Assembly: GCA_903825395.1 (NCBI GenBank) | Contig: CAIKAF010000033.1 | Coordinates: forward strand, 1 to 64,000 | Source of the DNA: an uncultured Flavobacteriales bacterium | GTDB taxonomy: Bacteria; Bacteroidota; Bacteroidia; CAIKAF01 | Direction of reading: 5' to 3' | Length of the DNA stretch: 64,000 nt | Shown here: one piece after another, positions 1-64,000 of the stretch | Numbering within the stretch: position 1 is the first letter of the stretch | Layout: each line of letters starts with the position of its first letter | Program-made: the position numbers and the translations under genes | The notes under the pieces: generated by a model | The model's input: only the letters and a program-made list of their open reading frames with translations | What the model was told of the DNA's origin: nothing | Databases searched by the model: none

Positions 1-30
1 ACAAAGTATGACGACAATTACCAAGAAAAA

Positions 31-61
31 AAGGTTCTGCAACAAAATGCCGCAGAACCTT
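31..61 (-). terminator. hairpin with T-tract, probable terminator
   Basis: Arms AAGGTTCTGC and GCAGAACCTT enclose an 11-base loop. On the minus strand the stem is followed by seven T residues, the form of an intrinsic terminator. It lies about 215 bases past the stop of the last gene of the ECF operon, so it may end that transcript. A plus-strand reading frame is also open across bases 1-96, so it could instead fall in the tail of a gene cut by the window edge. The two cannot be separated here. Confidence 0.5.
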
Positions 62-178
62 CGAATCTAGCTTTTGCTGATTTAAATCAAAGTTAAAGAA
101 AATTGGATATTTCCTTTGGAAATTAACACAGAATCTTTGTGTTAAAAATTGGCAGGGATGCCTTGACGTTTTTTTTTA

Positions 179-217
179 CCTCAAAGGGCGCAAAGTCGGC
201 GCAAAGGGCACAGAGGA
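179..217. repeat. GCAAAGG-type short repeat cluster
   Basis: Three imperfect units built on GCGCAAAGG/GCACAGAGG follow a T9 tract. Runs of this kind are often seen after genes in Bacteroidota. No coding potential is visible and the function is unknown. Bases 95-160 just before it contain two small AT-rich hairpins (TTAACACA / TGTGTTAA and ATTTCC / GGAAAT). Confidence 0.35.
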
Positions 218-274
218 GCTGTCGTTTAGAAAGCGAGTTCCACAGCACTCAAAAAATCAGGCCAATATCTAGCC

Positions 275-745
275 TCAATCCAATTCCTCTTCGGGTTCAG
301 TGCCTCGAATTTTCTTGAGCAACTCCTTTTTCCATTCTTTTTCCGCCAGCTGAATTCTAAGCATTTTTTTGGCTCCCAGTTTTTTTCGGCCGGCCTCCAA
401 TACGGCTTTTCGGGCGGCAACGGCCTGCTCGGCACGGGCCATTCGATCGCTTAGAATAGCATTGGCCTGATCTTCTGTCATCGATTCAATTGAAGTTTGA
501 CTTAATCGTGCAGCAGCGGTTTTAGCATTCTCTGCACGGGGTGCATCTGCCCGCATGGATTTTCGATGACTTTGCTGCAATTCCTCCCAAACCAGCATGT
601 CTTCGTTGCTGAGTCCTGCTTCGCGTTGGATAAAGCTGCGCTTTTGATTTCTTAATTCCTTAAACCGGCCCTGGGCAGGTTGAGCAAAGATGGATAAGGT
701 TGAAAAGAGGCCGATGCCGGCAAAAATTAAAAGGTGGGTTCTCAT
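275..745 (-). CDS. small secreted protein of an ECF sigma operon
   Basis: A 156-residue protein starting at an internal ATG (745), which places a clean signal peptide (MRTHLLIFAGIGLFSTLSIFA) at the N terminus. The mature part is rich in Lys, Glu, Arg and Ala and predicted almost wholly helical, with stretches such as ELRNQKRSFIQREAGLS and KAVLEAGRKKLGAKKMLRIQ. This recalls small periplasmic helical sensors of the Spy/CpxP kind, but I see no diagnostic motif. It follows the small membrane protein by 10 bases, so it is probably the last gene of the sigma factor operon. A role in periplasmic sensing is inferred from position only. Confidence 0.6.
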   Translation of the reverse strand: MRTHLLIFAGIGLFSTLSIFAQPAQGRFKELRNQKRSFIQREAGLSNEDMLVWEELQQSHRKSMRADAPRAENAKTAAARLSQTSIESMTEDQANAILSDRMARAEQAVAARKAVLEAGRKKLGAKKMLRIQLAEKEWKKELLKKIRGTEPEEELD

Positions 746-755
746 GGTATTGGGG

Positions 756-1121
756 TTATTGGGTGATAAAAAGTTCGTATTCATTCAAAAGATCGGTATG
801 CCCTTCTTCTCCGGTAAGAGCCACAAGCAAATCCGATTCCGACACAAATTCTTCGGTTAATAAGTACTCCTCGACAGATTCTAAAGCGCTGATAGGCTGA
901 TTAATAGGAGGTTCAGGTTTCATATACCAAAGTACAAATGCCGAAATCAGAAGCGCAATTCCAGCCGCAGCGGAAAACAACCAGCCAGAAATTGGGCGGC
1001 CAACAGCCTTCTGTTTGGACTGATTCATCCGTGCAATCACAGCATTGCTTAATTGCTCGCAATACCCTTCCGGCATCAGGTATTCCGGAATCAGTTCTGG
1101 GATGTGAGGCTTTTTGTTCAT
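756..1121 (-). CDS. small membrane protein, possible anti-sigma factor
   Basis: A 121-residue protein with one transmembrane helix near residues 45-67 (WLFSAAAGIALLISAFVLWY), a cytoplasmic N terminus and an acidic C-terminal half. It starts 38 bases after the sigma factor stop and precedes a secreted helical protein. Sigma / single-pass membrane protein / secreted protein is the usual order of an ECF module, so an anti-sigma role is likely. No zinc-binding His-Cys motif of classic ZAS anti-sigma domains is present. The function is inferred from context. Confidence 0.6.
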   Translation of the reverse strand: MNKKPHIPELIPEYLMPEGYCEQLSNAVIARMNQSKQKAVGRPISGWLFSAAAGIALLISAFVLWYMKPEPPINQPISALESVEEYLLTEEFVSESDLLVALTGEEGHTDLLNEYELFITQ

Positions 1122-1159
1122 GGGCTGGTAACAATTAGTGTTCTTAATCCAGAAATGGT

Positions 1160-1678
1160 TTAATCATGCAGAGAAAAAAAATGTTCGATTTTTTTTCTTG
1201 CATGGTGGTATTGGGCTTTGGCATTCCCTTCCGAACATTGGATGAACGAAGCAATTTGGTTAAAAGGCATGGATTCAAAATACCTCAAAACAAACACCAG
1301 GCGCTGTTTGGGTGGTAGTTCTGCCAGAGATTGCAACAGCAACAATTGGGGATTCCTGGTTGAGTCCAATTCCTGACTGCCCTGGCTCAACTCCATCTTT
1401 TCATCCCTAGTAATCCGACCTTCCTGCTGTATATATTTCCAGGCCGTTCTTAGCGCAATTCTATGCAGCCAAGTACTAAGAGAAGATTCCTGTCTGAATT
1501 TGGAAATCCCTTTCCAAGCAAAAATAAATACCCGTTGCAGCACCTCGTCAGTAGCCGCTTGAGAGCCAACAATAGGGCGAATTAATGCGAACAATTTGGG
1601 TGTATGCGTTTGAATAAGTGCACGCATACCTTGATTTTCATCAAGGGCAAAAGCGGCAATTATTTCCGAATCGGTCAT
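1160..1678 (-). CDS. ECF-type RNA polymerase sigma factor
   Basis: A 172-residue sigma-70 family protein. Region 2 is at residues ~20-85, including the core-binding stretch DEVLQRVFIFAWKGISKFR and STWLHRIALRTAWKYI. Region 4 is at residues ~115-165, with LPPKQRLVFVLRYFESMPF and a helix-turn-helix ending in GNAKAQYHHARKKIEHF. No region 3 is present, as expected for ECF factors. It directs RNA polymerase to a small regulon, probably held inactive by the membrane protein encoded next. Start ATG at 1678, 30 bases after the preceding gene, so co-transcription with the upstream sigma module is possible. Confidence 0.9.
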   Translation of the reverse strand: MTDSEIIAAFALDENQGMRALIQTHTPKLFALIRPIVGSQAATDEVLQRVFIFAWKGISKFRQESSLSTWLHRIALRTAWKYIQQEGRITRDEKMELSQGSQELDSTRNPQLLLLQSLAELPPKQRLVFVLRYFESMPFNQIASFIQCSEGNAKAQYHHARKKIEHFFSLHD

Positions 1679-1708
1679 ACCTTATAGTTCCAGCATGGCC
1701 AGAAAGGT

Positions 1709-2434
1709 TTAATTGCGGGTCCAAACTTTTCCTTTGGAATTCATGGCGGGCAAAAGAGAGTCATCGCCGTGTGGTGTTTTGATTAAGAGCCACAACGTAT
1801 CGTTTTTCCAGATGCTATCGCGCACCATTGGAATTGCTCCCGATGCTGTAGGCGTTGGAGATTCGTGCTGATGACCTGCTGCGTGGGTGCTTTTTCTAAC
1901 CCGTTCTACACGGTTATCTTGTTCCTCCTCTACCCCATCCATAGGATACACTTCGGTATTCAGATTCGATGCCTCCATTGGGCTTGAAGAAGCTGTTTCC
2001 GATTTTTGCTTTAATAACGTTGACTGAGAGCCCAGATTCGGAGCCGATTCTTGCTGTACGGGCGAGGATAACTTAGAGCGCTGCTCCTCGGGTTGAGCCT
2101 CCTTCACCTCCTCTGTAGAAGAATAAGCCATTGATTTTTGTTGTTCGGGTAAAATCAAATATCCCAATGAAATCAGCAGGGTTAGGGCAGCGGCAGCTAC
2201 AAGTCCGTACGGCAACCTGGCCCAAGGCAATTTGGGCTTCTGGGGCAGATTCCGTTCCGCTTTAAACAAATCTGATGTTTGCAACAACAAATGGCGCGCC
2301 TCCATGTATTCTTGTTCTGAAAAATATGGGCCAACGAGGTTTTTTTGCTCCTCTGACAAATCCATCCAATTTTTGGTTTGTAGAAGCTGTTCCACCTGTT
2401 CCCAGGGCAGTTGATTTAATCGTTCCTGATCCAT
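1709..2434 (-). CDS. single-pass membrane protein, probable anti-sigma partner
   Basis: A 241-residue protein. I choose the ATG at 2434 because the longer frame would run into the upstream sigma gene; this start lies 10 bases after that gene's stop. Residues ~1-75 are polar and helical and probably cytoplasmic. A transmembrane helix (GLVAAAALTLLISLGYLIL) follows at ~78-96. The long Ser/Glu/Gln-rich tail would be periplasmic. No zinc-binding HxxxCxxC motif is visible. Sigma-binding is suggested by its place directly after an ECF gene and by its topology, not by a recognised domain. Confidence 0.6.
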   Translation of the reverse strand: MDQERLNQLPWEQVEQLLQTKNWMDLSEEQKNLVGPYFSEQEYMEARHLLLQTSDLFKAERNLPQKPKLPWARLPYGLVAAAALTLLISLGYLILPEQQKSMAYSSTEEVKEAQPEEQRSKLSSPVQQESAPNLGSQSTLLKQKSETASSSPMEASNLNTEVYPMDGVEEEQDNRVERVRKSTHAAGHQHESPTPTASGAIPMVRDSIWKNDTLWLLIKTPHGDDSLLPAMNSKGKVWTRN

Positions 2435-2444
2435 TGGTGATAAA

Positions 2445-3047
2445 TTAATAGGTAGGTTTAAGGTGTTGAAGCATTCCACCCAGTTTTTTTACTGAATAAA
2501 ACAATCTTGATTTGACCGTTCCTTCCGGCAATTCCATGACTTCGCTGATTTCCCTGATGCTAAATTCCTGTTGATAACGCAGAAGGAAAACCGTACGGTG
2601 GGCCTCGTCCAGTTGAAGGAGAGCTTCTTGCAACGATTGACTGAAGGCATTTAAGTCGGCTTGTACATCTGCTCCAAGTTCATTGTTTCCCTGTTTTACG
2701 TCTTCTGCTTTTATTCCCTGGGCATGCACTTGATTTCGAATCTGCATTTTTCGCCATTCGCTTTTGCTTAAATTCGAAGCAATGGTAAACAGCCAGGTTT
2801 TAAATCGGTATTCAGGATTAAACAGATGTGGCTTTTCCCACACGCGAGCAAAGGTCTCTTGAGCCAAATCCTGCACCAATTCCATTTGGCCGGGGTGCAT
2901 GCGCAACAAAAACGACACTAAGGATTGCTTATGCCTTTGGTATAGCCGTTGAAAATCCGGGTGATTTTTATTTAGGACGCCGGACATTAATTCTTCATCC
3001 TCCGGTTCATCCGTTTTTGTTTTCCACCACATAGAAATGACTTTCAT
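2445..3047 (-). CDS. ECF-type RNA polymerase sigma factor
   Basis: A 200-residue sigma factor. The frame can be extended to a TTG at 3074, but the first ATG is at 3047. Region 2 is at ~35-105, with QDLAQETFARVWEKPHLF and FKTWLFTIASNLSKSEWRK. Region 4 is at ~140-195, with LDEAHRTVFLLRYQQEFSI and the helix-turn-helix LPEGTVKSRLFYSVKKL. It is transcribed away from purK. Together with its membrane partner and a second sigma module immediately downstream, it forms a double ECF locus. The stimulus cannot be deduced. Confidence 0.9.
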   Translation of the reverse strand: MKVISMWWKTKTDEPEDEELMSGVLNKNHPDFQRLYQRHKQSLVSFLLRMHPGQMELVQDLAQETFARVWEKPHLFNPEYRFKTWLFTIASNLSKSEWRKMQIRNQVHAQGIKAEDVKQGNNELGADVQADLNAFSQSLQEALLQLDEAHRTVFLLRYQQEFSIREISEVMELPEGTVKSRLFYSVKKLGGMLQHLKPTY

Positions 3048-3104
3048 AACATAGGGTTTACGCCCGAGTGCCAATTTAGTTCAAAATATAACGATTTTTG
3101 TGGA

Positions 3105-4244
3105 ATGCAAACCAATCCATCCATAGGAATTTTAGGTGGAGGCCAATTGGGCCGAATGATGCAAGAAGCGGCACTCCCCTTGAACATTCGACTGCGCTTC
3201 CTTGACCCTTCCCCCGATGCACCGTGTTCGGCCTTTGCAGACCAATTGCAGGTCGGAAACTGGAAAGATGCTTCAACGGTTGCCGAGTTTGGACAAGGAT
3301 GCTCTGCTTTGGGTATTGAATTTGAAGACGTCAGTGCAGAAGGAATTGACCAATTGGAGCAGGCCGGAATTTCCTGCATTCCAGCTTCAAATCTACTGCA
3401 GCTTATCCAAGACAAATCAGAGCAAAAAAAGTTTTTACAGCGTTCGGGCATCCCCACATTGCCCTTTCAGGTCATACACTCTGTACACGAAATACAAGAA
3501 TATCCCTGCATCCTTAAAAAGGCAAAAGGCGGATACGATGGCTATGGTGTAAAGAAAATTGAATCTGCCTTGGAATTTCCAACCCAATGGAGTGGTCCAT
3601 TTGTGGTTGAGCCCTTGTGCCGCATTAAAAAAGAAATCTCTGTTTTGGTAGCCCGTAATTCAGAAGCTGAGCTGGCGGTTTGGGAACCTGCAGAAATGGT
3701 ATTTAATGCTCAAACGCACATGGTAGAGCGGATCATTTCGCCTGGGGAGTTGACATTGGAGCAGCGGCAAGAAGCCATTCAGTTGGGTAAAGATTGTGCA
3801 TTGGCATTGAAATCGACCGGAATCCTGGCTGTTGAGATGTTTTTAACCGAAGACGACACCTGGCTGGTGAACGAAATGGCACCCAGGCCTCACAATTCAG
3901 GTCATTGGACCATTGAAGGCTCGGCCACCAGCCAATTTGAACAGTATGTTCGAATTTTAAGTGGATTGCCCTTAGGATCAACAGAATCTACAGGCTATTC
4001 CGCCACCTTAAATCTGCTTGGGGCGCACGATGCAGAAGGTGCCGCTGATGAAGCCAAAGCTAGGCAGCAGCTATCCCGGTTACCCTTTGTTCAGCTTCAT
4101 TTGTACGGCAAAAAACAGGTTAAACCGCATCGGAAAATGGGGCATATCACTGTGGTGGCAAAAACGGCTCAGGAATTACATGAACACCTGTCAAAAATCC
4201 CCCCAAATTTCCTTCGAATTTCTTCCCTATCTTCAAAACCTTAA
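3105..4244 (+). CDS. purK: N5-carboxyaminoimidazole ribonucleotide synthase
   Basis: A 379-residue ATP-grasp enzyme of de novo purine synthesis. It uses ATP and bicarbonate to make N5-CAIR from AIR. The N-terminal GILGGGQLGRMM nucleotide fold, the central ATP-grasp part (ILKKAKGGYDGYGVKK, VVEPLCRIKKEISVLVAR) and the metal-binding EMAPRPHNSGHWTIE segment (~residues 260-275) are typical of PurK. Length is normal. purE follows after 9 bases, so the two steps converting AIR to CAIR are coupled in one operon. The upstream gene is divergent. Confidence 0.96.
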   Translation: MQTNPSIGILGGGQLGRMMQEAALPLNIRLRFLDPSPDAPCSAFADQLQVGNWKDASTVAEFGQGCSALGIEFEDVSAEGIDQLEQAGISCIPASNLLQLIQDKSEQKKFLQRSGIPTLPFQVIHSVHEIQEYPCILKKAKGGYDGYGVKKIESALEFPTQWSGPFVVEPLCRIKKEISVLVARNSEAELAVWEPAEMVFNAQTHMVERIISPGELTLEQRQEAIQLGKDCALALKSTGILAVEMFLTEDDTWLVNEMAPRPHNSGHWTIEGSATSQFEQYVRILSGLPLGSTESTGYSATLNLLGAHDAEGAADEAKARQQLSRLPFVQLHLYGKKQVKPHRKMGHITVVAKTAQELHEHLSKIPPNFLRISSLSSKP

Positions 4245-4253
4245 ATTTGCTTT

Positions 4254-4808
4254 ATGGACAAGGCCGTACGTGTTGGAATTGCTATGGGCAGTGCATCTGA
4301 TCTTGAAATCATGTCAGCCGCTGCTGAGGTCTTAGACCAAGCAGGAATCCCTTTTGAAATCACCATTGTCTCTGCACATCGAACCCCAGAACGTTTAATG
4401 CAATACGGCAGCAAAGCGCATCAACGGGGACTATCTGTATTGATTGCCGGAGCAGGTGGTGCGGCGCATTTGCCAGGCATGTTGGCCAGTTTAACCCCCC
4501 TGCCCGTCATTGGGGTTCCGATTTTATCGTCCAATTCCTTACACGGCGTGGATTCCATTTTAAGCATACTTCAAATGCCCGGTGGAGTCCCTGTGGCTAC
4601 CGTTGGGTTGAACAATGCCAAGAATGCGGGACTTTTGGCCTTGCGTATCTTAGGGGTTGCTTCCTCTGAAATTCAACAGCAGCAAGTCCAACAACTCAAG
4701 GAGCAAAGCGAAAGCGTCCTTAAGTCCTTACCCAACGTAGAACGGCCGCGCTGGGCCAACCAAATCCCCATACCTCAAGGGATTTTTTCGACAACCGACT
4801 CGATTTAA
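4254..4808 (+). CDS. purE: 5-(carboxyamino)imidazole ribonucleotide mutase
   Basis: A 184-residue class I PurE that rearranges N5-CAIR to CAIR. Visible hallmarks are [13 protein letters not shown] at the N terminus, the active-site SAHRTPERL near residue 43, and [25 protein letters not shown]. It is slightly longer than the usual ~165 residues because of a C-terminal tail after the catalytic domain. It follows purK directly. The next gene starts one base after its stop, although that gene is an unrelated outer-membrane protein. Confidence 0.96.
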
Positions 4809-4809
4809 C

Positions 4810-5649
4810 ATGAAGTTTATACCCTTTTGTTTTATACTAACTTTTGGCCTTTGCGGTGTGGCGCTAAGCCAAAACTACCCTGCGGGAGCCAAATCTGCAT
4901 CCTTGGGGCATGCCTCTGTTGGATTATCGGACATTTGGTCGGCCTACAACAACCAAGCCGGATTGGGTTTTCTTGAGGCCCCTGAAATAGGTGCTTTCAT
5001 TGAAAACAGATTCATCATGCAAGAACTCAATGCTCAAGGCTTGGTGTATGCTCATCCATTTAAAAAAATGGGAGGCACCTTGGGCTTCAGCCTGTATCGC
5101 TTTGGATATTCAAATTTTAACGACAACAAACTGGGCTTTACTTTTGCCAAAAAATTTGGAAAGGTATTTTCGGCAGGCATACAGCTCAACCTGCATTATT
5201 TTCAACAAGGGGGCACCTATGAATCGCTTCTAACCGCTTCAGGAGAATTGTCGTTTCTATTGTTTTTATCTGAGAACTGGACCTTGGGGGCTCATGTTTT
5301 CAATCCCACCCGGACCTCAATGGCGAGTTTTGACCGAGAAAAAATTCCTACTGTGTTCCGATTGGGCACGGCTTATGCGTTTAGCGATAAAGTGCAAGCC
5401 ACCTTAGAGTTGGAAAAAGATTTGGTGTACGATCCGACATTTCGGGCCGGTATTGAATACAAACCCGGAAAGAAAGTCTCCATCCGGGCTGGCCTGAATT
5501 CCAATCCCATTTCTCCGGCTTTCGGACTCGGATTGCATTTTGGGAATTTTGTCATCGATGCGGCTTCTTCCTGGCATCAAGTGTTAGGCTTTAGTCCACA
5601 AGCCGCACTCAGTTACCGGTTCAATCGCCCTAAAAGCCGCAGAAAATGA
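4810..5649 (+). CDS. PorV/PorQ-like outer-membrane protein
   Basis: A 279-residue protein with a signal peptide cut near ALSQ|NYPAGAKSASLG. The mature start (PAGAKSASLGHASVGLSDIWSAYNNQAGLG) is the hallmark of the PorV/PorQ/UPF0164 family of FadL-like barrels in Bacteroidota. The rest alternates polar and hydrophobic residues as in beta strands and ends in an aromatic-rich strand (AALSYRFNR). PorV proteins work with the T9SS attachment complex, but several paralogues per genome have other roles, so I do not assign porV. The next outer-membrane gene overlaps it by four bases (ATGA). Confidence 0.75.
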   Translation: MKFIPFCFILTFGLCGVALSQNYPAGAKSASLGHASVGLSDIWSAYNNQAGLGFLEAPEIGAFIENRFIMQELNAQGLVYAHPFKKMGGTLGFSLYRFGYSNFNDNKLGFTFAKKFGKVFSAGIQLNLHYFQQGGTYESLLTASGELSFLLFLSENWTLGAHVFNPTRTSMASFDREKIPTVFRLGTAYAFSDKVQATLELEKDLVYDPTFRAGIEYKPGKKVSIRAGLNSNPISPAFGLGLHFGNFVIDAASSWHQVLGFSPQAALSYRFNRPKSRRK

Positions 5650-7766
5650 GGCGATTTCTTTGCTTCCTGTTATTGGGATTGATAATGGCAATCGGTCCTC
5701 AGCTTCTGGCACAATCTGGCAGCGGCGACCCGAAAAAAGAGAATCTCATTGAGCGGCTCATAGAAACCATTACCGAACAAAGCGATGCTGAAATTGATTA
5801 TACCGAGTTTGTTGAAGATTTAAATTTCTTTTACGACAATCCCATCAACCTGAATAACGCTAAACCTGAAGACCTACGTAAACTTCTTTTGCTCAGCGAA
5901 CTTCAAATTCAGAACCTTGCGACCTACCGCCGCCTGTACGGAGACCTGCTGAGCATCTATGAAGTACCGCTGATTAAAGGTTGGGATCAGGAAATTCTAT
6001 ATTCCATCATGCCCTTTTTGACTGTGGCACCTGTTGTACAAAAACAACCCTTGAAATTTAAAAATGTACTAAAATACGGGAAACATGAACTGATTGGCCG
6101 GTATTACGATGTGCTGGAACCCCAGCAAGGCTACATTACTCAACCCGGCGACAGCATGCCCGATTATTTGGGGCCATCCTATCAGGTATTTACACGCTAC
6201 CGTTTTAAGTACAAAGACCGAATCAGCATTGGCTTTACCGCCGAAAAAGACCGGGGCGAAGAGTGGTTTGGAGGCTCACAGCTACAGGGCTTTGATTTCT
6301 ATTCGGCCCACCTTATGCTCAAAGATTTCGGACCTTTAAAAACACTGGTCATAGGAGATTTTCAAACCCAATTTGGGCAAGGATTAACGCTGTGGAATGG
6401 AATTGGGTTCCGAAAAACAGCCTATGCCATGAACATAAAGCGAAACGCCGTTGGTATTCGAGCTTATACGGCAACCAATCAATTCACCTTCAACCGAGGT
6501 ATTGCCGCTACGCTCAACATGGGCTTTATTGCCAAAGCCCTTAAAAATTTAGATGCTTCAGCCTTTGCCTCTCATAAACCCATTGACGGCAACATTGGAG
6601 AATTAGATACCTTAACAGGCGAGGCACTAGAGGTATCAAGTTTCTTATTGAGTGGAATGCATCGAACTGCGTCGGAAATTGCAAAAAAAAACACCATCAA
6701 TGAAACAGTTTTTGGGGGTAATTTAACCTTCCGAGGTAAAACATTCAAGGTGGGAGCCACGGCAGTACACACTCAATTTTCCACCCCATTCAGTCCCTCA
6801 GATCAATTGTACAACAAATACCGCTTCGCCGGAGACCGATTAACCAACATTGGCATGGATTACGATTGGCTGGTTCGAAAACTTCATGTATTTGGGGAAT
6901 TTTCCATGAGCGACAATGGAGGGCTTGCCATGCTTCACGGCATGCAAATCAGTTTGCATTCCAACCTAAACATCTCGGCCTTGTACCGGAATTTTTCCAA
7001 GGAGTATCAGAATTTGAAGTCCAATGCCGTTTCCGATCGATTTGGAACACAAAACGAAGAAGGCCTGTATGTTGGGTTTGAAGCTAGTCCATTTAAGAAA
7101 ATAAAAGTACAAGGGTACGTAGATTTGTTTGCCTACCCTTGGGTTCGGTCCAATATTGCCTATCCTTCAAAGGGATATGAGTACTTGGTTCAGGCCTCGT
7201 TTATTCCCAACCGAAATTTTGAAATGTATGTGCGGTTCAGGCATCAAAACAGGCCAGAAAATGCCACTGGAATTGAGACGGGGCCTTCCGAAGTGATTCA
7301 TTTTCAACGCAACAATTATAGGTGGAATGCCACCGTGCGCGTAAGCAAAGAATTACAGCTGCGCAACCGTTTGGAATGGGTAACAGTAAGCAGACCCGAC
7401 AAGCCGTTTGAAATGGGTTTTATGGTGTATCAGGATGTCATTTATAAGCCCTTAAAATTGCCTTTGGATTTCTCCGGCCGGATTGGCTTATTCAGCACGC
7501 AGGGGTCTGAGGCGCGGGTCTATGCCTATGAAAATGACGTATTGTACAGTTTCACCGTACCCGGATTTTCCGGAACCGGCATGCGAACCTACTTGAACAT
7601 CAAATGGGAAGTCCGATCGAACTTAACACTATGGTTACGCTGGTCGCAAACCTATTACAGCGACCGTTCGGTCATCAGTTCCGGTGCCGAAGAAATTGAT
7701 GGAGATACCCGCAATGATCTTCGAATTCAGCTTCGCTACACATTCCGCGCCGCCGGAAAGCGCTGA
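5646..7766 (+). CDS. helix-hairpin-helix outer-membrane barrel protein
   Basis: A 706-residue secreted protein. After the signal peptide (~residues 1-22) comes a ComEA-like helix-hairpin-helix segment (~55-125: NPINLNNAKPEDLRKLLLLS, YRRLYGDLLSIYEVPLIKGW). A long beta-rich region follows with many aromatic-ended strands up to LRIQLRYTFRAAGKR at the C terminus, consistent with an outer-membrane barrel. It shares a four-base overlap with the PorV/PorQ-like gene, suggesting translational coupling and a joint role at the outer membrane. The helix-hairpin-helix normally contacts DNA, but its role on this barrel is unknown to me. Confidence 0.65.
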   Translation: MRRFLCFLLLGLIMAIGPQLLAQSGSGDPKKENLIERLIETITEQSDAEIDYTEFVEDLNFFYDNPINLNNAKPEDLRKLLLLSELQIQNLATYRRLYGDLLSIYEVPLIKGWDQEILYSIMPFLTVAPVVQKQPLKFKNVLKYGKHELIGRYYDVLEPQQGYITQPGDSMPDYLGPSYQVFTRYRFKYKDRISIGFTAEKDRGEEWFGGSQLQGFDFYSAHLMLKDFGPLKTLVIGDFQTQFGQGLTLWNGIGFRKTAYAMNIKRNAVGIRAYTATNQFTFNRGIAATLNMGFIAKALKNLDASAFASHKPIDGNIGELDTLTGEALEVSSFLLSGMHRTASEIAKKNTINETVFGGNLTFRGKTFKVGATAVHTQFSTPFSPSDQLYNKYRFAGDRLTNIGMDYDWLVRKLHVFGEFSMSDNGGLAMLHGMQISLHSNLNISALYRNFSKEYQNLKSNAVSDRFGTQNEEGLYVGFEASPFKKIKVQGYVDLFAYPWVRSNIAYPSKGYEYLVQASFIPNRNFEMYVRFRHQNRPENATGIETGPSEVIHFQRNNYRWNATVRVSKELQLRNRLEWVTVSRPDKPFEMGFMVYQDVIYKPLKLPLDFSGRIGLFSTQGSEARVYAYENDVLYSFTVPGFSGTGMRTYLNIKWEVRSNLTLWLRWSQTYYSDRSVISSGAEEIDGDTRNDLRIQLRYTFRAAGKR

Positions 7767-7805
7767 TTCACATCAGTAATCAACATATAGAAGCGAACTA
7801 AAGTG

Positions 7806-7962
7806 CTTTTTGGGGCGGCTGATCCGGCTATCGTGGGTAGTACGCGTTGCGCCGGCTGTGGCAGCAGTGTGTGCAGCGTGGCTCCCAAGGTCGCCCGCTC
7901 CACGCACGCTGCCGAAGCCGCCGCCCCTGCGCGCTACCCTACTCTATCCGGGCCGCATGGCC
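7806..7962 (+). repeat. hairpin element copy 1 (five-copy family)
   Basis: Starts CTTTTTGGGGCGG and contains the conserved apical sequence TGGCTCCCAAGGTCGCC at 7879-7895. Both flanks pair: CGGCTGTGGCAGCAGTGTG on the left with the complement of CACGCTGCCGAAGCCG on the right, AGCG with CGCT at the loop base, and GGGTAG...CTACCC outside. It lies 40 bases after the stop of the outer-membrane barrel gene, in the sense orientation, between convergent genes. No protein is supported. Confidence 0.8.
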
Positions 7963-8046
7963 ACCTCAGTCCAAACTGGGGTTCAAATCCCAGGTTAAAC
8001 TGCCCCTTTAGTCAAATCCAATTTATATTAACGGAAAAACGCGCTG

Positions 8047-8313
8047 TTATTCCACAAATATTTTTTTCCGAACCGTACCCGATGTGGTTTGAATTTCCAT
8101 CAAGTACATCCCTCGTACCTGATTTTGAATATCAATGGAATATGTTGAATTCATGGGGAAGGTCTTTTGTTGAAAAATGCGTTGGCCCATCACATTAAAT
8201 ACTGACAAGGAAGTAATATCCAGTTGATGCGCCGAAACATGGAAAATTACATTGGAAGGATTGGGATATACGTTCAGGGAAATGGTGGGATTGGAAGCAG
8301 TTTCATCGCTCAT
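8047..8313 (-). pseudogene. orphan T9SS sorting domain, truncated gene remnant
   Basis: The 88-residue frame is essentially only a type A T9SS C-terminal sorting domain: SLNVYPNPSN near the N terminus, SVFNVMGQRIFQ in the middle and RGMYLMEIQTTSGTVRKKIFVE at the end. There is no signal peptide. The frame stays open upstream to a TGA at about 8380, adding residues such as HQFYDQIAQFPCNAPF, which looks like the end of a lost larger domain. It sits between a hairpin element and the 480-bp repeat. I read it as the 3' remnant of a secreted protein gene. Confidence 0.65.
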
Positions 8314-8416
8314 AAAAGGCGCATTGCAAGGAAATTGAGCAATCTGATCATAGAATTGATGAACGGAAGTGATTAATGTTAAAGATCAGATGAAGGGTAA
8401 GGAGATTGAAGGACAA

Positions 8417-8437
8417 GGGAAGGTATTCCCTTTTTTT
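8417..8437 (+). terminator. terminator-like hairpin at repeat edge
   Basis: GGGAA / TTCCC with a four-base loop followed by T7 and GGGG on the plus strand. The second 480-bp repeat copy has a matching structure (GGGATT / AATCCC then C and T5) at its left edge, so it belongs to the repeated unit. Confidence 0.4.
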
Positions 8438-8861
8438 GGGGCTTGGTTTGTACCAATAGAAATTTCCTGAAGGCTGCGCATAAGCTATACCCAAAAAAGG
8501 TTGCTCTGCGCCCTTCGGGTCGCCGAAATTTTCCATCATTTAAAGGATTCTTGAAAATTAATTTGATTTCCATTTACTGCCTTCCTCCTCTTTACCCCCA
8601 ACTCAAATCACTTTCCAATTTCCCCTCATTCAAAAGGATGAATTTGCCAGTTCATCCCGTCTCATTCCCATGCTCCCACCTTCTGCACCAGCAAAGTTGC
8701 CTTTGCGGATTCAGAAGGCTTTTCTGAGACTCCCCAAGGCGAACTTAGTTCTGCTTTTCAGCTTCACCAAATTCCCGTAGTTCACTCCAAAAAGCTCCCT
8801 AACTGTTCCTCGCCACCCCAATACGTGGCGAACCTTCTTTTAACGTTTCATCGATGAACTA

Positions 8862-8892
8862 CAAATGTACGCGAGGATTTTGAAAGTTTCAA
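8862..8892 (-). promoter_or_regulatory. consensus Bacteroidota promoter inside repeat copy A
   Basis: On the minus strand TTG (8890-8892), 20 bases, then TACATTTG (8862-8869). This matches the TTG / TAnnTTTG promoter form. The other repeat copy keeps it with the same spacing. Transcription would run leftward through the hairpins of the element. Confidence 0.5.
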
Positions 8893-9140
8893 GGTGAAAG
8901 TTAATTTTTATGTTTGGATTAGAGGAAACAATTACTATTTATAAAGCATGAATAAATTGCAGCGCGAGGCCAAAGAACAAAAAACCTTCAAATACGAGAC
9001 CCTGAGAAATCCAATTGAGTATTAAAAAAACTCCCCCACACCTCTTATTTCCAACCCGTACAGTTGCCTTCCAACGTTCCTAGTTCAACGGCCAGGTGAG
9101 ATTTTACCAACCCAAAACATAACATTCAAAGGACTAAAAA

Positions 9141-9170
9141 TAAAAAAGGCGGCTGGGATCCAGCCGCCTT
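9141..9170 (-). terminator. rpoC intrinsic terminator
   Basis: An 11-bp stem (AAGGCGGCTGG / CCAGCCGCCTT) with a three-base loop, followed on the minus strand by six T residues. It lies 21 bases after the rpoC stop and should end the rpoBC transcript. The stretch 8906-9140 before it shows no gene. Confidence 0.9.
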
Positions 9171-9191
9171 CAAATCAAATCAAATTCCAAA

Positions 9192-12100
9192 TCAAGCTAT
9201 GGATTTGCTCTTGGTCCGAGCCAAATCTTGCTCTTCTGTATTGGCAGTTTTCAGATTGTCAAAGTCGTCCTGATTGTAAACAACCGAACCTCTATACTCT
9301 TTCAAACCTGTTCCTGCAGGGATAAGATGACCTACGATGACATTTTCCTTCAAACCATCAAGGAAATCAACCTTGGCTGAAACAGCAGCCTCGTTCAACA
9401 CCTTCGTTGTTTCTTGGAATGATGCGGCCGAGATCCAGCTATCCGTTTGCAAAGAGGCGCGAGTGATACCTTGTAAGACAGGACGTGAAGTAGCGGCTTG
9501 AGCATCAACAACCTCGATGGGACGAAGACCTTTCCGCTTAAGTGCAGAGTTTTCATCGCGCAATTGACGGGGAGAAATCAAGTTATCCTCTAAGAATTCA
9601 GTTGAATCTCCTGGATCTAGCACTTTTTTCATGCCATAAATAGCATCATTCTTTTGCTGGAACTCCATTTTATTGACAAAGGAATTTTCGAGCAATGTGG
9701 TATCTCCACGGTCGATAATTTCAACCTTTTTCATCATTTGGCGAACAATAACTTCAAAGTGCTTATCATTGATTTTAACACCTTGGGTCCGATACACCTC
9801 TTGGATTTCGTTTACCAAATATTCTTGAACGGCTGTTGGACCTTTAATTGCAAGAATATCTGAAGGAGTAACGGCTCCATCGGTTAGAGGTTGTCCGGCC
9901 TTCACATAATCGTTTTCTTGAACTAAGATGTGTTTGGTCAGAGAAACCAGATAGGTTTTTTGTTCACCTGACTTAGGTTGAATAAAGATTTCGCGGTTAC
10001 CGCGCTTAATTCCACCGAAACTTACCAATCCATCGACTTCAGAAACAACGGCTGGGTTAGATGGGTTACGCGCTTCGAAGAGTTCTGTAACTCGAGGAAG
10101 ACCACCGGTAATATCGCCTGTTTTGCCACCTTGGCGAGGGATTTTTACCAGAATGGCCCCAGCTTTCAGTTGATCTCCATCATTTACCATAATGTGAGCT
10201 GAGGTTGGAAGAGAGTATTCTCTGAGCACCTCACCCTTTTTGGATTTGATTTTGATGGTTGGGTTCCGTGTTTTATCACGACGGTCTATGATTACTTTTT
10301 CTACGAAGCCTGTTTGCTCATCGAGTTCTTCTCGGAAAGTTAACCCTTCGATGATGTTTTCAAAAGCAACTTTACCATCGAATTCTGAAATGATAACCGC
10401 GTTCCATGGATCCCATTCGCAAATGATATCTCCTTTGCTGACTTTGTCTCCGTCTTTGGGTTTTAATTTGCTGCCATAAGGAATTGTTCCGGTTGTCAAA
10501 ACCATTCCTGTATTGGCATCGATTAAGCGCATTTCAGCGGTACGGCCAATAACAATGGTTTCTTTATCACCAGTACTTTCATTTGTCGACTCGACCGTAC
10601 GAAGCTCTTCAATTTGAAGAATACCATCGTATTTAGCAACCAACCGATTGGCAGCAGAGCTACCACCAGCAACCCCACCTACGTGGAACGTACGCAAGGT
10701 CAGCTGAGTACCTGGTTCTCCAATGGATTGAGCAGCAATAACCCCAGCGGCTTCGCCACGTTGCACCATTCTGCCGGTGGCCAAGTTTCGGCCATAGCAT
10801 TTTGCACAAACACCACGCTTGGCTTCGCAGGTTAGAACTGAACGAATTTCAACCGTTTCAATGGGTGAGTTTTCAACTTTTGCAGCCAATTCCTCATCGA
10901 TTTCTTGTGCTGCCGAAATAATAATTTCACCTGTATTCGGATGAATCACATCTTCCAAGGCAACCCTTCCAAGAATACGCTCATACAGTGTTTCTTTCAC
11001 TTCGTCATTAACCTTCAGAGCGGTCATGCTAAGTCCACGGAGCGTACCGCAATCTACCTCATTGATGATGACATCTTGAGCAACGTCAACCAAGCGGCGG
11101 GTTAAGTATCCCGCATCGGCTGTTTTCAAGGCCGTATCGGCAAGACCTTTCCGGGCCCCATGAGTAGAAATAAAGTACTCAAGGATTGAAAGTCCTTCCT
11201 TAAAGTTAGAAAGGATAGGGTTTTCAATAATTTCCCCGCCTGTATCTCCTGATTTTTGAGGTTTAGCCATCAGTCCACGCATTCCACAAAGCTGGCGAAT
11301 CTGTTCTTGCGACCCCCGAGCACCGGAGTGAAGCATCATGTAAACTGGATTAAACCCTTGCTTGTCTTCGCTAATTTGCTTCATTACAATCTGAGTCAAC
11401 GAAATGTTGGTTGAAGTCCAGATATCAATGATTTTATTGTAGCGTTCAGTATTCGTGATGAATCCCATGTTGTAGTTGCTCCACACTTCTTCTACTTGTT
11501 CTTGAGCACTTTCGATTAACATGGCTTTTTCCTCTGGAATCACCAAATCGTCAATCAAGAATGAAAGCCCTCCGCGGAAAGCCATAGAGAATCCGATTTC
11601 CTTAATATCATCAAGGAACTTAGCGGCAACGGATAAGTTGGTTTTTTTGAAAATGTCACCAATAATATCCCGAAGTGACTTTTTGGTCAACAATTGGTTG
11701 ATATAACCGTATTCTTTAGGAACAACTTGGTTGAACAACACGCGACCTACTGTGGTTTCGATTAAGGTATTCTGTAGAGAGCCATCGGCTTGACGAACAT
11801 TCACCTTCACCTTAATTCCGGCATGCAAATCTACCTTACGTTCATTGTAGGCAATAATTACTTCCTGAGGAGAGTAAAATACCATTCCTTCTCCTTTCAC
11901 CTCATGTTCAGAAGAATTCTTTCTCTCTTTCGTAATGTAATACAGACCCAATACCATGTCCTGAGAAGGAACTGCAATTGGAGCTCCATTGGCAGGGTTA
12001 ATGATATTATGAGCTCCAAGCATCAGAATTTGAGCTTCCAAAATAGCTGTATTTCCAAGTGGAACGTGAACTGCCATTTGGTCACCATCAAAGTCGGCGT

Positions 12101-13511
12101 TGAAAGCAGTACAAGCCAAAGGATGCAATTGAATCGCCTTTCCTTCAATCAGTTTTGGTTGAAAAGCTTGAATACCTAAGCGGTGTAGAGTTGGGGCACG
12201 ATTCAAAAGCACTGGGTGCCCTTTTAACACTGATTCTAGGATTTCCCAAATTACAGACTCACGGCGATCGACCATTTTTTTGGCAGATTTGACTGTTTTA
12301 ACCAATCCGCGCTGAATGAGCTTACGAATGATAAATGGCTTAAACAGCTCAGCTGCCATGTCTTTGGGCAGACCGCATTCATGCAATTGTAAATCTGGTC
12401 CTACTACAATAACGGAACGAGCAGAGTAATCAACCCGTTTTCCAAGTAAATTTTGACGGAAACGTCCTTGTTTACCTTTTAAGGAATCAGAAAGGGATTT
12501 TAGAGCCCTGTTGGAATCGGTTTTAACAGCAGAAGACTTGCGGCTATTATCAAACAGAGCATCTACGGCTTCTTGAAGCATACGCTTTTCATTCCGCAGA
12601 ATTACTTCAGGAGCTTTAATTTCAATAAGACGTTTCAGACGATTGTTTCGAATAATTACACGACGGTACAAATCGTTCAAGTCTGAGGTTGCAAAACGGC
12701 CACCGTCCAATGGAACAAGAGGACGCAAATCGGGAGGAATAATTGGAATCACTTTGATTACCATCCATTCTGGCCGGTTATCCGTCCGAGAATTGGCATC
12801 TTTGAACGATTCTACCACTTGAAGACGCTTAAGGGCTTCTTGACGGCGTTGTTGTGATTTTGTATCGTTGGACTGCCGTTCTAGTTCCTTGCTCAGGGTT
12901 TCAAAATTAACCCGAGACAAAAGATCATACAACGCATCACCGCCCATCTTAGCGATAAACTTATTGGGATCACTGTCGTCTAGATACTGATTCTCTTTTG
13001 GAAGGGTATCTAACACTTGGTAATACTCTTCTTCTGAAAGGAAATCAAGCGCATTGATTTCTCCTTCCTTGGCTCCGGGTTGAATCACCACATACTTCTC
13101 GTAATAGATAATTGCTTCCAACTTTTTAGTTGGAAGACCAAGCAGCAAGCCAATTTTATTTGGCAGAGAGCGGAAATACCAGATGTGAGCTACGGGAACG
13201 GTCAACATAATATGCCCGGTCCGTTCACGGCGCACTTTCTTTTCTGTCACCTCTACACCGCAACGGTCGCAGACGATTCCTTTATACCGAATGCCTTTAT
13301 ATTTTCCACAAGCGCACTGCCAGTCTTTCACAGGGCCGAAAATACGTTCACAAAACAGACCGTCGCGTTCGGGTTTAAAGGTCCGATAGTTGATGGTTTC
13401 GGGTTTGGTAACCTCACCTCGGCTTTGCTCCAAGATATAATCTGGGGAAGCGAGACTGATGGTTATTTTGGAGAAATCTCCAGTAGTTTTGGCTTCGGGT
13501 TGAAAGGCCAT
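9192..13511 (-). CDS. rpoC: RNA polymerase subunit beta'
   Basis: A 1439-residue catalytic subunit. The N-terminal zinc site (CACGKYKG ... CDRCGVEV) is near residues 65-90. The invariant magnesium motif [14 protein letters not shown] is near residue 475. The second zinc cluster ([15 protein letters not shown]) is near residue 895. The trigger-loop region ([25 protein letters not shown]) follows. The start MAFQPEAK lies 33 bases after rpoB. Length and domain order are normal for Bacteroidota. It is the last gene before a strong terminator. Confidence 0.98.
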
Positions 13512-13544
13512 ACTATGATATCTTATAGGTTAAAAAATCCGAAA

Positions 13545-16500
13545 TTAGTCAAGAACAATTTTGAGTCCTAGGCCACGAAGTTCGTGCAGAAGAACATTAA
13601 ACGATTCAGGGATGCCAGGCACGGGAAGTGGATCGCCTTTCACTATACTTTCGTACGCTTTAGCTCTTCCCATAACGTCATCGCTCTTAATGGTCAACAT
13701 TTCCTGAAGGATATGAGAGGCTCCGAACGCTTCAAGCGCCCAAACTTCCATTTCACCAAAGCGTTGTCCTCCGAACTGAGCTTTACCGCCTAGAGGCTGT
13801 TGAGTGATAAGAGAGTAAGGTCCGATGGAGCGGGCATGCATCTTATCATCCACCATGTGGCTTAGTTTAATCATATAAATCATTCCTACTGTTGCAGGCT
13901 GATCAAACCGTTCCCCTGTACCTCCGTCATACAATTGAGTTTTGCCCAATCGAGGAAGGCCGGCAGATTCAATTTCATGCTGAATATCGTCAATACTAGC
14001 TCCATCAAAAATTGGGGTAGCATATTTCTTACCCAGCTTATAGCCAGCCCAAGCCAGAATTGTTTCATAAATCTGACCGAGGTTCATCCGTGAAGGCACA
14101 CCCAATGGGTTTAGAACAATATCCACGGGAGTTCCATCTTCAAGGAAAGGCATATCTTCCGGCCGAACGATTTTGGCTACAATACCTTTGTTTCCGTGAC
14201 GACCAGCGAGCTTGTCTCCTACTTTTAGTTTCCGCTTTTTAGCGATATAAACCTTGGCAAGCTGAATGATTCCTGATGGCAACTCATCGCCCACAGTAAT
14301 GTTGTATTTTTTTCGCTTAAATACACCAAACAAATCATTGTGCTTGATGGAGTAATTGTGAATCAATTGTTTGATTTTCTGATTCAACTCCTCATCCTTC
14401 AACCAATTTTCTGGGTTGACATGAATGAAATCCACGTTTGCAAACGACTTTTTAGAAAACTTAGAGCCTTTTTTAATCACCTCTTCGCGTACGCTATTGT
14501 AAACTCCATTGGAAACTTTTCCTTCCAATAAAATCATGAGGCGCGCGATCATTTTCTCTTTCAAGGCAACAAACTCCTTTTCATATTCTTTATCAAGAAT
14601 ATCCAATTCCTTCTTGTCTTCTGCTTTTGCGCGGCGATCTTTCATGCTCTTAGAGAACAATTTGCGATCGACTACAACTCCGTATAAAGAGGGGGGCGCT
14701 TTCATAGATGCGTCTTTCACATCTCCGGCTTTATCGCCGAAAATAGCTCGCAACAATTTTTCTTCAGGGGTGGGGTCAGATTCTCCTTTGGGAGTAATCT
14801 TTCCAATCAAGATATCTCCTGGAACCACTTCTGCTCCAACGCGAATAATACCATTTTCGTCAAGGTCTTTGGTTGCCTCTTCCGAAACATTTGGAATATC
14901 TGCGGTTAGTTCTTCATGCCCCATTTTGGTATCGCGCACTTCCATGATAAACTCATCAATGTGAAGCGAGGTAAATACATCATCTCTGACAATTTTCTCA
15001 GAAATAACGATGGCATCTTCAAAATTATACCCTTTCCAAGGCATGAAAGCAACCAAAAGATTTCGTCCTAGAGCCAATTCCCCGTTTTCGGTTCCAAAAC
15101 CTTCACAAAGCACTTGTCCACGAACAACGCGATCGCCCTTTTTAACAATAGGCTTCAGGTTAATTGTGGTATTTTGGTTGGTTTTGCGGAATTTAATCAG
15201 GTTATACGTTACCAAATCATCGTCGAAGCTAACCAATTTCTCTTCTTCGGTTCTTTGATATCGGATTGAAATCTGACGTGCATCCACTGCCTCTACAACT
15301 CCATCAAATTCGGCGTTGATTAACAATCTGGAATCTCGGGCAACCCTTTCTTCCAGACCAGTTCCAACGATAGGAGCTTGAGGCTGTAAAAGAGGAACAG
15401 CTTGGCGCATCATGTTTGATCCCATCAAAGCCCTGTTCGCATCATCATGTTCCAGAAAGGGAATCAAAGAGGCGGCGATGGAAGCAATTTGGTTGGGAGC
15501 GACGTCCATCAACTTAACCGAAGTGGGTTCAGCCAGAGGGAAATCGCCTTCAAAACGGCTTTTAATTTTGTTGTTTACAAATTCTCCCTTCTCATTTAAG
15601 ATGGCGTTGGCTTGAGCAATGATGCTTGCCTCTTCCTCTTCGGCGCTTAGGTATGTAATGTCGTTTGACAACAAAACACGACCATTTTCTACCTGGCGAT
15701 AAGGAGTTTCTATAAACCCTAATTTATTAATTCGCGCATAAACGCAAAGCGAAGAAATCAATCCAATGTTAGGTCCTTCAGGCGTTTCAATGGTACACAA
15801 CCGACCATAGTGGGTATAGTGTACGTCACGGACCTCAAAACCGGCACGTTCTCTGGACAGACCTCCGGGGCCGAGGGCAGAAAGTCTGCGCTTGTGAGTA
15901 ACCTCGGCCAATGGATTGGTTTGATCCATGAACTGAGACAGCTGGTTTGTTCCAAAGAAGCTATTGATTACCGATGCCAACGTTTTGGCATTAATCAAAT
16001 CGGTTGGAGTAAACACCTCATTGTCTCGCACGTTCATGCGTTCGCGGATGGTTCTTGCCATACGGGCCAAACCAACTCCAAACTGATTGTACAATTGTTC
16101 ACCTACAGTACGGACGCGGCGGTTGGACAAGTGATCGATATCATCGACATTGGCTTTGCTATTGATCAGCATGATAAGCTGTTTAACAATAGCAATGATA
16201 TCTTCTTTGGTTAAAACGCGAACTTCGCTGGAGATATTAAGTTCTAGCTTCCTGTTGATTCTAAACCTTCCTACTTCTCCCAAATCGTAGCGCTTATCGC
16301 TAAAGAAAAGTTTATCTAAAACACTACGGGCTGTTTCCTCGTCTGGGGGATCGGCATTACGTAGAACCTTATAAATCTTCTCAACCGCCTCTAATTCAGA
16401 GTTGGTTTCATCCTTTTGCAAGGTATTGTAGATAATTCCGAAATCGGCAGAATTACCATCTTCCTTATGAAGAATAATGCTTTTAGCTCCTGATTCAAGG

Positions 16501-17375
16501 ATAAGGTCAATGTGTTCCTCATCAAGAATAACTTCACGTTCAAGCAAAACTTCAGTACGTTCAATCGAAGTAACCTCACCGGTGTCTTCATCAGCAAAAT
16601 CTTCAAACCAAACCCTTAAAACCCGAGCGGCCAATTTTCTGCCTACAGATTTCTTAAGGTTTGCCTTATTCACTTTAACTTCATTAGCCAAGTCAAAGAT
16701 TTCGAGGATATCTTTATCTGAGTCAAAGCCAATAGCGCGGAAAAGAGTAGTGACAGGAAGTTTCTTCTTCCGGTCAATGTAAGCATACATTACGCTATTA
16801 ATGTCTGTAGCGAATTCAATCCATGAGCCTTTAAATGGAATGATTCGAGCGGAGTACAATTTTGTTCCGTTGGCATGACGGCTTTGGCCGAAGAATACGC
16901 CAGGAGAACGGTGCAATTGAGATACAATAACCCGTTCGGCACCATTGATTACAAAAGTGCCTTTGGGAGTCATGTACGGAATAGTACCTAAATATACATC
17001 CTGAACAATGGTTTCAAAGTCCTCATGTTCGGGATCGGTACAATATAACTTCAACTTAGCTTTTAGCGGAACGCTGTAGGTTAAGCCACGTTCTATGCAT
17101 TCATCAAGCGTATACCTAGGGGGATCTATGAAATAATCTAGAAATTCTAGAACGAACTGATTGCGTGCATCAGTAATGGGGAAATTTTCGCTAAAAACAG
17201 CGTATAGCCCTTCATTGATGCGATTTTCTGGAGTAGTTTCAAGTTGAAAGAAATCCTTAAAGGACTTCAATTGGACTTCCAGGAAATCAGGATAATCCAC
17301 TTGATTTTGAATGGAGGCAAAATTATGTCTTGCCGGAGCCAAAGTGGAAGGAGAATTTTTTTTAGTTGCTGCCAT
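13545..17375 (-). CDS. rpoB: RNA polymerase subunit beta
   Basis: A 1276-residue subunit. The rifampicin-pocket segment ([20 protein letters not shown], then [20 protein letters not shown]) has the wild-type pattern by eye, followed by [18 protein letters not shown]. The C-terminal part includes [19 protein letters not shown] and [20 protein letters not shown]. Start [11 protein letters not shown] at 17375. A 128-base spacer with a long inverted repeat separates it from rplL, a place where the ratio of ribosomal protein to polymerase output is controlled in other bacteria. Confidence 0.98.
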
Positions 17376-17436
17376 TGCTAGTAATGAGCACGAAATTAAA
17401 CATTCAGAGAATAAAGAACGGCGTCAAACGACAAAT

Positions 17437-17471
17437 ACTTTACCATGTCCGTGTGACGGACATGGTAAAGT
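17437..17471 (-). promoter_or_regulatory. 16-bp inverted repeat between rplL and rpoB
   Basis: Arms ACTTTACCATGTCCGT and ACGGACATGGTAAAGT are perfect complements around a three-base loop. No T-tract follows on the minus strand, so it is not a standard intrinsic terminator. Its place in the rplL-rpoB spacer suggests an attenuator or RNA processing site that lowers rpoBC output relative to ribosomal proteins. That role is inference. Confidence 0.65.
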
Positions 17472-17503
17472 GAAAAAGGAGTTAGGCGCGAAACGCACCA
17501 AAC

Positions 17504-17881
17504 TTATTTAACTTCAACCTCAGCACCAGCTTCGGTCAAAGCGGCCTTAATAGATTCAGCTTCTTCTTTAGAAACACCTTCCTTAATAGGTTTAGGAGCG
17601 GCATCTACCAATTCTTTAGCTTCTTTCAGGCCCAATCCGGTTAAATCTTTAACGGCTTTAACCACGTTTAATTTAGAAGCACCGGCATTTTTAAGAATCA
17701 CATCGAACGATGTTTTTTCTTCTTCAGCAGGAGCATCGCCACCACCGCCAACAGCGGCAACGGCAACGGCAGCAGCAGCTGGTTCAATGCCATACTCTTC
17801 TTTTAGAATTTTAGCCAATTCATTGACTTCTTTAACGGTAAGGCTAACCAGTTGTTCAGCCAATTCCTTAATTTCTGCCAT
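17504..17881 (-). CDS. rplL: 50S ribosomal protein L7/L12
   Basis: A 125-residue stalk protein. The N-terminal dimerisation helix pair ([20 protein letters not shown]) is followed by an Ala/Gly hinge ([17 protein letters not shown]). The C-terminal factor-binding domain follows ([36 protein letters not shown]). It recruits translation GTPases to the ribosome as part of the L10-L12 complex, and it follows rplJ directly. Confidence 0.98.
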
Positions 17882-17921
17882 AACTTTAGTTTTACGGGTT
17901 TGTTTTTAATTAATGAGGAAA

Positions 17922-18446
17922 TTAAGCGGCACGTTCCTCAAGTGCCTTGACCAGACCGGCGATTTTTTGACCAGCGTTGCTTTGCAAAGCTCCAATAACA
18001 TTTTTAGCAGGAGATTGCAGAAGCCCGATGATGTCACCGATAAGTTCTTCTCTAGATTTGATGTTCACCAAATTCTCAAGTTGATCCTGACCGATAAATA
18101 CGGCAGACTCAACATAAGCACCTTTAAGTTTAAGCTTATCGGATTTTTTGGAGAACTCTTTAATCAATTTAGCTGGAGCGTTACCAGTGGAAGCAACCAT
18201 TAGGGCAGTGGTACCTTTCAACACGCTGTACATTTCAGAAAAATCTTTCTCGGATTTTTCCATTGCTTTCGTGAGCAAGGTATTTTTAACTACCTGAATT
18301 TGGATTCCTTTGGCAAAACACAAGCGGCGAAGACCAGTGGCCTGAGCCACAGTCATACCAGATGTATCAGCTAAATAGAAAATGTCGTTTTGCGACAACA
18401 CATCCAGAAGCGAATCAATGGCCTGGTTTTTTTCAGATTTGGTCAT
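17922..18446 (-). CDS. rplJ: 50S ribosomal protein L10
   Basis: A 174-residue protein forming the base of the L7/L12 stalk. The N-terminal ribosome-binding domain contains YLADTSGMTVAQATGLRRLC and VVKNTLLTKAMEKSE. The C-terminal helix that binds L12 dimers ends the protein. In many bacteria L10 with L12 represses its own mRNA. The 17-base gap to rplA and 40-base gap to rplL fit one operon. Confidence 0.97.
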   Translation of the reverse strand: MTKSEKNQAIDSLLDVLSQNDIFYLADTSGMTVAQATGLRRLCFAKGIQIQVVKNTLLTKAMEKSEKDFSEMYSVLKGTTALMVASTGNAPAKLIKEFSKKSDKLKLKGAYVESAVFIGQDQLENLVNIKSREELIGDIIGLLQSPAKNVIGALQSNAGQKIAGLVKALEERAA

Positions 18447-18463
18447 CCTTCGTTTGGATTAAG

Positions 18464-19159
18464 TTAACCTACGAGATTTTTTGCTTCAATCCGGATTCCG
18501 GGGCCCATTGTTGAAGAGAGGAAAATACTCTTAACATAGGTTCCTTTAGCGGAAGAAGGTTTGAGTTTGGAAATAGTTTGAAGGAACTCGCGGGCATTTT
18601 CCGTCAACTTTTCTGCGTCGAAAGAAGAACGGCCAATGGTAGTATGAACGATACCATACTTATCGACTTTAAAATCGATTTTACCAGCCTTAACTTCTTC
18701 AACGGCTTTTCCAACCTCCATGGTTACTGTACCGGTTTTTGGATTAGGCATCAATCCTCTTGGACCGAGGATTCTACCTAAAGCACCAATTTTACCCATA
18801 ACAGAGGGCATTGTAACAATGACGTCCACATCGGTCCAACCACCTTTGATTTTTTCGATGTAGTCATCAAGCCCAACCATGTCAGCACCTGCTGCTGTGG
18901 CCTCATCCATTTTTTCAGGGGGACACAGAACAAGTACCCGTACACTTTTGCCAATACCGTGAGGAAGCTTCACAGATCCGCGAACCATTTGATCGGCTTT
19001 ACGTGGGTCAACCCCAAGCCGAACGGCAATGTCAACGCTAGAATCAAATTTAGCAAAAGCAACATCTTTAACAAGCTGCGTGGCTTCTTCCAATGCGTAC
19101 GATTTATCCGCATCGATTTTGGCCATTGCAGCCTTCATATTTTTTGAAATTCGTGCCAT
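18464..19159 (-). CDS. rplA: 50S ribosomal protein L1
   Basis: A 231-residue protein of the L1 stalk, which binds 23S rRNA near the E site. Typical motifs are [31 protein letters not shown], and [19 protein letters not shown]. Normal length. It follows rplK by 10 bases, the standard rplKA pair, where L1 often acts as a translational repressor. Confidence 0.98.
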
Positions 19160-19169
19160 AGTAGTAAGC

Positions 19170-19613
19170 TTAATTCAGTTCAGGAAAATCTCCATCTACG
19201 GTAATGCCCATTGAGCGAGCTGTACCAGCGACCATACGCATAGCACTTTGTACCTCGAAGCAATTTAAATCGTTCATTTTAATTTCGGCAATTTCCTTTA
19301 CCTGAGCCCAATTTACAGTTCCAACTTTTTTACGGTTGGGTTCAGCTGAACCACCTTTCAATTTAGATGCTTCTAGCAAAAGGATAGGAACAGGGGGGCT
19401 TTTAACGATAAAATCAAAAGATTTATCGGCATAAACGGTAATAACAACCGGCAAAATTTTACCCGTTTGTTCTTGAGTGCGAGCATTAAACTGCTTGCAG
19501 AACTCCATAATATTAACACCCTTAGAACCCAAAGCTGGGCCAACGGGTGGAGAGGGATTGGCTTGGCCACCCTTTACTTGCAGCTTAATAAAGCCTGTTA
19601 CTTCTTTTGCCAT
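19170..19613 (-). CDS. rplK: 50S ribosomal protein L11
   Basis: A 147-residue protein of the GTPase-associated centre. It begins [20 protein letters not shown] and continues [20 protein letters not shown], the conserved Pro-rich N-terminal domain. The rRNA-binding C-terminal domain ends [18 protein letters not shown]. It lies 15 bases after nusG and 10 bases before rplA. Confidence 0.98.
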
Positions 19614-19628
19614 AACGATAAGATATTA

Positions 19629-20186
19629 TCAACCTTCTTTTTCAACTTGTAAATAGCTCAGCTCCAACGGAGTTTTGCGTCCAAAAATTTTAACAGAAAC
19701 CTTAAGTTTCTTTTTATCTTCATTCACTTCCTCAATTACACCTGAGAAATTATTGAAGGGACCGTCGATTACTTTCACGGCTTCACCAACAATAAATGGA
19801 ATATTAATTTCAGCATCAGCGTCAGCCAACTCATCCACTTTCCCTAACATCCGATTTACTTCAGAGGCAGAAAGAGGCGAAGGGCGTCCGCCTTTTTCAC
19901 CCAGGAAATAAATTACACCATTGACATTATCAATGATGTGTGGAAGTTCGCCGACCAAAACGGCCTCTATGAACATATAGCCTGGGTACAGCGATTGTTC
20001 TTTCGAAATCTTTTTTCCCTTACGGATTTGATAAATTTTCTCTGTAGGGATTAACACTTGCAACAGATAATCCTGAAGATTCGCACGACGAACTTCAAGC
20101 TCGATTTGCGCCTTAATCTTTTTTTCTTGACCACTGATTACGCGCACAACGTACCAATGTTTAGAACTATCTGTGGTTGACATCAT
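19629..20186 (-). CDS. nusG: transcription termination/antitermination factor NusG
   Basis: A 185-residue protein. The NGN domain is in residues ~10-120 ([32 protein letters not shown]). A KOW domain follows ([20 protein letters not shown]). It binds RNA polymerase and couples it to Rho and the ribosome. Two adjacent ATGs (20186 and 20183) are both possible starts. secE precedes it by 7 bases. Confidence 0.97.
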
Positions 20187-20193
20187 TCAATGG

Positions 20194-20385
20194 TTAAAAC
20201 AAGAAATCATAAATGGTGGTCATGGAAAAGCTAAAAGCGAAATCCATAAATCCAACTACCAAAGCAATCAAAAGGGATGCGATCAAAACCACCACAGAAC
20301 TGCCTTGCAATTCACTCCAGCTAGGCCAAGAAACTTTCGTGTTAAGTTCTTCGTAGCTATTTTTTATGTACGTTATTAGACCCAC
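20194..20385 (-). CDS. secE: preprotein translocase subunit SecE
   Basis: A 63-residue minimal SecE. It has an amphipathic N-terminal helix (IKNSYEELNTKVSWPSWSEL) and one transmembrane segment (SVVVLIASLLIALVVGFMDF). It is the essential clamp of the SecYEG channel. The short single-helix form is usual outside Enterobacteria. It lies between tRNA-Trp and nusG, the standard place. Confidence 0.96.
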   Translation of the reverse strand: MGLITYIKNSYEELNTKVSWPSWSELQGSSVVVLIASLLIALVVGFMDFAFSFSMTTIYDFLF

Positions 20386-20403
20386 AGTTATTGTTTTTTA
20401 TGG

Positions 20404-20477
20404 TGGCACGGGTGCCTGGATTCGAACCAAGATCAACGGTTTTGGAGACCGCTATTCTACCGTTGAACTACACCCGT
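20404..20477 (-). tRNA. tRNA-Trp (CCA)
   Basis: On the minus strand acceptor arms ACGGGTG / CACCCGT pair, the anticodon loop reads CTCCAAA (anticodon CCA), and the T loop reads GGTTCGAATCC. The 3' CCA is encoded (TGG at 20404-20406 on the plus strand). It lies between tuf and secE, as in many bacteria. Confidence 0.96.
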
Positions 20478-20514
20478 AAAAAACCGAATGGAACCTCAAA
20501 GAGGAACCATTCGG
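20478..20514 (-). terminator. tuf terminator abutting tRNA-Trp
   Basis: CCGAATGG / CCATTCGG stem with an inner CCTC/GAGG pairing, followed on the minus strand by a T6 run that joins directly to the first base of tRNA-Trp. It should end part of the tuf transcript. Read-through would supply tRNA-Trp and secE-nusG. Confidence 0.75.
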
Positions 20515-20532
20515 CGTAAATTACTTCGTCAA

Positions 20533-21720
20533 TTACTTGATGATTTCAGTTACTTGACCTGCACCTACAGTTCTACCACCTTCGCGGATAGCAAAACGAA
20601 GACCTTTGTCCATAGCAACAGGAACAATCAAAGTAACCGTAATGGTTACGTTGTCGCCAGGCATAACCATTTCGCGACCAGCTTCCAAGGTGATCTCACC
20701 TGTAACGTCAGTTGTACGTAGGTAGAACTGAGGACGGTAGCGGTTTTGGAATGGAGTGTGACGTCCACCTTCTTCTTTTTTCAAAACGTAAATTTCAGCT
20801 TTGAATTGAGTGTGAGGAGTAATGGAACCGGGTTTAGCGATAACCATTCCGCGACGGATGTTGTTTTTATCGATACCGCGCAAAAGAAGACCAACGTTAT
20901 CACCAGCTTCACCTGTAGAAAGGATTTTGCGGAACATTTCCACACCAGTTACAACAGACTTCATTTTTTCTTCTTGCATACCGATGATTTCAACTTCTTC
21001 GCCAGAGTTGATTACACCCGTTTCGATACGACCGGTAGCAACAGTTCCACGACCAGTGATGGAGAACACGTCTTCCACAGGCATTAGGAACGGCTTTTCA
21101 CGATCGCGAGGAGGAACAGGAATGTACTCATCGACAGCGGCCATCAATTGACGAACGGTGTCAACCCATTTGGCATCTCCGTTCAATCCACCCAAGGCAG
21201 AACCTTGAATAACTGGAGCATTGTCTCCGTCGAATTCGTAGAAACTCAACAAATCACGGATTTCCATTTCAACCAATTCCAACAATTCTGGATCGTCAAC
21301 GGCATCCACTTTATTCATGAAAACCACGATTTTAGGAACACCTACCTGACGAGCAAGCAGGATGTGCTCACGGGTTTGAGGCATAGGGCCGTCAGTAGCA
21401 GCTACAACAAGGATAGCTCCATCCATTTGAGCAGCACCGGTAACCATGTTTTTAACGTAGTCAGCGTGACCAGGACAGTCAACGTGCGCGTAGTGGCGGT
21501 TAGCCGTTTCATACTCAACGTGGCTAGTATTGATTGTAATACCACGTTCTTTTTCTTCAGGAGCGTTATCGATAGAATCGAATGAACGAGCCTGAGTGTG
21601 ACCGTCACCTGCTAAAACAGAGGTGATAGCAGCGGTCAAGGTAGTTTTTCCATGGTCAACGTGACCGATGGTACCAATGTTAAGGTGCGGTTTTGTCCGC
21701 GAGAAGTTCTCTTTTGCCAT
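20533..21720 (-). CDS. tuf: elongation factor Tu
   Basis: A 395-residue GTPase that brings aminoacyl-tRNA to the ribosome. The real start is the ATG at 21720 ([20 protein letters not shown]); the upstream in-frame extension runs into tRNA-Thr. G motifs seen are [21 protein letters not shown], and NKVD, with domains 2 and 3 complete to the C terminus ([14 protein letters not shown]). A tRNA cluster lies upstream and tRNA-Trp downstream. Confidence 0.98.
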
Positions 21721-21765
21721 TTTTAGAGATTTAGAACCGGTTGAAATTAAAGGTGAATAATTCAG

Positions 21766-21838
<73 letters not shown>

Positions 21839-21874
21839 AATTCCATAAAGAACGCGTGCCACTAGGGACTTTTG

Positions 21875-21948
21875 AGCGGGAGACGGGATTCGAACCCGCG
21901 ACCCTTAGCTTGGAAGGCTAATGCTCTAGCCAGCTGAGCTACTCCCGC
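21875..21948 (-). tRNA. tRNA-Gly (TCC)
   Basis: Acceptor GCGGGAG / CTCCCGC, anticodon stem TTAGC / GCTAA around CTTCCAA (anticodon TCC), T arm GCGGGTTCGAATCCCGT. CCA is not encoded. Third gene of the tRNA cluster. Confidence 0.96.
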
Positions 21949-22021
21949 TTTTCATAATCTTTGGCGGGTGCAAAAGTATGAACTCTTGCAAACAAATGCA
22001 ATAGCAACGCCAAAAATATGG

Positions 22022-22103
22022 TGGGGAGAGCAGGATTCGAACCTACGAAGCCGTTGGCAACAGATTTACAGTCTGTCCTCGTTGACCGCTTGAGTATCTC
22101 CCC
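22022..22103 (-). tRNA. tRNA-Tyr (GTA)
   Basis: An 82-base class II tRNA with a long variable arm. Acceptor GGGGAGA / TCTCCCC, anticodon loop CTGTAAA (anticodon GTA), T arm GTAGGTTCGAATCCTGC. Second gene of the cluster. Confidence 0.96.
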
Positions 22104-22116
22104 AAGCAAAAAAAAG

Positions 22117-22190
22117 AGCCGATGGAGGGATTCGAACCCCCGACCAGCTGATTACAAATCAGCTGCTCTGGCCAGCTGAGCTACATCGGC
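22117..22190 (-). tRNA. tRNA-Thr (TGT)
   Basis: Acceptor GCCGATG / CATCGGC, anticodon stem GCTGA / TCAGC around TTTGTAA (anticodon TGT), T arm GGGGGTTCGAATCCCTC. First gene of the tRNA-tuf transcript, 17 bases after the promoter element. Confidence 0.96.
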
Positions 22191-22207
22191 GTATATACAG
22201 CGGGGTG

Positions 22208-22236
22208 CAAAGGTAGAACTTTTTTAATACTATCAA
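22208..22236 (-). promoter_or_regulatory. promoter of the tRNA-tuf cluster
   Basis: TTG (22234-22236), 18 bases, TACCTTTG (22208-22215) on the minus strand, a close match to the Bacteroidota housekeeping promoter. It lies immediately before tRNA-Thr(TGT). Confidence 0.75.
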
Positions 22237-22437
22237 AATAGCCGATTCAGAAAATTACAAAATTTCCGGTGGATTTTTTGGGAGTACATGGATAATTTAG
22301 ATTTTCAATACTCCTAGCATGGGTTTGGCTGTAAGGAGTAATTTTTAGAGCGAAATAACAGAACGGGGGATAATATGCATCTTGAACATAGGTTGGTGGG
22401 CACCGTAATTGCATTGAAATGGGAAAGGTTTTTAGAG

Positions 22438-22596
22438 GCCTGCGGCAAGGATTGAACAAGGTTGCCCGCAAGCCGAGAGCTGCCAGTCGGCCGCGTGGTG
22501 CGGAGGCGACCTTGGGAGCCCCCGTAAACCCGCTGGCCGCGGCAGCTCTCGGTGCGGACAACCTGTGAAAGCCTGTTTGCCGCCCAAAAAGTCTTG
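22438..22596 (-). repeat. hairpin element copy 2
   Basis: Minus-strand copy. It begins CTTTTTGGGCGG, has the apical GGCTCCCAAGGTCGCC (22505-22520) and long arms CCGAGAGCTGCC / GGCAGCTCTCGG, different in sequence from the other copies but perfectly paired. The outer stem GGTTGTCCGCA / TTGCGGGCAACC matches copy 3 closely. It lies about 50 bases after the 3' end of the RNase P RNA, in sense orientation. Bases 22237-22437 between it and the tRNA promoter hold no recognisable gene. Confidence 0.8.
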
Positions 22597-22631
22597 TAAA
22601 ACAAAAAAAGAAATTTGAATTGCAACAGCAA

Positions 22632-22647
22632 CGGCCCCGAAGGGCCG
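22632..22647 (-). terminator. UUCG hairpin at the 3' end of rnpB
   Basis: CGGCCC-TTCG-GGGCCG on the minus strand, a very stable tetraloop hairpin. It is not followed by a clear T-tract. It overlaps the bases expected to close helix P1 of the RNase P RNA, so it may form only during termination or processing. Confidence 0.5.
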
Positions 22648-22990
22648 CTACCGGGTTTTCTGTAAGCCGGGTTCTGTCTAGATCTGCCATTTATCTGCGG
22701 AACATGTTGCCATGCCCCTGATTCAACCTACCCGTAAAGCTGACACTTGCATGTCGGGCCAAGCCAAGCCCAAAGCCTTACCTATTTGGTTTTTCAGCCT
22801 GTGGGGTTTACCCCGAGACATGTCACCAAATCTCGGTGTGAGCTCTTACCTCACATTTTCACCTTAACCCGGCGCACCGGGATGTTTATTTTCTGTGGCA
22901 CTTTCCGTCGCCTTGCGGCGCCTTCCTGTTAGGAAGCACAGTGGCTTTGCGCTGCCCGGACTTTCCTCATGATGTACTCATGCGGCAGAT
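22643..22990 (-). ncRNA. rnpB: RNase P RNA
   Basis: Bacterial type A RNase P RNA, the catalytic RNA that trims tRNA 5' ends. The 5' universal segment GAGGAAAGTCCGGGCAGCGC lies at ~22947-22972. The GGCGACGGAAAGTGCCACAG segment is in the middle. The 3' part reads AACCCGGCTTACAGAAAACC near 22653-22672. Helix P1 can form from GCCGC (5') and GCGGC (3'), which sets the approximate ends. A TACCTTTA promoter element lies just upstream at 23003-23010. Confidence 0.93.
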
Positions 22991-23002
22991 TAAAAACCAA
23001 GG

Positions 23003-23010
23003 TAAAGGTA
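23003..23010 (-). promoter_or_regulatory. putative rnpB -7 element
   Basis: TACCTTTA on the minus strand, about 13 bases before the expected RNase P RNA 5' end. It resembles TAnnTTTG. No clear TTG is seen at the expected -33 distance, so confidence is modest. Confidence 0.4.
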
Positions 23011-23029
23011 ATTAATTTTGGTGGCGGGA

Positions 23030-24565
23030 TTAAAATTCAAAGCGAATGCCTTGGGCCAAAGGCATGGATGAGCCGTAATTTACCGTATTTGTTTGGCGGC
23101 GCATGTAGGCCTTCCAGGCATCTGAACCAGACTCTCGGCCTCCACCGGTTTCTTTTTCTCCACCAAAGGCTCCACCAATTTCGGCTCCGCTGGTTCCAAG
23201 ATTTACATTGGCAATTCCACAATCTGAACCTTGAAAAGAAAGGAATTGTTCCGCTTCCTGCAGATGTTGAGTGAAGATAGCAGAAGAAAGGCCTTGAGGA
23301 ACTGCATTTTGCATTTCAATGGCTTCTTCCAACTCCTGGTATTTCATTAGATATAAGATGGGCGCAAATGTTTCGGTTTGCACACAGGGGAAATCGGGTT
23401 GAACCTCAAGAATCGCAGGCTTAACGAAACAGCCGCTTTCGTATCCGGTTCCGGATAGAACACCTCCGTCCACCCAAGCGATAGCTCCTTGGCTTTTGGC
23501 GGTTTCTATGGCTTTTAGGTAGGTTTCAACTGCATCCGTATCAATCAATGGCCCCATGTGATTTTCAGCAAGCAAGGGATTGCCTATTTTAATTTGCGCA
23601 TAGGCCTTAGACAGCATAGCCTTAAATGAATCATAATGACTGTGGTGAACGATGACTCGGCGGGTTGAGGTACAGCGTTGACCGGCGGTTCCGACCGCCC
23701 CGAATACCACAGCCCGAATGGCAAGATCAAGGTTGGCATGTTCGCTAACAATTAAGGCGTTATTTCCGCCAAGTTCCAGCAGCGATTTGCCGAGTCGAGC
23801 AGCCACCACTTTTCCAACCTCTTTACCCATGCGCACTGAACCCGTTGCACTAATTAGCGGCAACCGGGCATCGGCGGCCAACCATTCTCCTACCTCTCGC
23901 CCACCCTGTACAATGCAGGAAACGCCCTCAGGCACACCAAATTCTTGAAACACCTGCATGGCAATAAATTGACAGGCCGTACCGCAGAGCGGGGTTTTTT
24001 CAGAGGGTTTCCAAATGGTTGAATTGCCGCATACCCAAGCGATGGCGGAATTCCATGCCCAAACCGCCACAGGGAAATTAAACGCAGTTATAATTCCGAT
24101 GGGCCCTAAAGGGTGCCATTGCTCCATCATTCGGTGGGCAGGGCGTTCAGAGGCGATGGTAAGTCCATGCAATTGCCTTGACAGACCCACTGCAAAATCG
24201 CATATGTCAATCATTTCCTGAACTTCGCCTAGACCTTCTTGTAGGCTTTTGCCCATTTCATAGGAAACCAAAGCGCCTAAATCTTCCTTATGTTCCCTTA
24301 ATTTTAGACCGAGTTGCCGCACCACTTCTCCTCGTTTGGGAGCGGGCCAGCTTCGCCATTCTTGGAATCCTTTTTGAGCCTGAAGCACAACAGCATCGTA
24401 TTCAGATTTTGATACGGTTCCTGTTGCGGCAATCGGCTTGGCGTCAACGGGGCTATAACTAAGAATTTCATGGCCAGAGCCCGGCATGGAAGCGGCCCCG
24501 GAAGAAGCTCCAAAATTTTTAGTTGCCCTCAGGCCTAGATTTGAAAGAGCGAGTTGGATGTTCAT
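23030..24565 (-). CDS. aldehyde dehydrogenase, ALDH7 (antiquitin-like) family
   Basis: A 511-residue NAD(P)-dependent aldehyde dehydrogenase. The start is the ATG at 24565; upstream codons belong to the rseP frame region. It has the cofactor-binding segment (GIITAFNFPVAVWAWNSAIA), the general base Glu in LLELGGNNAL, and the catalytic Cys in GTAGQRCTSTRR. FAPILYLMKY and GGEKETGGGRESGSDAWKAY are typical of the ALDH7A1 group, which oxidises alpha-aminoadipic semialdehyde in lysine breakdown. It begins 5 bases after rseP. No lysine genes are nearby, so the substrate is inferred from family only. Confidence 0.88.
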   Translation of the reverse strand: MNIQLALSNLGLRATKNFGASSGAASMPGSGHEILSYSPVDAKPIAATGTVSKSEYDAVVLQAQKGFQEWRSWPAPKRGEVVRQLGLKLREHKEDLGALVSYEMGKSLQEGLGEVQEMIDICDFAVGLSRQLHGLTIASERPAHRMMEQWHPLGPIGIITAFNFPVAVWAWNSAIAWVCGNSTIWKPSEKTPLCGTACQFIAMQVFQEFGVPEGVSCIVQGGREVGEWLAADARLPLISATGSVRMGKEVGKVVAARLGKSLLELGGNNALIVSEHANLDLAIRAVVFGAVGTAGQRCTSTRRVIVHHSHYDSFKAMLSKAYAQIKIGNPLLAENHMGPLIDTDAVETYLKAIETAKSQGAIAWVDGGVLSGTGYESGCFVKPAILEVQPDFPCVQTETFAPILYLMKYQELEEAIEMQNAVPQGLSSAIFTQHLQEAEQFLSFQGSDCGIANVNLGTSGAEIGGAFGGEKETGGGRESGSDAWKAYMRRQTNTVNYGSSMPLAQGIRFEF

Positions 24566-24570
24566 GGTAG

Positions 24571-25923
24571 TTAACGGATGAAATCGTTCAGATTGGCATA
24601 AATAAGTAAAGCCAGAATAAGAATAAACCCAATGGTATTGGCCTTTTCCATGAATTTTTCTCCTGGAGGGCGGCCGGTAATCATTTCGAACAAAATGAAA
24701 ATCATGTATCCGCCATCCAGCATAGGAATAGGCAGGAAATTCATAAAAGCCAAAATCAGAGAAATGATGGCCGTCAGTTTCCAAAACGCCTTCCAGCTCC
24801 AATATTCGGGGAACAATTCGGTAAAGCGTTTAAATCCACCCACTTGCTTGTATGCGCCGGTGGAGGGTTTAAAAATCAATCCGAATTGCTTAACCTGATC
24901 GGCTATAGTTCTGTAAGCCAAACTGATGCCCGCGGGAAACGATTCGGCCAAAGAAAAATCAACATGTGTAAATTTAAAGCCAACAGCTTCCAAATCAGTT
25001 CCCAACATAGGTAGGACACCTATTTTAGCCTCATTGTTGGTGGTTGCCTTAAGCAAAAGGGTATCGGCTCCGCGTTGAATGGTAAACTGAACGGTTTGAT
25101 TGGGCTGAGCTAGTTTAGCCTGGACATCTTGAAAAGAACGTACGGGAGAGCTATCCACCTTGAGCACAACATCACCGTTTAAAAGACCAGCCTTAGCGGC
25201 GGGAAAATCTGGAACTATGCTGTCAAAGATGGGTGGCAGGGCTGGCTCCAAAATACCACCGGCACCTGCGGCCCTAATCAACTTATTTTTAAACCGTGGA
25301 CTTAGTTCAAGTTGGACCGATTTGCCCTGCCGCAGCACCGACATATGCTTTACATCGTCCAACAGGAGCATCCGGGGGATGTCGGTGTAATTTTCGATCT
25401 CTTGGTTATCAATGGCATAAATGGCATCGCCTTGCATTAAACCTTCGTCGAACAAGGAAGAATCTGAAAAATGCATTCCGTATGGCATATTCTTGGGCGA
25501 CATGCGGTCTTCGCCATAGGTCCAAAAAACCATGGCGAAAATGAAAAAGCCCGCAATCACATTGACGATAATTCCTCCCAAAATAATAATCAACCGCTGC
25601 CACGCTGGTTTAGCACGGTATTCCCAAGGTTGAACCGGTTGTTTCAAGGCTTCTTTATCGTCAGATTCATCCATCATGCCGGCAATTTTAACATAGCCAC
25701 CTAATGGAAACCAACCCAATCCATATTCGGTATCGCCCTTTTTCCATTTGAAAATGGAGAATTTGAGCAAATGGGGGAAGGGGAATAAAAAGTCGAAGAA
25801 CAGGTAAAACTTTTCTACTCGGGTTTTAAACAGCCGAGCGGCTAAATAGTGCCCCCCTTCATGCAATACAATAAGCAAGGAAAGGCTAAGGAAAAACTGG
25901 GCGATTTGAATGATAATTCCCAT
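24571..25923 (-). CDS. rseP: RIP zinc metalloprotease, RseP/site-2 protease type
   Basis: A 450-residue membrane protease that cuts transmembrane segments of anti-sigma factors. The zinc site HEGGH is at residues 21-25 in the first transmembrane helix. PDZ-like domains are in the middle (FPAAKAGLLNGDVVLKVDSS). The second catalytic motif MNFLPIPMLDGGYMIF is near residue 390. Hydrophobic segments at the C terminus complete the fold. A link to the two ECF modules at the start of the window is possible but unproven. Confidence 0.93.
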   Translation of the reverse strand: MGIIIQIAQFFLSLSLLIVLHEGGHYLAARLFKTRVEKFYLFFDFLFPFPHLLKFSIFKWKKGDTEYGLGWFPLGGYVKIAGMMDESDDKEALKQPVQPWEYRAKPAWQRLIIILGGIIVNVIAGFFIFAMVFWTYGEDRMSPKNMPYGMHFSDSSLFDEGLMQGDAIYAIDNQEIENYTDIPRMLLLDDVKHMSVLRQGKSVQLELSPRFKNKLIRAAGAGGILEPALPPIFDSIVPDFPAAKAGLLNGDVVLKVDSSPVRSFQDVQAKLAQPNQTVQFTIQRGADTLLLKATTNNEAKIGVLPMLGTDLEAVGFKFTHVDFSLAESFPAGISLAYRTIADQVKQFGLIFKPSTGAYKQVGGFKRFTELFPEYWSWKAFWKLTAIISLILAFMNFLPIPMLDGGYMIFILFEMITGRPPGEKFMEKANTIGFILILALLIYANLNDFIR

Positions 25924-25971
25924 AGGAAAAAAGAGCTATACTGAAATTAGACGGGCTGCAAAGGTAGGGGT

Positions 25972-27471
25972 TTAGGCTGGAAGAATTGTCAAGGCATCTG
26001 CTATTTTCCGGTCATCGGCCAAACGAGGCACCTTATTTTGACCGCCAAGCTTTCCGACGGACTTCATATAGTCGGTAAATCCATTGGAAACTACAGGGCA
26101 GATTTCCAAATGCCTAAGAATACTCCCTTCAATTAAATCTCGGTAGTAGGAATTTTGAGCTTGCATTTGAGTGTCCAAAAACCGTTCTATTTCCGGGATA
26201 TTTTCTGGTACCGAGCTAAATTCAATAAACCACTGATGCCTTGGAAGTCCATTGTCTTTAGGCTGAACCAATGGAGCCACATGGAATTCAAGGACATTTA
26301 AGTTAAACTGATGAATGGCGGCTTTCATGGCTAAATCTACCTCTTCTCCGATTACATGTTCTCCAAAAGCCGAAACAAAGTGCTTGATTCGGCCGGTCAC
26401 CTTAATCCGATATGGATTTAGTGAAACAAACCGAACTGTATCGCCAATGACATAACCCCAAAGTCCGGCGTTCGTATTGAGAATTATGGCATAATTTTCA
26501 TCGAGTTGAACCTGGTCGAGAGAAAGGCGAGTTGGGGAATCCGAGCCCATTTCTTTAGCGGGTACAAACTCGTAAAAAATGCCAACATTGGTTTGCAGCA
26601 GCAATCCCTCTTCGGTTTGAGAATCCTGAAAAGCAATAAAACCTTCGCTGGCAGGATAGGTCTCAATGGTTTTTACACCTTTGCCAAGAAGGCGCTCGAA
26701 ACGTGCACGGTACGGTTCAAAATTTACTCCACCAAACACATAAAGACCAAGGTTTGGAAACAGGTCGGTTATGGTGGCGGCGGGAGAGCCCTGGAGCAGT
26801 TGTTCGAAGTACATTTGAACCCAACTGGGAATCCCTCCAATCAAGCGCAGATCCTTTCCTTTTGTCTCTTTTATAATGTGCTGTAATTTCAGTTCCCAAT
26901 CTTCAATGCAATTGGTTTCCCAGGAAGGCAACTGATTCTTTTTTACAAATCCGGGAATGTGGTGATTCACAATACCACTCAATCTCCCAGTTTTTATGGT
27001 TCCTATTTTATCGAGAATCGGACTTCCGGACAGGAAAATCATTTTCCCATCAAACACCGATGCATCCTTGGTATCAGCGACATAGCAAAACACAGCGTTT
27101 CGGGCTGAGCCTACATGAAAGGGGAGGCTTTCCTTTGTTATGGGAATGAATTTTGTGCCGGAGGTGGTGCCCGATGTTTTTGCAAAATACATGGGGTATC
27201 CGGGCCACAGCACATTTGCTTGGCCCTTAATTGTCTTTTCTATGTAAGGGGCTAGTCCTTCATAATCGGTAAGTGGAACGGCGGCCTTGAACTCCGCATA
27301 GGTCATCCCTGAACGAAATCCATGCTCAGATCCGAACACTGTTTTTTCTGCCCTATCAATCAGCTTATTAAACCAGAAATTCTGGTTTTCAATTGCCATT
27401 TTAGCCTGTTTTCGAATTCGTTTTGCCTGCCATGTGGCCAGAGGTAAAACAAAAAATGATTTGATTCCCAT
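25972..27471 (-). CDS. GH3 auxin-responsive promoter family protein
   Basis: A 499-residue protein of the GH3 family, acyl-adenylate-forming enzymes known in plants for conjugating hormones to amino acids. Bacterial members have no settled function. The ATP-binding YFAKTSGTTSGTKFIPIT is at ~residues 85-105, with a later YPASEGFIAFQD and GLWGYVIGDTVRF, FVSAFGEHVIGEEVDLAM. The chosen ATG (27471) overlaps the stop of the upstream gene by one base (TGATG). It is common beside envelope genes in Bacteroidota. Confidence 0.85.
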   Translation of the reverse strand: MGIKSFFVLPLATWQAKRIRKQAKMAIENQNFWFNKLIDRAEKTVFGSEHGFRSGMTYAEFKAAVPLTDYEGLAPYIEKTIKGQANVLWPGYPMYFAKTSGTTSGTKFIPITKESLPFHVGSARNAVFCYVADTKDASVFDGKMIFLSGSPILDKIGTIKTGRLSGIVNHHIPGFVKKNQLPSWETNCIEDWELKLQHIIKETKGKDLRLIGGIPSWVQMYFEQLLQGSPAATITDLFPNLGLYVFGGVNFEPYRARFERLLGKGVKTIETYPASEGFIAFQDSQTEEGLLLQTNVGIFYEFVPAKEMGSDSPTRLSLDQVQLDENYAIILNTNAGLWGYVIGDTVRFVSLNPYRIKVTGRIKHFVSAFGEHVIGEEVDLAMKAAIHQFNLNVLEFHVAPLVQPKDNGLPRHQWFIEFSSVPENIPEIERFLDTQMQAQNSYYRDLIEGSILRHLEICPVVSNGFTDYMKSVGKLGGQNKVPRLADDRKIADALTILPA

Positions 27472-28340
27472 CAAAAGCGAATAATTGAATTTGGGTCTAA
27501 AGGGGTTTGGTTGTACCAAATCTCGAAGTGCAATGGCTCCTGCGAAACGGCTTCGGATCTACCTGCAACCAAGGCAATGGGTTCTCCTGCCAGGACCGGA
27601 TCTCCCTGGCGCTTAAGTAAAACCCCATTGTTTTTGTATATTGAAATCAGGTGGTGGTCGTGTTGAATGATGAGGGTATAGCCGCCGGTCATTGTCCAAT
27701 CTGAAAACACAATAACGCCCGAAAGTACAGAACTAACCACCTCGTTTTTGACGGGTAGCAAATCCAGACCATATTTTCCTGCATCCAGGTTAAAGGAATC
27801 AACGATGTTCCCCTTAAAGGGTGGGAAAAACAATGCAGAAGGGAAATCCCGTGGTTTGTTTGATGCGCTTCGCAGGGCCAACTTTTCATCCATTTCAAAT
27901 TGCTTTCTGAATGTGGAATCCACTTTAGACCTTCTGTAATCGGGTAGATAATTGATTAAATTTGAATCTGGAATATTGGGAATGGATTGAGGAATTGGGG
28001 CTCCGGATAGCACCGCCTGAATATTGCCCAACAACACTTCTTTTTTATTTAAATCGTCTTTTAAGGAATCGGCTTGGAACATGAGTTCCTGCAATCGGAT
28101 TCTAATTTGGGGATCGGCATAGCCCGGTATGTATTCTCGAAAGGGAGTAAAGGCCACCAAATAAATGGTAAGCAACACCATTGCCATCAGCGTACCCCCA
28201 AATAGAATTATAAGGCGCAGCAGCGAAAGCCTAAATGTCCTTTTATTGGCAAAATCAGATTCATCCAGCACTTGAATCCGGTAGCGATGCCTGAGTCTTA
28301 GGCCAATTTTTTGGAGATATCGAGGGATATTTTTTTCCAT
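27471..28340 (-). CDS. LytM (M23) fold protein with degenerate active site
   Basis: A 289-residue inner-membrane protein: cytoplasmic N terminus, transmembrane helix at ~45-65, a coiled segment (~80-110) and a C-terminal LytM domain. By hand alignment with active M23 enzymes, the HxxxD motif has become KYGLD, the catalytic His of the Y-x-H strand is replaced (SIYKNN), and H-x-H is reduced to PLHFE. Only Asp and the last His of the usual set remain. It is thus likely a non-catalytic envelope factor, like EnvC or NlpD activators. Confidence 0.8.
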   Translation of the reverse strand: MEKNIPRYLQKIGLRLRHRYRIQVLDESDFANKRTFRLSLLRLIILFGGTLMAMVLLTIYLVAFTPFREYIPGYADPQIRIRLQELMFQADSLKDDLNKKEVLLGNIQAVLSGAPIPQSIPNIPDSNLINYLPDYRRSKVDSTFRKQFEMDEKLALRSASNKPRDFPSALFFPPFKGNIVDSFNLDAGKYGLDLLPVKNEVVSSVLSGVIVFSDWTMTGGYTLIIQHDHHLISIYKNNGVLLKRQGDPVLAGEPIALVAGRSEAVSQEPLHFEIWYNQTPLDPNSIIRF

Positions 28341-28362
28341 AATCGTGGAGAAAAGTACGCAA

Positions 28363-29388
28363 TCAAGCCCAAACTTTCGTTCCTTCTGTGCAGTTGGTAC
28401 AGATGTCTATTTTTGACCTGGACTGAAGAATGGCTTTCCTGAAATTGGTGTAGGGTTTATCTTTCCAAATGTGCGCCAGCTCTTTTTCTTGAATGTTGCC
28501 CATTTGATGCGTGGCGTCTTTATCAAAGCAGCAAGGCACGATTCGTCCGTCCCAAGTCATAACGCAGCCGCTCCACATTCTCCAACATTGATTTAGCAAC
28601 GGATTTTTTATTTCGAGTGTACCTGCTGAGGTTGCTCGATAGCGGCTGTATTTTGATTCATCCGGAACCAGTGGATGATCGGCCACCAAATCGTACACCT
28701 GAGCGGTTTTAAATACAACCCGGTCGGCACCAAGCTCTTTGGCCTTGGCTTCTACCAAATCCTTCTCATGGATATTGGGCTTTACCAATAAATTTTGAAC
28801 TACGATTTCCGGTGTTTTTTTCCCCGCAATCACTCTGGCCTGATGGATGTTGTGTATTCCTTCTAACACTTTTTCTACTTGACCGCCAATGCGGTAATTT
28901 TGATACACCTCTTGACTGGCCCCATCGAGTGAAATGATAATGCGGTGCAATCCACTTTCTACCACTCGTTCAGCCATTTTAGGAGTCAGATAATGCGCAT
29001 TGGTGCTGGTTGAGGTAAAAATATTACGCTGCACAGCAAAGTTTACCAAATCCAAAAATTTAGGGTGCAAAAAAGGTTCACCCTGGAAATAAAAATTGAG
29101 GTAAACCACATGATGTGCAATAGAATCTAAAAATGGTTGGAACACCTTTGCGTCCAACATGCCGGTGGGTCGGGTAAAACTTCGGAGTCCAGATGGGCAC
29201 TCTGGACATCTTAGATTGCAAGAGGTGGTGGGTTCCACCGACAAGGAGAATGGCAAACCCCAAATTATGGGCCGCTTTTGAATTCTACTCAACCAAAAAC
29301 TCAATAAAATCAAGAGCGCATTTACTGCTCTGTGAACGCTCCAAGATTGAATTAAGGCTTTGTGGGCAGCAAATGAATAGGTATTCAT
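28363..29388 (-). CDS. radical SAM / SPASM domain protein
   Basis: A 341-residue protein. The 4Fe-4S motif CNLRCPEC is at residues 57-64. A SPASM segment (WSGCVMTWDGRIVPCCFDKD) and a final Cys pair (IDICTNCTEG) bind auxiliary clusters. It belongs to the large radical SAM/SPASM group that modifies peptides or sugars; the substrate is unknown and no precursor peptide is seen beside it. Its start overlaps rbfA by four bases, and the LytM-like gene follows after 22 bases, so all are in one operon. Confidence 0.87.
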   Translation of the reverse strand: MNTYSFAAHKALIQSWSVHRAVNALLILLSFWLSRIQKRPIIWGLPFSLSVEPTTSCNLRCPECPSGLRSFTRPTGMLDAKVFQPFLDSIAHHVVYLNFYFQGEPFLHPKFLDLVNFAVQRNIFTSTSTNAHYLTPKMAERVVESGLHRIIISLDGASQEVYQNYRIGGQVEKVLEGIHNIHQARVIAGKKTPEIVVQNLLVKPNIHEKDLVEAKAKELGADRVVFKTAQVYDLVADHPLVPDESKYSRYRATSAGTLEIKNPLLNQCWRMWSGCVMTWDGRIVPCCFDKDATHQMGNIQEKELAHIWKDKPYTNFRKAILQSRSKIDICTNCTEGTKVWA

Positions 29389-29756
29389 TTTTTCGACTCG
29401 GAGGGGCCTGATTTACCAATTTGATGGAGCAGGTCGTCAATGCGTTGTGCGTATTCGGCAGAATCGTCGTGATAGAAATGCAATTCGGGTACAATCCGAA
29501 GGGATTTTCCAAGTTCTTTACCCAATTGAAAGCGAATGCTTCGGGAGGCGGCTATCAGGGCATCAATAATTTGATGGGTTGAGCCCGGACCTAATAAACT
29601 CAAGTAAATTCTAGCTACAGATAAATCTGGAGAGATGCGCACTTTTGTGACGCTGGTTAAGCCGGAAGGATTGAAGGATTTACCTTCTTTCAAAAAAAAA
29701 TCGCCCAAGGCTTTTTGGAGCAATCTAGCCACTTTTTGTTGCCGTAAAGATTCCAT
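29385..29756 (-). CDS. rbfA: ribosome-binding factor A
   Basis: A 123-residue KH-fold protein needed for late 30S subunit maturation and 16S 5' end processing. It begins MESLRQQKVARLLQKALGDF and contains LTSVTKVRISPDLSVARIYL and LRIVPELHFYHDDSAEYAQR, close to the family pattern. It is the first gene of the operon reaching the ALDH gene. A TACCTTTA element lies at 29761-29768, only a few bases before the ATG, so the leader may be very short. Confidence 0.95.
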   Translation of the reverse strand: MESLRQQKVARLLQKALGDFFLKEGKSFNPSGLTSVTKVRISPDLSVARIYLSLLGPGSTHQIIDALIAASRSIRFQLGKELGKSLRIVPELHFYHDDSAEYAQRIDDLLHQIGKSGPSESKK

Positions 29757-29897
29757 GGAGTAAAGGTATGAAAAGGAACAGGTTGAAATACTCCTTTTTT
29801 TATTTCATTGAAAGAATCACCTTTTTTCCTGATGAAACTCATTTTAGACTGGGGGCAAATCAATGAACTTTGCTGTACACAATAAAACCTAAATCGT

Positions 29898-30317
29898 ATG
29901 AAAAAGCGAGAGCCAGTATCAGCCATAATGACCAAATCAGTAGTCACGGCACAACTAAAAACCGATGATTTAAGATCGGTTAAGGAAGAATTCCTGAAAC
30001 ATAAAATCAGGCATATACCCATTCTAGATGGTCATGAGCTGGTGGGAATTGTCAGTAAAAACGACTTGATGCGCTTGTCGTTTGGGAACTTATTTGAGGG
30101 ACAAGAATCGGCCGATGAAGCCATTTTTGACATGTTGAGCATCGAACAAGTCATGAGCCAACACCCCACCACAGTTCGGCCTGACACCGAAATCAGAGAG
30201 GTAGCCAAAATATTTGTAGAGCAAGATTTTCATTCCTTGCCCGTAATGGAAAACAAGGAATTAAAAGGTATTGTAACCAGCACCGATGTGATGGACTATC
30301 TGCTGAGACAGTATTAA
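29898..30317 (+). CDS. tandem CBS domain protein
   Basis: A 139-residue protein made of two CBS motifs. The first is at ~10-65 (VSAIMTKSVVTAQLKTDDLR, HIPILDGHELVGIVSKNDLM) and the second at ~80-138 (IEQVMSQHPTTVRPDTEIRE, LPVMENKELKGIVTSTDVMD). CBS pairs bind adenine nucleotides and act as energy or ligand sensors. No effector domain is fused and none is next door, so the partner is unknown. It is divergent from rbfA and followed by a terminator. Confidence 0.9.
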   Translation: MKKREPVSAIMTKSVVTAQLKTDDLRSVKEEFLKHKIRHIPILDGHELVGIVSKNDLMRLSFGNLFEGQESADEAIFDMLSIEQVMSQHPTTVRPDTEIREVAKIFVEQDFHSLPVMENKELKGIVTSTDVMDYLLRQY

Positions 30318-30350
30318 GCCACCAATTTCGAAACTTAAAAACAGCGATTC

Positions 30351-30380
30351 AAAGCCCCACCAAGGATGGTGGGCCTTTTA
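30351..30380 (+). terminator. terminator after CBS gene
   Basis: CCCCACCA / TGGTGGG stem flanked by AAA on the left and CCTTTT on the right. It lies 34 bases after the CBS gene stop. Intrinsic terminator form. Confidence 0.7.
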
Positions 30381-30565
30381 AGCTTGGTGGTCTGCGAGTT
30401 AAAGGGGTATCGGCTTCATTTAGTAAAAACCGGTTTACTTCATTCTAGGGGATTATAGATTCAGGCAAAAAATATGATTCCCAGACAGAAAAAAACAGCC
30501 AAATCGATGTTCAAAGGATTTTTTCCTTGTATATTCGTGCCCTTAAATCTGACTGTACTTCGATT

Positions 30566-32713
30566 ATGGCTGTAATAGGAAACATTAGAAAACGGGGAAC
30601 CTTACTCTTAGTAGTAATTGGGCTTTCCATGGTGGCTTTCATTTTGGGTGAATTTTTACCCAGAATTTTTTCTGAATCTTCAGATACTGGAATCGCAAGC
30701 ATCAATGGAACAGAAGTTCATGTAAATTCATTTACAGAATTGTATTCAGGGGTGGTTTTAGATTGGCAATATGCCAACCCAGATGCCGAAATGAATGAGG
30801 ATACCCGTACCCAACTTTCCGGGCAAACCTGGAAAAAATTACTGGATTCTCTTGTCTTTTATAAAGAATACCGAAATGCAGGGTTGCGGGTTAGCGTTGC
30901 CGAGCTGGAAGACATGTTGACCGGTAGAACTGTACACCCCTTAATTCAGCAGTATTTCCCCGACCCCACTACCCAACAATTTAGTCCAGATGCCGTTCGT
31001 AGGTTCGCCAATCAATTTGCCAATGTTCCAGCAGATATGGAGCCCGAGCAGGCTAAATCGTTCTATCAAGCTCAAACCCAGTGGGCTCAGCTTCAAGAAG
31101 GCATTAAAGACGAACGTTTGTCATCTAAATATTTCAACTTAGTCCGAAATGGTATTTACGCTCCGGCAAAATTGGTAGAGAATTTTTACCATCAATCTGC
31201 TGATATGTACAGCGGTGCATTTGCCATGCTATCCTATTTTTCTGTACCCGATTCTAGTTTTGAACCTTCGGAGTCTGAAATGAAATCCTACTTCTCCAAA
31301 AATTCCTGGAAGTTTAAGCGGAATCCAGGCTGGAGGATGCAATACGCCGTTTTTGAAGCCCTTCCAACTGCTTCTGATTCAGCCGCTCTTAGAAATGAAT
31401 TGTTGAGCTTGATTCCAGAATTTAACAGTACTGAGTCTGATTCGTTGTTTGTTATGAGCAATTCAGAAAACAAAGAAGATGAACCCAGTTATTTCAAAGA
31501 AAATACCTTACCTGCAGCCTTAGATTCTTCCCTGTTTTCAGCTATAAATGGCAAGGTAGTGGGTCCGGTAATTCACAATGGACAGTTTATTGTTGGAAAG
31601 AAAATTGAAGAGAAATTTGAGTCCGACAGTTTGTTTTTGCACCATATATTCTTCCAACCTACCACAGAAGCCGAAGTGGAAACCAAAAAGGCCAAACGCG
31701 ATAGTGTTTTAAAATTATTGGAAGCCGGAGCAGATTTCTTTGCATTGGCGGCACAGTTTAGCGATATTCCAAGCGCGGCGGAAGACAGTGGAAAATTGAA
31801 TTGGATTACTCGGGCCATGCCTGAAGCCCCTTCATTTTTGGATTCAGCCTTTTTAACCCCTTCCAGAAAATTCATCGCAGCCAATTCTACCGGTGGCTAC
31901 CACATCCTCAAGCAAACCAAGTACACAAAACCCAAAAAACAAGTTTTGGTTGCTCAGTTAACTAGAACCATAGAGCCGTCTAAAGAAACCAGAGACGCCG
32001 CCTTTAGCAAAGCCTCAGATTTTTCGTCTAAGGCCAATGCCAAAGGTGAAAAAGCGAAAGCCTATTTTGATGAGTCCCGAAGCACTGGAATGGTACGCAT
32101 TGAATACGATATGTTAAAATCAGCATCCCGTCGGCTTCGCACCTTGCCCGAAACCGGAGAAGTTGTGCGCTGGGCATTGGGAGCCAAAGTCGGAGAAGTT
32201 TCGCAAGTGTTTACGTCGAACAATACATTTATTGTTGGGTTTTTGGAGCAGAAAGATAGTTTCAGTCCCGAAATGGCCGATGTTATTAATGAAGTGCGTG
32301 AAGAAGTACGCAAAGAGAAAAAGGCAGCAGAGATGACTTCAAAACTGCAAGAAGCCTTAGCCAAAAATAAAAATGATTTGAACTTGGCCGCCACCTCATT
32401 AGGAGCCATGTACACCCCCTTAAACGGAATTTCACCAAATGGTTCTATTCCCGGATTGGGCATGGAGCCGAAGTTTAGCGGAGTAATGTCAGGAATGAAA
32501 GCCGGTCAAATTTCAAAACCAATTCAGGGATCGTACGGAGTTTATGTCATTCAGTTGAGCCAAGTAGTACCTGCAGCCAAATCCTCAGATAATTCTTTGT
32601 ACAAAAATCAATGGAAAAGCCAAGTATTGGGTTCAATTACCCAAGCCATTCCGGCGGCCATTGAAGATGTGTATGAAGTACGAGATTGGAGATACAAATT
32701 CGGATCATACTAA
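30566..32713 (+). CDS. PpiD/SurA-like peptidyl-prolyl isomerase
   Basis: A 715-residue protein. The ATG at 30566 places a transmembrane anchor at ~10-30 (GTLLLVVIGLSMVAFILGEF), as in PpiD. A SurA-N-like helical region follows. A parvulin domain is at ~370-470 (LHHIFFQPTTEAEV, DFFALAAQFSDIPSAAEDSG, GKLNWITRAMPEAPSFLDSA, GGYHILKQTKYT). A second, degenerate parvulin-like part lies near the C terminus (GLGMEPKFSGVMSGMKAGQI, GSYGVYVIQLSQV). It probably helps fold envelope proteins leaving the Sec channel. Confidence 0.9.
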   Translation: MAVIGNIRKRGTLLLVVIGLSMVAFILGEFLPRIFSESSDTGIASINGTEVHVNSFTELYSGVVLDWQYANPDAEMNEDTRTQLSGQTWKKLLDSLVFYKEYRNAGLRVSVAELEDMLTGRTVHPLIQQYFPDPTTQQFSPDAVRRFANQFANVPADMEPEQAKSFYQAQTQWAQLQEGIKDERLSSKYFNLVRNGIYAPAKLVENFYHQSADMYSGAFAMLSYFSVPDSSFEPSESEMKSYFSKNSWKFKRNPGWRMQYAVFEALPTASDSAALRNELLSLIPEFNSTESDSLFVMSNSENKEDEPSYFKENTLPAALDSSLFSAINGKVVGPVIHNGQFIVGKKIEEKFESDSLFLHHIFFQPTTEAEVETKKAKRDSVLKLLEAGADFFALAAQFSDIPSAAEDSGKLNWITRAMPEAPSFLDSAFLTPSRKFIAANSTGGYHILKQTKYTKPKKQVLVAQLTRTIEPSKETRDAAFSKASDFSSKANAKGEKAKAYFDESRSTGMVRIEYDMLKSASRRLRTLPETGEVVRWALGAKVGEVSQVFTSNNTFIVGFLEQKDSFSPEMADVINEVREEVRKEKKAAEMTSKLQEALAKNKNDLNLAATSLGAMYTPLNGISPNGSIPGLGMEPKFSGVMSGMKAGQISKPIQGSYGVYVIQLSQVVPAAKSSDNSLYKNQWKSQVLGSITQAIPAAIEDVYEVRDWRYKFGSY

Positions 32714-32728
32714 GAACGTTTAGGTTCA

Positions 32729-32760
32729 GCGAAGTCCGGGAATCACCCGGACTTCGCGTT
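32729..32760 (+). terminator. strong hairpin between ppiD-like gene and GGGP synthase
   Basis: A 12-bp perfect stem (GCGAAGTCCGGG / CCCGGACTTCGC) with a five-base loop, followed by GTTTA. The downstream ATG is only six bases after the stem, so it ends the previous gene and could also mask the next ribosome binding site in read-through RNA. Confidence 0.65.
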
Positions 32761-32762
32761 TA

Positions 32763-33530
32763 ATGCCTATCCTAACTATCTTTGGTGGCATGCCATTCAA
32801 ATCTACTACAACCGCCCTACTTCAATCCTTGCCCCCAAAGGCTTGGGGCTTGCTATTAGATCCCGACAAATTTCATTTTGATGAGCTGTTCATCCGACTA
32901 ACCATAGCAGATGAACTGGGCTGCTCTGTCATTTTAATTGGAACAAGTTCTACCATACACAGCGAAGCCGGAGCGCAATTGCTTCAATTGGTCCGCAGCC
33001 ACACTTCCATTCCTGTAGTACAATTCCCCGGCCCGGATAATGCCTTGCTGCCCGGTACCGATGCCCTTTTGTTTTTATCTCTGATCAGTGGACGCAATCC
33101 AGAATTTCTGATTGGTCATCAGATAAAAACCGCAAAGCAAGTGGTCAAGCTGAATACTGAAATAATTCCAACAGGGTATATTTTAATGGATGGAGGACAT
33201 ACAACCACCGCCCACCGGGTTTCGGCCACCTCTCCCCTGCCCTCAACCGACAGTAATTTGGCGGCCAAAACCGCTTTAGCCGGAGCATTGCTAGGAATGA
33301 AACTCATGTATTTGGATTCCGGTTCCGGGGCATCCATACCCGTTCAGGAACAGGTTATCAAAGCGGTAAAAGCAGAAGTCGATGTTCCCGTTTGGGTTGG
33401 TGGCGGCTTAAGAAATAGCCTGGACATTAAAAAAGCCTGGGAAGCCGGGGCAGATTTAATCATTATTGGAAACTTGGGGGAAGAAAATCCGGAGCTTCTG
33501 CGCCAAACATTAGCCCATGCATTGGGATAA
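32763..33530 (+). CDS. geranylgeranylglyceryl phosphate synthase
   Basis: A 255-residue TIM-barrel prenyltransferase that joins a polyprenyl diphosphate to glycerol 1-phosphate with an ether bond. Typical segments are WGLLLDPDKF, VVQFPGPDNALLPGTDALLF, PTGYILMDGG, MYLDSGSGA, and VPVWVGGGLRNSLDIKKAWE with AGADLIIIGN for phosphate binding. Bacteroidota carry active bacterial homologues; their product in the cell is not settled. A second ATG at 32790 is an alternative start. pnuC overlaps its 3' end by 14 bases. Confidence 0.92.
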   Translation: MPILTIFGGMPFKSTTTALLQSLPPKAWGLLLDPDKFHFDELFIRLTIADELGCSVILIGTSSTIHSEAGAQLLQLVRSHTSIPVVQFPGPDNALLPGTDALLFLSLISGRNPEFLIGHQIKTAKQVVKLNTEIIPTGYILMDGGHTTTAHRVSATSPLPSTDSNLAAKTALAGALLGMKLMYLDSGSGASIPVQEQVIKAVKAEVDVPVWVGGGLRNSLDIKKAWEAGADLIIIGNLGEENPELLRQTLAHALG

Positions 33531-34071
33531 TTTAAAAACATGGATTGAAATCGGCGCCTTGGTCTTCGGACTATTGTTCCCCATTTTTACAGGAAAAGGG
33601 TACCGATTGGGTTGGGTGCTTGGGGGACTTTCCTCATTTTTAAATGGGCTAATTGCCTTTGCATCCGGGTACTACCTGGATGTGCTATTGAATGCATTCT
33701 ACATAGGAATTTCCCTGCTCTCCTTTTGGGGCTGGGCCATAAAAGAGCACACCTTTCAGTCCATGTCATGGAAAAAAGCCAGCATTTGGCTGCTTGTTCC
33801 CGGCCTACTAGCGGCCATGTATCATCCGATTTCGAAAGGAATTCCTGGTGCTGAACTGGGCTTTGCAGATGGTCTTACCACCTTTTATAGTTTAGCCGCC
33901 ACGCTTTTGCTGAGTAAAAAAATACAATGGGCCTGGCTGATATTTGTACCGATTAATCTTCTTTCTGCTTACATGTATTACAGCAAGGAATTTCATTTCA
34001 TTGCTTTGCAATTCTTGGTCTTAACCGGCTTAGGAATTTGGGCCTTTTACCAATGGAAAAGGGAAAAATAA
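33517..34071 (+). CDS. pnuC: PnuC-family vitamin transporter
   Basis: A 184-residue inner-membrane protein with about seven transmembrane helices. Family marks include LGWVLGGLSSFLNGLIAFAS, LLSFWGWAIKEH, DGLTTFYSLAATLLLSKK, and WAWLIFVPINLLSAYMYY. PnuC proteins facilitate uptake of nicotinamide riboside, which is then trapped by phosphorylation. The next gene encodes a NadR-type kinase one base downstream, supporting nicotinamide riboside over thiamine (PnuT) as substrate. Thiamine is not fully excluded. Confidence 0.88.
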   Translation: MHWDNLKTWIEIGALVFGLLFPIFTGKGYRLGWVLGGLSSFLNGLIAFASGYYLDVLLNAFYIGISLLSFWGWAIKEHTFQSMSWKKASIWLLVPGLLAAMYHPISKGIPGAELGFADGLTTFYSLAATLLLSKKIQWAWLIFVPINLLSAYMYYSKEFHFIALQFLVLTGLGIWAFYQWKREK

Positions 34072-34072
34072 C

Positions 34073-34612
34073 ATGCGAACCATTTTCATTTCCGGTCCTG
34101 AATCTACAGGAAAAACAACCTTAGTGCATAGCTTAGCACAATACCTGGATTTGCCCTTTAAAATGGAGAATGCCCGGCACTTTTTTGAATGGCATCCGGA
34201 GAAATTACCGGCAGATTCCAAGTTAATCCGCTATTTGTACGCATCCCAAATGCGCATTTGGAAATCTGCGATGCTGCAAGCCCAAAAATCAGGCGCAGAA
34301 GCGCTGTTGCTGGACACCTGTCCTCTGAATTATTATATATGGCATTCGTGGCAGTTCGGTGAAACCTGGTCAAAACCACTGCTGGATTTACAACAATGGG
34401 AGGGCGAAATGCTGGTTCTATTGTGTACCCCAGACTTACCTTGGGTATCCGATGGCCAACGCAACAATGAAGCCAATCTACGGGAACTATTTGAGCAATT
34501 TGAAAAGAGCTGGGATTCCCTTTCAGTACCACGCATTGTGGTGCATGGAACCGGAGAAGAACGGATTCTTCGCTGCCGCGAAAGCGTGTCCCGCTTTTTA
34601 GGCAGCCGCTGA
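34073..34612 (+). CDS. NadR-like nicotinamide riboside kinase
   Basis: A 179-residue P-loop kinase. The Walker A motif ISGPESTGKTT at residues 6-16 is the form seen in the C-terminal kinase domain of NadR. LLLDTCPLNYYIWHSW is the following strand and Walker B-like segment, and LLCTPDLPWVSDGQRNN is the lid region. No N-terminal adenylyltransferase or DNA-binding domain is present, so it is a stand-alone kinase. With pnuC it forms a two-gene NAD salvage unit: import, then trapping as NMN. Confidence 0.85.
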   Translation: MRTIFISGPESTGKTTLVHSLAQYLDLPFKMENARHFFEWHPEKLPADSKLIRYLYASQMRIWKSAMLQAQKSGAEALLLDTCPLNYYIWHSWQFGETWSKPLLDLQQWEGEMLVLLCTPDLPWVSDGQRNNEANLRELFEQFEKSWDSLSVPRIVVHGTGEERILRCRESVSRFLGSR

Positions 34613-34668
34613 GGCAAGGGAAAATGCATCACAGAATGCAGGGAATTTGTGGAAATAAATAGGTCTGT

Positions 34669-34823
34669 TTTTTGTGGGGCGGCAGCCGGGCTTTCACCGG
34701 TTGTCCGCAGCAAAACGGCTGTTACCCAGCGGCTTTGCGGTGGCTCCTAAAGTCGCCTCCGCAGCACGCGGGCACAGAGCCGTTCTGCTTTGCGTGCAAC
34801 CGCGTTCAATCCCTGCCGCAATG
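34669..34823 (+). repeat. hairpin element copy 3
   Basis: Starts TTTTTTGTGGGGCGG. The apical sequence is TGGCTCCTAAAGTCGCC (34741-34757), two changes from the other copies (C to T and G to A). The base stem is TGCGG / CCGCA, the long arms are GCAAAACGGCT / AGCCGTTCTGC, and the outer arms GGTTGTCCGCA / TGCGTGCAACC. It lies 57 bases after the riboside kinase stop, in sense orientation, between convergent genes. Confidence 0.8.
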
Positions 34824-34932
34824 GCCTGATTCAAAAAACGTGACGTTTTGAAAATCGCCGAAATGAAAAACGGCCACTATGCCGCCCGCGGCCGGAATTG
34901 ACGACGCTACCCCGCAAGGCCCAAAACGACAC

Positions 34933-35110
34933 GGGCAAACCTCCGTGTTTGCCCATCGCCCCCCTCGCACGGGCAAACCTCCGTGTTTGACCATCTAGAA
35001 AAGCAAGAGCAAACCTCCGTGTTTGCCCATCTAGAAAAGCACGCCCAAACCTCCGTGTTTGCCCTCCTAAAACCCCATTTTCCAAAGGGGAAAACACGCA
35101 GGTTTTCCCC
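34933..35110. repeat. array of five small palindromes
   Basis: Four units start at 34933, 34971, 35007 and 35043 (spacing 38, 36, 36). Each is a 22-base hairpin, GGGCAAAC / GTTTGCCC around CTCCGT, with small changes. The linkers of units 2-4 share CATCTAGAAAAGCA or parts of it. A fifth palindrome at 35087-35110 has stem GGGGAAAAC / GTTTTCCCC and its loop (ACGCAG) reads as the inverted orientation of the unit. It touches the stop codon of the DUF1501 gene. The mosaic of direct and inverted palindromes recalls REP/BIME elements. Confidence 0.75.
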
Positions 35111-36744
35111 TAGTGTTGCACCATTAACGTCTGGGAAAATTGACGACCGCCGCCGCGGCATTGCACCAAATACCCCCCCGAAGCCCAATCTGCCGTGTGA
35201 ATTTCCATGCTGTACACCGGGGGACTAAACTCATGCATTTTGTCGTACACCTTCTGACCCTGCATGCTGTATATGCTGATTTGATACCAACCTGCCTCAT
35301 GAATGGGGATGCGCAACGCCGTTTTATGGCTGCAAGGATTCGGATACAATGCCATGCCCGGTTGAGTCTGCGTATCCATACCCACCGCGGCGCATTCCAC
35401 AAAGGGTATGCCCACCCCTACCCAATCGCTGAAGCCAACGGTTTGAACCAACGAAGGTGAAGCTCCAAACCAATCTTGCACCACCGTGGCCATAATTTGC
35501 CGGTAATCAATGCCCAAGGGCACATTGCCGCCCTGAAGCGCAGATAAATTAGGGTTGGTGCCGAACACGTCTTTGTTGACACATGGACCAAAGGCCAGCA
35601 AAGGCTGGGCATTTCCATGATCGGTTCCGAAGGAACCATTGGAAGGAACGCGCCGACCAAATTCCGACATGGTTAAGGTCAACACCTTTTGGTCCAATCC
35701 TAAGTTTTGTAAGTCATCGTAAAAGGCTTTAACCCCTTCGCTGATGTGGTACATCAAGGCCGCATGGTGCCCCATGGTGGTATCAAATTGTTCCACTTGA
35801 TTGGCATGCGTATCGAACCCACCAATGCGGCACAAGAAAATACGGGTTTTGCAACCACCACTCAACAAGCGGGCAATGATTTTTAGCTGGCCCGCCAAGG
35901 GATTGTTCAAAGAACCCTGGGGAGCCAAATATGGATATTGAGTTGGATAGGTTACGTTGGAGTTTGAACCGGCCATAAACACCGAGCGCAAACGACCAGC
36001 ATAGGCATTCGATTCTGCTTCAATTTGCATGATGTACTCCAACTCGTCGCCGGCATGGGTATCGGGCAAAGAGGTAGGAGCAGTTCCGCCTACCGAATTG
36101 ATCAAATTATAAAACCCAATGGGGTCTGAAATGCTGAGGCCAACCGGAATTCCATTATCGCGGTGAAAAGCCAAAGATACCCCGGTGCCAATTTCAATGG
36201 CAAGAGGGTCTTCCATTTGCGGATTTGGATAATCGTCCGGATAATTGGGGTATTCATGGTCCAAATAGCGGCCCATCCACCCGGAGGAAAAGTAATCATC
36301 GTAACTGCCTCCCATAAACCACACGTCACGGCTGCGGAAGTGAGAACCATTTGCATAGGGATACGAAACGTTTTGAATGACGGCGGCCCGACCTTGTTCA
36401 TACATTTGCCGAATTCCATCCATATCGGGATGCAGACCAAGCTGCCGGTTGGAAGGCAAGGTGGGATCCAATGGAATGATGGAACGGGTTCCTGTTTCAG
36501 GCAGGGCAATGTTGGGTCGATGACTGTAATACTGCGGATACTGGTCGCGCGGTACGAGCATATTGATGCCATCGTTCCCCCCATGCAGTTGTATGAAAAT
36601 GAGTACTCGATCGTTGCTGCTGTTGGCTGCCGCCTGTTGAAAAATCCCCTGGGGTGATAAGGCCCGAACAGGGACCCCACTCAACATAAAGGTGGCTCCG
36701 GCTCCGGCAACGCCGGTATTTTTGATGAAGGATCTCCGGTTCAT
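35110..36744 (-). CDS. DUF1501 secreted protein with T9SS sorting domain
   Basis: A 544-residue protein. The N terminus RRSFIKNTGVAGAGATFML resembles a twin-arginine or lipoprotein-like signal, the usual start of the DUF1501 family. Family segments include VLIFIQLHGGNDGINMLVPR, RIFLCRIGGFDTHANQVEQF, and LTLTMSEFGRRVPSNGSFGT followed by DHGNAQPLLAFGP, related to sulfatase/alkaline phosphatase folds. Residues ~465-544 form a T9SS type A sorting domain (ALYPNPCSHKTALRIPI). It follows the DUF1800 gene by two bases, a very common pair of unknown biochemical function. Confidence 0.88.
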   Translation of the reverse strand: MNRRSFIKNTGVAGAGATFMLSGVPVRALSPQGIFQQAAANSSNDRVLIFIQLHGGNDGINMLVPRDQYPQYYSHRPNIALPETGTRSIIPLDPTLPSNRQLGLHPDMDGIRQMYEQGRAAVIQNVSYPYANGSHFRSRDVWFMGGSYDDYFSSGWMGRYLDHEYPNYPDDYPNPQMEDPLAIEIGTGVSLAFHRDNGIPVGLSISDPIGFYNLINSVGGTAPTSLPDTHAGDELEYIMQIEAESNAYAGRLRSVFMAGSNSNVTYPTQYPYLAPQGSLNNPLAGQLKIIARLLSGGCKTRIFLCRIGGFDTHANQVEQFDTTMGHHAALMYHISEGVKAFYDDLQNLGLDQKVLTLTMSEFGRRVPSNGSFGTDHGNAQPLLAFGPCVNKDVFGTNPNLSALQGGNVPLGIDYRQIMATVVQDWFGASPSLVQTVGFSDWVGVGIPFVECAAVGMDTQTQPGMALYPNPCSHKTALRIPIHEAGWYQISIYSMQGQKVYDKMHEFSPPVYSMEIHTADWASGGYLVQCRGGGRQFSQTLMVQH

Positions 36745-36746
36745 GG

Positions 36747-38375
36747 TTAATAGATTTGGAATTCAGGCGATTGAAGTATAATTCGGAACATTTTTTCCAA
36801 GGGCTGTTCAACCAACATGGCATTGCCGTTTTGAAGGTAGGTAGCCCAATCGGTTGACCACCCCCCGCCGGTAATTCCGCTCAATAAGCCATTGTCTCGG
36901 TAATCATCCAGTCGGGTTTGATCTAAATCAATGGGAATGAGCAAGTCGCACATTTCCTTTACCAATATGTCCGGATTGGATGGGTCGCTGCAATTCGATT
37001 GAACAAACAGGGGCATATCCATTTTAAACAGTTCCAGTCCATTTATGTCAGCAACCCCACCGGTCAGGCTATCTGACCACAAGTAGCGCATAGCCAAATA
37101 ATTGGGGGTAATCCAAAGGCGATTAAAACCCGGGAACTGATAGTAAGGATCAAAGCCTGCTACGTCGTACGGCTCATGAAATGGCATACCTTGACCGCCC
37201 ATGGCCGAAGTTAGTGTGCCTCCGTAGGCCATATAATGCCGGATTAGGTCGTTGGGTGCCGGCAAAACCAGTTCAAGGGTACGCAAACTGCCAACTGTAA
37301 TTTCCAATGGACTTTTAATTATGGCTCCAATGTTGTTGTTTTGGAGTACTTGGTCGTCTTGATCAAAGAAATGCGCAGACTCCAATAAGGCTTGCAGCAC
37401 CGGTTTAATTTCAAAGTTCTGTTGAATCAAAAGGGCTGCCAGGGGTTCGATGATGTCCGTTTCAATTTCAGGAGTTATATCGTAGTACACGAAGAACCGA
37501 TACAGCTTTCGGCAAATGAACTTGGCGGTATGGGCTGAAGCAAATACCATGTCCACAAACGCATCCAATTCGGCTTCTACGTCAGCTACTTGGTTCGATG
37601 CCGGAGTAATGGAGGTATTGTTGAAGGCGGCAGTAAAGGTTTTGGTTCCTGTATCGTGCTGAGATGCAGTGCTTCCGCCTCCTTTCAGCTTTCCGCGGGG
37701 TATTCCTGTAACGGAGTCCACTAGGGTATAACTTGAGTCCACATCCCAACCCGTCAACAAACGCGTCGCTTCCTTCACATCGGTTTCAGTGAATGTGGTG
37801 TAGTCGGTAGGGCTCACCTGATTCCCTTTTCCAACTGTAAACAGTTCGAAGAATTCCCGAGCAAAATTCTCTTGGGGCGAGCCGGCCACGTTCAAGCGCC
37901 CGTCCAAATGCACCAGCATGGCATTGTCGATGCACATGGCCCGGGTAAGGGTTTTAAAATTACCTAGCGCGTATTTTCGGAACAACGAATGCTGGTAATA
38001 CAGGGAGGCCGTATTATTAATGCGCGATTCAATGGTCGGAAAATGAGTGTGCCAAAACCACACCATGCGTTCATGTATGGTCATGGGTTGGGTATGCATT
38101 TTATGAATCCACCAACCAAAAAATTGAATTCGGCGCTCATCGTCAGGGCTGTTGTTGGGGCCGGGAGCGGGACTCACCCAATCGTCGTTGGTTAGGGGGT
38201 CAATTGGAGGCGAAGGAGCAGGGTCATCCACCAGAAGCTGCTGGAGAAGCTGGGCTGCGGTTTGACCTGTGGCCGCGTTGATTTCAGCACGCTGAGGGCC
38301 AATTAAGGTCCTGCGAAGTAAATGTCCGGCTTCGCGCTGATTTAAAGGCTGGGTGTAAGGGGCTAATGAGGCCAT
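36747..38375 (-). CDS. DUF1800 family protein
   Basis: A 542-residue protein. Family marks are AGHLLRRTLIGPQRAEINAA near the N terminus, MTIHERMVWFWHTHFPT, NFAREFFELFTVGKGN, VKEATRLLTGWDVD, and the region around KFICRKLYRFFVYYDITPE. No clear signal peptide is visible. DUF1800 and DUF1501 genes are almost always adjacent, suggesting a joint extracytoplasmic task, but the reaction is unknown. The gene is upstream of DUF1501 in the same operon. Confidence 0.9.
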   Translation of the reverse strand: MASLAPYTQPLNQREAGHLLRRTLIGPQRAEINAATGQTAAQLLQQLLVDDPAPSPPIDPLTNDDWVSPAPGPNNSPDDERRIQFFGWWIHKMHTQPMTIHERMVWFWHTHFPTIESRINNTASLYYQHSLFRKYALGNFKTLTRAMCIDNAMLVHLDGRLNVAGSPQENFAREFFELFTVGKGNQVSPTDYTTFTETDVKEATRLLTGWDVDSSYTLVDSVTGIPRGKLKGGGSTASQHDTGTKTFTAAFNNTSITPASNQVADVEAELDAFVDMVFASAHTAKFICRKLYRFFVYYDITPEIETDIIEPLAALLIQQNFEIKPVLQALLESAHFFDQDDQVLQNNNIGAIIKSPLEITVGSLRTLELVLPAPNDLIRHYMAYGGTLTSAMGGQGMPFHEPYDVAGFDPYYQFPGFNRLWITPNYLAMRYLWSDSLTGGVADINGLELFKMDMPLFVQSNCSDPSNPDILVKEMCDLLIPIDLDQTRLDDYRDNGLLSGITGGGWSTDWATYLQNGNAMLVEQPLEKMFRIILQSPEFQIY

Positions 38376-38548
38376 TTCCTATGGGATTATGGTTACCAAT
38401 GTAAGAAATTTTTGGGAATGATGCGGTAGGCCAATTCCTTAACATTCCCATATTCAGAACTTAAAAAGCATTGAAATTCAAAGCAAATGATGCCGTACAT
38501 TTTACAATCCCATGCATGGGAATGCGGCAAGACCGTTGCTAAAAAAAC

Positions 38549-39337
38549 TTAATTGTGTGCCAAGCGGAATCCCAAGCTCATTCCACGCTTGTCGGGAAAG
38601 AAGCTATATCTGCAGGAGTTTCTGCAACCGCCTTCGTGGTAATTCCAGGCTCCACCCCGAATTACCCTATACGTCCCGGAAGCCGGCCCAAACGGGTTGG
38701 ACTGAGGTTTAGATGTATAGGTTGCGTACCAATCCTGACACCATTCCCAAACATTCCCACTCATATCAAACAATCCCAGTTCATTGGCACCTTTTTGGCC
38801 AACGGGATGCGTTGAATTCTGACTGTTGTCCCAAAACCATCCTACCTGATTCACATCGTTGCTTCCACTAAATTTATTTCCGGCACTCTTGGCCCCTCCC
38901 CTACTGGCAAATTCCCACTCGGCCTCGGTAGGTAAACGATATGAACTTCCAGTTAGATGATTCAAGCGTTCTAAAAATTGCTGCACATCCACAAAACTAA
39001 CCTGCTCTACAGGGCATTCCGGACAAGAGGGAAAATAGCTTGGATTGTTGTCCATAACACTTTGCCAAAGCCGTTGTGTCACTTCCACTTTTGAAATGGA
39101 AAAGGCGTTCAATGTCACTTTTTGAACAGGCCGTTCGTCGTCCTCGCAATTTTCACCTTCACTCCATGGGCAACCCATGTTGAAGGCGCCACCTTCCACC
39201 CGCACCATTTGAGCATTTACATAGGCTCCAATTTCTGATTTGGTCATTACCTGTCCCAGCACGGACCCCCTAATCAAAAGAAATCCGGCCAAAGCAAACC
39301 CTGCCATTCCTCTACGTATGCGAAGATTTTTTCCCAT
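38549..39337 (-). CDS. secreted SUMF1/FGE-fold protein
   Basis: A 262-residue protein starting at the ATG at 39337, which gives a good signal peptide (GMAGFALAGFLLIRGSVLGQ). The fold is that of formylglycine-generating enzyme: VRVEGGAFNMGCPWSEGE, SISKVEVTQRLWQSVM, YRLPTEAEWEFASRGG, FDMSGNVWEWCQDWY, YRVIRGGAWN, MSLGFRLA. By hand alignment to human FGE, one of the two catalytic Cys is Tyr here while the other is present, so sulfatase activation is unlikely. Related proteins include gliding lipoproteins GldJ/GldK, but no lipobox is seen. Confidence 0.8.
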   Translation of the reverse strand: MGKNLRIRRGMAGFALAGFLLIRGSVLGQVMTKSEIGAYVNAQMVRVEGGAFNMGCPWSEGENCEDDERPVQKVTLNAFSISKVEVTQRLWQSVMDNNPSYFPSCPECPVEQVSFVDVQQFLERLNHLTGSSYRLPTEAEWEFASRGGAKSAGNKFSGSNDVNQVGWFWDNSQNSTHPVGQKGANELGLFDMSGNVWEWCQDWYATYTSKPQSNPFGPASGTYRVIRGGAWNYHEGGCRNSCRYSFFPDKRGMSLGFRLAHN

Positions 39338-39564
39338 AACCGGTGCAATATACAAAAAAAGAAAAGTGAAATATTCTTTTTAAAAAATCATAAAAAAAAG
39401 TTTAACCGAAATACCTCATTTTTCAACACACTAGTTGACAATTGGTTTTATTCAAAATTCAAGTAATTTTAGTTCGATTACAATTCCTATTGTACTGCCA
39501 TTGACGTAATTTGCTCTTAACTGCCCTTGCCCAATCCTACCCTTTAAGTGCAGCTGAATAAATG

Positions 39565-39572
39565 TACCTTTG
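39565..39572 (+). promoter_or_regulatory. TACCTTTG promoter element of the TerC gene
   Basis: A -7 element TACCTTTG followed by CA. Transcription should begin near 39579, which rules out the upstream in-frame ATG at 39548 and leaves 39587 as the start with an extremely short leader. A clear TTG at -33 is absent (TTTAAG instead). Confidence 0.55.
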
Positions 39573-39586
39573 CAGAAAAGTGCGGT

Positions 39587-40597
39587 ATGGTGCATAGTCT
39601 TTCGGAAATAAGTTCAAATTCATGGCTATACCTTGTTTTTTCAGCGGTTGTGCTTGTAATGTTGGCCCTGGATTTGGGATTGTTCAACCGCAAACCGCAT
39701 TCCATCGGCTTAAAAGAAGCGGGAATTTGGACCTTGGTTTGGATTGGTTTGGCAATGGGCTTCTCGGCCCTCATTTACGCTTGGACTTACCAAACACATG
39801 GCATCGAAAAATGGACACAGTTTCAAACGGCCTATTGGATTGAAAAAGCCTTATCCATGGATAATTTATTTGTGTTCATGTTGATTTTCAATCATTTTAA
39901 GGTGCCATCGCAGCTTCAACATAAGGTGCTTTTTTGGGGAGTTATTGGTGCTCTTTTAATGCGGGCATTGTTTATTTATGCTGGAGTCGGTTTGGTGCAA
40001 ATCTCATATGTTTCAATAGCCAGTCCATTTCCAGGCTTGGTGAATCATCCACTGGAATTCAATTTTATTTTGTTTGTTTTCGGACTTTTTCTATTCGTTG
40101 CCGGAATCAAATCTTTCTGGTCCGCTGCCGAACAAGGTTCTGAATTTACAGGTCAAAAGTGGCTAAACCGAATCTCAAAATGGCTCCCGCTGGGTGGCGA
40201 TATTCAATCCGGGAAATTTTTCATTCGTCAGGAAAAGCTCATTTTCACTCCACTCTTTATTGTTTTGCTGGCGGTTGAATTCACCGATTTGATTTTCGCT
40301 GTAGATTCGGTACCGGCCATTTTTTCCGTCGCCCCAGACGACCCATTTATTTTGTACACCTCCAACATCTTTGCCATTTTAGGCCTGCGCTCGTTGTATT
40401 TTGTCCTGGATGGTTTTGCCAATGCATTCAGCTATCTTAAAAAAGGCTTGGGCCTGATTTTGGTTTTCATCGGAGCAAAAATGCTAATCGCCCCTATTTT
40501 GCACATTCCAGCCCTGGTTTCATTGGGAATTTTGGGCGGAATCCTTCTGGGCTCTGTTCTAATTTCAATTGTAAAAAAGAAGGAACTGAAGGGATGA
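39587..40597 (+). CDS. TerC family integral membrane protein
   Basis: A 336-residue membrane protein with about seven to nine helices. TerC/Alx marks are ALDLGLFNRKPHSIGLKEAG, YWIEKALSMDNLFVFMLIFN, VEFTDLIFAVDSVPAIFSVA, and LRSLYFVLDGFANAFSYLKK. The acidic residues inside helices fit metal handling; members are linked to manganese export or pH response. The start at 39587 is chosen because a promoter element covers the longer frame. The stop is followed after five bases by hairpin element copy 4. Confidence 0.9.
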   Translation: MVHSLSEISSNSWLYLVFSAVVLVMLALDLGLFNRKPHSIGLKEAGIWTLVWIGLAMGFSALIYAWTYQTHGIEKWTQFQTAYWIEKALSMDNLFVFMLIFNHFKVPSQLQHKVLFWGVIGALLMRALFIYAGVGLVQISYVSIASPFPGLVNHPLEFNFILFVFGLFLFVAGIKSFWSAAEQGSEFTGQKWLNRISKWLPLGGDIQSGKFFIRQEKLIFTPLFIVLLAVEFTDLIFAVDSVPAIFSVAPDDPFILYTSNIFAILGLRSLYFVLDGFANAFSYLKKGLGLILVFIGAKMLIAPILHIPALVSLGILGGILLGSVLISIVKKKELKG

Positions 40598-40599
40598 TG

Positions 40600-40765
40600 T
40601 TGGGGGGCGGGTACTCCGGCTTTCACGGGTAGTCCGCAGTGCAAGGCCTTCGGTACAGCCGCCTTGCGCTGGCTCCCAAGGTCGCCTGCGCGGCTGGCGT
40701 ACCGATGGGCCTTGCTCTTTGCGGGCAACCCCGTTCAATCCGGCCCGCACGCATCCTGCCCCGAC
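40600..40765 (+). repeat. hairpin element copy 4
   Basis: Starts TTGGGGGGCGG right after the TerC gene stop. The apical TGGCTCCCAAGGTCGCC is at 40670-40686. GCGC / GCGC closes the loop. Long arms CAAGGCCTTCGGTACAGCCGC pair with the complement of GCGGCTGGCGTACCGATGGG plus CCTTG. Outer arms are GGTAGTCCGCA / TGCGGGCAACC and CCGGCTTTCACGGG / CCCCGTTCAATCCGG. It lies between convergent TerC and eda. Confidence 0.82.
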
Positions 40766-40797
40766 TCCCACACAAAACCTAAACCCTAGATGGATGT

Positions 40798-41358
40798 TTA
40801 TTTCAACATCCAAGACCCTCCAACAGCCAGTACATTGGGCAAAGCCAAATAATCAGCCATGCTTTGTTCGTTTATTCCTCCGGTAGGAATAAAGTCTATT
40901 CCCTGAAATACAGAGGCATAGGCCGATAAAGCCGAAACGCCACCAAACACATGAGCCGGGAAAAATTTCAGCACTTCCAAATCCCGCTCCATCGACTGTT
41001 GAATTTCAGTGGGACTTATGGCTCCCGGCAGAAAAGGCAGCCCCGTGTTTCTCATTGTGTTTACCAACTGCTCTGTTTGTCCGGGACTCACCAAAAAAGA
41101 GGCCCCGGCTTTGGCAGCAGCCTCTGCTCTTTCGCTGCTGCAAACCGTTCCGGCTCCTACAATCAGGTTTGAACCATAGCGCGTGGACACGTACCGAATT
41201 AGGTCAAGGGCGCTTGCCGTTCGTAGGGTAATTTCAATCACCCCTATTCCTTTTTCCAACAGGTTTGTACAGGCCAAATCGGCTTGTTCCTGAGTATGCA
41301 GAACAGCTACAGGGATGATTGAAAAGGGACTAAGGATTTCTCGAATTCCGTTTTGCAT
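40798..41358 (-). CDS. eda: KDPG/KHG aldolase
   Basis: A 186-residue class I aldolase, last step of the Entner-Doudoroff pathway: 2-keto-3-deoxy-6-phosphogluconate to pyruvate and glyceraldehyde 3-phosphate. The Schiff-base Lys is K131 (EVLKFFPAHVFGG), the catalytic Glu is in GVIEITLRT, and phosphate binding involves FIPTGGINE. Slightly short of the usual ~210 residues at the C terminus but the barrel appears complete. It follows edd by four bases. Confidence 0.94.
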   Translation of the reverse strand: MQNGIREILSPFSIIPVAVLHTQEQADLACTNLLEKGIGVIEITLRTASALDLIRYVSTRYGSNLIVGAGTVCSSERAEAAAKAGASFLVSPGQTEQLVNTMRNTGLPFLPGAISPTEIQQSMERDLEVLKFFPAHVFGGVSALSAYASVFQGIDFIPTGGINEQSMADYLALPNVLAVGGSWMLK

Positions 41359-41362
41359 GGCA

Positions 41363-43159
41363 TTAAATTAAAAAGCTGGCACCCAGTTCAGCATGGGTTA
41401 CATTGGATTTGGGCTGAGCGAAAAGTTCACGACCGCAGCCCACAAAACTACGTTCAATCTGCTGAGGACTTCGTTCTTCAAAATTGGGTTCAAGCACCTC
41501 TAAGCTGCCTGAGCGCGCATCCAGTTTTAGCCGATCTCCGGTTCGAACCCGAGCAATATTCCCCCCCTGTTTGGCTTCTGGCCAAAGATGAATGGCGGCA
41601 GGCACTTTACCTGAAGCTCCAGACATCCGGCCATCTGTAACAAGCGCCACCCGAAAACCCCGCTTTTGAAGAATGGTTAAGGAGGGTGTGAGTTTATGCA
41701 ATTCAGGCATACCATTGCTGCCCGGACCTTGAAAGGGCAAAACGGCAATGAAATCCCGATTTAATTCATTGGCTTTGAAGGCAATTAAAAACGCTTCTTG
41801 GCTTTCAAACACAATGGCCGGAGCCTCTACCAACCAATGTTCTGGATCTACTGCCGAAGTTTTAATCACCGAACGACCTAGGTTTCCCTTCAACAAGCGT
41901 ATGCCACCTGTGGGTTGGAAGGGGTCTTCGGCCGGACGCAACACCGCCTCGTTGTAGCTTTTCTCGGGCACTGTTCTCCATACAATATCGGAATTTTCAA
42001 TGCCGGATTCCCGGCAAAACTGGTCTAAGCCTGGCCCCAATATCGTATTGACATCTTGGTGCATCAAACCATTTTTCAATAGAGATCGCATAATAAAGGG
42101 TACTCCCCCGGCGGCATGAAAATGATTTACATCGGCCACCCCGTTGGGATATACTCTAGCCATCAGCGGAATAATTTCTGATAACTCAGAAAAGTCGGTC
42201 CAATCTACAATCACCCCTGCAGCCCGGGCTATGGCAATCAGGTGAATGGTGTGGTTGGTCGATCCTCCGGTAGCCAACAAACCAATAATGGCGTTCAAGA
42301 TTGCTCGTTCATCTAGAATGTAGGCCAATGCGCGCTCTTTGCGGTGATTTCGAATGTTATCAATCAACTGCCTAACTGCAAATCGGCTTAGTAATTCGCG
42401 GTGTTCTGTTCCTGGATTCACAAAACTGCTGCCCGGCAATTGAAGTCCCATCATTTCCAAGAGCATTTGATTGCTATTGGCCGTGCCATAAAAGGTACAG
42501 GTTCCCGGCGAATGATAGCTGTCCGATTCTCCTTTCAATAAGGCAGCCCGATCTATTTTTCCCTCGGCATAATCCTGCCGGATTTTTGCTTTTTCTTCAT
42601 TTGAGATTCCTGTTGGCATAGGCCCTCCTGGAACAAAGAGCGTTGGTAAATGACCAAAGGGAAGTGCCCCCATCAGCATTCCAGGTACAATTTTATCGCA
42701 AATCCCCAGCAGCAATGTACCATCAAACATATTGTGCGACAATGCCACCGCAGTACCCATGGCAATGGCATCGCGGCTAAACAAAGACAATTCCATACCA
42801 TCTGCCCCTTGGGTAATCCCGTCGCACATGGCAGGAACACCGCCGGCAACCTGTGCTACGGCTCCCGCTTCCAATGCCCAATCGCGCAGTTTTGGAGGGT
42901 AAGATTCATAGGGCTTATGGGCAGAAAGCATATCGTTGTAGGCGGTCACAATGGCCAGATTCGGCTGCTCTTCAGCGCGCAAGCGTTCCTTTTCTTGGGC
43001 AGAACAACCGGCAAAGCCATGAGCCAAGTTTCCACAACCCATTCCCGAGCGGGTAACTTCAGTTCTAAATTGCGATTCCATCTGCCCAAGAAATTGCTCT
43101 CGAGTAGGCTTACTTCGCTCAACCACCCGTTGAGTTACACGTGCTAAAATTGGATTCAT
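41363..43159 (-). CDS. edd: 6-phosphogluconate dehydratase
   Basis: A 598-residue enzyme of the IlvD/Edd family that dehydrates 6-phosphogluconate to KDPG. Edd marks include NLAIVTAYNDMLSAHKPYES, GTCTFYGTANSNQMLLEMMG (cluster Cys in TCTF), LLATGGSTNHTIHLIAIARA, and LVTDGRMSGASGKVPAAIH. A Cys in LGICDKIVPGM probably completes the iron-sulfur ligands. IlvD is less likely because of the length, the N-terminal pattern and the direct neighbours pgl and eda. Confidence 0.95.
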   Translation of the reverse strand: MNPILARVTQRVVERSKPTREQFLGQMESQFRTEVTRSGMGCGNLAHGFAGCSAQEKERLRAEEQPNLAIVTAYNDMLSAHKPYESYPPKLRDWALEAGAVAQVAGGVPAMCDGITQGADGMELSLFSRDAIAMGTAVALSHNMFDGTLLLGICDKIVPGMLMGALPFGHLPTLFVPGGPMPTGISNEEKAKIRQDYAEGKIDRAALLKGESDSYHSPGTCTFYGTANSNQMLLEMMGLQLPGSSFVNPGTEHRELLSRFAVRQLIDNIRNHRKERALAYILDERAILNAIIGLLATGGSTNHTIHLIAIARAAGVIVDWTDFSELSEIIPLMARVYPNGVADVNHFHAAGGVPFIMRSLLKNGLMHQDVNTILGPGLDQFCRESGIENSDIVWRTVPEKSYNEAVLRPAEDPFQPTGGIRLLKGNLGRSVIKTSAVDPEHWLVEAPAIVFESQEAFLIAFKANELNRDFIAVLPFQGPGSNGMPELHKLTPSLTILQKRGFRVALVTDGRMSGASGKVPAAIHLWPEAKQGGNIARVRTGDRLKLDARSGSLEVLEPNFEERSPQQIERSFVGCGRELFAQPKSNVTHAELGASFLI

Positions 43160-43165
43160 GGTCGT

Positions 43166-43840
43166 TTACTTTGTAAAATACACTTCAAGATTTGAGCAGG
43201 TTTCCTGAACAAGCGAGATGGGAGTTTGGTTTACCTTGGCATCAAGCCACACCTGTTTTTTATCCTCGCCCGAAAACAACACATACACCTGTTTCGCACG
43301 TTGAACAACCGGCAAGCTCACCGAAATTCGTTGAATCGGATGACTGGGCGCTTGGGTAAATAAAACATCAGGAGAATCCATTAGCAAACCGAGTTCAGAG
43401 CTTTTATCGCCGGGGAACAGAGAGGCTGTATGTCCATCAAGTCCCATACCCAATAAGCAAAGATAGGGCATAACCTGCAACTCAGCGTACTCTTTCGTCA
43501 CCGCAACCAAATTCAAATCTGGATTTTCAAGATGCGGCAGCATTCCATGGAAGTTGGCACCTTCAAGCCAGCAGCGTTGAAAGGCAAGCTGCACCATTCT
43601 TTGGTTGGATAGGATATCGGTTGGGGGCACGCAACGGTCGTCCACCAAAAAAACATGAATTCGATTCCATGGCAAATCCTGATTGGCAAGCCTTTCATAA
43701 AAAGGCTGGGGAGTGCTTCCGCCCGAAAGCAGCCAAGCCACGTTGCTGGAAGAAATTAAGGCATCCTGGGTTTTTGTCAACCATGATTCCCCAAGGGCCA
43801 TCAAAAGTTGGGGAAGGCCAGGGCGTTCAATCCACTGCAT
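43166..43840 (-). CDS. pgl: 6-phosphogluconolactonase
   Basis: A 224-residue DevB-type lactonase that opens 6-phosphogluconolactone. Marks: VAWLLSGGSTPQPFYERLAN, WNRIHVFLVDDRCVPPTDIL and SNQRM, CLLGMGLDGHTASLFPG, and RISVSLPVVQRAKQVYVLFS. I take the ATG at 43840, overlapping the zwf stop by 14 bases; an upstream ATG at 43861 is an alternative. It sits between zwf and edd, filling the step between them. Confidence 0.93.
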   Translation of the reverse strand: MQWIERPGLPQLLMALGESWLTKTQDALISSSNVAWLLSGGSTPQPFYERLANQDLPWNRIHVFLVDDRCVPPTDILSNQRMVQLAFQRCWLEGANFHGMLPHLENPDLNLVAVTKEYAELQVMPYLCLLGMGLDGHTASLFPGDKSSELGLLMDSPDVLFTQAPSHPIQRISVSLPVVQRAKQVYVLFSGEDKKQVWLDAKVNQTPISLVQETCSNLEVYFTK

Positions 43841-45308
43841 AGCCTTTGGTATTCCAAACATGGTCTTCCAACATCACAGCCTGTCCAGGCCCCCAAGTCC
43901 CAGCTTCATATAAAACCACAGGCAATTGAACATCCTTCCAGCTTTTGGTTATGGATTCTATCCAATTCCAAGAGGCTTCCAATTCATCTTGCCGCATAAA
44001 AAGGGTTTGATTGCCCCTTACCACGTCCATAATAAGGCGCTCGTAAGCCTCTGGAAAACGTTCTTTAAAATTATCTACAAAATCCAATTTCAATGCAATA
44101 GGCTTATATCTGTATCCGCCCGGACCGGGAATTTTAGTCATTTGAACCAATTCAATCCGTTCTTCAGGCTGCAAGCGGATGATTAGCTTATTGGCAGGAA
44201 TTTCTTCACCAGAGGGGAAAATATTGTGCGCTACAGGTCTAAAATTGATTACAATTTCAGAATACCGCTTGGGCATCCGTTTGCCGGTTCGCAAATAGAA
44301 GGGCACGCCTTTCCAACGCCAGTTATCGACAAATGTGGTTAGCGCAACAAAAGTTTCTGTTTTAGAGTCGAATTTTTCAATGTCTTCCAAATACGACGAA
44401 ACCGAAGCCCCTGCAATTTTTCCTCGGGTATATTGCCCCTTTACAGAATGGGTTTTGATGTTTTTCTTAGTAAAGGGCCTTAGGGCATATAAAACCTTAA
44501 GCTTTTCATTCCGCACAAAATCAGCTTCCAATAAATGAGGCGGCTCCATGGCCACCAAACAGAGCAATTGAAGCAAATGATTCTGTACCATATCCAACAA
44601 TGCCCCACTTTGGTCGTAATATCCAGCCCTACTTTGAACTCCCAAACTTTCGGCCACAGTAATTTGTACATTTTCAATGTGCTGACTATTCCAAGCATGT
44701 TCAAACAAGTGGTTTGCAAACCGCAACACCATCAGGTTTTGAACCGTTTCTTTTCCCAAATAGTGGTCAATCCGATACACCTGGTTTTCCTGAAATGACT
44801 CAGCCACTTGACGATTAATGTCAATGGCAGTGGCCAAACTATTCCCCAATGGCTTTTCTAATACAACCTTACTTTGGTTATTGATCAATCCATTTTCACG
44901 CAAGGCCGAAGAAATTGGACCAAATGCGGAAGAGGGAGTCGAAAAATAAAAAATGGTAGGAGCCTTTTTGTATGGATTTAATGCCTGAGACAGGTTGGAA
45001 TAGGATTTTGGAGTATAGTCGGGAACTTGAACCAATTCAATTTTACTTAAAAAGACCTGGGCATGTGGACTGCTTGAGTATTCTTTTCCAGACTCATGAA
45101 TAAAATCAAGAACCGATTTCAAAAAATCATCTAGGCTACGTTCGCGCCGGCATACTGCAAAAATCTTAAACTCCTCCGTAATTTGACCATCGTACAATCG
45201 ATGAAACAGGGCAGGATAAATTTTGCGCAATGCCAAATCACCATCACCACCGAAAATTACAAAATTGAATGGATTGAAACTTTCCTTTTTTGCCTTACTC
45301 ATATTCAT
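43827..45308 (-). CDS. zwf: glucose-6-phosphate 1-dehydrogenase
   Basis: A 493-residue NAD(P)-dependent enzyme that commits glucose 6-phosphate to the oxidative branch. Marks: FVIFGGDGDLALRKIYPALF nucleotide fold (a GGDGDLA form where GASGDLA is usual), RIDHYLGKETVQNLMVLRFA with the substrate-binding and catalytic His, and KGVPFYLRTGKRMPKRYSEI. First gene of zwf-pgl-edd-eda. A palindromic operator surrounds its TATATTTG promoter element 24-37 bases upstream. Confidence 0.95.
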   Translation of the reverse strand: MNMSKAKKESFNPFNFVIFGGDGDLALRKIYPALFHRLYDGQITEEFKIFAVCRRERSLDDFLKSVLDFIHESGKEYSSSPHAQVFLSKIELVQVPDYTPKSYSNLSQALNPYKKAPTIFYFSTPSSAFGPISSALRENGLINNQSKVVLEKPLGNSLATAIDINRQVAESFQENQVYRIDHYLGKETVQNLMVLRFANHLFEHAWNSQHIENVQITVAESLGVQSRAGYYDQSGALLDMVQNHLLQLLCLVAMEPPHLLEADFVRNEKLKVLYALRPFTKKNIKTHSVKGQYTRGKIAGASVSSYLEDIEKFDSKTETFVALTTFVDNWRWKGVPFYLRTGKRMPKRYSEIVINFRPVAHNIFPSGEEIPANKLIIRLQPEERIELVQMTKIPGPGGYRYKPIALKLDFVDNFKERFPEAYERLIMDVVRGNQTLFMRQDELEASWNWIESITKSWKDVQLPVVLYEAGTWGPGQAVMLEDHVWNTKGYAVD

Positions 45309-45325
45309 TCTCTACATTGGTGCTA

Positions 45326-45345
45326 TTGGTACAAATATACACCAA
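45326..45345 (-). promoter_or_regulatory. zwf promoter/operator palindrome
   Basis: On the minus strand TTGGTGTATATTTGTACCAA, with arms TTGGT / ACCAA around the -7 element TATATTTG (45332-45339). A very similar core precedes the divergent sugar operon. A second, weaker site TAGTGTAAAAATGACAA lies just upstream (about 45347-45363). A regulator bound here would cover the -7 element. The -33 TTG is missing. Confidence 0.6.
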
Positions 45346-45365
45346 ATTGTCATTTTTACACTAAG

Positions 45366-46106
45366 TTAAAATCCGAAGTTATCAAAACCTGTTTCCACCA
45401 GTTTTTGATACTTAATTTCATTGAATTTATAAAAACTAGATGGTTTATGTGGAACTCCCTCTTGTTTTTCATCCAAATGAGTCAGGATATCCAATTTTTG
45501 GATTTTCCTTCTAAAATTTCGTTTGTCCAGAGGCTTATCTAAGATGGCCTCATACAATCGATGCAATTGGCCTAGAGTGAACTTTACCGGAAGTAAATTA
45601 AACCCCACGGGTTTAATTGCGATGGTTTCGCGAAGTCGTTTAAGACATGTGGTCAAAATTCGATTGTGGTCAAAAGCCAAATCACCTACATCCTGAATCG
45701 GCACCCATTGTACACTTCGAGCAAAGGATGCCGGCTGAGGCGTATAGTCATTCATATTGACCAAGGAGAAAAATGCGATGGTAATAACGCGCACATCGGG
45801 TTCTTGACGCACTGTTTTTAGCCATTCCCTATCTTTTGGCTTAGCCAATCGATTGGGGTCGCCAAAGGCACCTGCCTGTTGAAGAAACAAATCCGTTAAG
45901 CCTGTCAGTTCAAATAAAACCCGTTCTGCAGCCATCTCTAGATTTTCATTTTCAAAAATCAAGTCGCCCGGCAAGGCCAAAACATCATCTGTTCTGCCAT
46001 CGGAAAGGCTACGGCCAATCAATAGAACGTTTAAATTTTCATCGTCAAAGCCCAGTATAACATTGTCTACAGAAACCCTGGGATTTAAATCATGAAGGTG
46101 TGGCAT
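45366..46106 (-). CDS. NrtR-type NUDIX/winged-helix regulator
   Basis: A 246-residue protein. The NUDIX-like domain (~10-150) keeps only a degenerate box (GDLIFENENLEMAAERVLFE then LTG), lacking the Glu pair needed for hydrolysis, as in ligand-sensing NrtR proteins. A winged helix follows (~165-230: FTLGQLHRLYEAILDKPLDK, RNFRRKIQKL). NrtR relatives in Bacteroidota control sugar use (AraR of Bacteroides). The ATG at 46106 is chosen because a TATTTTTG promoter element lies at 46123-46130. Position between zwf and the maltose genes points to it as their regulator. Confidence 0.85.
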   Translation of the reverse strand: MPHLHDLNPRVSVDNVILGFDDENLNVLLIGRSLSDGRTDDVLALPGDLIFENENLEMAAERVLFELTGLTDLFLQQAGAFGDPNRLAKPKDREWLKTVRQEPDVRVITIAFFSLVNMNDYTPQPASFARSVQWVPIQDVGDLAFDHNRILTTCLKRLRETIAIKPVGFNLLPVKFTLGQLHRLYEAILDKPLDKRNFRRKIQKLDILTHLDEKQEGVPHKPSSFYKFNEIKYQKLVETGFDNFGF

Positions 46107-46122
46107 ATATAAGATTGGAGTG

Positions 46123-46130
46123 CAAAAATA
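46123..46130 (-). promoter_or_regulatory. putative -7 element of the NrtR-type regulator
   Basis: TATTTTTG followed by CA on the minus strand, 17 bases before the chosen ATG. Its position inside the longer possible frame supports the shorter start. No clear TTG at -33. Confidence 0.4.
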
Positions 46131-46145
46131 AAAAGAAAGCGTATC

Positions 46146-46170
46146 TTGGTAGTGTATATTTGACACTAAG
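46146..46170 (+). promoter_or_regulatory. operator/promoter of the sugar kinase-maltose operon
   Basis: Contains TAGTGTATATTTGACACTA (46150-46168), arms TAGTGT / ACACTA around TATATTTG (46155-46162), preceded by TTGG and followed by AG. It shares the GTGTATATTTG core and flanking dyad with the zwf site. A second -7 candidate, TAACTTTG, is at 46174-46181. Sitting between divergent genes, it could control both the regulator and the sugar operon. Confidence 0.6.
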
Positions 46171-46188
46171 ATTTAACTTTGTGGCTGT

Positions 46189-47058
46189 ATGAGACTAATA
46201 GTTGACAGCGGTTCTACCAAAGCAGATTGGGTTCTTTGCAACGAAGATGAAATGGTTTCATCCTTCAATACAATAGGGTTTAACCCCTATTTCATGAATT
46301 CATCGGATGTGGTAGCCTATTTAAATCAAAGGCAGGATTTGTGTGAAATTGCCACATCCATTCGCGAAATCTTTTTTTATGGAGCAGGATGTTCCGATCC
46401 GCATATGAACAGCATCATCAAGTCTGCCTTATCTGATTTTTTTCAAGGGGCTCAGGTTACGGTTGACCACGATTTACATGCTGCCGCCTTTGCTCTATAT
46501 TCAGGAAATCCTTTAATAGCCTGCATCCTAGGTACCGGCAGCAATTCCTGTTTTTATGACGGCTGTTCGTTTCGGGAGGAAGCGCCAGCCCTTGGGTTTA
46601 TTTTAGGGGATGAAGCGAGCGGCAGCTTTTTCGGCAAATATTTAATTCGTGATTATCAATACAACCGCATGCCCTTGGACTTGCGGCGTGATTTTGAGAC
46701 GCATTTTGAAACGCGCTGGAGTGAAATAGTTTCTCAGGTGTATCAAAGTTCCAGAGCCAATGTACGCCTAGCCTCTTACTTTCCATTTGCAGTAAATCAC
46801 TCCAACCACCCCTATATTCTCAATTTAATAGAAACAGGTTTTAACTTGTTTCTAGATTACCATGTACTATGCTACCCAGAAGCGACTTCTAGGCAGGCCG
46901 AAGTAAGCTGCATCGGATCGGTAGGTTACCATTTTAAACCCCTTCTTTCTAAACTGATTGAAGATAAAGGCCTTCGCTTGGGTAAAATCATCCAAAAACC
47001 CATTCAAAGCTTAGTTTTACATCATTCCAATATGAAAAAAAACGCATTACATGAATAA
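46189..47058 (+). CDS. BadF/BadG-type sugar kinase
   Basis: A 289-residue ASKHA-fold kinase. The phosphate-binding loops are VDSGSTKADWVLC at residues 4-16 and CILGTGSNSCFYDG near 110-123, followed by GFILGDEASGSFFGKYLI. This is the N-acetylglucosamine kinase-like BadF/BadG group. No amino sugar genes are nearby; it heads an operon for maltose breakdown in which free glucose is released, so it may serve as the glucokinase. That substrate is inferred. The GH13 gene overlaps it by eight bases. Confidence 0.8.
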   Translation: MRLIVDSGSTKADWVLCNEDEMVSSFNTIGFNPYFMNSSDVVAYLNQRQDLCEIATSIREIFFYGAGCSDPHMNSIIKSALSDFFQGAQVTVDHDLHAAAFALYSGNPLIACILGTGSNSCFYDGCSFREEAPALGFILGDEASGSFFGKYLIRDYQYNRMPLDLRRDFETHFETRWSEIVSQVYQSSRANVRLASYFPFAVNHSNHPYILNLIETGFNLFLDYHVLCYPEATSRQAEVSCIGSVGYHFKPLLSKLIEDKGLRLGKIIQKPIQSLVLHHSNMKKNALHE

Positions 47059-48409
47059 TATCAACTCAACACTTAAAGCAGCAGGGATTACCTTGCTGCT
47101 TTTTTTTATCGCGTTTAAATCGGTTAAGGCTCAACCTGAATGGTCGAAGAACGTGGTCTTATACGAGATGAATGTTCGGCAATTCAGTCCAGAGGGTACA
47201 TTTGCCGCAGCCATGAACCACCTACCTAGGTTGAAAGAAATGGGAATTGATGTAGTTTGGCTTATGCCTATTCATCCCATTGGAATGAAAAACAGGAAAG
47301 GGAGCTTAGGAAGTTATTATGCTGTAAAGGATTACAGAAAAATCAATCCCGAGTTTGGGAAGGAAATTGATTTTAATGCATTTGTTGAAGAAGCACATCG
47401 TTTGGGTTTAAAGGTAATTATTGATTGGGTTGCCAACCATACCTCGCCAGACCACCCATGGGTTACTGAAAAAAAAGCGGATTGGTACAACCGAGATTCT
47501 ATTGGTCAAGTTATTCCTCCTCCAGGAACCGATTGGTTTGATGTCGCTGATCTTAACTACAATTCAAAAGCCATGCGGAAACAAATGATCAGCGATATGT
47601 GTTTTTGGTTAACTGAATACAATATCGATGGTTTTCGATGCGATGTTGCAGATTGGGTACCTGTAGATTTCTGGAACGAGGCCAGAATGGCATTGGATAA
47701 AATTAAGCCTGTATTTATGCTTGCTGAAGCAGAAAACCCCGACCATCATGATCGAGCTTTCGATATGAGCTACGCTTGGGAGTTTCACCATATTTTGAAT
47801 GAGGTGGCCCAAGGAAAAAAATCGGCCCTGCATTTAGGGGAATACATTGCCAAAGAAAAATCCAAATTCCCGACCAAGGCTTATCGCTTATCCTTTACCG
47901 ACAACCACGATGAAAATTCATGGAACGGCACCACTACTGAGCGCCTAGGTCAATTGCGGTTTAGCATGGCGGCTCTAAGTGCGACTTGCTTCGGTATGCC
48001 CTTATTGTATTCGGGGCAAGAGGCAGATTTACAAAAAAGGTTACGGTTTTTTGAGAAAGACACCATTCCATGGAATGGATACTCCCTGCAGCGGTTCTAC
48101 TCCTACTTGTTTCAACTAAAAAAGAACAATCCTGCACTTTGGAATGGAGCGTATGGGGTGTTTCCAGCGGTTGAAAATGCTACACCAAATGAAAGCACGT
48201 TCGCAATTTCAAGAATTAAAGATGAGCATGGATTCTATGCTGTATTTAATTTCAGTCCACAACCCCAATGGGTTGAGGTTATATGGAACAAGGAACCGGG
48301 GCAAGTTCAAGACGTATTCTCAGGCCAATCAATTTTTATTCCCAAGCAATTTGGCCAATTGCTTCAACCCTACGAGTTCCGCCTATTTTCTCAAAAAATC
48401 AAACCATGA
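47051..48409 (+). CDS. GH13 alpha-amylase family enzyme
   Basis: A 452-residue protein with a signal peptide (ITLLLFFIAFKSVKAQ). GH13 regions seen: VIIDWVANHTSPDHPW (region I), GFRCDVADWVP with the nucleophile Asp (II), FMLAEAENPDHH with the acid Glu (III), and RLSFTDNHDENSW (IV). It lacks a T9SS domain, so it is likely periplasmic and cuts maltodextrins for the transporter. The exact specificity is unclear. The transporter gene overlaps it by four bases (ATGA). Confidence 0.9.
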   Translation: MNNINSTLKAAGITLLLFFIAFKSVKAQPEWSKNVVLYEMNVRQFSPEGTFAAAMNHLPRLKEMGIDVVWLMPIHPIGMKNRKGSLGSYYAVKDYRKINPEFGKEIDFNAFVEEAHRLGLKVIIDWVANHTSPDHPWVTEKKADWYNRDSIGQVIPPPGTDWFDVADLNYNSKAMRKQMISDMCFWLTEYNIDGFRCDVADWVPVDFWNEARMALDKIKPVFMLAEAENPDHHDRAFDMSYAWEFHHILNEVAQGKKSALHLGEYIAKEKSKFPTKAYRLSFTDNHDENSWNGTTTERLGQLRFSMAALSATCFGMPLLYSGQEADLQKRLRFFEKDTIPWNGYSLQRFYSYLFQLKKNNPALWNGAYGVFPAVENATPNESTFAISRIKDEHGFYAVFNFSPQPQWVEVIWNKEPGQVQDVFSGQSIFIPKQFGQLLQPYEFRLFSQKIKP

Positions 48410-49917
48410 CGCCAAAAAAAGAACTTTCATGGTGGCAAATCTGGAACATGAGTTTTGGATTTTTGGGAATTCAATTTGGATTTGCCCTGCAAAATGCCAA
48501 TACAAGCCGGATATTTCAAACCCTTGGAGCAGAAGAACAAAGCCTTCCTATTTTATGGTTGGCAGCTCCCGTTACAGGATTGTTGGTTCAGCCCATTATT
48601 GGTTATTATAGCGACAGAACTTGGCATCCGGTTTGGGGTAGACGAAGGCCCTATTTTGCTTTGGGGGCCATCCTTGCATCCTTAGCTTTAATCGCCATGC
48701 CCAATTCCCCCAGCCTATGGATGGCAGCAGGCATGCTTTGGATTATGGATGCATCCATCAACATCAGCATGGAACCCTTTCGAGCATTTGTAGGCGACTT
48801 GCTTCCTCCCAGTCAACGTACCATTGGCTTCGCCATGCAAAGTTTTTTTATTGGAATTGGAGCCGTTGTGGCTTCTGCATTACCTTGGATACTCAGCAAT
48901 TGGTTTAGTCTTGAAAATACAGCTCAAAGCGGTCACATCGCAGCATCTGTAAAATGGTCGTACTATATCGGTGCAGCTGTTTTTCTGGCGGCAGTTCTGT
49001 TTACTGTATTTTCTACCAAAGAATATCCCCCAAACCCAAAGGAACAAGAAGAGAACAATTTAAAAACGGCACCACTCAACATAAAATTCAAACCCAGAAC
49101 CTACCAAATCATTGGAATGGCTCTTTTAGTTGCCACACTCTGCCTTGCTTTTTGGATTCATTCCCAGCAGCTTGAAAAGGAATTGTACGTCTTGGCAGGA
49201 ATTTTTTGCCTTTTTGGACTAGCCTATCTAAGCTCGGGCATTTTAATGGGGAAAAATATTTACCGGATCGGTTTTGTTCAAATGGTTCGTGACTTTCAAA
49301 ATATGCCAAAAACTATGATTCAATTGGCCTTTGTCCAATTTTTTTCATGGTTTGCTTTATTTGCCATGTGGATTTACACTACTTCCGCCGTTACCTCACA
49401 CATTTATGGTACAAGAGATACAAGTTCAAAACTTTTTAATGACGGGGGTGACTGGGTTTCTGTTTTGTTCTCCGTCTACAATGGAATCGCAGCATTAGTG
49501 GCCTTTGGATTGCCCGTTTTAGCTAAAAAAATTGGCCGACAATACACCCACTTAATTTCGTTGTGGCTGGGAGGAATCGGATTGATTTCTATCTATTTCA
49601 TTTCCAATCCAACCCTTTTGATTGTTCCAATGATTGGAGTTGGAATTGCTTGGGCGAGTATTTTATCCATTCCTTATGCCTTGCTAAGCACCTCAATTCC
49701 TCAGCACAAAATGGGGTATTACATGGGGATTTTTAATTTTTTTATTGTCATTCCGCAAATGGTTGCGGCCAGCATTTTAGGGTATATGGTTCAACATTGG
49801 TTTGAAGGTCAGAGCATTTTCGCACTTGTTGTGGGCGGGATTTCAATGTTGTTTGCAGGATTTTTAAATGTTTTTATCGGAGAAAAAGCAAGGGTAACAG
49901 CACCATCTGACCTATGA
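48406..49917 (+). CDS. MFS sugar transporter, SLC45/maltose type
   Basis: A 503-residue membrane protein. The ATG at 48406 overlaps the previous stop; upstream in-frame codons lie inside the GH13 gene. About twelve helices. Marks of the SLC45-like group: GFLGIQFGFALQNANTSRIF, APVTGLLVQPIIGYYSDRTW, GRRRPYFALGAIL, and SIPYALLSTSIPQHKMGYYM followed by GIFNFFIVIPQ. Proton-coupled uptake of maltose fits the phosphorylase two genes later. No PTS or ABC parts are present. Confidence 0.9.
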   Translation: MTPKKELSWWQIWNMSFGFLGIQFGFALQNANTSRIFQTLGAEEQSLPILWLAAPVTGLLVQPIIGYYSDRTWHPVWGRRRPYFALGAILASLALIAMPNSPSLWMAAGMLWIMDASINISMEPFRAFVGDLLPPSQRTIGFAMQSFFIGIGAVVASALPWILSNWFSLENTAQSGHIAASVKWSYYIGAAVFLAAVLFTVFSTKEYPPNPKEQEENNLKTAPLNIKFKPRTYQIIGMALLVATLCLAFWIHSQQLEKELYVLAGIFCLFGLAYLSSGILMGKNIYRIGFVQMVRDFQNMPKTMIQLAFVQFFSWFALFAMWIYTTSAVTSHIYGTRDTSSKLFNDGGDWVSVLFSVYNGIAALVAFGLPVLAKKIGRQYTHLISLWLGGIGLISIYFISNPTLLIVPMIGVGIAWASILSIPYALLSTSIPQHKMGYYMGIFNFFIVIPQMVAASILGYMVQHWFEGQSIFALVVGGISMLFAGFLNVFIGEKARVTAPSDL

Positions 49918-50567
49918 ATACAATTAAAGCCTTAATTTTTGATTTAGACGGGGTGTTGGTAAGTACCGAGCACAATCACTTTTTGGCCTGGAAACGCATC
50001 GCCGATACCTTGAACATTCCATTCAATGAAAATGAAAATGAATTGCTAAAGGGCTTAAGTAGAGAAAAGTCCCTTGAAACCCTTTTATCGCTCGACAATC
50101 GACAGGTTTCTGCATCTGAATTCGAGGAATTACTGCGGGTGAAAAATGAGGCTTATTTGAACTCCGTTGCTCATTTATCGCCTCAAGATTGCCTTCCAGG
50201 CGTTACAGAATTAATCGATGCAGCAAAAAAAGCCAATCTTAAACTGGCGGTGGGCTCGGCAAGCCGCAATGCCAAATTAATCTTACAGCGCATTGAACTG
50301 GATTCAATTATGGATACCATTGTTGACGGCCACGCTGTAAAAAAGACCAAACCCGACCCTGAGGTTTTCTTACGTGCTGCAAAAAATCTTCAACTTTCCC
50401 CAGCAGAATGCCTTGTTTTTGAAGATGCAGAAAGTGGAGTACAGGCCGCTCTAGATGGAGGGTTTATGGTTATTGGGGTGGGAAATCCCTCTTTAAAAAA
50501 CAGGGTATCCAGATACATACCATCGCTTCACAACTTTAATATAAATGAATATGAAATCCTTGGTTGA
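49914..50567 (+). CDS. pgmB: beta-phosphoglucomutase
   Basis: A 217-residue HAD enzyme that turns beta-glucose 1-phosphate into glucose 6-phosphate. The nucleophile motif LIFDLDGVLVSTEHNHFLAW is at the N terminus, the cap holds GLSREKSLETLLSL, motif II is KLAVGSASRNAKLIL, and motif IV is CLVFEDAESGVQAALDGGF. Neighbouring maltose phosphorylase makes its substrate. It overlaps the transporter gene by four bases. Confidence 0.95.
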   Translation: MNTIKALIFDLDGVLVSTEHNHFLAWKRIADTLNIPFNENENELLKGLSREKSLETLLSLDNRQVSASEFEELLRVKNEAYLNSVAHLSPQDCLPGVTELIDAAKKANLKLAVGSASRNAKLILQRIELDSIMDTIVDGHAVKKTKPDPEVFLRAAKNLQLSPAECLVFEDAESGVQAALDGGFMVIGVGNPSLKNRVSRYIPSLHNFNINEYEILG

Positions 50568-52848
50568 GATTCACCCCTGGAAATTGATTGACCGGGATTT
50601 TAACCCCTCAAAACAAAAGCAGGCTGAATCGCTGTTTAGCATCGGGAATGGAAGCTTTGGCCAACGGGCTAATTTTGAAGAAGATTATTCAGGGCCAAGC
50701 TTGCAAGGCAGTTACATCGGGGGAGTGTATTATCCCGATAAAACCCGCGTAGGCTGGTGGAAAAATGGGTATCCTGATTATTTTGCCAAGGTGCTCAACT
50801 CTGCAAACTGGATAGGACTGCACCTTCGGGTAAATGGATTTGTATTGGATGCTTTTACCTTGCCAATCACGAATTTCTATCGAGAACTCGATTTGAAAAG
50901 TGGTCTTCTTACCCGCAAGCTAACCTACACATTGGCAGATTCCACCCAAATTAGCATTACCGCCCTTCGATTTTGTTCAATGGCGAATGAACATCTGGCA
51001 TGCACCCAATTTTCAATAACAACCAACCGGCCTTGTAGCGTTGAAATTGAAGCGTATGTAGATGGTAAAGTGAAAAACCACGACGCGAATTACGATGAAT
51101 ATTTTTGGCAACCTCTTCGAGCTGATGCATCCCAAAATCATCTGGAGTTAGAACAAAAAACAAAAAAAACGGAGTTTCACGTCGCATATAGCCTCGACCA
51201 AGCCTGGACTGTAATCAATGGCATTGAATCTGACACCCCTAGCACATCTAAAACCAATGAGTTTGCAGCGGAAAAAAGAACCTTCAATCTTCAAATGAAT
51301 GGAGAAATTTCTTTGACTCGCTTTGTTGGAATTTCAAGTAGCCTATCCGATGAAGGGGATAACCTTTTGGATATTGCAAAACAGCATAGTTCTAATGCAC
51401 AAATTCAGGGTTGGGAAGCCTCCTTGAACGCTCATATTCTTGCCTGGGATTCAATTTGGCACATGGCAGATGTAGTCATCGATGGCGATAACGCTGCCCA
51501 ACAAGGAATTCGTTTCAATATTTTTCAGCTGTTTCAAACCTACACTGGCAAAAATCCCAAATTGAACATTGGTCCCAAAGGATTTACCGGGGAAAAATAT
51601 GGAGGAGCCACATATTGGGATACCGAGGCATATTGCATTCCATTTTATCTGAAAGTGGCAGAACCTGAAGTAGCAAGGCAACTTTTGCTATACCGATTCC
51701 AACACTTAGATAAAGCCATTGAAAATGCAGCTAAACTTGGTTTCAAAGAGGGCGCAGCACTATTTCCTATGGTTACCATGAATGGAGAAGAGTGCCACAA
51801 TGAATGGGAAATCACCTTCGAAGAAATTCATCGGAATGGAGCTATTGTTTATGCCATTTACTTGTATGAAAAATATACAGGCGATGCGTCCTATGTTTTG
51901 AATTATGGCTATCAGGTCGTTTTTGCCGTTGCCCGGTTTTGGGCTCAGCGCGTAAATTGGTCCAACGACAAAAAACAATTCGTCATTTTAGGTGTAACAG
52001 GCCCGAATGAGTACGAAAACAACGTGAACAACAATTGGTACACCAATTACCTGGCCGCATGGTGCCTAAAGTATGGCATCGAAATAGCTAACCGAATTTC
52101 GGATCTAGAGCACAAACCACTTCCCGTTGAACTTCAAGAATGGGCGCACATCGCAAACAACATGTATTTAGGATGCATCCCGAATTCAGACATCTTTTTG
52201 CAAAACGATGGTTTTCTCGATAAAATCCAGTCTCTCGCATCTGAAATACCCGTAAATCAACGGCCAATCAACCAACACTGGTCTTGGGACCGCATTCTTA
52301 GGTCTGTTTTTATAAAACAAGCCGATGTACTTCAAGGCTTGTATTTCTTTGAAAATCATTTTACTACAGAAACCATTCGGGCCAATTTTGAATTTTATGA
52401 GCCCCGAACCGTCCATGAGTCGTCCTTATCTCCCTGTGTACATTCCATATTGGCATCATGGCTAGGAAAATCGGAAAAGGCCTTGGAAATGTATTTACGA
52501 ACAGCTCGGCTTGATTTGGATGACTACAACCATGAGGCCGATGAAGGGCTTCACATTACCAGCATGGCAGGAACATTTAATAGCGTGGTGGAAGGATTTG
52601 CCGGATTAAGGCTAACCGAAGATGGCATTTCATTAGAACCAAGAATTCCACTCCATTGGAATGCCCTTAAATTCAAACTTAATTACAGGGGGGCGCGTAT
52701 GCAATTTGAAATTTTCCAAGATGAAATTTGGGCTAGCATGCATGGGAAAAGTAGCCTAACTATTCAGGTATTTAAAGAAATGCTGGTAATTAAAGAAGGA
52801 GAGAAAAGGAAAATATCCACTTCAAATATAGCCTCTAATCTAAACTAA
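50545..52848 (+). CDS. GH65 maltose phosphorylase
   Basis: A 767-residue enzyme that splits maltose with phosphate into glucose and beta-glucose 1-phosphate. The N-terminal beta-sandwich holds SIGNGSFGQRANFEEDYSGP and GSYIGGVYYPDKTRVGWWKN. The catalytic (alpha/alpha)6 barrel contains GATYWDTEAYCIPFYL, GEECHNEWEITFEEIHRNGA, and the acid Glu in GPNEYENNVNNNWYTNYLAA (~residue 487). Trehalose or kojibiose phosphorylase are alternatives; the pgmB neighbour supports an inverting maltose phosphorylase. It overlaps pgmB by about 20 bases. Confidence 0.92.
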   Translation: MNMKSLVEIHPWKLIDRDFNPSKQKQAESLFSIGNGSFGQRANFEEDYSGPSLQGSYIGGVYYPDKTRVGWWKNGYPDYFAKVLNSANWIGLHLRVNGFVLDAFTLPITNFYRELDLKSGLLTRKLTYTLADSTQISITALRFCSMANEHLACTQFSITTNRPCSVEIEAYVDGKVKNHDANYDEYFWQPLRADASQNHLELEQKTKKTEFHVAYSLDQAWTVINGIESDTPSTSKTNEFAAEKRTFNLQMNGEISLTRFVGISSSLSDEGDNLLDIAKQHSSNAQIQGWEASLNAHILAWDSIWHMADVVIDGDNAAQQGIRFNIFQLFQTYTGKNPKLNIGPKGFTGEKYGGATYWDTEAYCIPFYLKVAEPEVARQLLLYRFQHLDKAIENAAKLGFKEGAALFPMVTMNGEECHNEWEITFEEIHRNGAIVYAIYLYEKYTGDASYVLNYGYQVVFAVARFWAQRVNWSNDKKQFVILGVTGPNEYENNVNNNWYTNYLAAWCLKYGIEIANRISDLEHKPLPVELQEWAHIANNMYLGCIPNSDIFLQNDGFLDKIQSLASEIPVNQRPINQHWSWDRILRSVFIKQADVLQGLYFFENHFTTETIRANFEFYEPRTVHESSLSPCVHSILASWLGKSEKALEMYLRTARLDLDDYNHEADEGLHITSMAGTFNSVVEGFAGLRLTEDGISLEPRIPLHWNALKFKLNYRGARMQFEIFQDEIWASMHGKSSLTIQVFKEMLVIKEGEKRKISTSNIASNLN

Positions 52849-52849
52849 G

Positions 52850-55210
52850 ATGTTGATTTCACGAACTCTTCGACGGCTGGTCACTGCAACTCTAACCTTT
52901 GCGTTCATCGGAGGTACAACACCTTCGTTAACATCTCAAAATTCCAACAACCGTCAGGTACTGTTGCAGGGATTTTGGTGGGATTACTGGAACAGCAATT
53001 ATCCCAATGGCTGGGCCAATTACTTGGCTAGGCTTGCCCCACGTTTAAAGCAAATGGGCATTGATGCAGTCTGGATTCCGCCCACAATTAAAAATACAAG
53101 CTCTTCCAGTGTTGGCTATGCACCCTTCGACAATTATGATTTGGGAGATAAATTTCAAAAGGGTGGGGTTAAAACCAGAATGGGCGATAAGGATGAGGTT
53201 CTACGCATGGTAGCGGTGTTAAAAGCAAATGGCATAGAGGTCATTCAAGATTTAGTCCTGAACCACCTTACTGGAGCAGGCACCTCTAATGGCGCCGGAG
53301 GAGTTGATCCAGCTGCAATGGACGACGGCAGCACGGCTAAATATAAGAATTTCAGATATGCTAGCTTCGCCTCTCCCCTACTCAGCAACAGCTCCGCATC
53401 CTACCTAAATCTATCTGGCCGTTTCCCAAAAAATTGGCAAAATTTTTATCCAAATCCCGGTAATGCCTGTTGCACAAATGAAATCAATTCGCCCTATTGG
53501 GGCCCTGATATTTCATATGAAGACAATGCCTATGGGCAAAGTTCAAATGCCACATTTAATCCTGTTCAAGGACCATCCTATATGCGTGAACAAACGCGCA
53601 ACTGGCTGATTTGGTACAAGAAACAAATGGGCTGGGACGGGGTTCGATTGGATGCCATTAAACATTTTTCGCCCATTGTAGTGGAAGACTTTCTATGGAA
53701 TCTGCAATTTAATGCACTTTGGGCCAGCGGCGGAAATGATATGTTTGCGGTTGGAGAATGGGTTGGCGGCGCACAAGAATTGGATAATTGGGCCAGTGCT
53801 GTACAAAATAGGGCCGGAACCTTTGACTTCGCCCTTAGAAATGCATTGACGGGAATTGTTTACGGAAATGGGAACTTCAATTTGGGAACTTTGCCTAATT
53901 ATCAGCAATCCAACCGGCAGCGAACCGTTCCCTTCGTCAATAACCACGATACATTTCGACCCATTCTTGACAACCAAGGAAACTACAACGGATTCAATCT
54001 TGGGAGTCAGCTTGGGCAACAAATTGAACCATCAGATCCTCGTTTTTCTTTGGCCTATGCGGCCATACTTGCTGTAGATGGCGCTCCGGAAATCTTTTTT
54101 GAAGATCTCTTCAATATCGGGTATTCTGGCAATCGATTTACCCATCAACCCGATGATTCTAATACACTTCCTGTATTTAGCGATATAGAAAACCTGATTT
54201 GGTGCCACCAAAATTTAAGGTTTAAGGAAGGGGCATATTTGGTCCGTTGGCAAGCCGAAGATGCCCTAATCATTGAACGAGATCTCAAAGCCATTATCGG
54301 CCTTAACGACAATTGGGATACTTGGCAACACCTTAGCAGTGTTCAAACTTCATTCCCTGACGGTACAGTCTTACGAGATTACTCGGGAGCAAATACAAAC
54401 ACCACTATCGTCTATGGAGGTGGGAAAGCAAATTTATCAATTCCTCCTTGCAATGGTACAGCAGCGCAAGGGCGTAGAGGTTATGCCGTATGGGCTCCTG
54501 ATGGAATTTCTACCAACTACCAGAATCCTCCCATTCGAACTGTTCAAGAATGGGAAATGGCAAACGATTTGGGCGACAGCCATTCCCAATCGTTACGCCA
54601 AGGTGGGGCCTTACCTTCTAACAGTTTAGAATGCAGAGTAGTGGGTAAAATTTTCAGCCGTGCTAACGACACCATTAAAATTGAGGTGTATCCAGAACTG
54701 CAAACTGCTGGTCTCGAAGTAATTTTACTAGACTCGATGTGCAACAGCATAGATTCAAGTTCTGGAACAGGCCCCTTATTTTTCAATCTTCCAAGTACCT
54801 ATGATGGTTGGTATACCATTCGCTTGCGGAACCAAACAGCTCAACAATCCGGTCAAAAAGCCTGGGTAAAGGTCAACTATTTAGCTCCAGAGTCAATAAA
54901 TACAAAAGCACTAAAATCGAAATGTGCATGTACATCACCGCCAATAAATGGCTTAAACTTGGAAGAAGCAGAAATCAGCGTATATCCGAATCCGACCTCA
55001 AGTTTTGCCTTCCTGGACTTTCAAAAATCCACCCAAAATCCTGTCGAATATGAAATTATTGGAATTTCAGGAAAACGGATGGGCTCCGGAATAATAGCCC
55101 AAGGAACAACAAATTTCGTTTTAAATATTAGCCACTTAGCCTCAGGAATGTACTTTTTGCAGCTCAAAGAAACTTCTTCTAAAACTGTCTTGAAGTTTAT
55201 TAAAGAGTGA
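52850..55210 (+). CDS. secreted GH13 alpha-amylase with T9SS sorting domain
   Basis: A 786-residue protein with a signal peptide (residues ~1-30). The GH13 catalytic part has IEVIQDLVLNHLTGAG, MGWDGVRLDAIKHFSP with the nucleophile Asp, MFAVGEWVGGAQELDN with the acid Glu, and VPFVNNHDTFRPILDN. A beta-rich middle domain follows. The last ~75 residues are a T9SS type A sorting domain (ISVYPNPTSSFAFLDF, HLASGMYFLQLKETSSKTVL). It should be exported to the cell surface or medium to cut starch, feeding the rest of the operon. It starts two bases after the phosphorylase. Confidence 0.93.
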   Translation: MLISRTLRRLVTATLTFAFIGGTTPSLTSQNSNNRQVLLQGFWWDYWNSNYPNGWANYLARLAPRLKQMGIDAVWIPPTIKNTSSSSVGYAPFDNYDLGDKFQKGGVKTRMGDKDEVLRMVAVLKANGIEVIQDLVLNHLTGAGTSNGAGGVDPAAMDDGSTAKYKNFRYASFASPLLSNSSASYLNLSGRFPKNWQNFYPNPGNACCTNEINSPYWGPDISYEDNAYGQSSNATFNPVQGPSYMREQTRNWLIWYKKQMGWDGVRLDAIKHFSPIVVEDFLWNLQFNALWASGGNDMFAVGEWVGGAQELDNWASAVQNRAGTFDFALRNALTGIVYGNGNFNLGTLPNYQQSNRQRTVPFVNNHDTFRPILDNQGNYNGFNLGSQLGQQIEPSDPRFSLAYAAILAVDGAPEIFFEDLFNIGYSGNRFTHQPDDSNTLPVFSDIENLIWCHQNLRFKEGAYLVRWQAEDALIIERDLKAIIGLNDNWDTWQHLSSVQTSFPDGTVLRDYSGANTNTTIVYGGGKANLSIPPCNGTAAQGRRGYAVWAPDGISTNYQNPPIRTVQEWEMANDLGDSHSQSLRQGGALPSNSLECRVVGKIFSRANDTIKIEVYPELQTAGLEVILLDSMCNSIDSSSGTGPLFFNLPSTYDGWYTIRLRNQTAQQSGQKAWVKVNYLAPESINTKALKSKCACTSPPINGLNLEEAEISVYPNPTSSFAFLDFQKSTQNPVEYEIIGISGKRMGSGIIAQGTTNFVLNISHLASGMYFLQLKETSSKTVLKFIKE

Positions 55211-55510
55211 TTTATAAAGGAGTTTAAGGTAGGAATTCATGCTTTTGTAGGAAGTCTTCGGTTGAAATAATTGCGGTACAGCTGCCGTTCGCTGGTTCCA
55301 AAATTCGTCTGCATTGCATGACCACAAAAACAACCGGACACACAGACTCACAACCAAACTCTAACCAAGATTTTGAAACAACTATGGAGGGTTAACGATT
55401 GGAATTCTATATTAAGAAAGCAACGGCATTTCATTCCTTTTCCTTGCTGTATCCCTAATGGATAAAGGAAAGAAGATTAAGGCTTAATTAATTTGGTGGA
55501 CTTGGCTTTT
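55211..55510. other. intergenic, no gene recognised
   Basis: Three hundred bases between the amylase stop and the 480-bp repeat. Short frames only, with stops in all six, and no clear terminator directly after the amylase. It might hold the decayed left part of an older insertion, but nothing supports that. Confidence 0.4.
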
Positions 55511-55533
55511 AAGGGATTGTAATCCCCTTTTTG
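55511..55533 (+). terminator. terminator-like hairpin at repeat edge
   Basis: GGGATT / AATCCC with a two-base loop followed by CTTTTTGGGG. It corresponds to the hairpin at 8417-8437 and may serve as the amylase operon terminator. Confidence 0.4.
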
Positions 55534-55947
55534 GGGTTCCATCGGATTCCAACAGCTATATCCTGAAGGCTACGCTAAGGCTTTACCCAAAAAAGGTTGC
55601 CTAGCGCCCTTCGGGTCGCCAACGTTTTTCCCCGCCATAAAGGACCTTGAAATTTCATTTGACCTCCCCTGCCTCTCTGCCTCCTCTCCTCAAATCCCTT
55701 TCCAATTTCCCCTCCTAAAAAAGGATGAATTTGCCAGTTCATCCAGTCTCATTCCCATGCTCCCGCTTCCTGCACCAGCAAAGTGGACTTTGCACAATTC
55801 AGAAAGCTTTTCTGAGACTCCCCAAGGCGAATTTGATTCCGCTTTTCAGCTTCACCAAATTCCCGTAGTTCACTCCAAAAAGTGCCCTAACTATTCTTCG
55901 CCACCCCAAATACGTGACGAAGTTTTTAACGTTTCATCGATGAACTT

Positions 55948-55978
55948 CAAATTTACGCGAGGATTTTCAAAGTTTCAA
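55948..55978 (-). promoter_or_regulatory. consensus promoter inside repeat copy B
   Basis: TTG (55976-55978), 20 bases, TAAATTTG (55948-55955) on the minus strand. Same layout as copy A with one change inside the variable nn positions. Confidence 0.5.
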
Positions 55979-56113
55979 GGGGAAAGGCCATTTTTTTATT
56001 GAAGGAACAAACAAACTAAGAATTTTATCTCTCAGAATAGTTTTCTATATGAGGCTATTAAGGACATCTATAAGTATGGAAAACTGCATATCCAATTCCT
56101 ATCAAGTTTTAAC

Positions 56114-56271
56114 GAGGCAAGGCGGACCGGATAGAACCAGTTAGCCCGTAAAGGTATGGGGCTAGTATTGCGCCAGCTGCGCAGGCGACCTTGGGAGCCA
56201 GCGTAAAGCGGCTGCAATACAGCCCTATACCTGCGGACTAACGGTGATAGCCGGATTATCCGCCCAAAAAA
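56114..56271 (-). repeat. hairpin element copy 5
   Basis: Minus-strand copy starting TTTTTTTGGGCGG. The apical TGGCTCCCAAGGTCGCC is at 56184-56200. Long arms AGGTATAGGGCTGTATTGC pair with GCAATACTAGCCCCATACCT; outer arms are GTTAGTCCG / CGGGCTAAC and CCGGCTATCACC / GGTTCTATCCGG. It lies just after the stop of the small secreted protein gene (56273), in sense orientation. Confidence 0.82.
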
Positions 56272-56272
56272 A

Positions 56273-56644
56273 TCACGGAATTACGCTGAATTCAATGACC
56301 GAAATAAGTCCTATCCCAGTTCCTGCAGCCAAGGTACTTCCTGCGGGGAGCCAAAATGGAAAGCTGGTGTTGACCATGGAGCTGGACCAAGCCTCGGCGT
56401 TGTTGCCGCTAACGTTACCAAAAGCGGAGTGCCCTACGGGATAAGCATTACCATTTACCACCATATTAAAGGCCGTGGGAAAAGTAGAAGTTACTTTTGT
56501 TGTAGTGGGCAAAAACGATTCAATTTTCCATACTTTATTGGCAGGAACAGTTTGTACCGCGTTGCTAATCAATACTGTTTGGGAATAGCTTAAAGTTTGA
56601 CCATGAAGATTGAGAAAACCAACAATGGAGAAGGTCAAAAGCAT
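56273..56644 (-). CDS. small secreted protein of unknown function
   Basis: A 123-residue protein. The frame runs up to an ATG pair overlapping the rplQ stop, but a strong terminator lies inside that extension, so I choose the ATG at 56644, which begins a signal peptide (MLLTFSIVGFLNLHGQ). The mature part (SYSQTVLISNAVQTVPANKV, GNAYPVGHSAFGNVSGNNAE, LPAGSTLAAGTGIGLISVIE) is small-residue rich and looks beta-structured. No family is recognised. It is the last reading frame before hairpin element copy 5. Confidence 0.55.
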   Translation of the reverse strand: MLLTFSIVGFLNLHGQTLSYSQTVLISNAVQTVPANKVWKIESFLPTTTKVTSTFPTAFNMVVNGNAYPVGHSAFGNVSGNNAEAWSSSMVNTSFPFWLPAGSTLAAGTGIGLISVIEFSVIP

Positions 56645-56653
56645 AGCATTGAA

Positions 56654-56680
56654 CAAAAAAAAAGGTGCTAAAGCACCTTT
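56654..56680 (-). terminator. terminator of the ribosomal protein operon
   Basis: AAAGGTGC / GCACCTTT with loop TTTA, followed on the minus strand by a T10 run. It lies 20 bases after the rplQ stop and should end the spc/alpha operon transcript. Confidence 0.9.
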
Positions 56681-56700
56681 AAAATTTTTGATGAATCGCA

Positions 56701-57327
56701 TCATTTCGTTTCTTCTTCTGCACTTGAATCAGAATCGGTAGAATCGGAATCATTAGAAGTTTCAGTTGATTCAGAAGTAGGGGCTTCAGCCACTGGAGTT
56801 TCTACTACGTCGGCAACAGGAGTTTCAATTTCTTCTGCTACCGGAGTTTCAACAACTTCAGATTTAGCCTCCGCTTTTGCGGGAGCTGGAGTTCCTTCCG
56901 CCTTTTTAGCACCCCGCCGAGTACGACGCTTGCTTCCTGCGGAGGTTTTACCAGTAGACAGCAAGTTCTCGTTGTAGTCTACCAATTCGATCAAAGCCAT
57001 TTCAGCATTATCTCCTAAACGATTTCCGATTTTAATAATCCGAGTGTAGCCACCTGGACGATCGGCGATTTTAACTGCTACGTCACGGAACAATTCCGTA
57101 ACGACATTCTTATCGCGCAAAATGGAAAAGGCCTGGCGACGCTCGTGAGTGCTATCGGTTTTAGCCTTGGTCAAAATGGGCTCAACGAACTTTCTCAATT
57201 CCTTGGCTTTAGCTACCGTTGTTTTGATTCGCTTGTGTAGAATCAAACTGTTGGCCATGTTCATCAACATGGCGCTGCGGTGAGCGGACTTACGTCCTAA
57301 ATGGTTGTCTTTCTTACCGTGTCTCAT
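56701..57327 (-). CDS. rplQ: 50S ribosomal protein L17 with acidic tail
   Basis: A 208-residue protein. Residues 1-~125 are the normal L17 fold ([60 protein letters not shown]). A basic linker ([13 protein letters not shown]) and an unusual ~65-residue acidic tail with repeated ETPVA units and a Ser/Asp/Glu-rich end follow. L17 lines the tunnel exit region of the large subunit. It follows rpoA in the standard order. Confidence 0.95.
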
Positions 57328-57362
57328 AGGGGCACAAAAATGGACAAATGTCCGTTACTAAA

Positions 57363-58355
57363 TCAATCCTTATCCAGTTTATATTTGGCTACATTCATTC
57401 CGAACTGTAAGCCCTTATCTTTAACTAAATCTTCCAATTCCACTAAAGACTTGCGGCCAAAGTTACGGAATTTCAACAGATCTGTTTTATTAAAAGAAAC
57501 AAGTTCTCCGATGGTTTCAACATCGGCTGCTTTCAAGCAATTTAATGCACGAACTGAAAGATCCAAGTCGGTCAATTTGGTTTTAAGCAATTGACGCATA
57601 TGCATTGATTCCTCATCAAACTCTTCCGTGCTCACTTTTTCTTCCAAATCAAGCGTGATTTTATCATCGCTAAAAAGGGCAAAGTGCTGAATCAAAATCT
57701 TCGCAGCTTCTTTAAGAGCCTCTTTCGGTTCAATGGATCCATCTGTCTCCACCTCAATAAGAAGCTTTTCAAAGTCTGTTTTTTGTTCTACACGGTAATT
57801 TTCAATGTTGTATTTCACATTGACAATTGGAGTAAAAATAGAATCGATGCAAACTACATCAATGCCGTTATGCAATTCTTTGTTTTCATCGGCAGGGCGA
57901 TAGCCACGGCCACCATCAATGGTGATTTCCATATTCACCTTTACCTTAGGATCAAGGTTGCAAATTACCAAATCGGGATTAAGCACCTGAAAAGCAGAAG
58001 TGAATTTTCCAATATTACCGGCAGTGAAGGCTCCGCCTCCACTTAAACTAACAACCACCTTTTCAGAGGTGACAGAATCGATTTGACGAGAAAGGCGAAC
58101 CTTTTTCAAATTCAAAATCATTTCGGTAACGTCTTCGACAACGCCTGGAATGGTAGAGAATTCGTGATTAACCCCATCAATTTTGATGCTGGTGATGGCA
58201 AAACCTTCTAAGGAAGAAAGTAAGATCCGGCGTAAAGAATTGCCGATAGTGATGCCATAACCAGGCTCCAGAGGGCGGAATTCGAACTTACCTTTGCGGT
58301 TGTCCGACTCTATCATAATGACCTTATCAGGTCTTTGAAAATCAAGAATAGCCAT
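57363..58355 (-). CDS. rpoA: RNA polymerase subunit alpha
   Basis: A 330-residue subunit. The N-terminal assembly domain contains [20 protein letters not shown] and [19 protein letters not shown]. The C-terminal domain, which contacts promoter DNA and activators, contains [20 protein letters not shown] and [19 protein letters not shown]. Normal length and standard place after rpsD. Confidence 0.98.
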
Positions 58356-58379
58356 AGTTAACTGGTCCTTAAGAATTAA

Positions 58380-58985
58380 TTATTTGGAGTACAATTCCAC
58401 GATGAGCTGTTCCTTGATGTTTTCAGGAATTTGTTCACGGTGGGGAGAGGAAATGAAAACACCTACCATAGATTGGACGTCAAAGCTAACCCAATCTAAG
58501 CGGTTAGAAGTAGAGCCTAGGGCGTTGGAAATTACACTCAAGCTTTTAGAGCGTTCGCGAACACCAACTTTATCGCCAGGACGAAGAATCATTGAAGGGA
58601 TATTAGCAATTTCACCATTTACAGTAATGTGTTTGTGGCTAACCAATTGACGAGCTCCATCGCGCGTATTTGCAAGACCCATGCGATAAACAACATTATC
58701 TAAACGGCTTTCGCAGAGCATTAACAGATTTTCCCCTGTAATGCCTTTCAAGCTGCTAGCACGCTCGAACATTTTTCGGAACTGACGTTCAAGAATACCA
58801 TAGGTATACTTTGCCTTTTGTTTCTCCTGCAGTTGAACTGCATACTCGGATTGCTTTTTTCTCCGCTTGGAAGGGCCGTGCATTCCTGGAGGGTAATTTT
58901 TACGTTGCAGCGATTTTGATTCGCCGAAAATAGGATCGCGAAAACGACGCGCAATTTTTGCTTTGGGGCCTCTATATCTTGCCAT
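58380..58985 (-). CDS. rpsD: 30S ribosomal protein S4
   Basis: A 201-residue primary 16S rRNA-binding protein. It begins [20 protein letters not shown] and has the S4 RNA-binding domain [20 protein letters not shown] with [10 protein letters not shown]. The N-terminal zinc Cys of some S4 proteins is absent, the usual C-minus form. It sits between rpsK and rpoA. Confidence 0.98.
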
Positions 58986-59014
58986 GATGCTTGAAATCTA
59001 TTCGTTGAAAAAAA

Positions 59015-59398
59015 TTATACGCGACGACGTTTTGGAGGACGACAGCCGTTGTGAGGAAGAGGAGTTATATCAACAATTTCAGTGACCTCGATACCTGCAT
59101 TGTGTACAGTACGAATGGCAGATTCTCTGCCGCCACCAGGACCCTTAACATACACCTTTACACGACGCAAACCTAAATCATGAGCTTCTTTAGAGCAATC
59201 TGCGGCGGCAAGCTGGGCTGCATAGGGGGTATTCTTTTTAGAACCCCGGAATCCCATTTTACCAGCACTGCTCCAAGAAATAACTTGACCTTGGTTGTTG
59301 GTTAAAGAAATAATAATGTTGTTGAAGGTAGCATTGATATGGCACTGCCCTACAGATTCTACCTTAACCTTCTTTTTATGCGTTTTTTGTTTCGCCAT
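59015..59398 (-). CDS. rpsK: 30S ribosomal protein S11
   Basis: A 127-residue platform protein. Marks: [60 protein letters not shown], and the C-terminal [18 protein letters not shown]. It follows rpsM by 18 bases. Confidence 0.98.
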
Positions 59399-59416
59399 GA
59401 CTCTTTTCGTTAACGA

Positions 59417-59794
59417 TTATTTGGTAACCTTCTTCTTGTTAGGAACCGTCTTCTTCTTACCCTTGCGTGTACGGCAATTGTTTTTGGTTTTTTGTCCACG
59501 TACTGGTAAACCATTCCGGTGCCGGATGCCTCGGTAACAACCGATATCCATTAAGCGCTTAATGTTTAATTGCACTTCAGACCGAAGAGCACCTTCAACT
59601 TTAAAATCGGCGTTAATGATGTTTCGAATTGCACCCAATTCGTCATCGGACCAATCTTGAACTTTCTTGTCCAAATTAATACCTGCAGAGGTTAGAATGC
59701 GCTGAGCAGACTTGCGACCAATACCATAAATGTAGGTCAAGCCAATTTCGCCGCGCTTGTTCCTTGGAAGATCTATACCAGAAATCCTTGCCAT
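59417..59794 (-). CDS. rpsM: 30S ribosomal protein S13
   Basis: A 125-residue head protein that contacts P-site tRNA and forms intersubunit bridges. Marks: [33 protein letters not shown], and [20 protein letters not shown] with a basic tail. Standard order after rpmJ. Confidence 0.98.
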
Positions 59795-59818
59795 AGAATG
59801 TGAATTTACCGGAGGGGA

Positions 59819-59935
59819 TTAACCCTGCCGTTGTTTGAATTTTGGGTTTTTCTTGTTAATAACGTACAACCGACCCTTGCGGCGTACGATTTTGCAGTCA
59901 GCGCTGCGTTTTTTAATGGATGCTTTTACTTTCAT
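59819..59935 (-). CDS. rpmJ: 50S ribosomal protein L36
   Basis: A 38-residue protein read directly from the sequence: starts [20 protein letters not shown] and ends with [12 protein letters not shown]. Only one of the four zinc-ligand positions keeps Cys (DCK), so it is the zinc-free C-minus form. It lies between infA and rpsM, the normal place. Confidence 0.95.
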
Positions 59936-59943
59936 CTCAACAG

Positions 59944-60162
59944 TTATTTATATCTATACACTATACGTCCTTTCGACAAATCGTAAGGAGACATTTGCAC
60001 CCTTACTTTATCACCGGGAAGAATTCGAATGTAATTCATCCGCATTTTACCAGAGATATGCGAAATAATCACATGTCCATTCTCCAGTTCAACACGAAAC
60101 ATTGCATTCGACAATGCCTCGATGATAACTCCGTCTTGTTCTATAGACGATTGTTTTGCCAT
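59944..60162 (-). CDS. infA: translation initiation factor IF-1
   Basis: A 72-residue OB-fold protein that binds the ribosomal A site during initiation. Marks: [40 protein letters not shown], and [20 protein letters not shown]. It starts two bases after map and precedes rpmJ. Confidence 0.97.
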
Positions 60163-60164
60163 AT

Positions 60165-60965
60165 TTAATCAACGAACATTAAGTTCGAATTTTTACGTAT
60201 ATTTTTTTCAATTTCAACATAACTGCTAAGTAAATCATACTGATTTACGCCCACAGCTACGTTGTGTTCAAAATGCGCTGACGGCTTCCGATCTCGGGTT
60301 ACAATGGTCCAACCATCTTCCAACACATTAACCTCCTTTTTACCAAGATTAATCATGGGTTCAATGGCCAAAACCATTCCCTTTCTAAGAACAGGACCAG
60401 AAAACTTCTTTCCGTAGTTAGGCACTTCTGGAGATTCATGAAGATTCTCACCTACCCCATGCCCAACAAGCTCTCTGACTACTCCAAAACCAAACGATTC
60501 TGTATAGCTTTGAATCGCCTCAGAAATGGCTCCTACCCGATTTCCTTGAATGGCCTTTTCTACACCTAAGAAGGCTGCCTTCTTAGTTACTCTCAGCAGA
60601 TTCATAATGGAATCATCCACTTCACCTACTGCAAAAGTGTAGGCAAAATCGCCATGAAAACCATTCAGGTACACACCCACATCTACGGAAACAATATCTC
60701 CGTCGCGAATTGGGTCTTTGGAAGGAAATCCGTGCACCACATGTTCGTTTACTGAAAAACAAATAGAATAAGGAAATCCATTGTAATTCTTAAACGAAGG
60801 AACCGCACCATGATCTCGGATAAAACCATCTGCTAATCGATCTACTTCAACTCCTGAAATACCAGGACGCATAAAAGTAGCGACAGCGGCCAGCGTCTTT
60901 TCAACAAGCAAAGAACTCAGTCTGCACAATTCAATCTGTTCATTTGATTTTATGGGAATACCCAT
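60165..60965 (-). CDS. map: methionine aminopeptidase, type I
   Basis: A 266-residue metalloenzyme removing the start Met. Metal ligands are visible in [20 protein letters not shown] (two Asp), [20 protein letters not shown] (His), [13 protein letters not shown] (Glu) and the final HFEHNVAVG region (Glu). Length is normal. It lies between secY and infA, as is usual in this operon. Confidence 0.97.
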
Positions 60966-60969
60966 AGAA

Positions 60970-62298
60970 TCAAACGGTAGGATTGTATCCTGCAGTCATT
61001 CGCCCACGAATGCGACCACCTTTCATCAAACCGTCAAGTTGACGATTTTTAAGATAGACATCAATTTGAGCTAATGTATCTAAAACAACACCAACCAAAA
61101 TAAGTAGGGAGGTGCCGCCATAAAATTGTGCAAAGGAAGGATTCACATTGGCTTTAGTAGCAAAAGCTGGAAGAATAGCTACCACTGCCAAGAAAATAGA
61201 TCCAGGTAAGGTTATGTGAGAAATAACATAATCGATGTATTCTGCTGTTTTTTTACCGGGTTTAACACCAGGAATAAAACTTCCCTCACGCTTTAAGGCA
61301 TCAGCCATTTGCTGAGGATTAATGATGATTGCCGTGTAGAAATAGGTAAATAACACAATCATTAGACCGAATACCAGATTGTACCAAAAGCCAGTGTAGT
61401 CAGAAAATGCCATAACAAAAGCATTGCCTTCAGATGCAAAACCGGCTAGCACAATTGGAACAAACATTATGGCCTGAGCAAAAATAATTGGCATTACACC
61501 ACTGGAATTCACTTTAATTGGAAGATATGAGCGTGCACCGCCGTACATACGATTACCAGCTACACGCTTGGCCGCGTGAACTGGAATTTTACGTACACCC
61601 TGAACCAATAGAATGGAAAGGATAACAACTGCCAACAAAATGACCATTTCCAAAAGGAAAAGAACCAAACCTCCTCCATCTGGAGCTGCTTTGGAAAGGA
61701 ATTCATCACGAAGTCCGCGAGGAAGAGTGGCAATAATACCAATCATGATAATTAATGAAGTACCATTACCAATTCCACGGTCGGTGATTCGTTCTCCCAA
61801 CCACATTACAAAAATGGTTCCTGCTACTAGGATGGTCACAGCCAAAATCCACCATGACGTGGTATTCAAATGAGCATTGGCAGGAACATAGGTAGACAAA
61901 TAACTAGGTGCCTGAGCCAGCGTAATTAAAACCGTAAGAGCTCGGGTGATTTGATTCATTTGATTTCTTCCGCTTTCATCCTTCTGCAACTTTTGGAAAT
62001 ATGGAACGGCGACACCGAGCAACTGCACAATAATGCTTGCAGAAATGTATGGCATAATGCCCAAAGCAAATATTGAAGCTTTAGCGAAAGCACCTCCGGT
62101 AAGGACATTGATTAGATCAAGAATATTGGCACCTTGTTGATCGTTAACAGCACGTGCTAAGGCATCTGTATCGATACCTGGAAGTACAATAAACGAACCC
62201 AAACGATACACAGCTACCAATAAAATGGTGGTGAGGATTCGCTCCTTTAACTCCTGGATTTTCCAGATATCCTTTAATTTCTGAATCAAGCCTTTCAT
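60970..62298 (-). CDS. secY: preprotein translocase subunit SecY
   Basis: A 442-residue channel protein with ten transmembrane helices. Marks: LGIMPYISASIIVQLLGVAV (helix 2 with the gate), ERITDRGIGNGTSLIIMIGI, NSSGVMPIIFAQAIMFVPIV, and INPQQMADALKREGSFIPGV with PGKKTAEYID. It forms SecYEG with SecE (20194-20385). Gene order rplO-secY-map is standard. Confidence 0.98.
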   Translation of the reverse strand: MKGLIQKLKDIWKIQELKERILTTILLVAVYRLGSFIVLPGIDTDALARAVNDQQGANILDLINVLTGGAFAKASIFALGIMPYISASIIVQLLGVAVPYFQKLQKDESGRNQMNQITRALTVLITLAQAPSYLSTYVPANAHLNTTSWWILAVTILVAGTIFVMWLGERITDRGIGNGTSLIIMIGIIATLPRGLRDEFLSKAAPDGGGLVLFLLEMVILLAVVILSILLVQGVRKIPVHAAKRVAGNRMYGGARSYLPIKVNSSGVMPIIFAQAIMFVPIVLAGFASEGNAFVMAFSDYTGFWYNLVFGLMIVLFTYFYTAIIINPQQMADALKREGSFIPGVKPGKKTAEYIDYVISHITLPGSIFLAVVAILPAFATKANVNPSFAQFYGGTSLLILVGVVLDTLAQIDVYLKNRQLDGLMKGGRIRGRMTAGYNPTV

Positions 62299-62308
62299 GA
62301 GTAGTAAA

Positions 62309-62755
62309 TCAGATCTCTACGATAGAACCGCCAGCCTTTTGAATAGCTTCAGCGGCAGATTTAGAAAAAGCATGAACTTTAACGTTCACTGCAGCAGAAA
62401 TTTGACCGCGCCCAAGTACTTTAACCAAATCATTTTTAGAGATAAGGCCATTGGCACGAAGGGTATCTAGATTAATTTCAGTCAGACCCTTATCGGTAAC
62501 CAACGACTGCAACACATCTAAATTTAAGGGTTTGTACTCAACCCGGTTAAAATTCTTAAACCCAAATTTAGGTAACCGGCGTTGAATGGGCATTTGACCC
62601 CCTTCAAATCCAATTTTCTTTGAGTAACCAGAACGGGATTTAGCACCTTTATGACCGCGAGCGGAAGTGCCACCACGAGCGGAACCTTCACCTCGACCAA
62701 GACGCTTACTATTATGTACGGCTCCAGCCGCTGGTTTTAAATTCGAAAGATTCAT
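62309..62755 (-). CDS. rplO: 50S ribosomal protein L15
   Basis: A 148-residue protein. The ATG at 62755 (MNLSNLKPAAGAVHNSKRLG) is taken as start; the two extra upstream codons would need a TTG. Marks: GRGEGSARGGTSARGHKGAK, GYSKKIGFEGGQMPIQRRLP, and the C-terminal KVHAFSKSAAEAIQKAGGSI. It begins just after rpmD. Confidence 0.97.
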   Translation of the reverse strand: MNLSNLKPAAGAVHNSKRLGRGEGSARGGTSARGHKGAKSRSGYSKKIGFEGGQMPIQRRLPKFGFKNFNRVEYKPLNLDVLQSLVTDKGLTEINLDTLRANGLISKNDLVKVLGRGQISAAVNVKVHAFSKSAAEAIQKAGGSIVEI

Positions 62756-62757
62756 AA

Positions 62758-62943
62758 TCAAGATGTTTTTTCGACAACTACAAGGTGAGATACTTTGCTT
62801 ATCATTCCCTCAATTTGAGGAGTTAGGTTATGTTGAACCGATTGATTTAACCGTTTCAAACCAAGAGCTTGCAAGGTTAATTTTTGACGTTCAGGACGAT
62901 TAATCGCAGAACGAACAAGTTTTATAGAAACTGTAGTCGACAT
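62758..62943 (-). CDS. rpmD: 50S ribosomal protein L30
   Basis: A 61-residue protein with the normal core: VSIKLVRSAINRPERQKLTL and QALGLKRLNQSVQHNLTPQI. It lies between rpsE and rplO, the standard place. Confidence 0.96.
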   Translation of the reverse strand: MSTTVSIKLVRSAINRPERQKLTLQALGLKRLNQSVQHNLTPQIEGMISKVSHLVVVEKTS

Positions 62944-62946
62944 AAC

Positions 62947-63465
62947 TTATCCATTAAAAACATTAGACAACGGCAAACCACGCTCATTGGCCACGGTAAA
63001 CGCATCACGAAGACTAGCTAAACCTTCGATGGTGGCTTTAACCACATTGTGAGGATTGGAGCTACCTTTACTTTTACATAGGACATCACGCACACCAACA
63101 GATTCGAGTACTGCACGCATAGCTCCACCAGCGATAACTCCAGTTCCAGATGCAGCAGGCTTCATCAACACCAAGGAAGAACCATATTTGGCAATAACTT
63201 CGTGAGGGATAGTTCCTTTATGAACAGGAACTTTGATAAGATTTTTCTTCGCGTCATCCACAGCTTTGGCGATGGCTTCAGTGACCTCATTGGCCTTACC
63301 TAAGCCATAACCCACAACTCCATTTTCATTTCCCACTACAACAATGGCAGAAAACGAAAAGTGACGACCACCCTTGTTCACTTTTGTAACCCTATTGATG
63401 GCAACCAACCGGTCTTTCAACTCGATTTCAGTGGCTTTAACCCTTTTTAAACTAGACTGTGACAT
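62947..63465 (-). CDS. rpsE: 30S ribosomal protein S5
   Basis: A 172-residue protein important for decoding accuracy. The double-stranded RNA-binding domain contains [20 protein letters not shown] and [20 protein letters not shown]. The C-terminal domain has [20 protein letters not shown] and [20 protein letters not shown]. It lies three bases upstream of rpmD in reading order. Confidence 0.98.
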
Positions 63466-63472
63466 AATGCAA

Positions 63473-63826
63473 TTAGAATTTTAAACCACCTTCACGAGCT
63501 CCTTCAGCTAAAGCTTTTACTCGACCATGATACAAATAACCACTCCGATCAAACTGAACATCAGAAATACCTAATGCGGCAGCGCGCTCGGCGATGGCTT
63601 TTCCTACCACTTGAGCTTGTGCCACCTTGGTTGAATTTTTATCGAAACCCTTCTCAGATGAAGACGCTGAAGCCAAGGTATGGCCTTTCAGATCATCTAC
63701 CAATTGAGCATAAATTTCTTTATTACTTCTGTACACAGACAACCGTGGGCGAGTTGCTGAACCCACTGCCGTTTTACGAATCCGATAGTGAATTTTCTTT
63801 CTACGTATTTGTTTATCCTTTGCCAT
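63473..63826 (-). CDS. rplR: 50S ribosomal protein L18
   Basis: A 117-residue protein that binds 5S rRNA. Marks: [40 protein letters not shown], and [20 protein letters not shown]. It lies between rplF and rpsE. Confidence 0.98.
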
Positions 63827-63846
63827 ATCTGACGTTCATTAATGCT

Positions 63847-64000
63847 TTATTTCTTACCAGCAGATTTACCAGCTTTCCGACGAACAGCTTCACCCTGGAA
63901 GCGAATACCCTTTCCTTTGTATGGTTCAGGCTTTCTGAAGCTGCGAATTTTAGCAGCTACTTGACCAATCAATTGCTTATCAAAAGACTTGAGCGTAACC
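63847..64000 (-). CDS. rplF: 50S ribosomal protein L6, C-terminal part
   Basis: Partial: the window edge cuts the gene. The 50 visible residues read through [20 protein letters not shown], the hallmark of the L6 C terminus, and end in a basic AGKSAGKK tail before TAA at 63847-63849. It is the expected upstream neighbour of rplR. Confidence 0.95.

Follow-up and report, generated by a model that had tools for sequence, protein, structure and literature searches.

The window, by which the whole analysed stretch of 64,000 nt is meant, belongs to a 2.63 Mb genome of the Bacteroidota (the host genome) and contains a region around which two sugar operons diverge. On the minus strand, one operon comprises zwf for glucose-6-phosphate dehydrogenase (43827-45308; Pfam G6PD_N and G6PD_C), pgl for 6-phosphogluconolactonase (43166-43861; Pfam Glucosamine_iso/6-phosphogluconolactonase), edd for 6-phosphogluconate dehydratase (41363-43159; Pfam ILVD_EDD domains) and eda for KDPG aldolase (40798-41358; Pfam Aldolase). 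On the plus strand, a gene for an ASKHA-type sugar kinase (46189-47058) is followed as second gene of the operon by a GH13 alpha-amylase-like gene (47051-48409; Pfam Alpha-amylase), an MFS sugar transporter gene (48406-49917; NCBIfam GPH sucrose symporter, under the cut-off), a beta-phosphoglucomutase-like pgmB (49914-50567; an ORF named from sequence type and context), a GH65 maltose/kojibiose phosphorylase-like gene (50545-52848; Pfam GH65 N, central and C domains) and a probable secreted GH13 amylase gene (52850-55210; an ORF adjoining the GH65 gene, its name inferred). A regulator gene for a protein of 246 aa (45366-46106, minus strand) is located between the two operons.

The kinase gave zero Pfam matches at 1e-3 and was assigned by its relatives among solved structures, which are ASKHA amino-sugar kinases (1zxo, 1zbs, 8ow9 'putative MurNAc kinase', 8oqw and 8oqk 'GlcNAc kinase'). 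In other families the gene adjoins PFK, pgmB and GH65 genes, and the order of pgmB beside kinase and GH65 is maintained there; from the PFK/GH65 context glucose is proposed as the substrate. No PFK of PF00365 was found when the complete host genome was searched, while control genomes gave matches. GAPDH was nevertheless found in the same genome, and the missing PFK suggests that the host may rely on the ED pathway to catabolise glucose.

The regulator matched the Pfam families NrtR_WHD (2e-25), AraR_C (3e-11) and NUDIX (2e-7), all above the cut-off, and the nearest solved protein was BtAraR (5bs6; 4e-38). An AlphaFold model (mean pLDDT 86.7) gave BtAraR as the best and SoNrtR as the second full-length fold match. 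The gene between the sites is thus of the NrtR type, as the earlier note had proposed: an N-terminal Nudix-like ligand domain precedes a C-terminal winged HTH of the NrtR/AraR type, which is the architecture of the family, and predicted palindromic operators are located near its own gene and near target genes, as is likewise typical of the family. The score against the NCBIfam NtrR equivalog was 101 bits at a cut-off of 400. The Nudix signature GX5EX7REUXEEXGU is impaired, the stretch from residue 47 reading GDLIFENENLEMAAERVLFELTGL with glutamates replaced as in BtAraR (alignment, by eye). Lys179, Arg180 and Asn181, which are among the residues reading GTGT in the BtAraR crystal (PMC4666351), correspond to K195, R196 and N197 of the regulator; among 18 orthologs R196 and N197 are invariant and K195 nearly so. 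At other DNA contacts of BtAraR, K184 is replaced by R, K204 by H and R205 by K. In the tree the regulator was placed in a clade of 24 sequences (support 97/85), and BtAraR pairs with the protein of locus L036 (100/100). The closest named relatives are from Crocinitomicaceae/Flavobacteriales assemblies with identities of up to 64%.

Three palindromic sites in the two intergenic gaps were considered. Site K, TAGTGT-ATATTTG-ACACTA, is TAGTGTATATTTGACACTA at 46150-46168 of the plus strand (as read), between the regulator gene and the kinase operon, and has perfect 6-bp inverted arms. Site W, TAGTGT-AAAAATG-ACAATT, is TAGTGTAAAAATGACAATT at 45345-45363 of the minus strand upstream of zwf, and its right arm is imperfect (ACAATT). 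Site Z, TTGGTGTATATTTGTACCAA at 45326-45345 of the minus strand, is a TTGGT/ACCAA palindrome in a register different from that of K and consists mostly of promoter. The earlier note had quoted K and Z at these positions as matching palindromes at the promoters of both arms and had mentioned W as a weaker third site upstream of the zwf palindrome; the quoted sequences and the presence of W could be reproduced. For the ranking of the sites the regions upstream of the regulator were taken from 80 loci in other genomes, and the best-matching site of each was retained if it had no more than two mismatches. A symmetric 19-bp matrix was trained on 48 of these sites, none of them from the genus of the host, and was applied to the window, to genome matches with at most two mismatches and to the retrieved loci. 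Among the 63,982 positions of the window K ranked first (23.96) and W second (20.70), followed by a third position at 11.8. Z scored -2.35, a value equalled or exceeded at 82 positions, so that the description of W as the weaker site has to be reversed.

Comparison with relatives led to the same order. In the congener G005 the arms of K are unchanged while its spacer ATATTTG is replaced by ATTATTG; W is identical in G005 and retained in G003 with one spacer base different. As to Z, a 19-bp indel shifts its right arm away in G005, and in G003 this arm has changed. Upstream of zwf in the Crocinitomix locus L148 a counterpart of W, TAGTGTCTTTTTGACATAA, is present and Z was not seen; loci L083 and L084 possess perfect sites 32-33 bp before zwf. 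The matrix ranks together with the conservation in G005, L148, L083 and L084 indicate that W, not Z, is the partner of K. Z is unsupported as an operator and was rejected as the zwf operator because of its low matrix score and the indel in G005, so that of the proposed pair both arms as targets and the kinase-side operator stand. K-type sites occupy the divergent regulator/kinase or regulator/PFK gaps in many families; the arrangement with PFK is present in Marivirga sericea (L170). Among the closest relatives, L138, L141, L142 and L147 gave no good site when 220 bp upstream of the regulator start, as called, were scanned, which may reflect a start-calling problem or real loss. K and W can with great confidence be regarded as putative operators of the regulator, since comparison across sequences establishes the sites, their conservation and their link to its gene.

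The 11-mer GTGTATATTTG, which the earlier note had pointed out as common to both sites, is exactly shared by K and Z and has no other exact copy in the window. When sequences were shuffled, the two intergenic gaps had an 11-mer in common in about 0.5% of cases. The sharing is above chance, yet the 11-mer, a half-site running into a -7 element, is not the functional unit. The probable -7 element of zwf is TATATTTG at 45332-45339 (minus strand), which fits the Bacteroidota consensus TAnnTTTG and is kept in G005 and G003. The copy of TATATTTG inside K is lost in G005, which reads TATTATTG, whereas TAACTTTG at 46174-46181 (plus strand) outside K, a perfect TAnnTTTG, is kept there. The -7 element of the kinase operon is therefore probably located at 46174-46181, and TATATTTG within K is incidental in this reading. 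At both the K and the W promoter the start of TAnnTTTG is found exactly 24 bp past the first base of the operator. Among 82 oriented promoter sites from other genomes, exact TAnnTTTG occurred 2.09 times per offset at offsets 17-27 and 0.20 times elsewhere, i.e. an approximately tenfold enrichment. This geometry and the offset enrichment place the operator immediately before the -7 element, where a -33 element would be expected, which may explain the missing -33 TTG. K stands 44 bp before the start of the regulator gene itself, and its position makes autoregulation likely.

In order to follow the motif across genomes, the exact pattern WAGTGT-N7-ACACTW was counted, with the same pattern read backwards as control. 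In 20 genomes with an ortholog 69 sites were found (control 17), with at least one site in each of the 20. Seven sites (control 17) were present in 20 genomes without a family member (E 1e-10), at least one site being found in five of these, and 38 (control 22) in 20 genomes with only more distant family members. The difference between ortholog-bearing and family-free genomes was significant (Fisher p 5e-6), as was that between ortholog-bearing and paralog-only genomes (p 0.036), sites and genomes being counted in both tests as independent though they are related. Across 80 named loci that surround relatives of the regulator, the pattern was present 42 times, 39 of these intergenic, and the control was absent. 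The loose pattern with at most two mismatches matched the host genome 33 times as against 55 times for the reversed control; its abundance was discarded as uninformative, and placement and presence across genomes were used instead.

The 69 sites from ortholog-bearing genomes were predominantly intergenic (55 sites), though called ORFs cover 92.5% of those loci; the 14 sites within coding sequences were excluded from the tally of targets. The distance to the start codon was at most 75 bp for 48 of 54 sites, with a median of 32.5. Among 58 first genes behind sites, Pfam matches were obtained for 10 alpha-amylases, 7 PFK, 5 GAPDH and 3 GH31 genes, as well as for 2 each of G6PD, pyruvate kinase, aldehyde dehydrogenase, MFS and TonB plug. 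NAD_kinase matches were as frequent as PFK matches (7), and the single member checked falls on a PFK protein; none of the top 25 families listed for the 58 genes was an NAD-synthesis family. Checks of single genes added PGI, PEPCK (one genome) and glutamate dehydrogenase. By local labels, some of which relied on reference genes chosen from the matches themselves, a dependence of which the Pfam tally is free, the 55 sites were divided into 27 glycolysis/ED, 19 alpha-glucan, 1 regulator alone and 8 others, the last including one more alpha-amylase. In the host genome sites precede GH13, GH31 and TonB genes (L044), namely a cyclomaltodextrinase-GH31 operon and probably the TonB receptor belonging to it. 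The motif is likewise present before a secreted GH13 cluster (L045). Two host matches of middling score (C23:46746 and C25:54906) lack a clear sugar function, and the exact match C30:85001, located inside a deaminase coding sequence, was taken as chance. The same motif before GH13, GH31 and TonB genes of the host and before PFK, PGI, GAPDH, pyruvate kinase, zwf and amylase genes of relatives points to a central regulator of sugar catabolism. The earlier note had named abundance of the motif at unrelated promoters as a refutation; the motif was instead concentrated at glycolysis/ED and alpha-glucan promoters and rare where the regulator is absent. No PF00365 PFK having been found in the host, its ED operon occupies the place of the PFK-bearing operons of relatives, a pattern that is a correlation across few genomes.

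From these data we infer the following mode of action. A dimer of the NrtR/AraR-family regulator would read one GTGT half-site with each winged HTH by means of the KRN recognition helix, while the catalytically degenerate Nudix domain would sense a small molecule. Without inducer the dimer would sit directly before the -7 element and keep RNA polymerase from transcribing the two operons zwf-pgl-edd-eda and kinase-GH13-MFS-pgmB-GH65. Its release would probably be brought about by a hexose or a hexose phosphate, for which glucose, glucose 6-phosphate and maltose are the candidates. This explanation as a whole, with K and W as operators, repression of both operons, probable release by a hexose or hexose phosphate and a central role in sugar catabolism, appears highly likely, and repression as such likely.

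That the two palindromes are incidental and K and Z resemble each other only as promoters holding the -7 element TATATTTG is true for Z, of which the half-site and TATATTTG are the conserved part, and the shared 11-mer does contain the 8-bp -7 consensus. For Z this reading stands; as an account of K it is very improbable, given that in G005 the arms of K are conserved despite the loss of TATATTTG, that the two best matrix matches of the window are K and W and that the motif tracks the regulator across genomes. Equally little credence is given to the view that the operators are genuine but recognised by some other factor, for instance the paralog encoded in the beta-glucan locus L041. The motif type is family-wide, and the mild enrichment in paralog-only genomes means that a paralog could read some of the sites; however, the sites flank the regulator's own gene in many families, genomes with orthologs show a stronger excess than those with paralogs only, and paralog loci bear a different palindrome, TATTGT-N7-ACAATA, in three of the 16 loci scanned. 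Activation, or a dual mode in which catabolic genes are repressed and gluconeogenic genes activated in a HexR- or Cra-like manner, is unlikely. The missing -33 TTG at both promoters would suit an activator, and two of the targets, PEPCK (in one genome) and glutamate dehydrogenase, are hard to reconcile with a repressor of catabolism alone. Against activation stand the position of the operator, which covers the -33 region a short distance before the -7 element, and the example of BtAraR, which represses until its sugar releases it (PMC4666351).

With regard to the ligand, R34 and H131 of the arabinose pocket of BtAraR are kept, F36 and F49 are replaced by Leu, and R86 aligns with Q101 of the regulator, beside the invariant R100. 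The clade of the regulator has a longer loop, GDPxRVxxxxDxxWLxxxR, with invariant R86, D92, W95, L96, R100, P103 and R106. The two leucines and the longer loop make L-arabinose an unlikely ligand. ADP-ribose or another NAD-related molecule, as for classical NrtR, would agree with the family and with SoNrtR as the next fold match, and a loop insertion rich in invariant Arg, Trp and Asp could hold a larger ligand. Such an effector is nevertheless quite unlikely in view of the sugar genes among the targets, the lack of NAD synthesis among the listed families and the correspondence of R32, H147 and F145 of the regulator to sugar-contacting residues of BtAraR. A hexose or hexose phosphate is favoured with some caution as the inducer.

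Among known systems, BtAraR (BT0354; 5bs6, 5dd4, 5ddg, 5deq), the NrtR-family L-arabinose repressor of Bacteroides, is the closest; its operators AAGTGT-AAAAAAG-ACACTT, GAGTGT-ATTTGAT-ACACCA and AAGTGT-TACTTTT-ACACCC (PMC4666351) have the same form as TAGTGT/ACACTA, which the earlier note had correctly ascribed to the family. Both proteins combine Nudix-like and winged HTH domains, an impaired Nudix signature, the KRN helix and an AGTGT-N7-ACAC operator before catabolic operons. They differ in sequence (about 33% identity in the fold alignment), clade, loop length and pocket residues, the R86 position not being strictly kept, and BtAraR is tied to the araMPRDAB arabinose genes, whereas the regulator adjoins the two operons described above and has glycolysis/ED and alpha-glucan genes as predicted targets. 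BtXylR (BT0791), likewise a sugar-linked NrtR-family regulator of the same phylum, belongs to a xylose operon (PMC3878776); no xylose genes were seen adjoining the regulator. Shewanella NrtR (3gz5/3gz6) has the same fold and domain order but governs NAD genes and responds to ADP-ribose, and no NAD-synthesis targets were seen here. HexR is an RpiR-family regulator of Proteobacteria that responds to KDPG. It has been named for central metabolism (PMC5507952) and is alike in scope, a single regulator governing zwf-edd-eda together with glycolysis and the entry of sugars; its protein family and operator are unrelated, and the likeness is an analogy only.

In the literature searched, which excluded most subscription journals and regulon databases, no NrtR-type glycolysis/maltose regulator of Bacteroidota was found besides AraR and XylR, nor was a dedicated glycolysis regulator for the phylum. 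The regulon and clade therefore appear undescribed there, NrtR-family sugar repressors as such being already known from AraR and XylR. It is reasonably probable that a third sugar-sensing branch of the NrtR family acts as central repressor of glucose catabolism and alpha-glucan use in several Bacteroidota orders. Its regulon would comprise glycolysis, the ED pathway and glucose kinase and would track the glycolytic route of the lineage, with PFK operons in many relatives and the ED operon in the host. Owing to the conserved motif and the close crystal structure, regulon and ligand are directly testable, and metabolic control would become predictable in many uncultured aquatic alpha-glucan-degrading relatives.

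Several further observations were made in the retrieved loci. A strong site at L044 6663 (G000:C15:59662) is located 36 bp before a gene for 1280 aa which matches nothing but PATR (autotransporter repeat), and that weakly, diverges from the cyclomaltodextrinase operon and possibly encodes an alpha-glucan surface protein. In one family a second divergent copy of the regulator gene adjoins the first (L014 2253-2963, L015 2239-2949), with a very long tree branch of 2.44. The host genome carries one paralog, an NrtR-family gene that is 41-45% identical and occupies L041 11125-11829 (G000:C3:57139-57786) on the minus strand; its locus is of the beta-glucan type and includes SusC/SusD, GH16 and GH3 genes. 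The palindrome TATTGT-N7-ACAATA of the paralog loci was found four times in 88 kb (control 0), at L041 4501, L050 6592 and L241 4166 and 4314, and may be a variant of the operator used by the paralogs.
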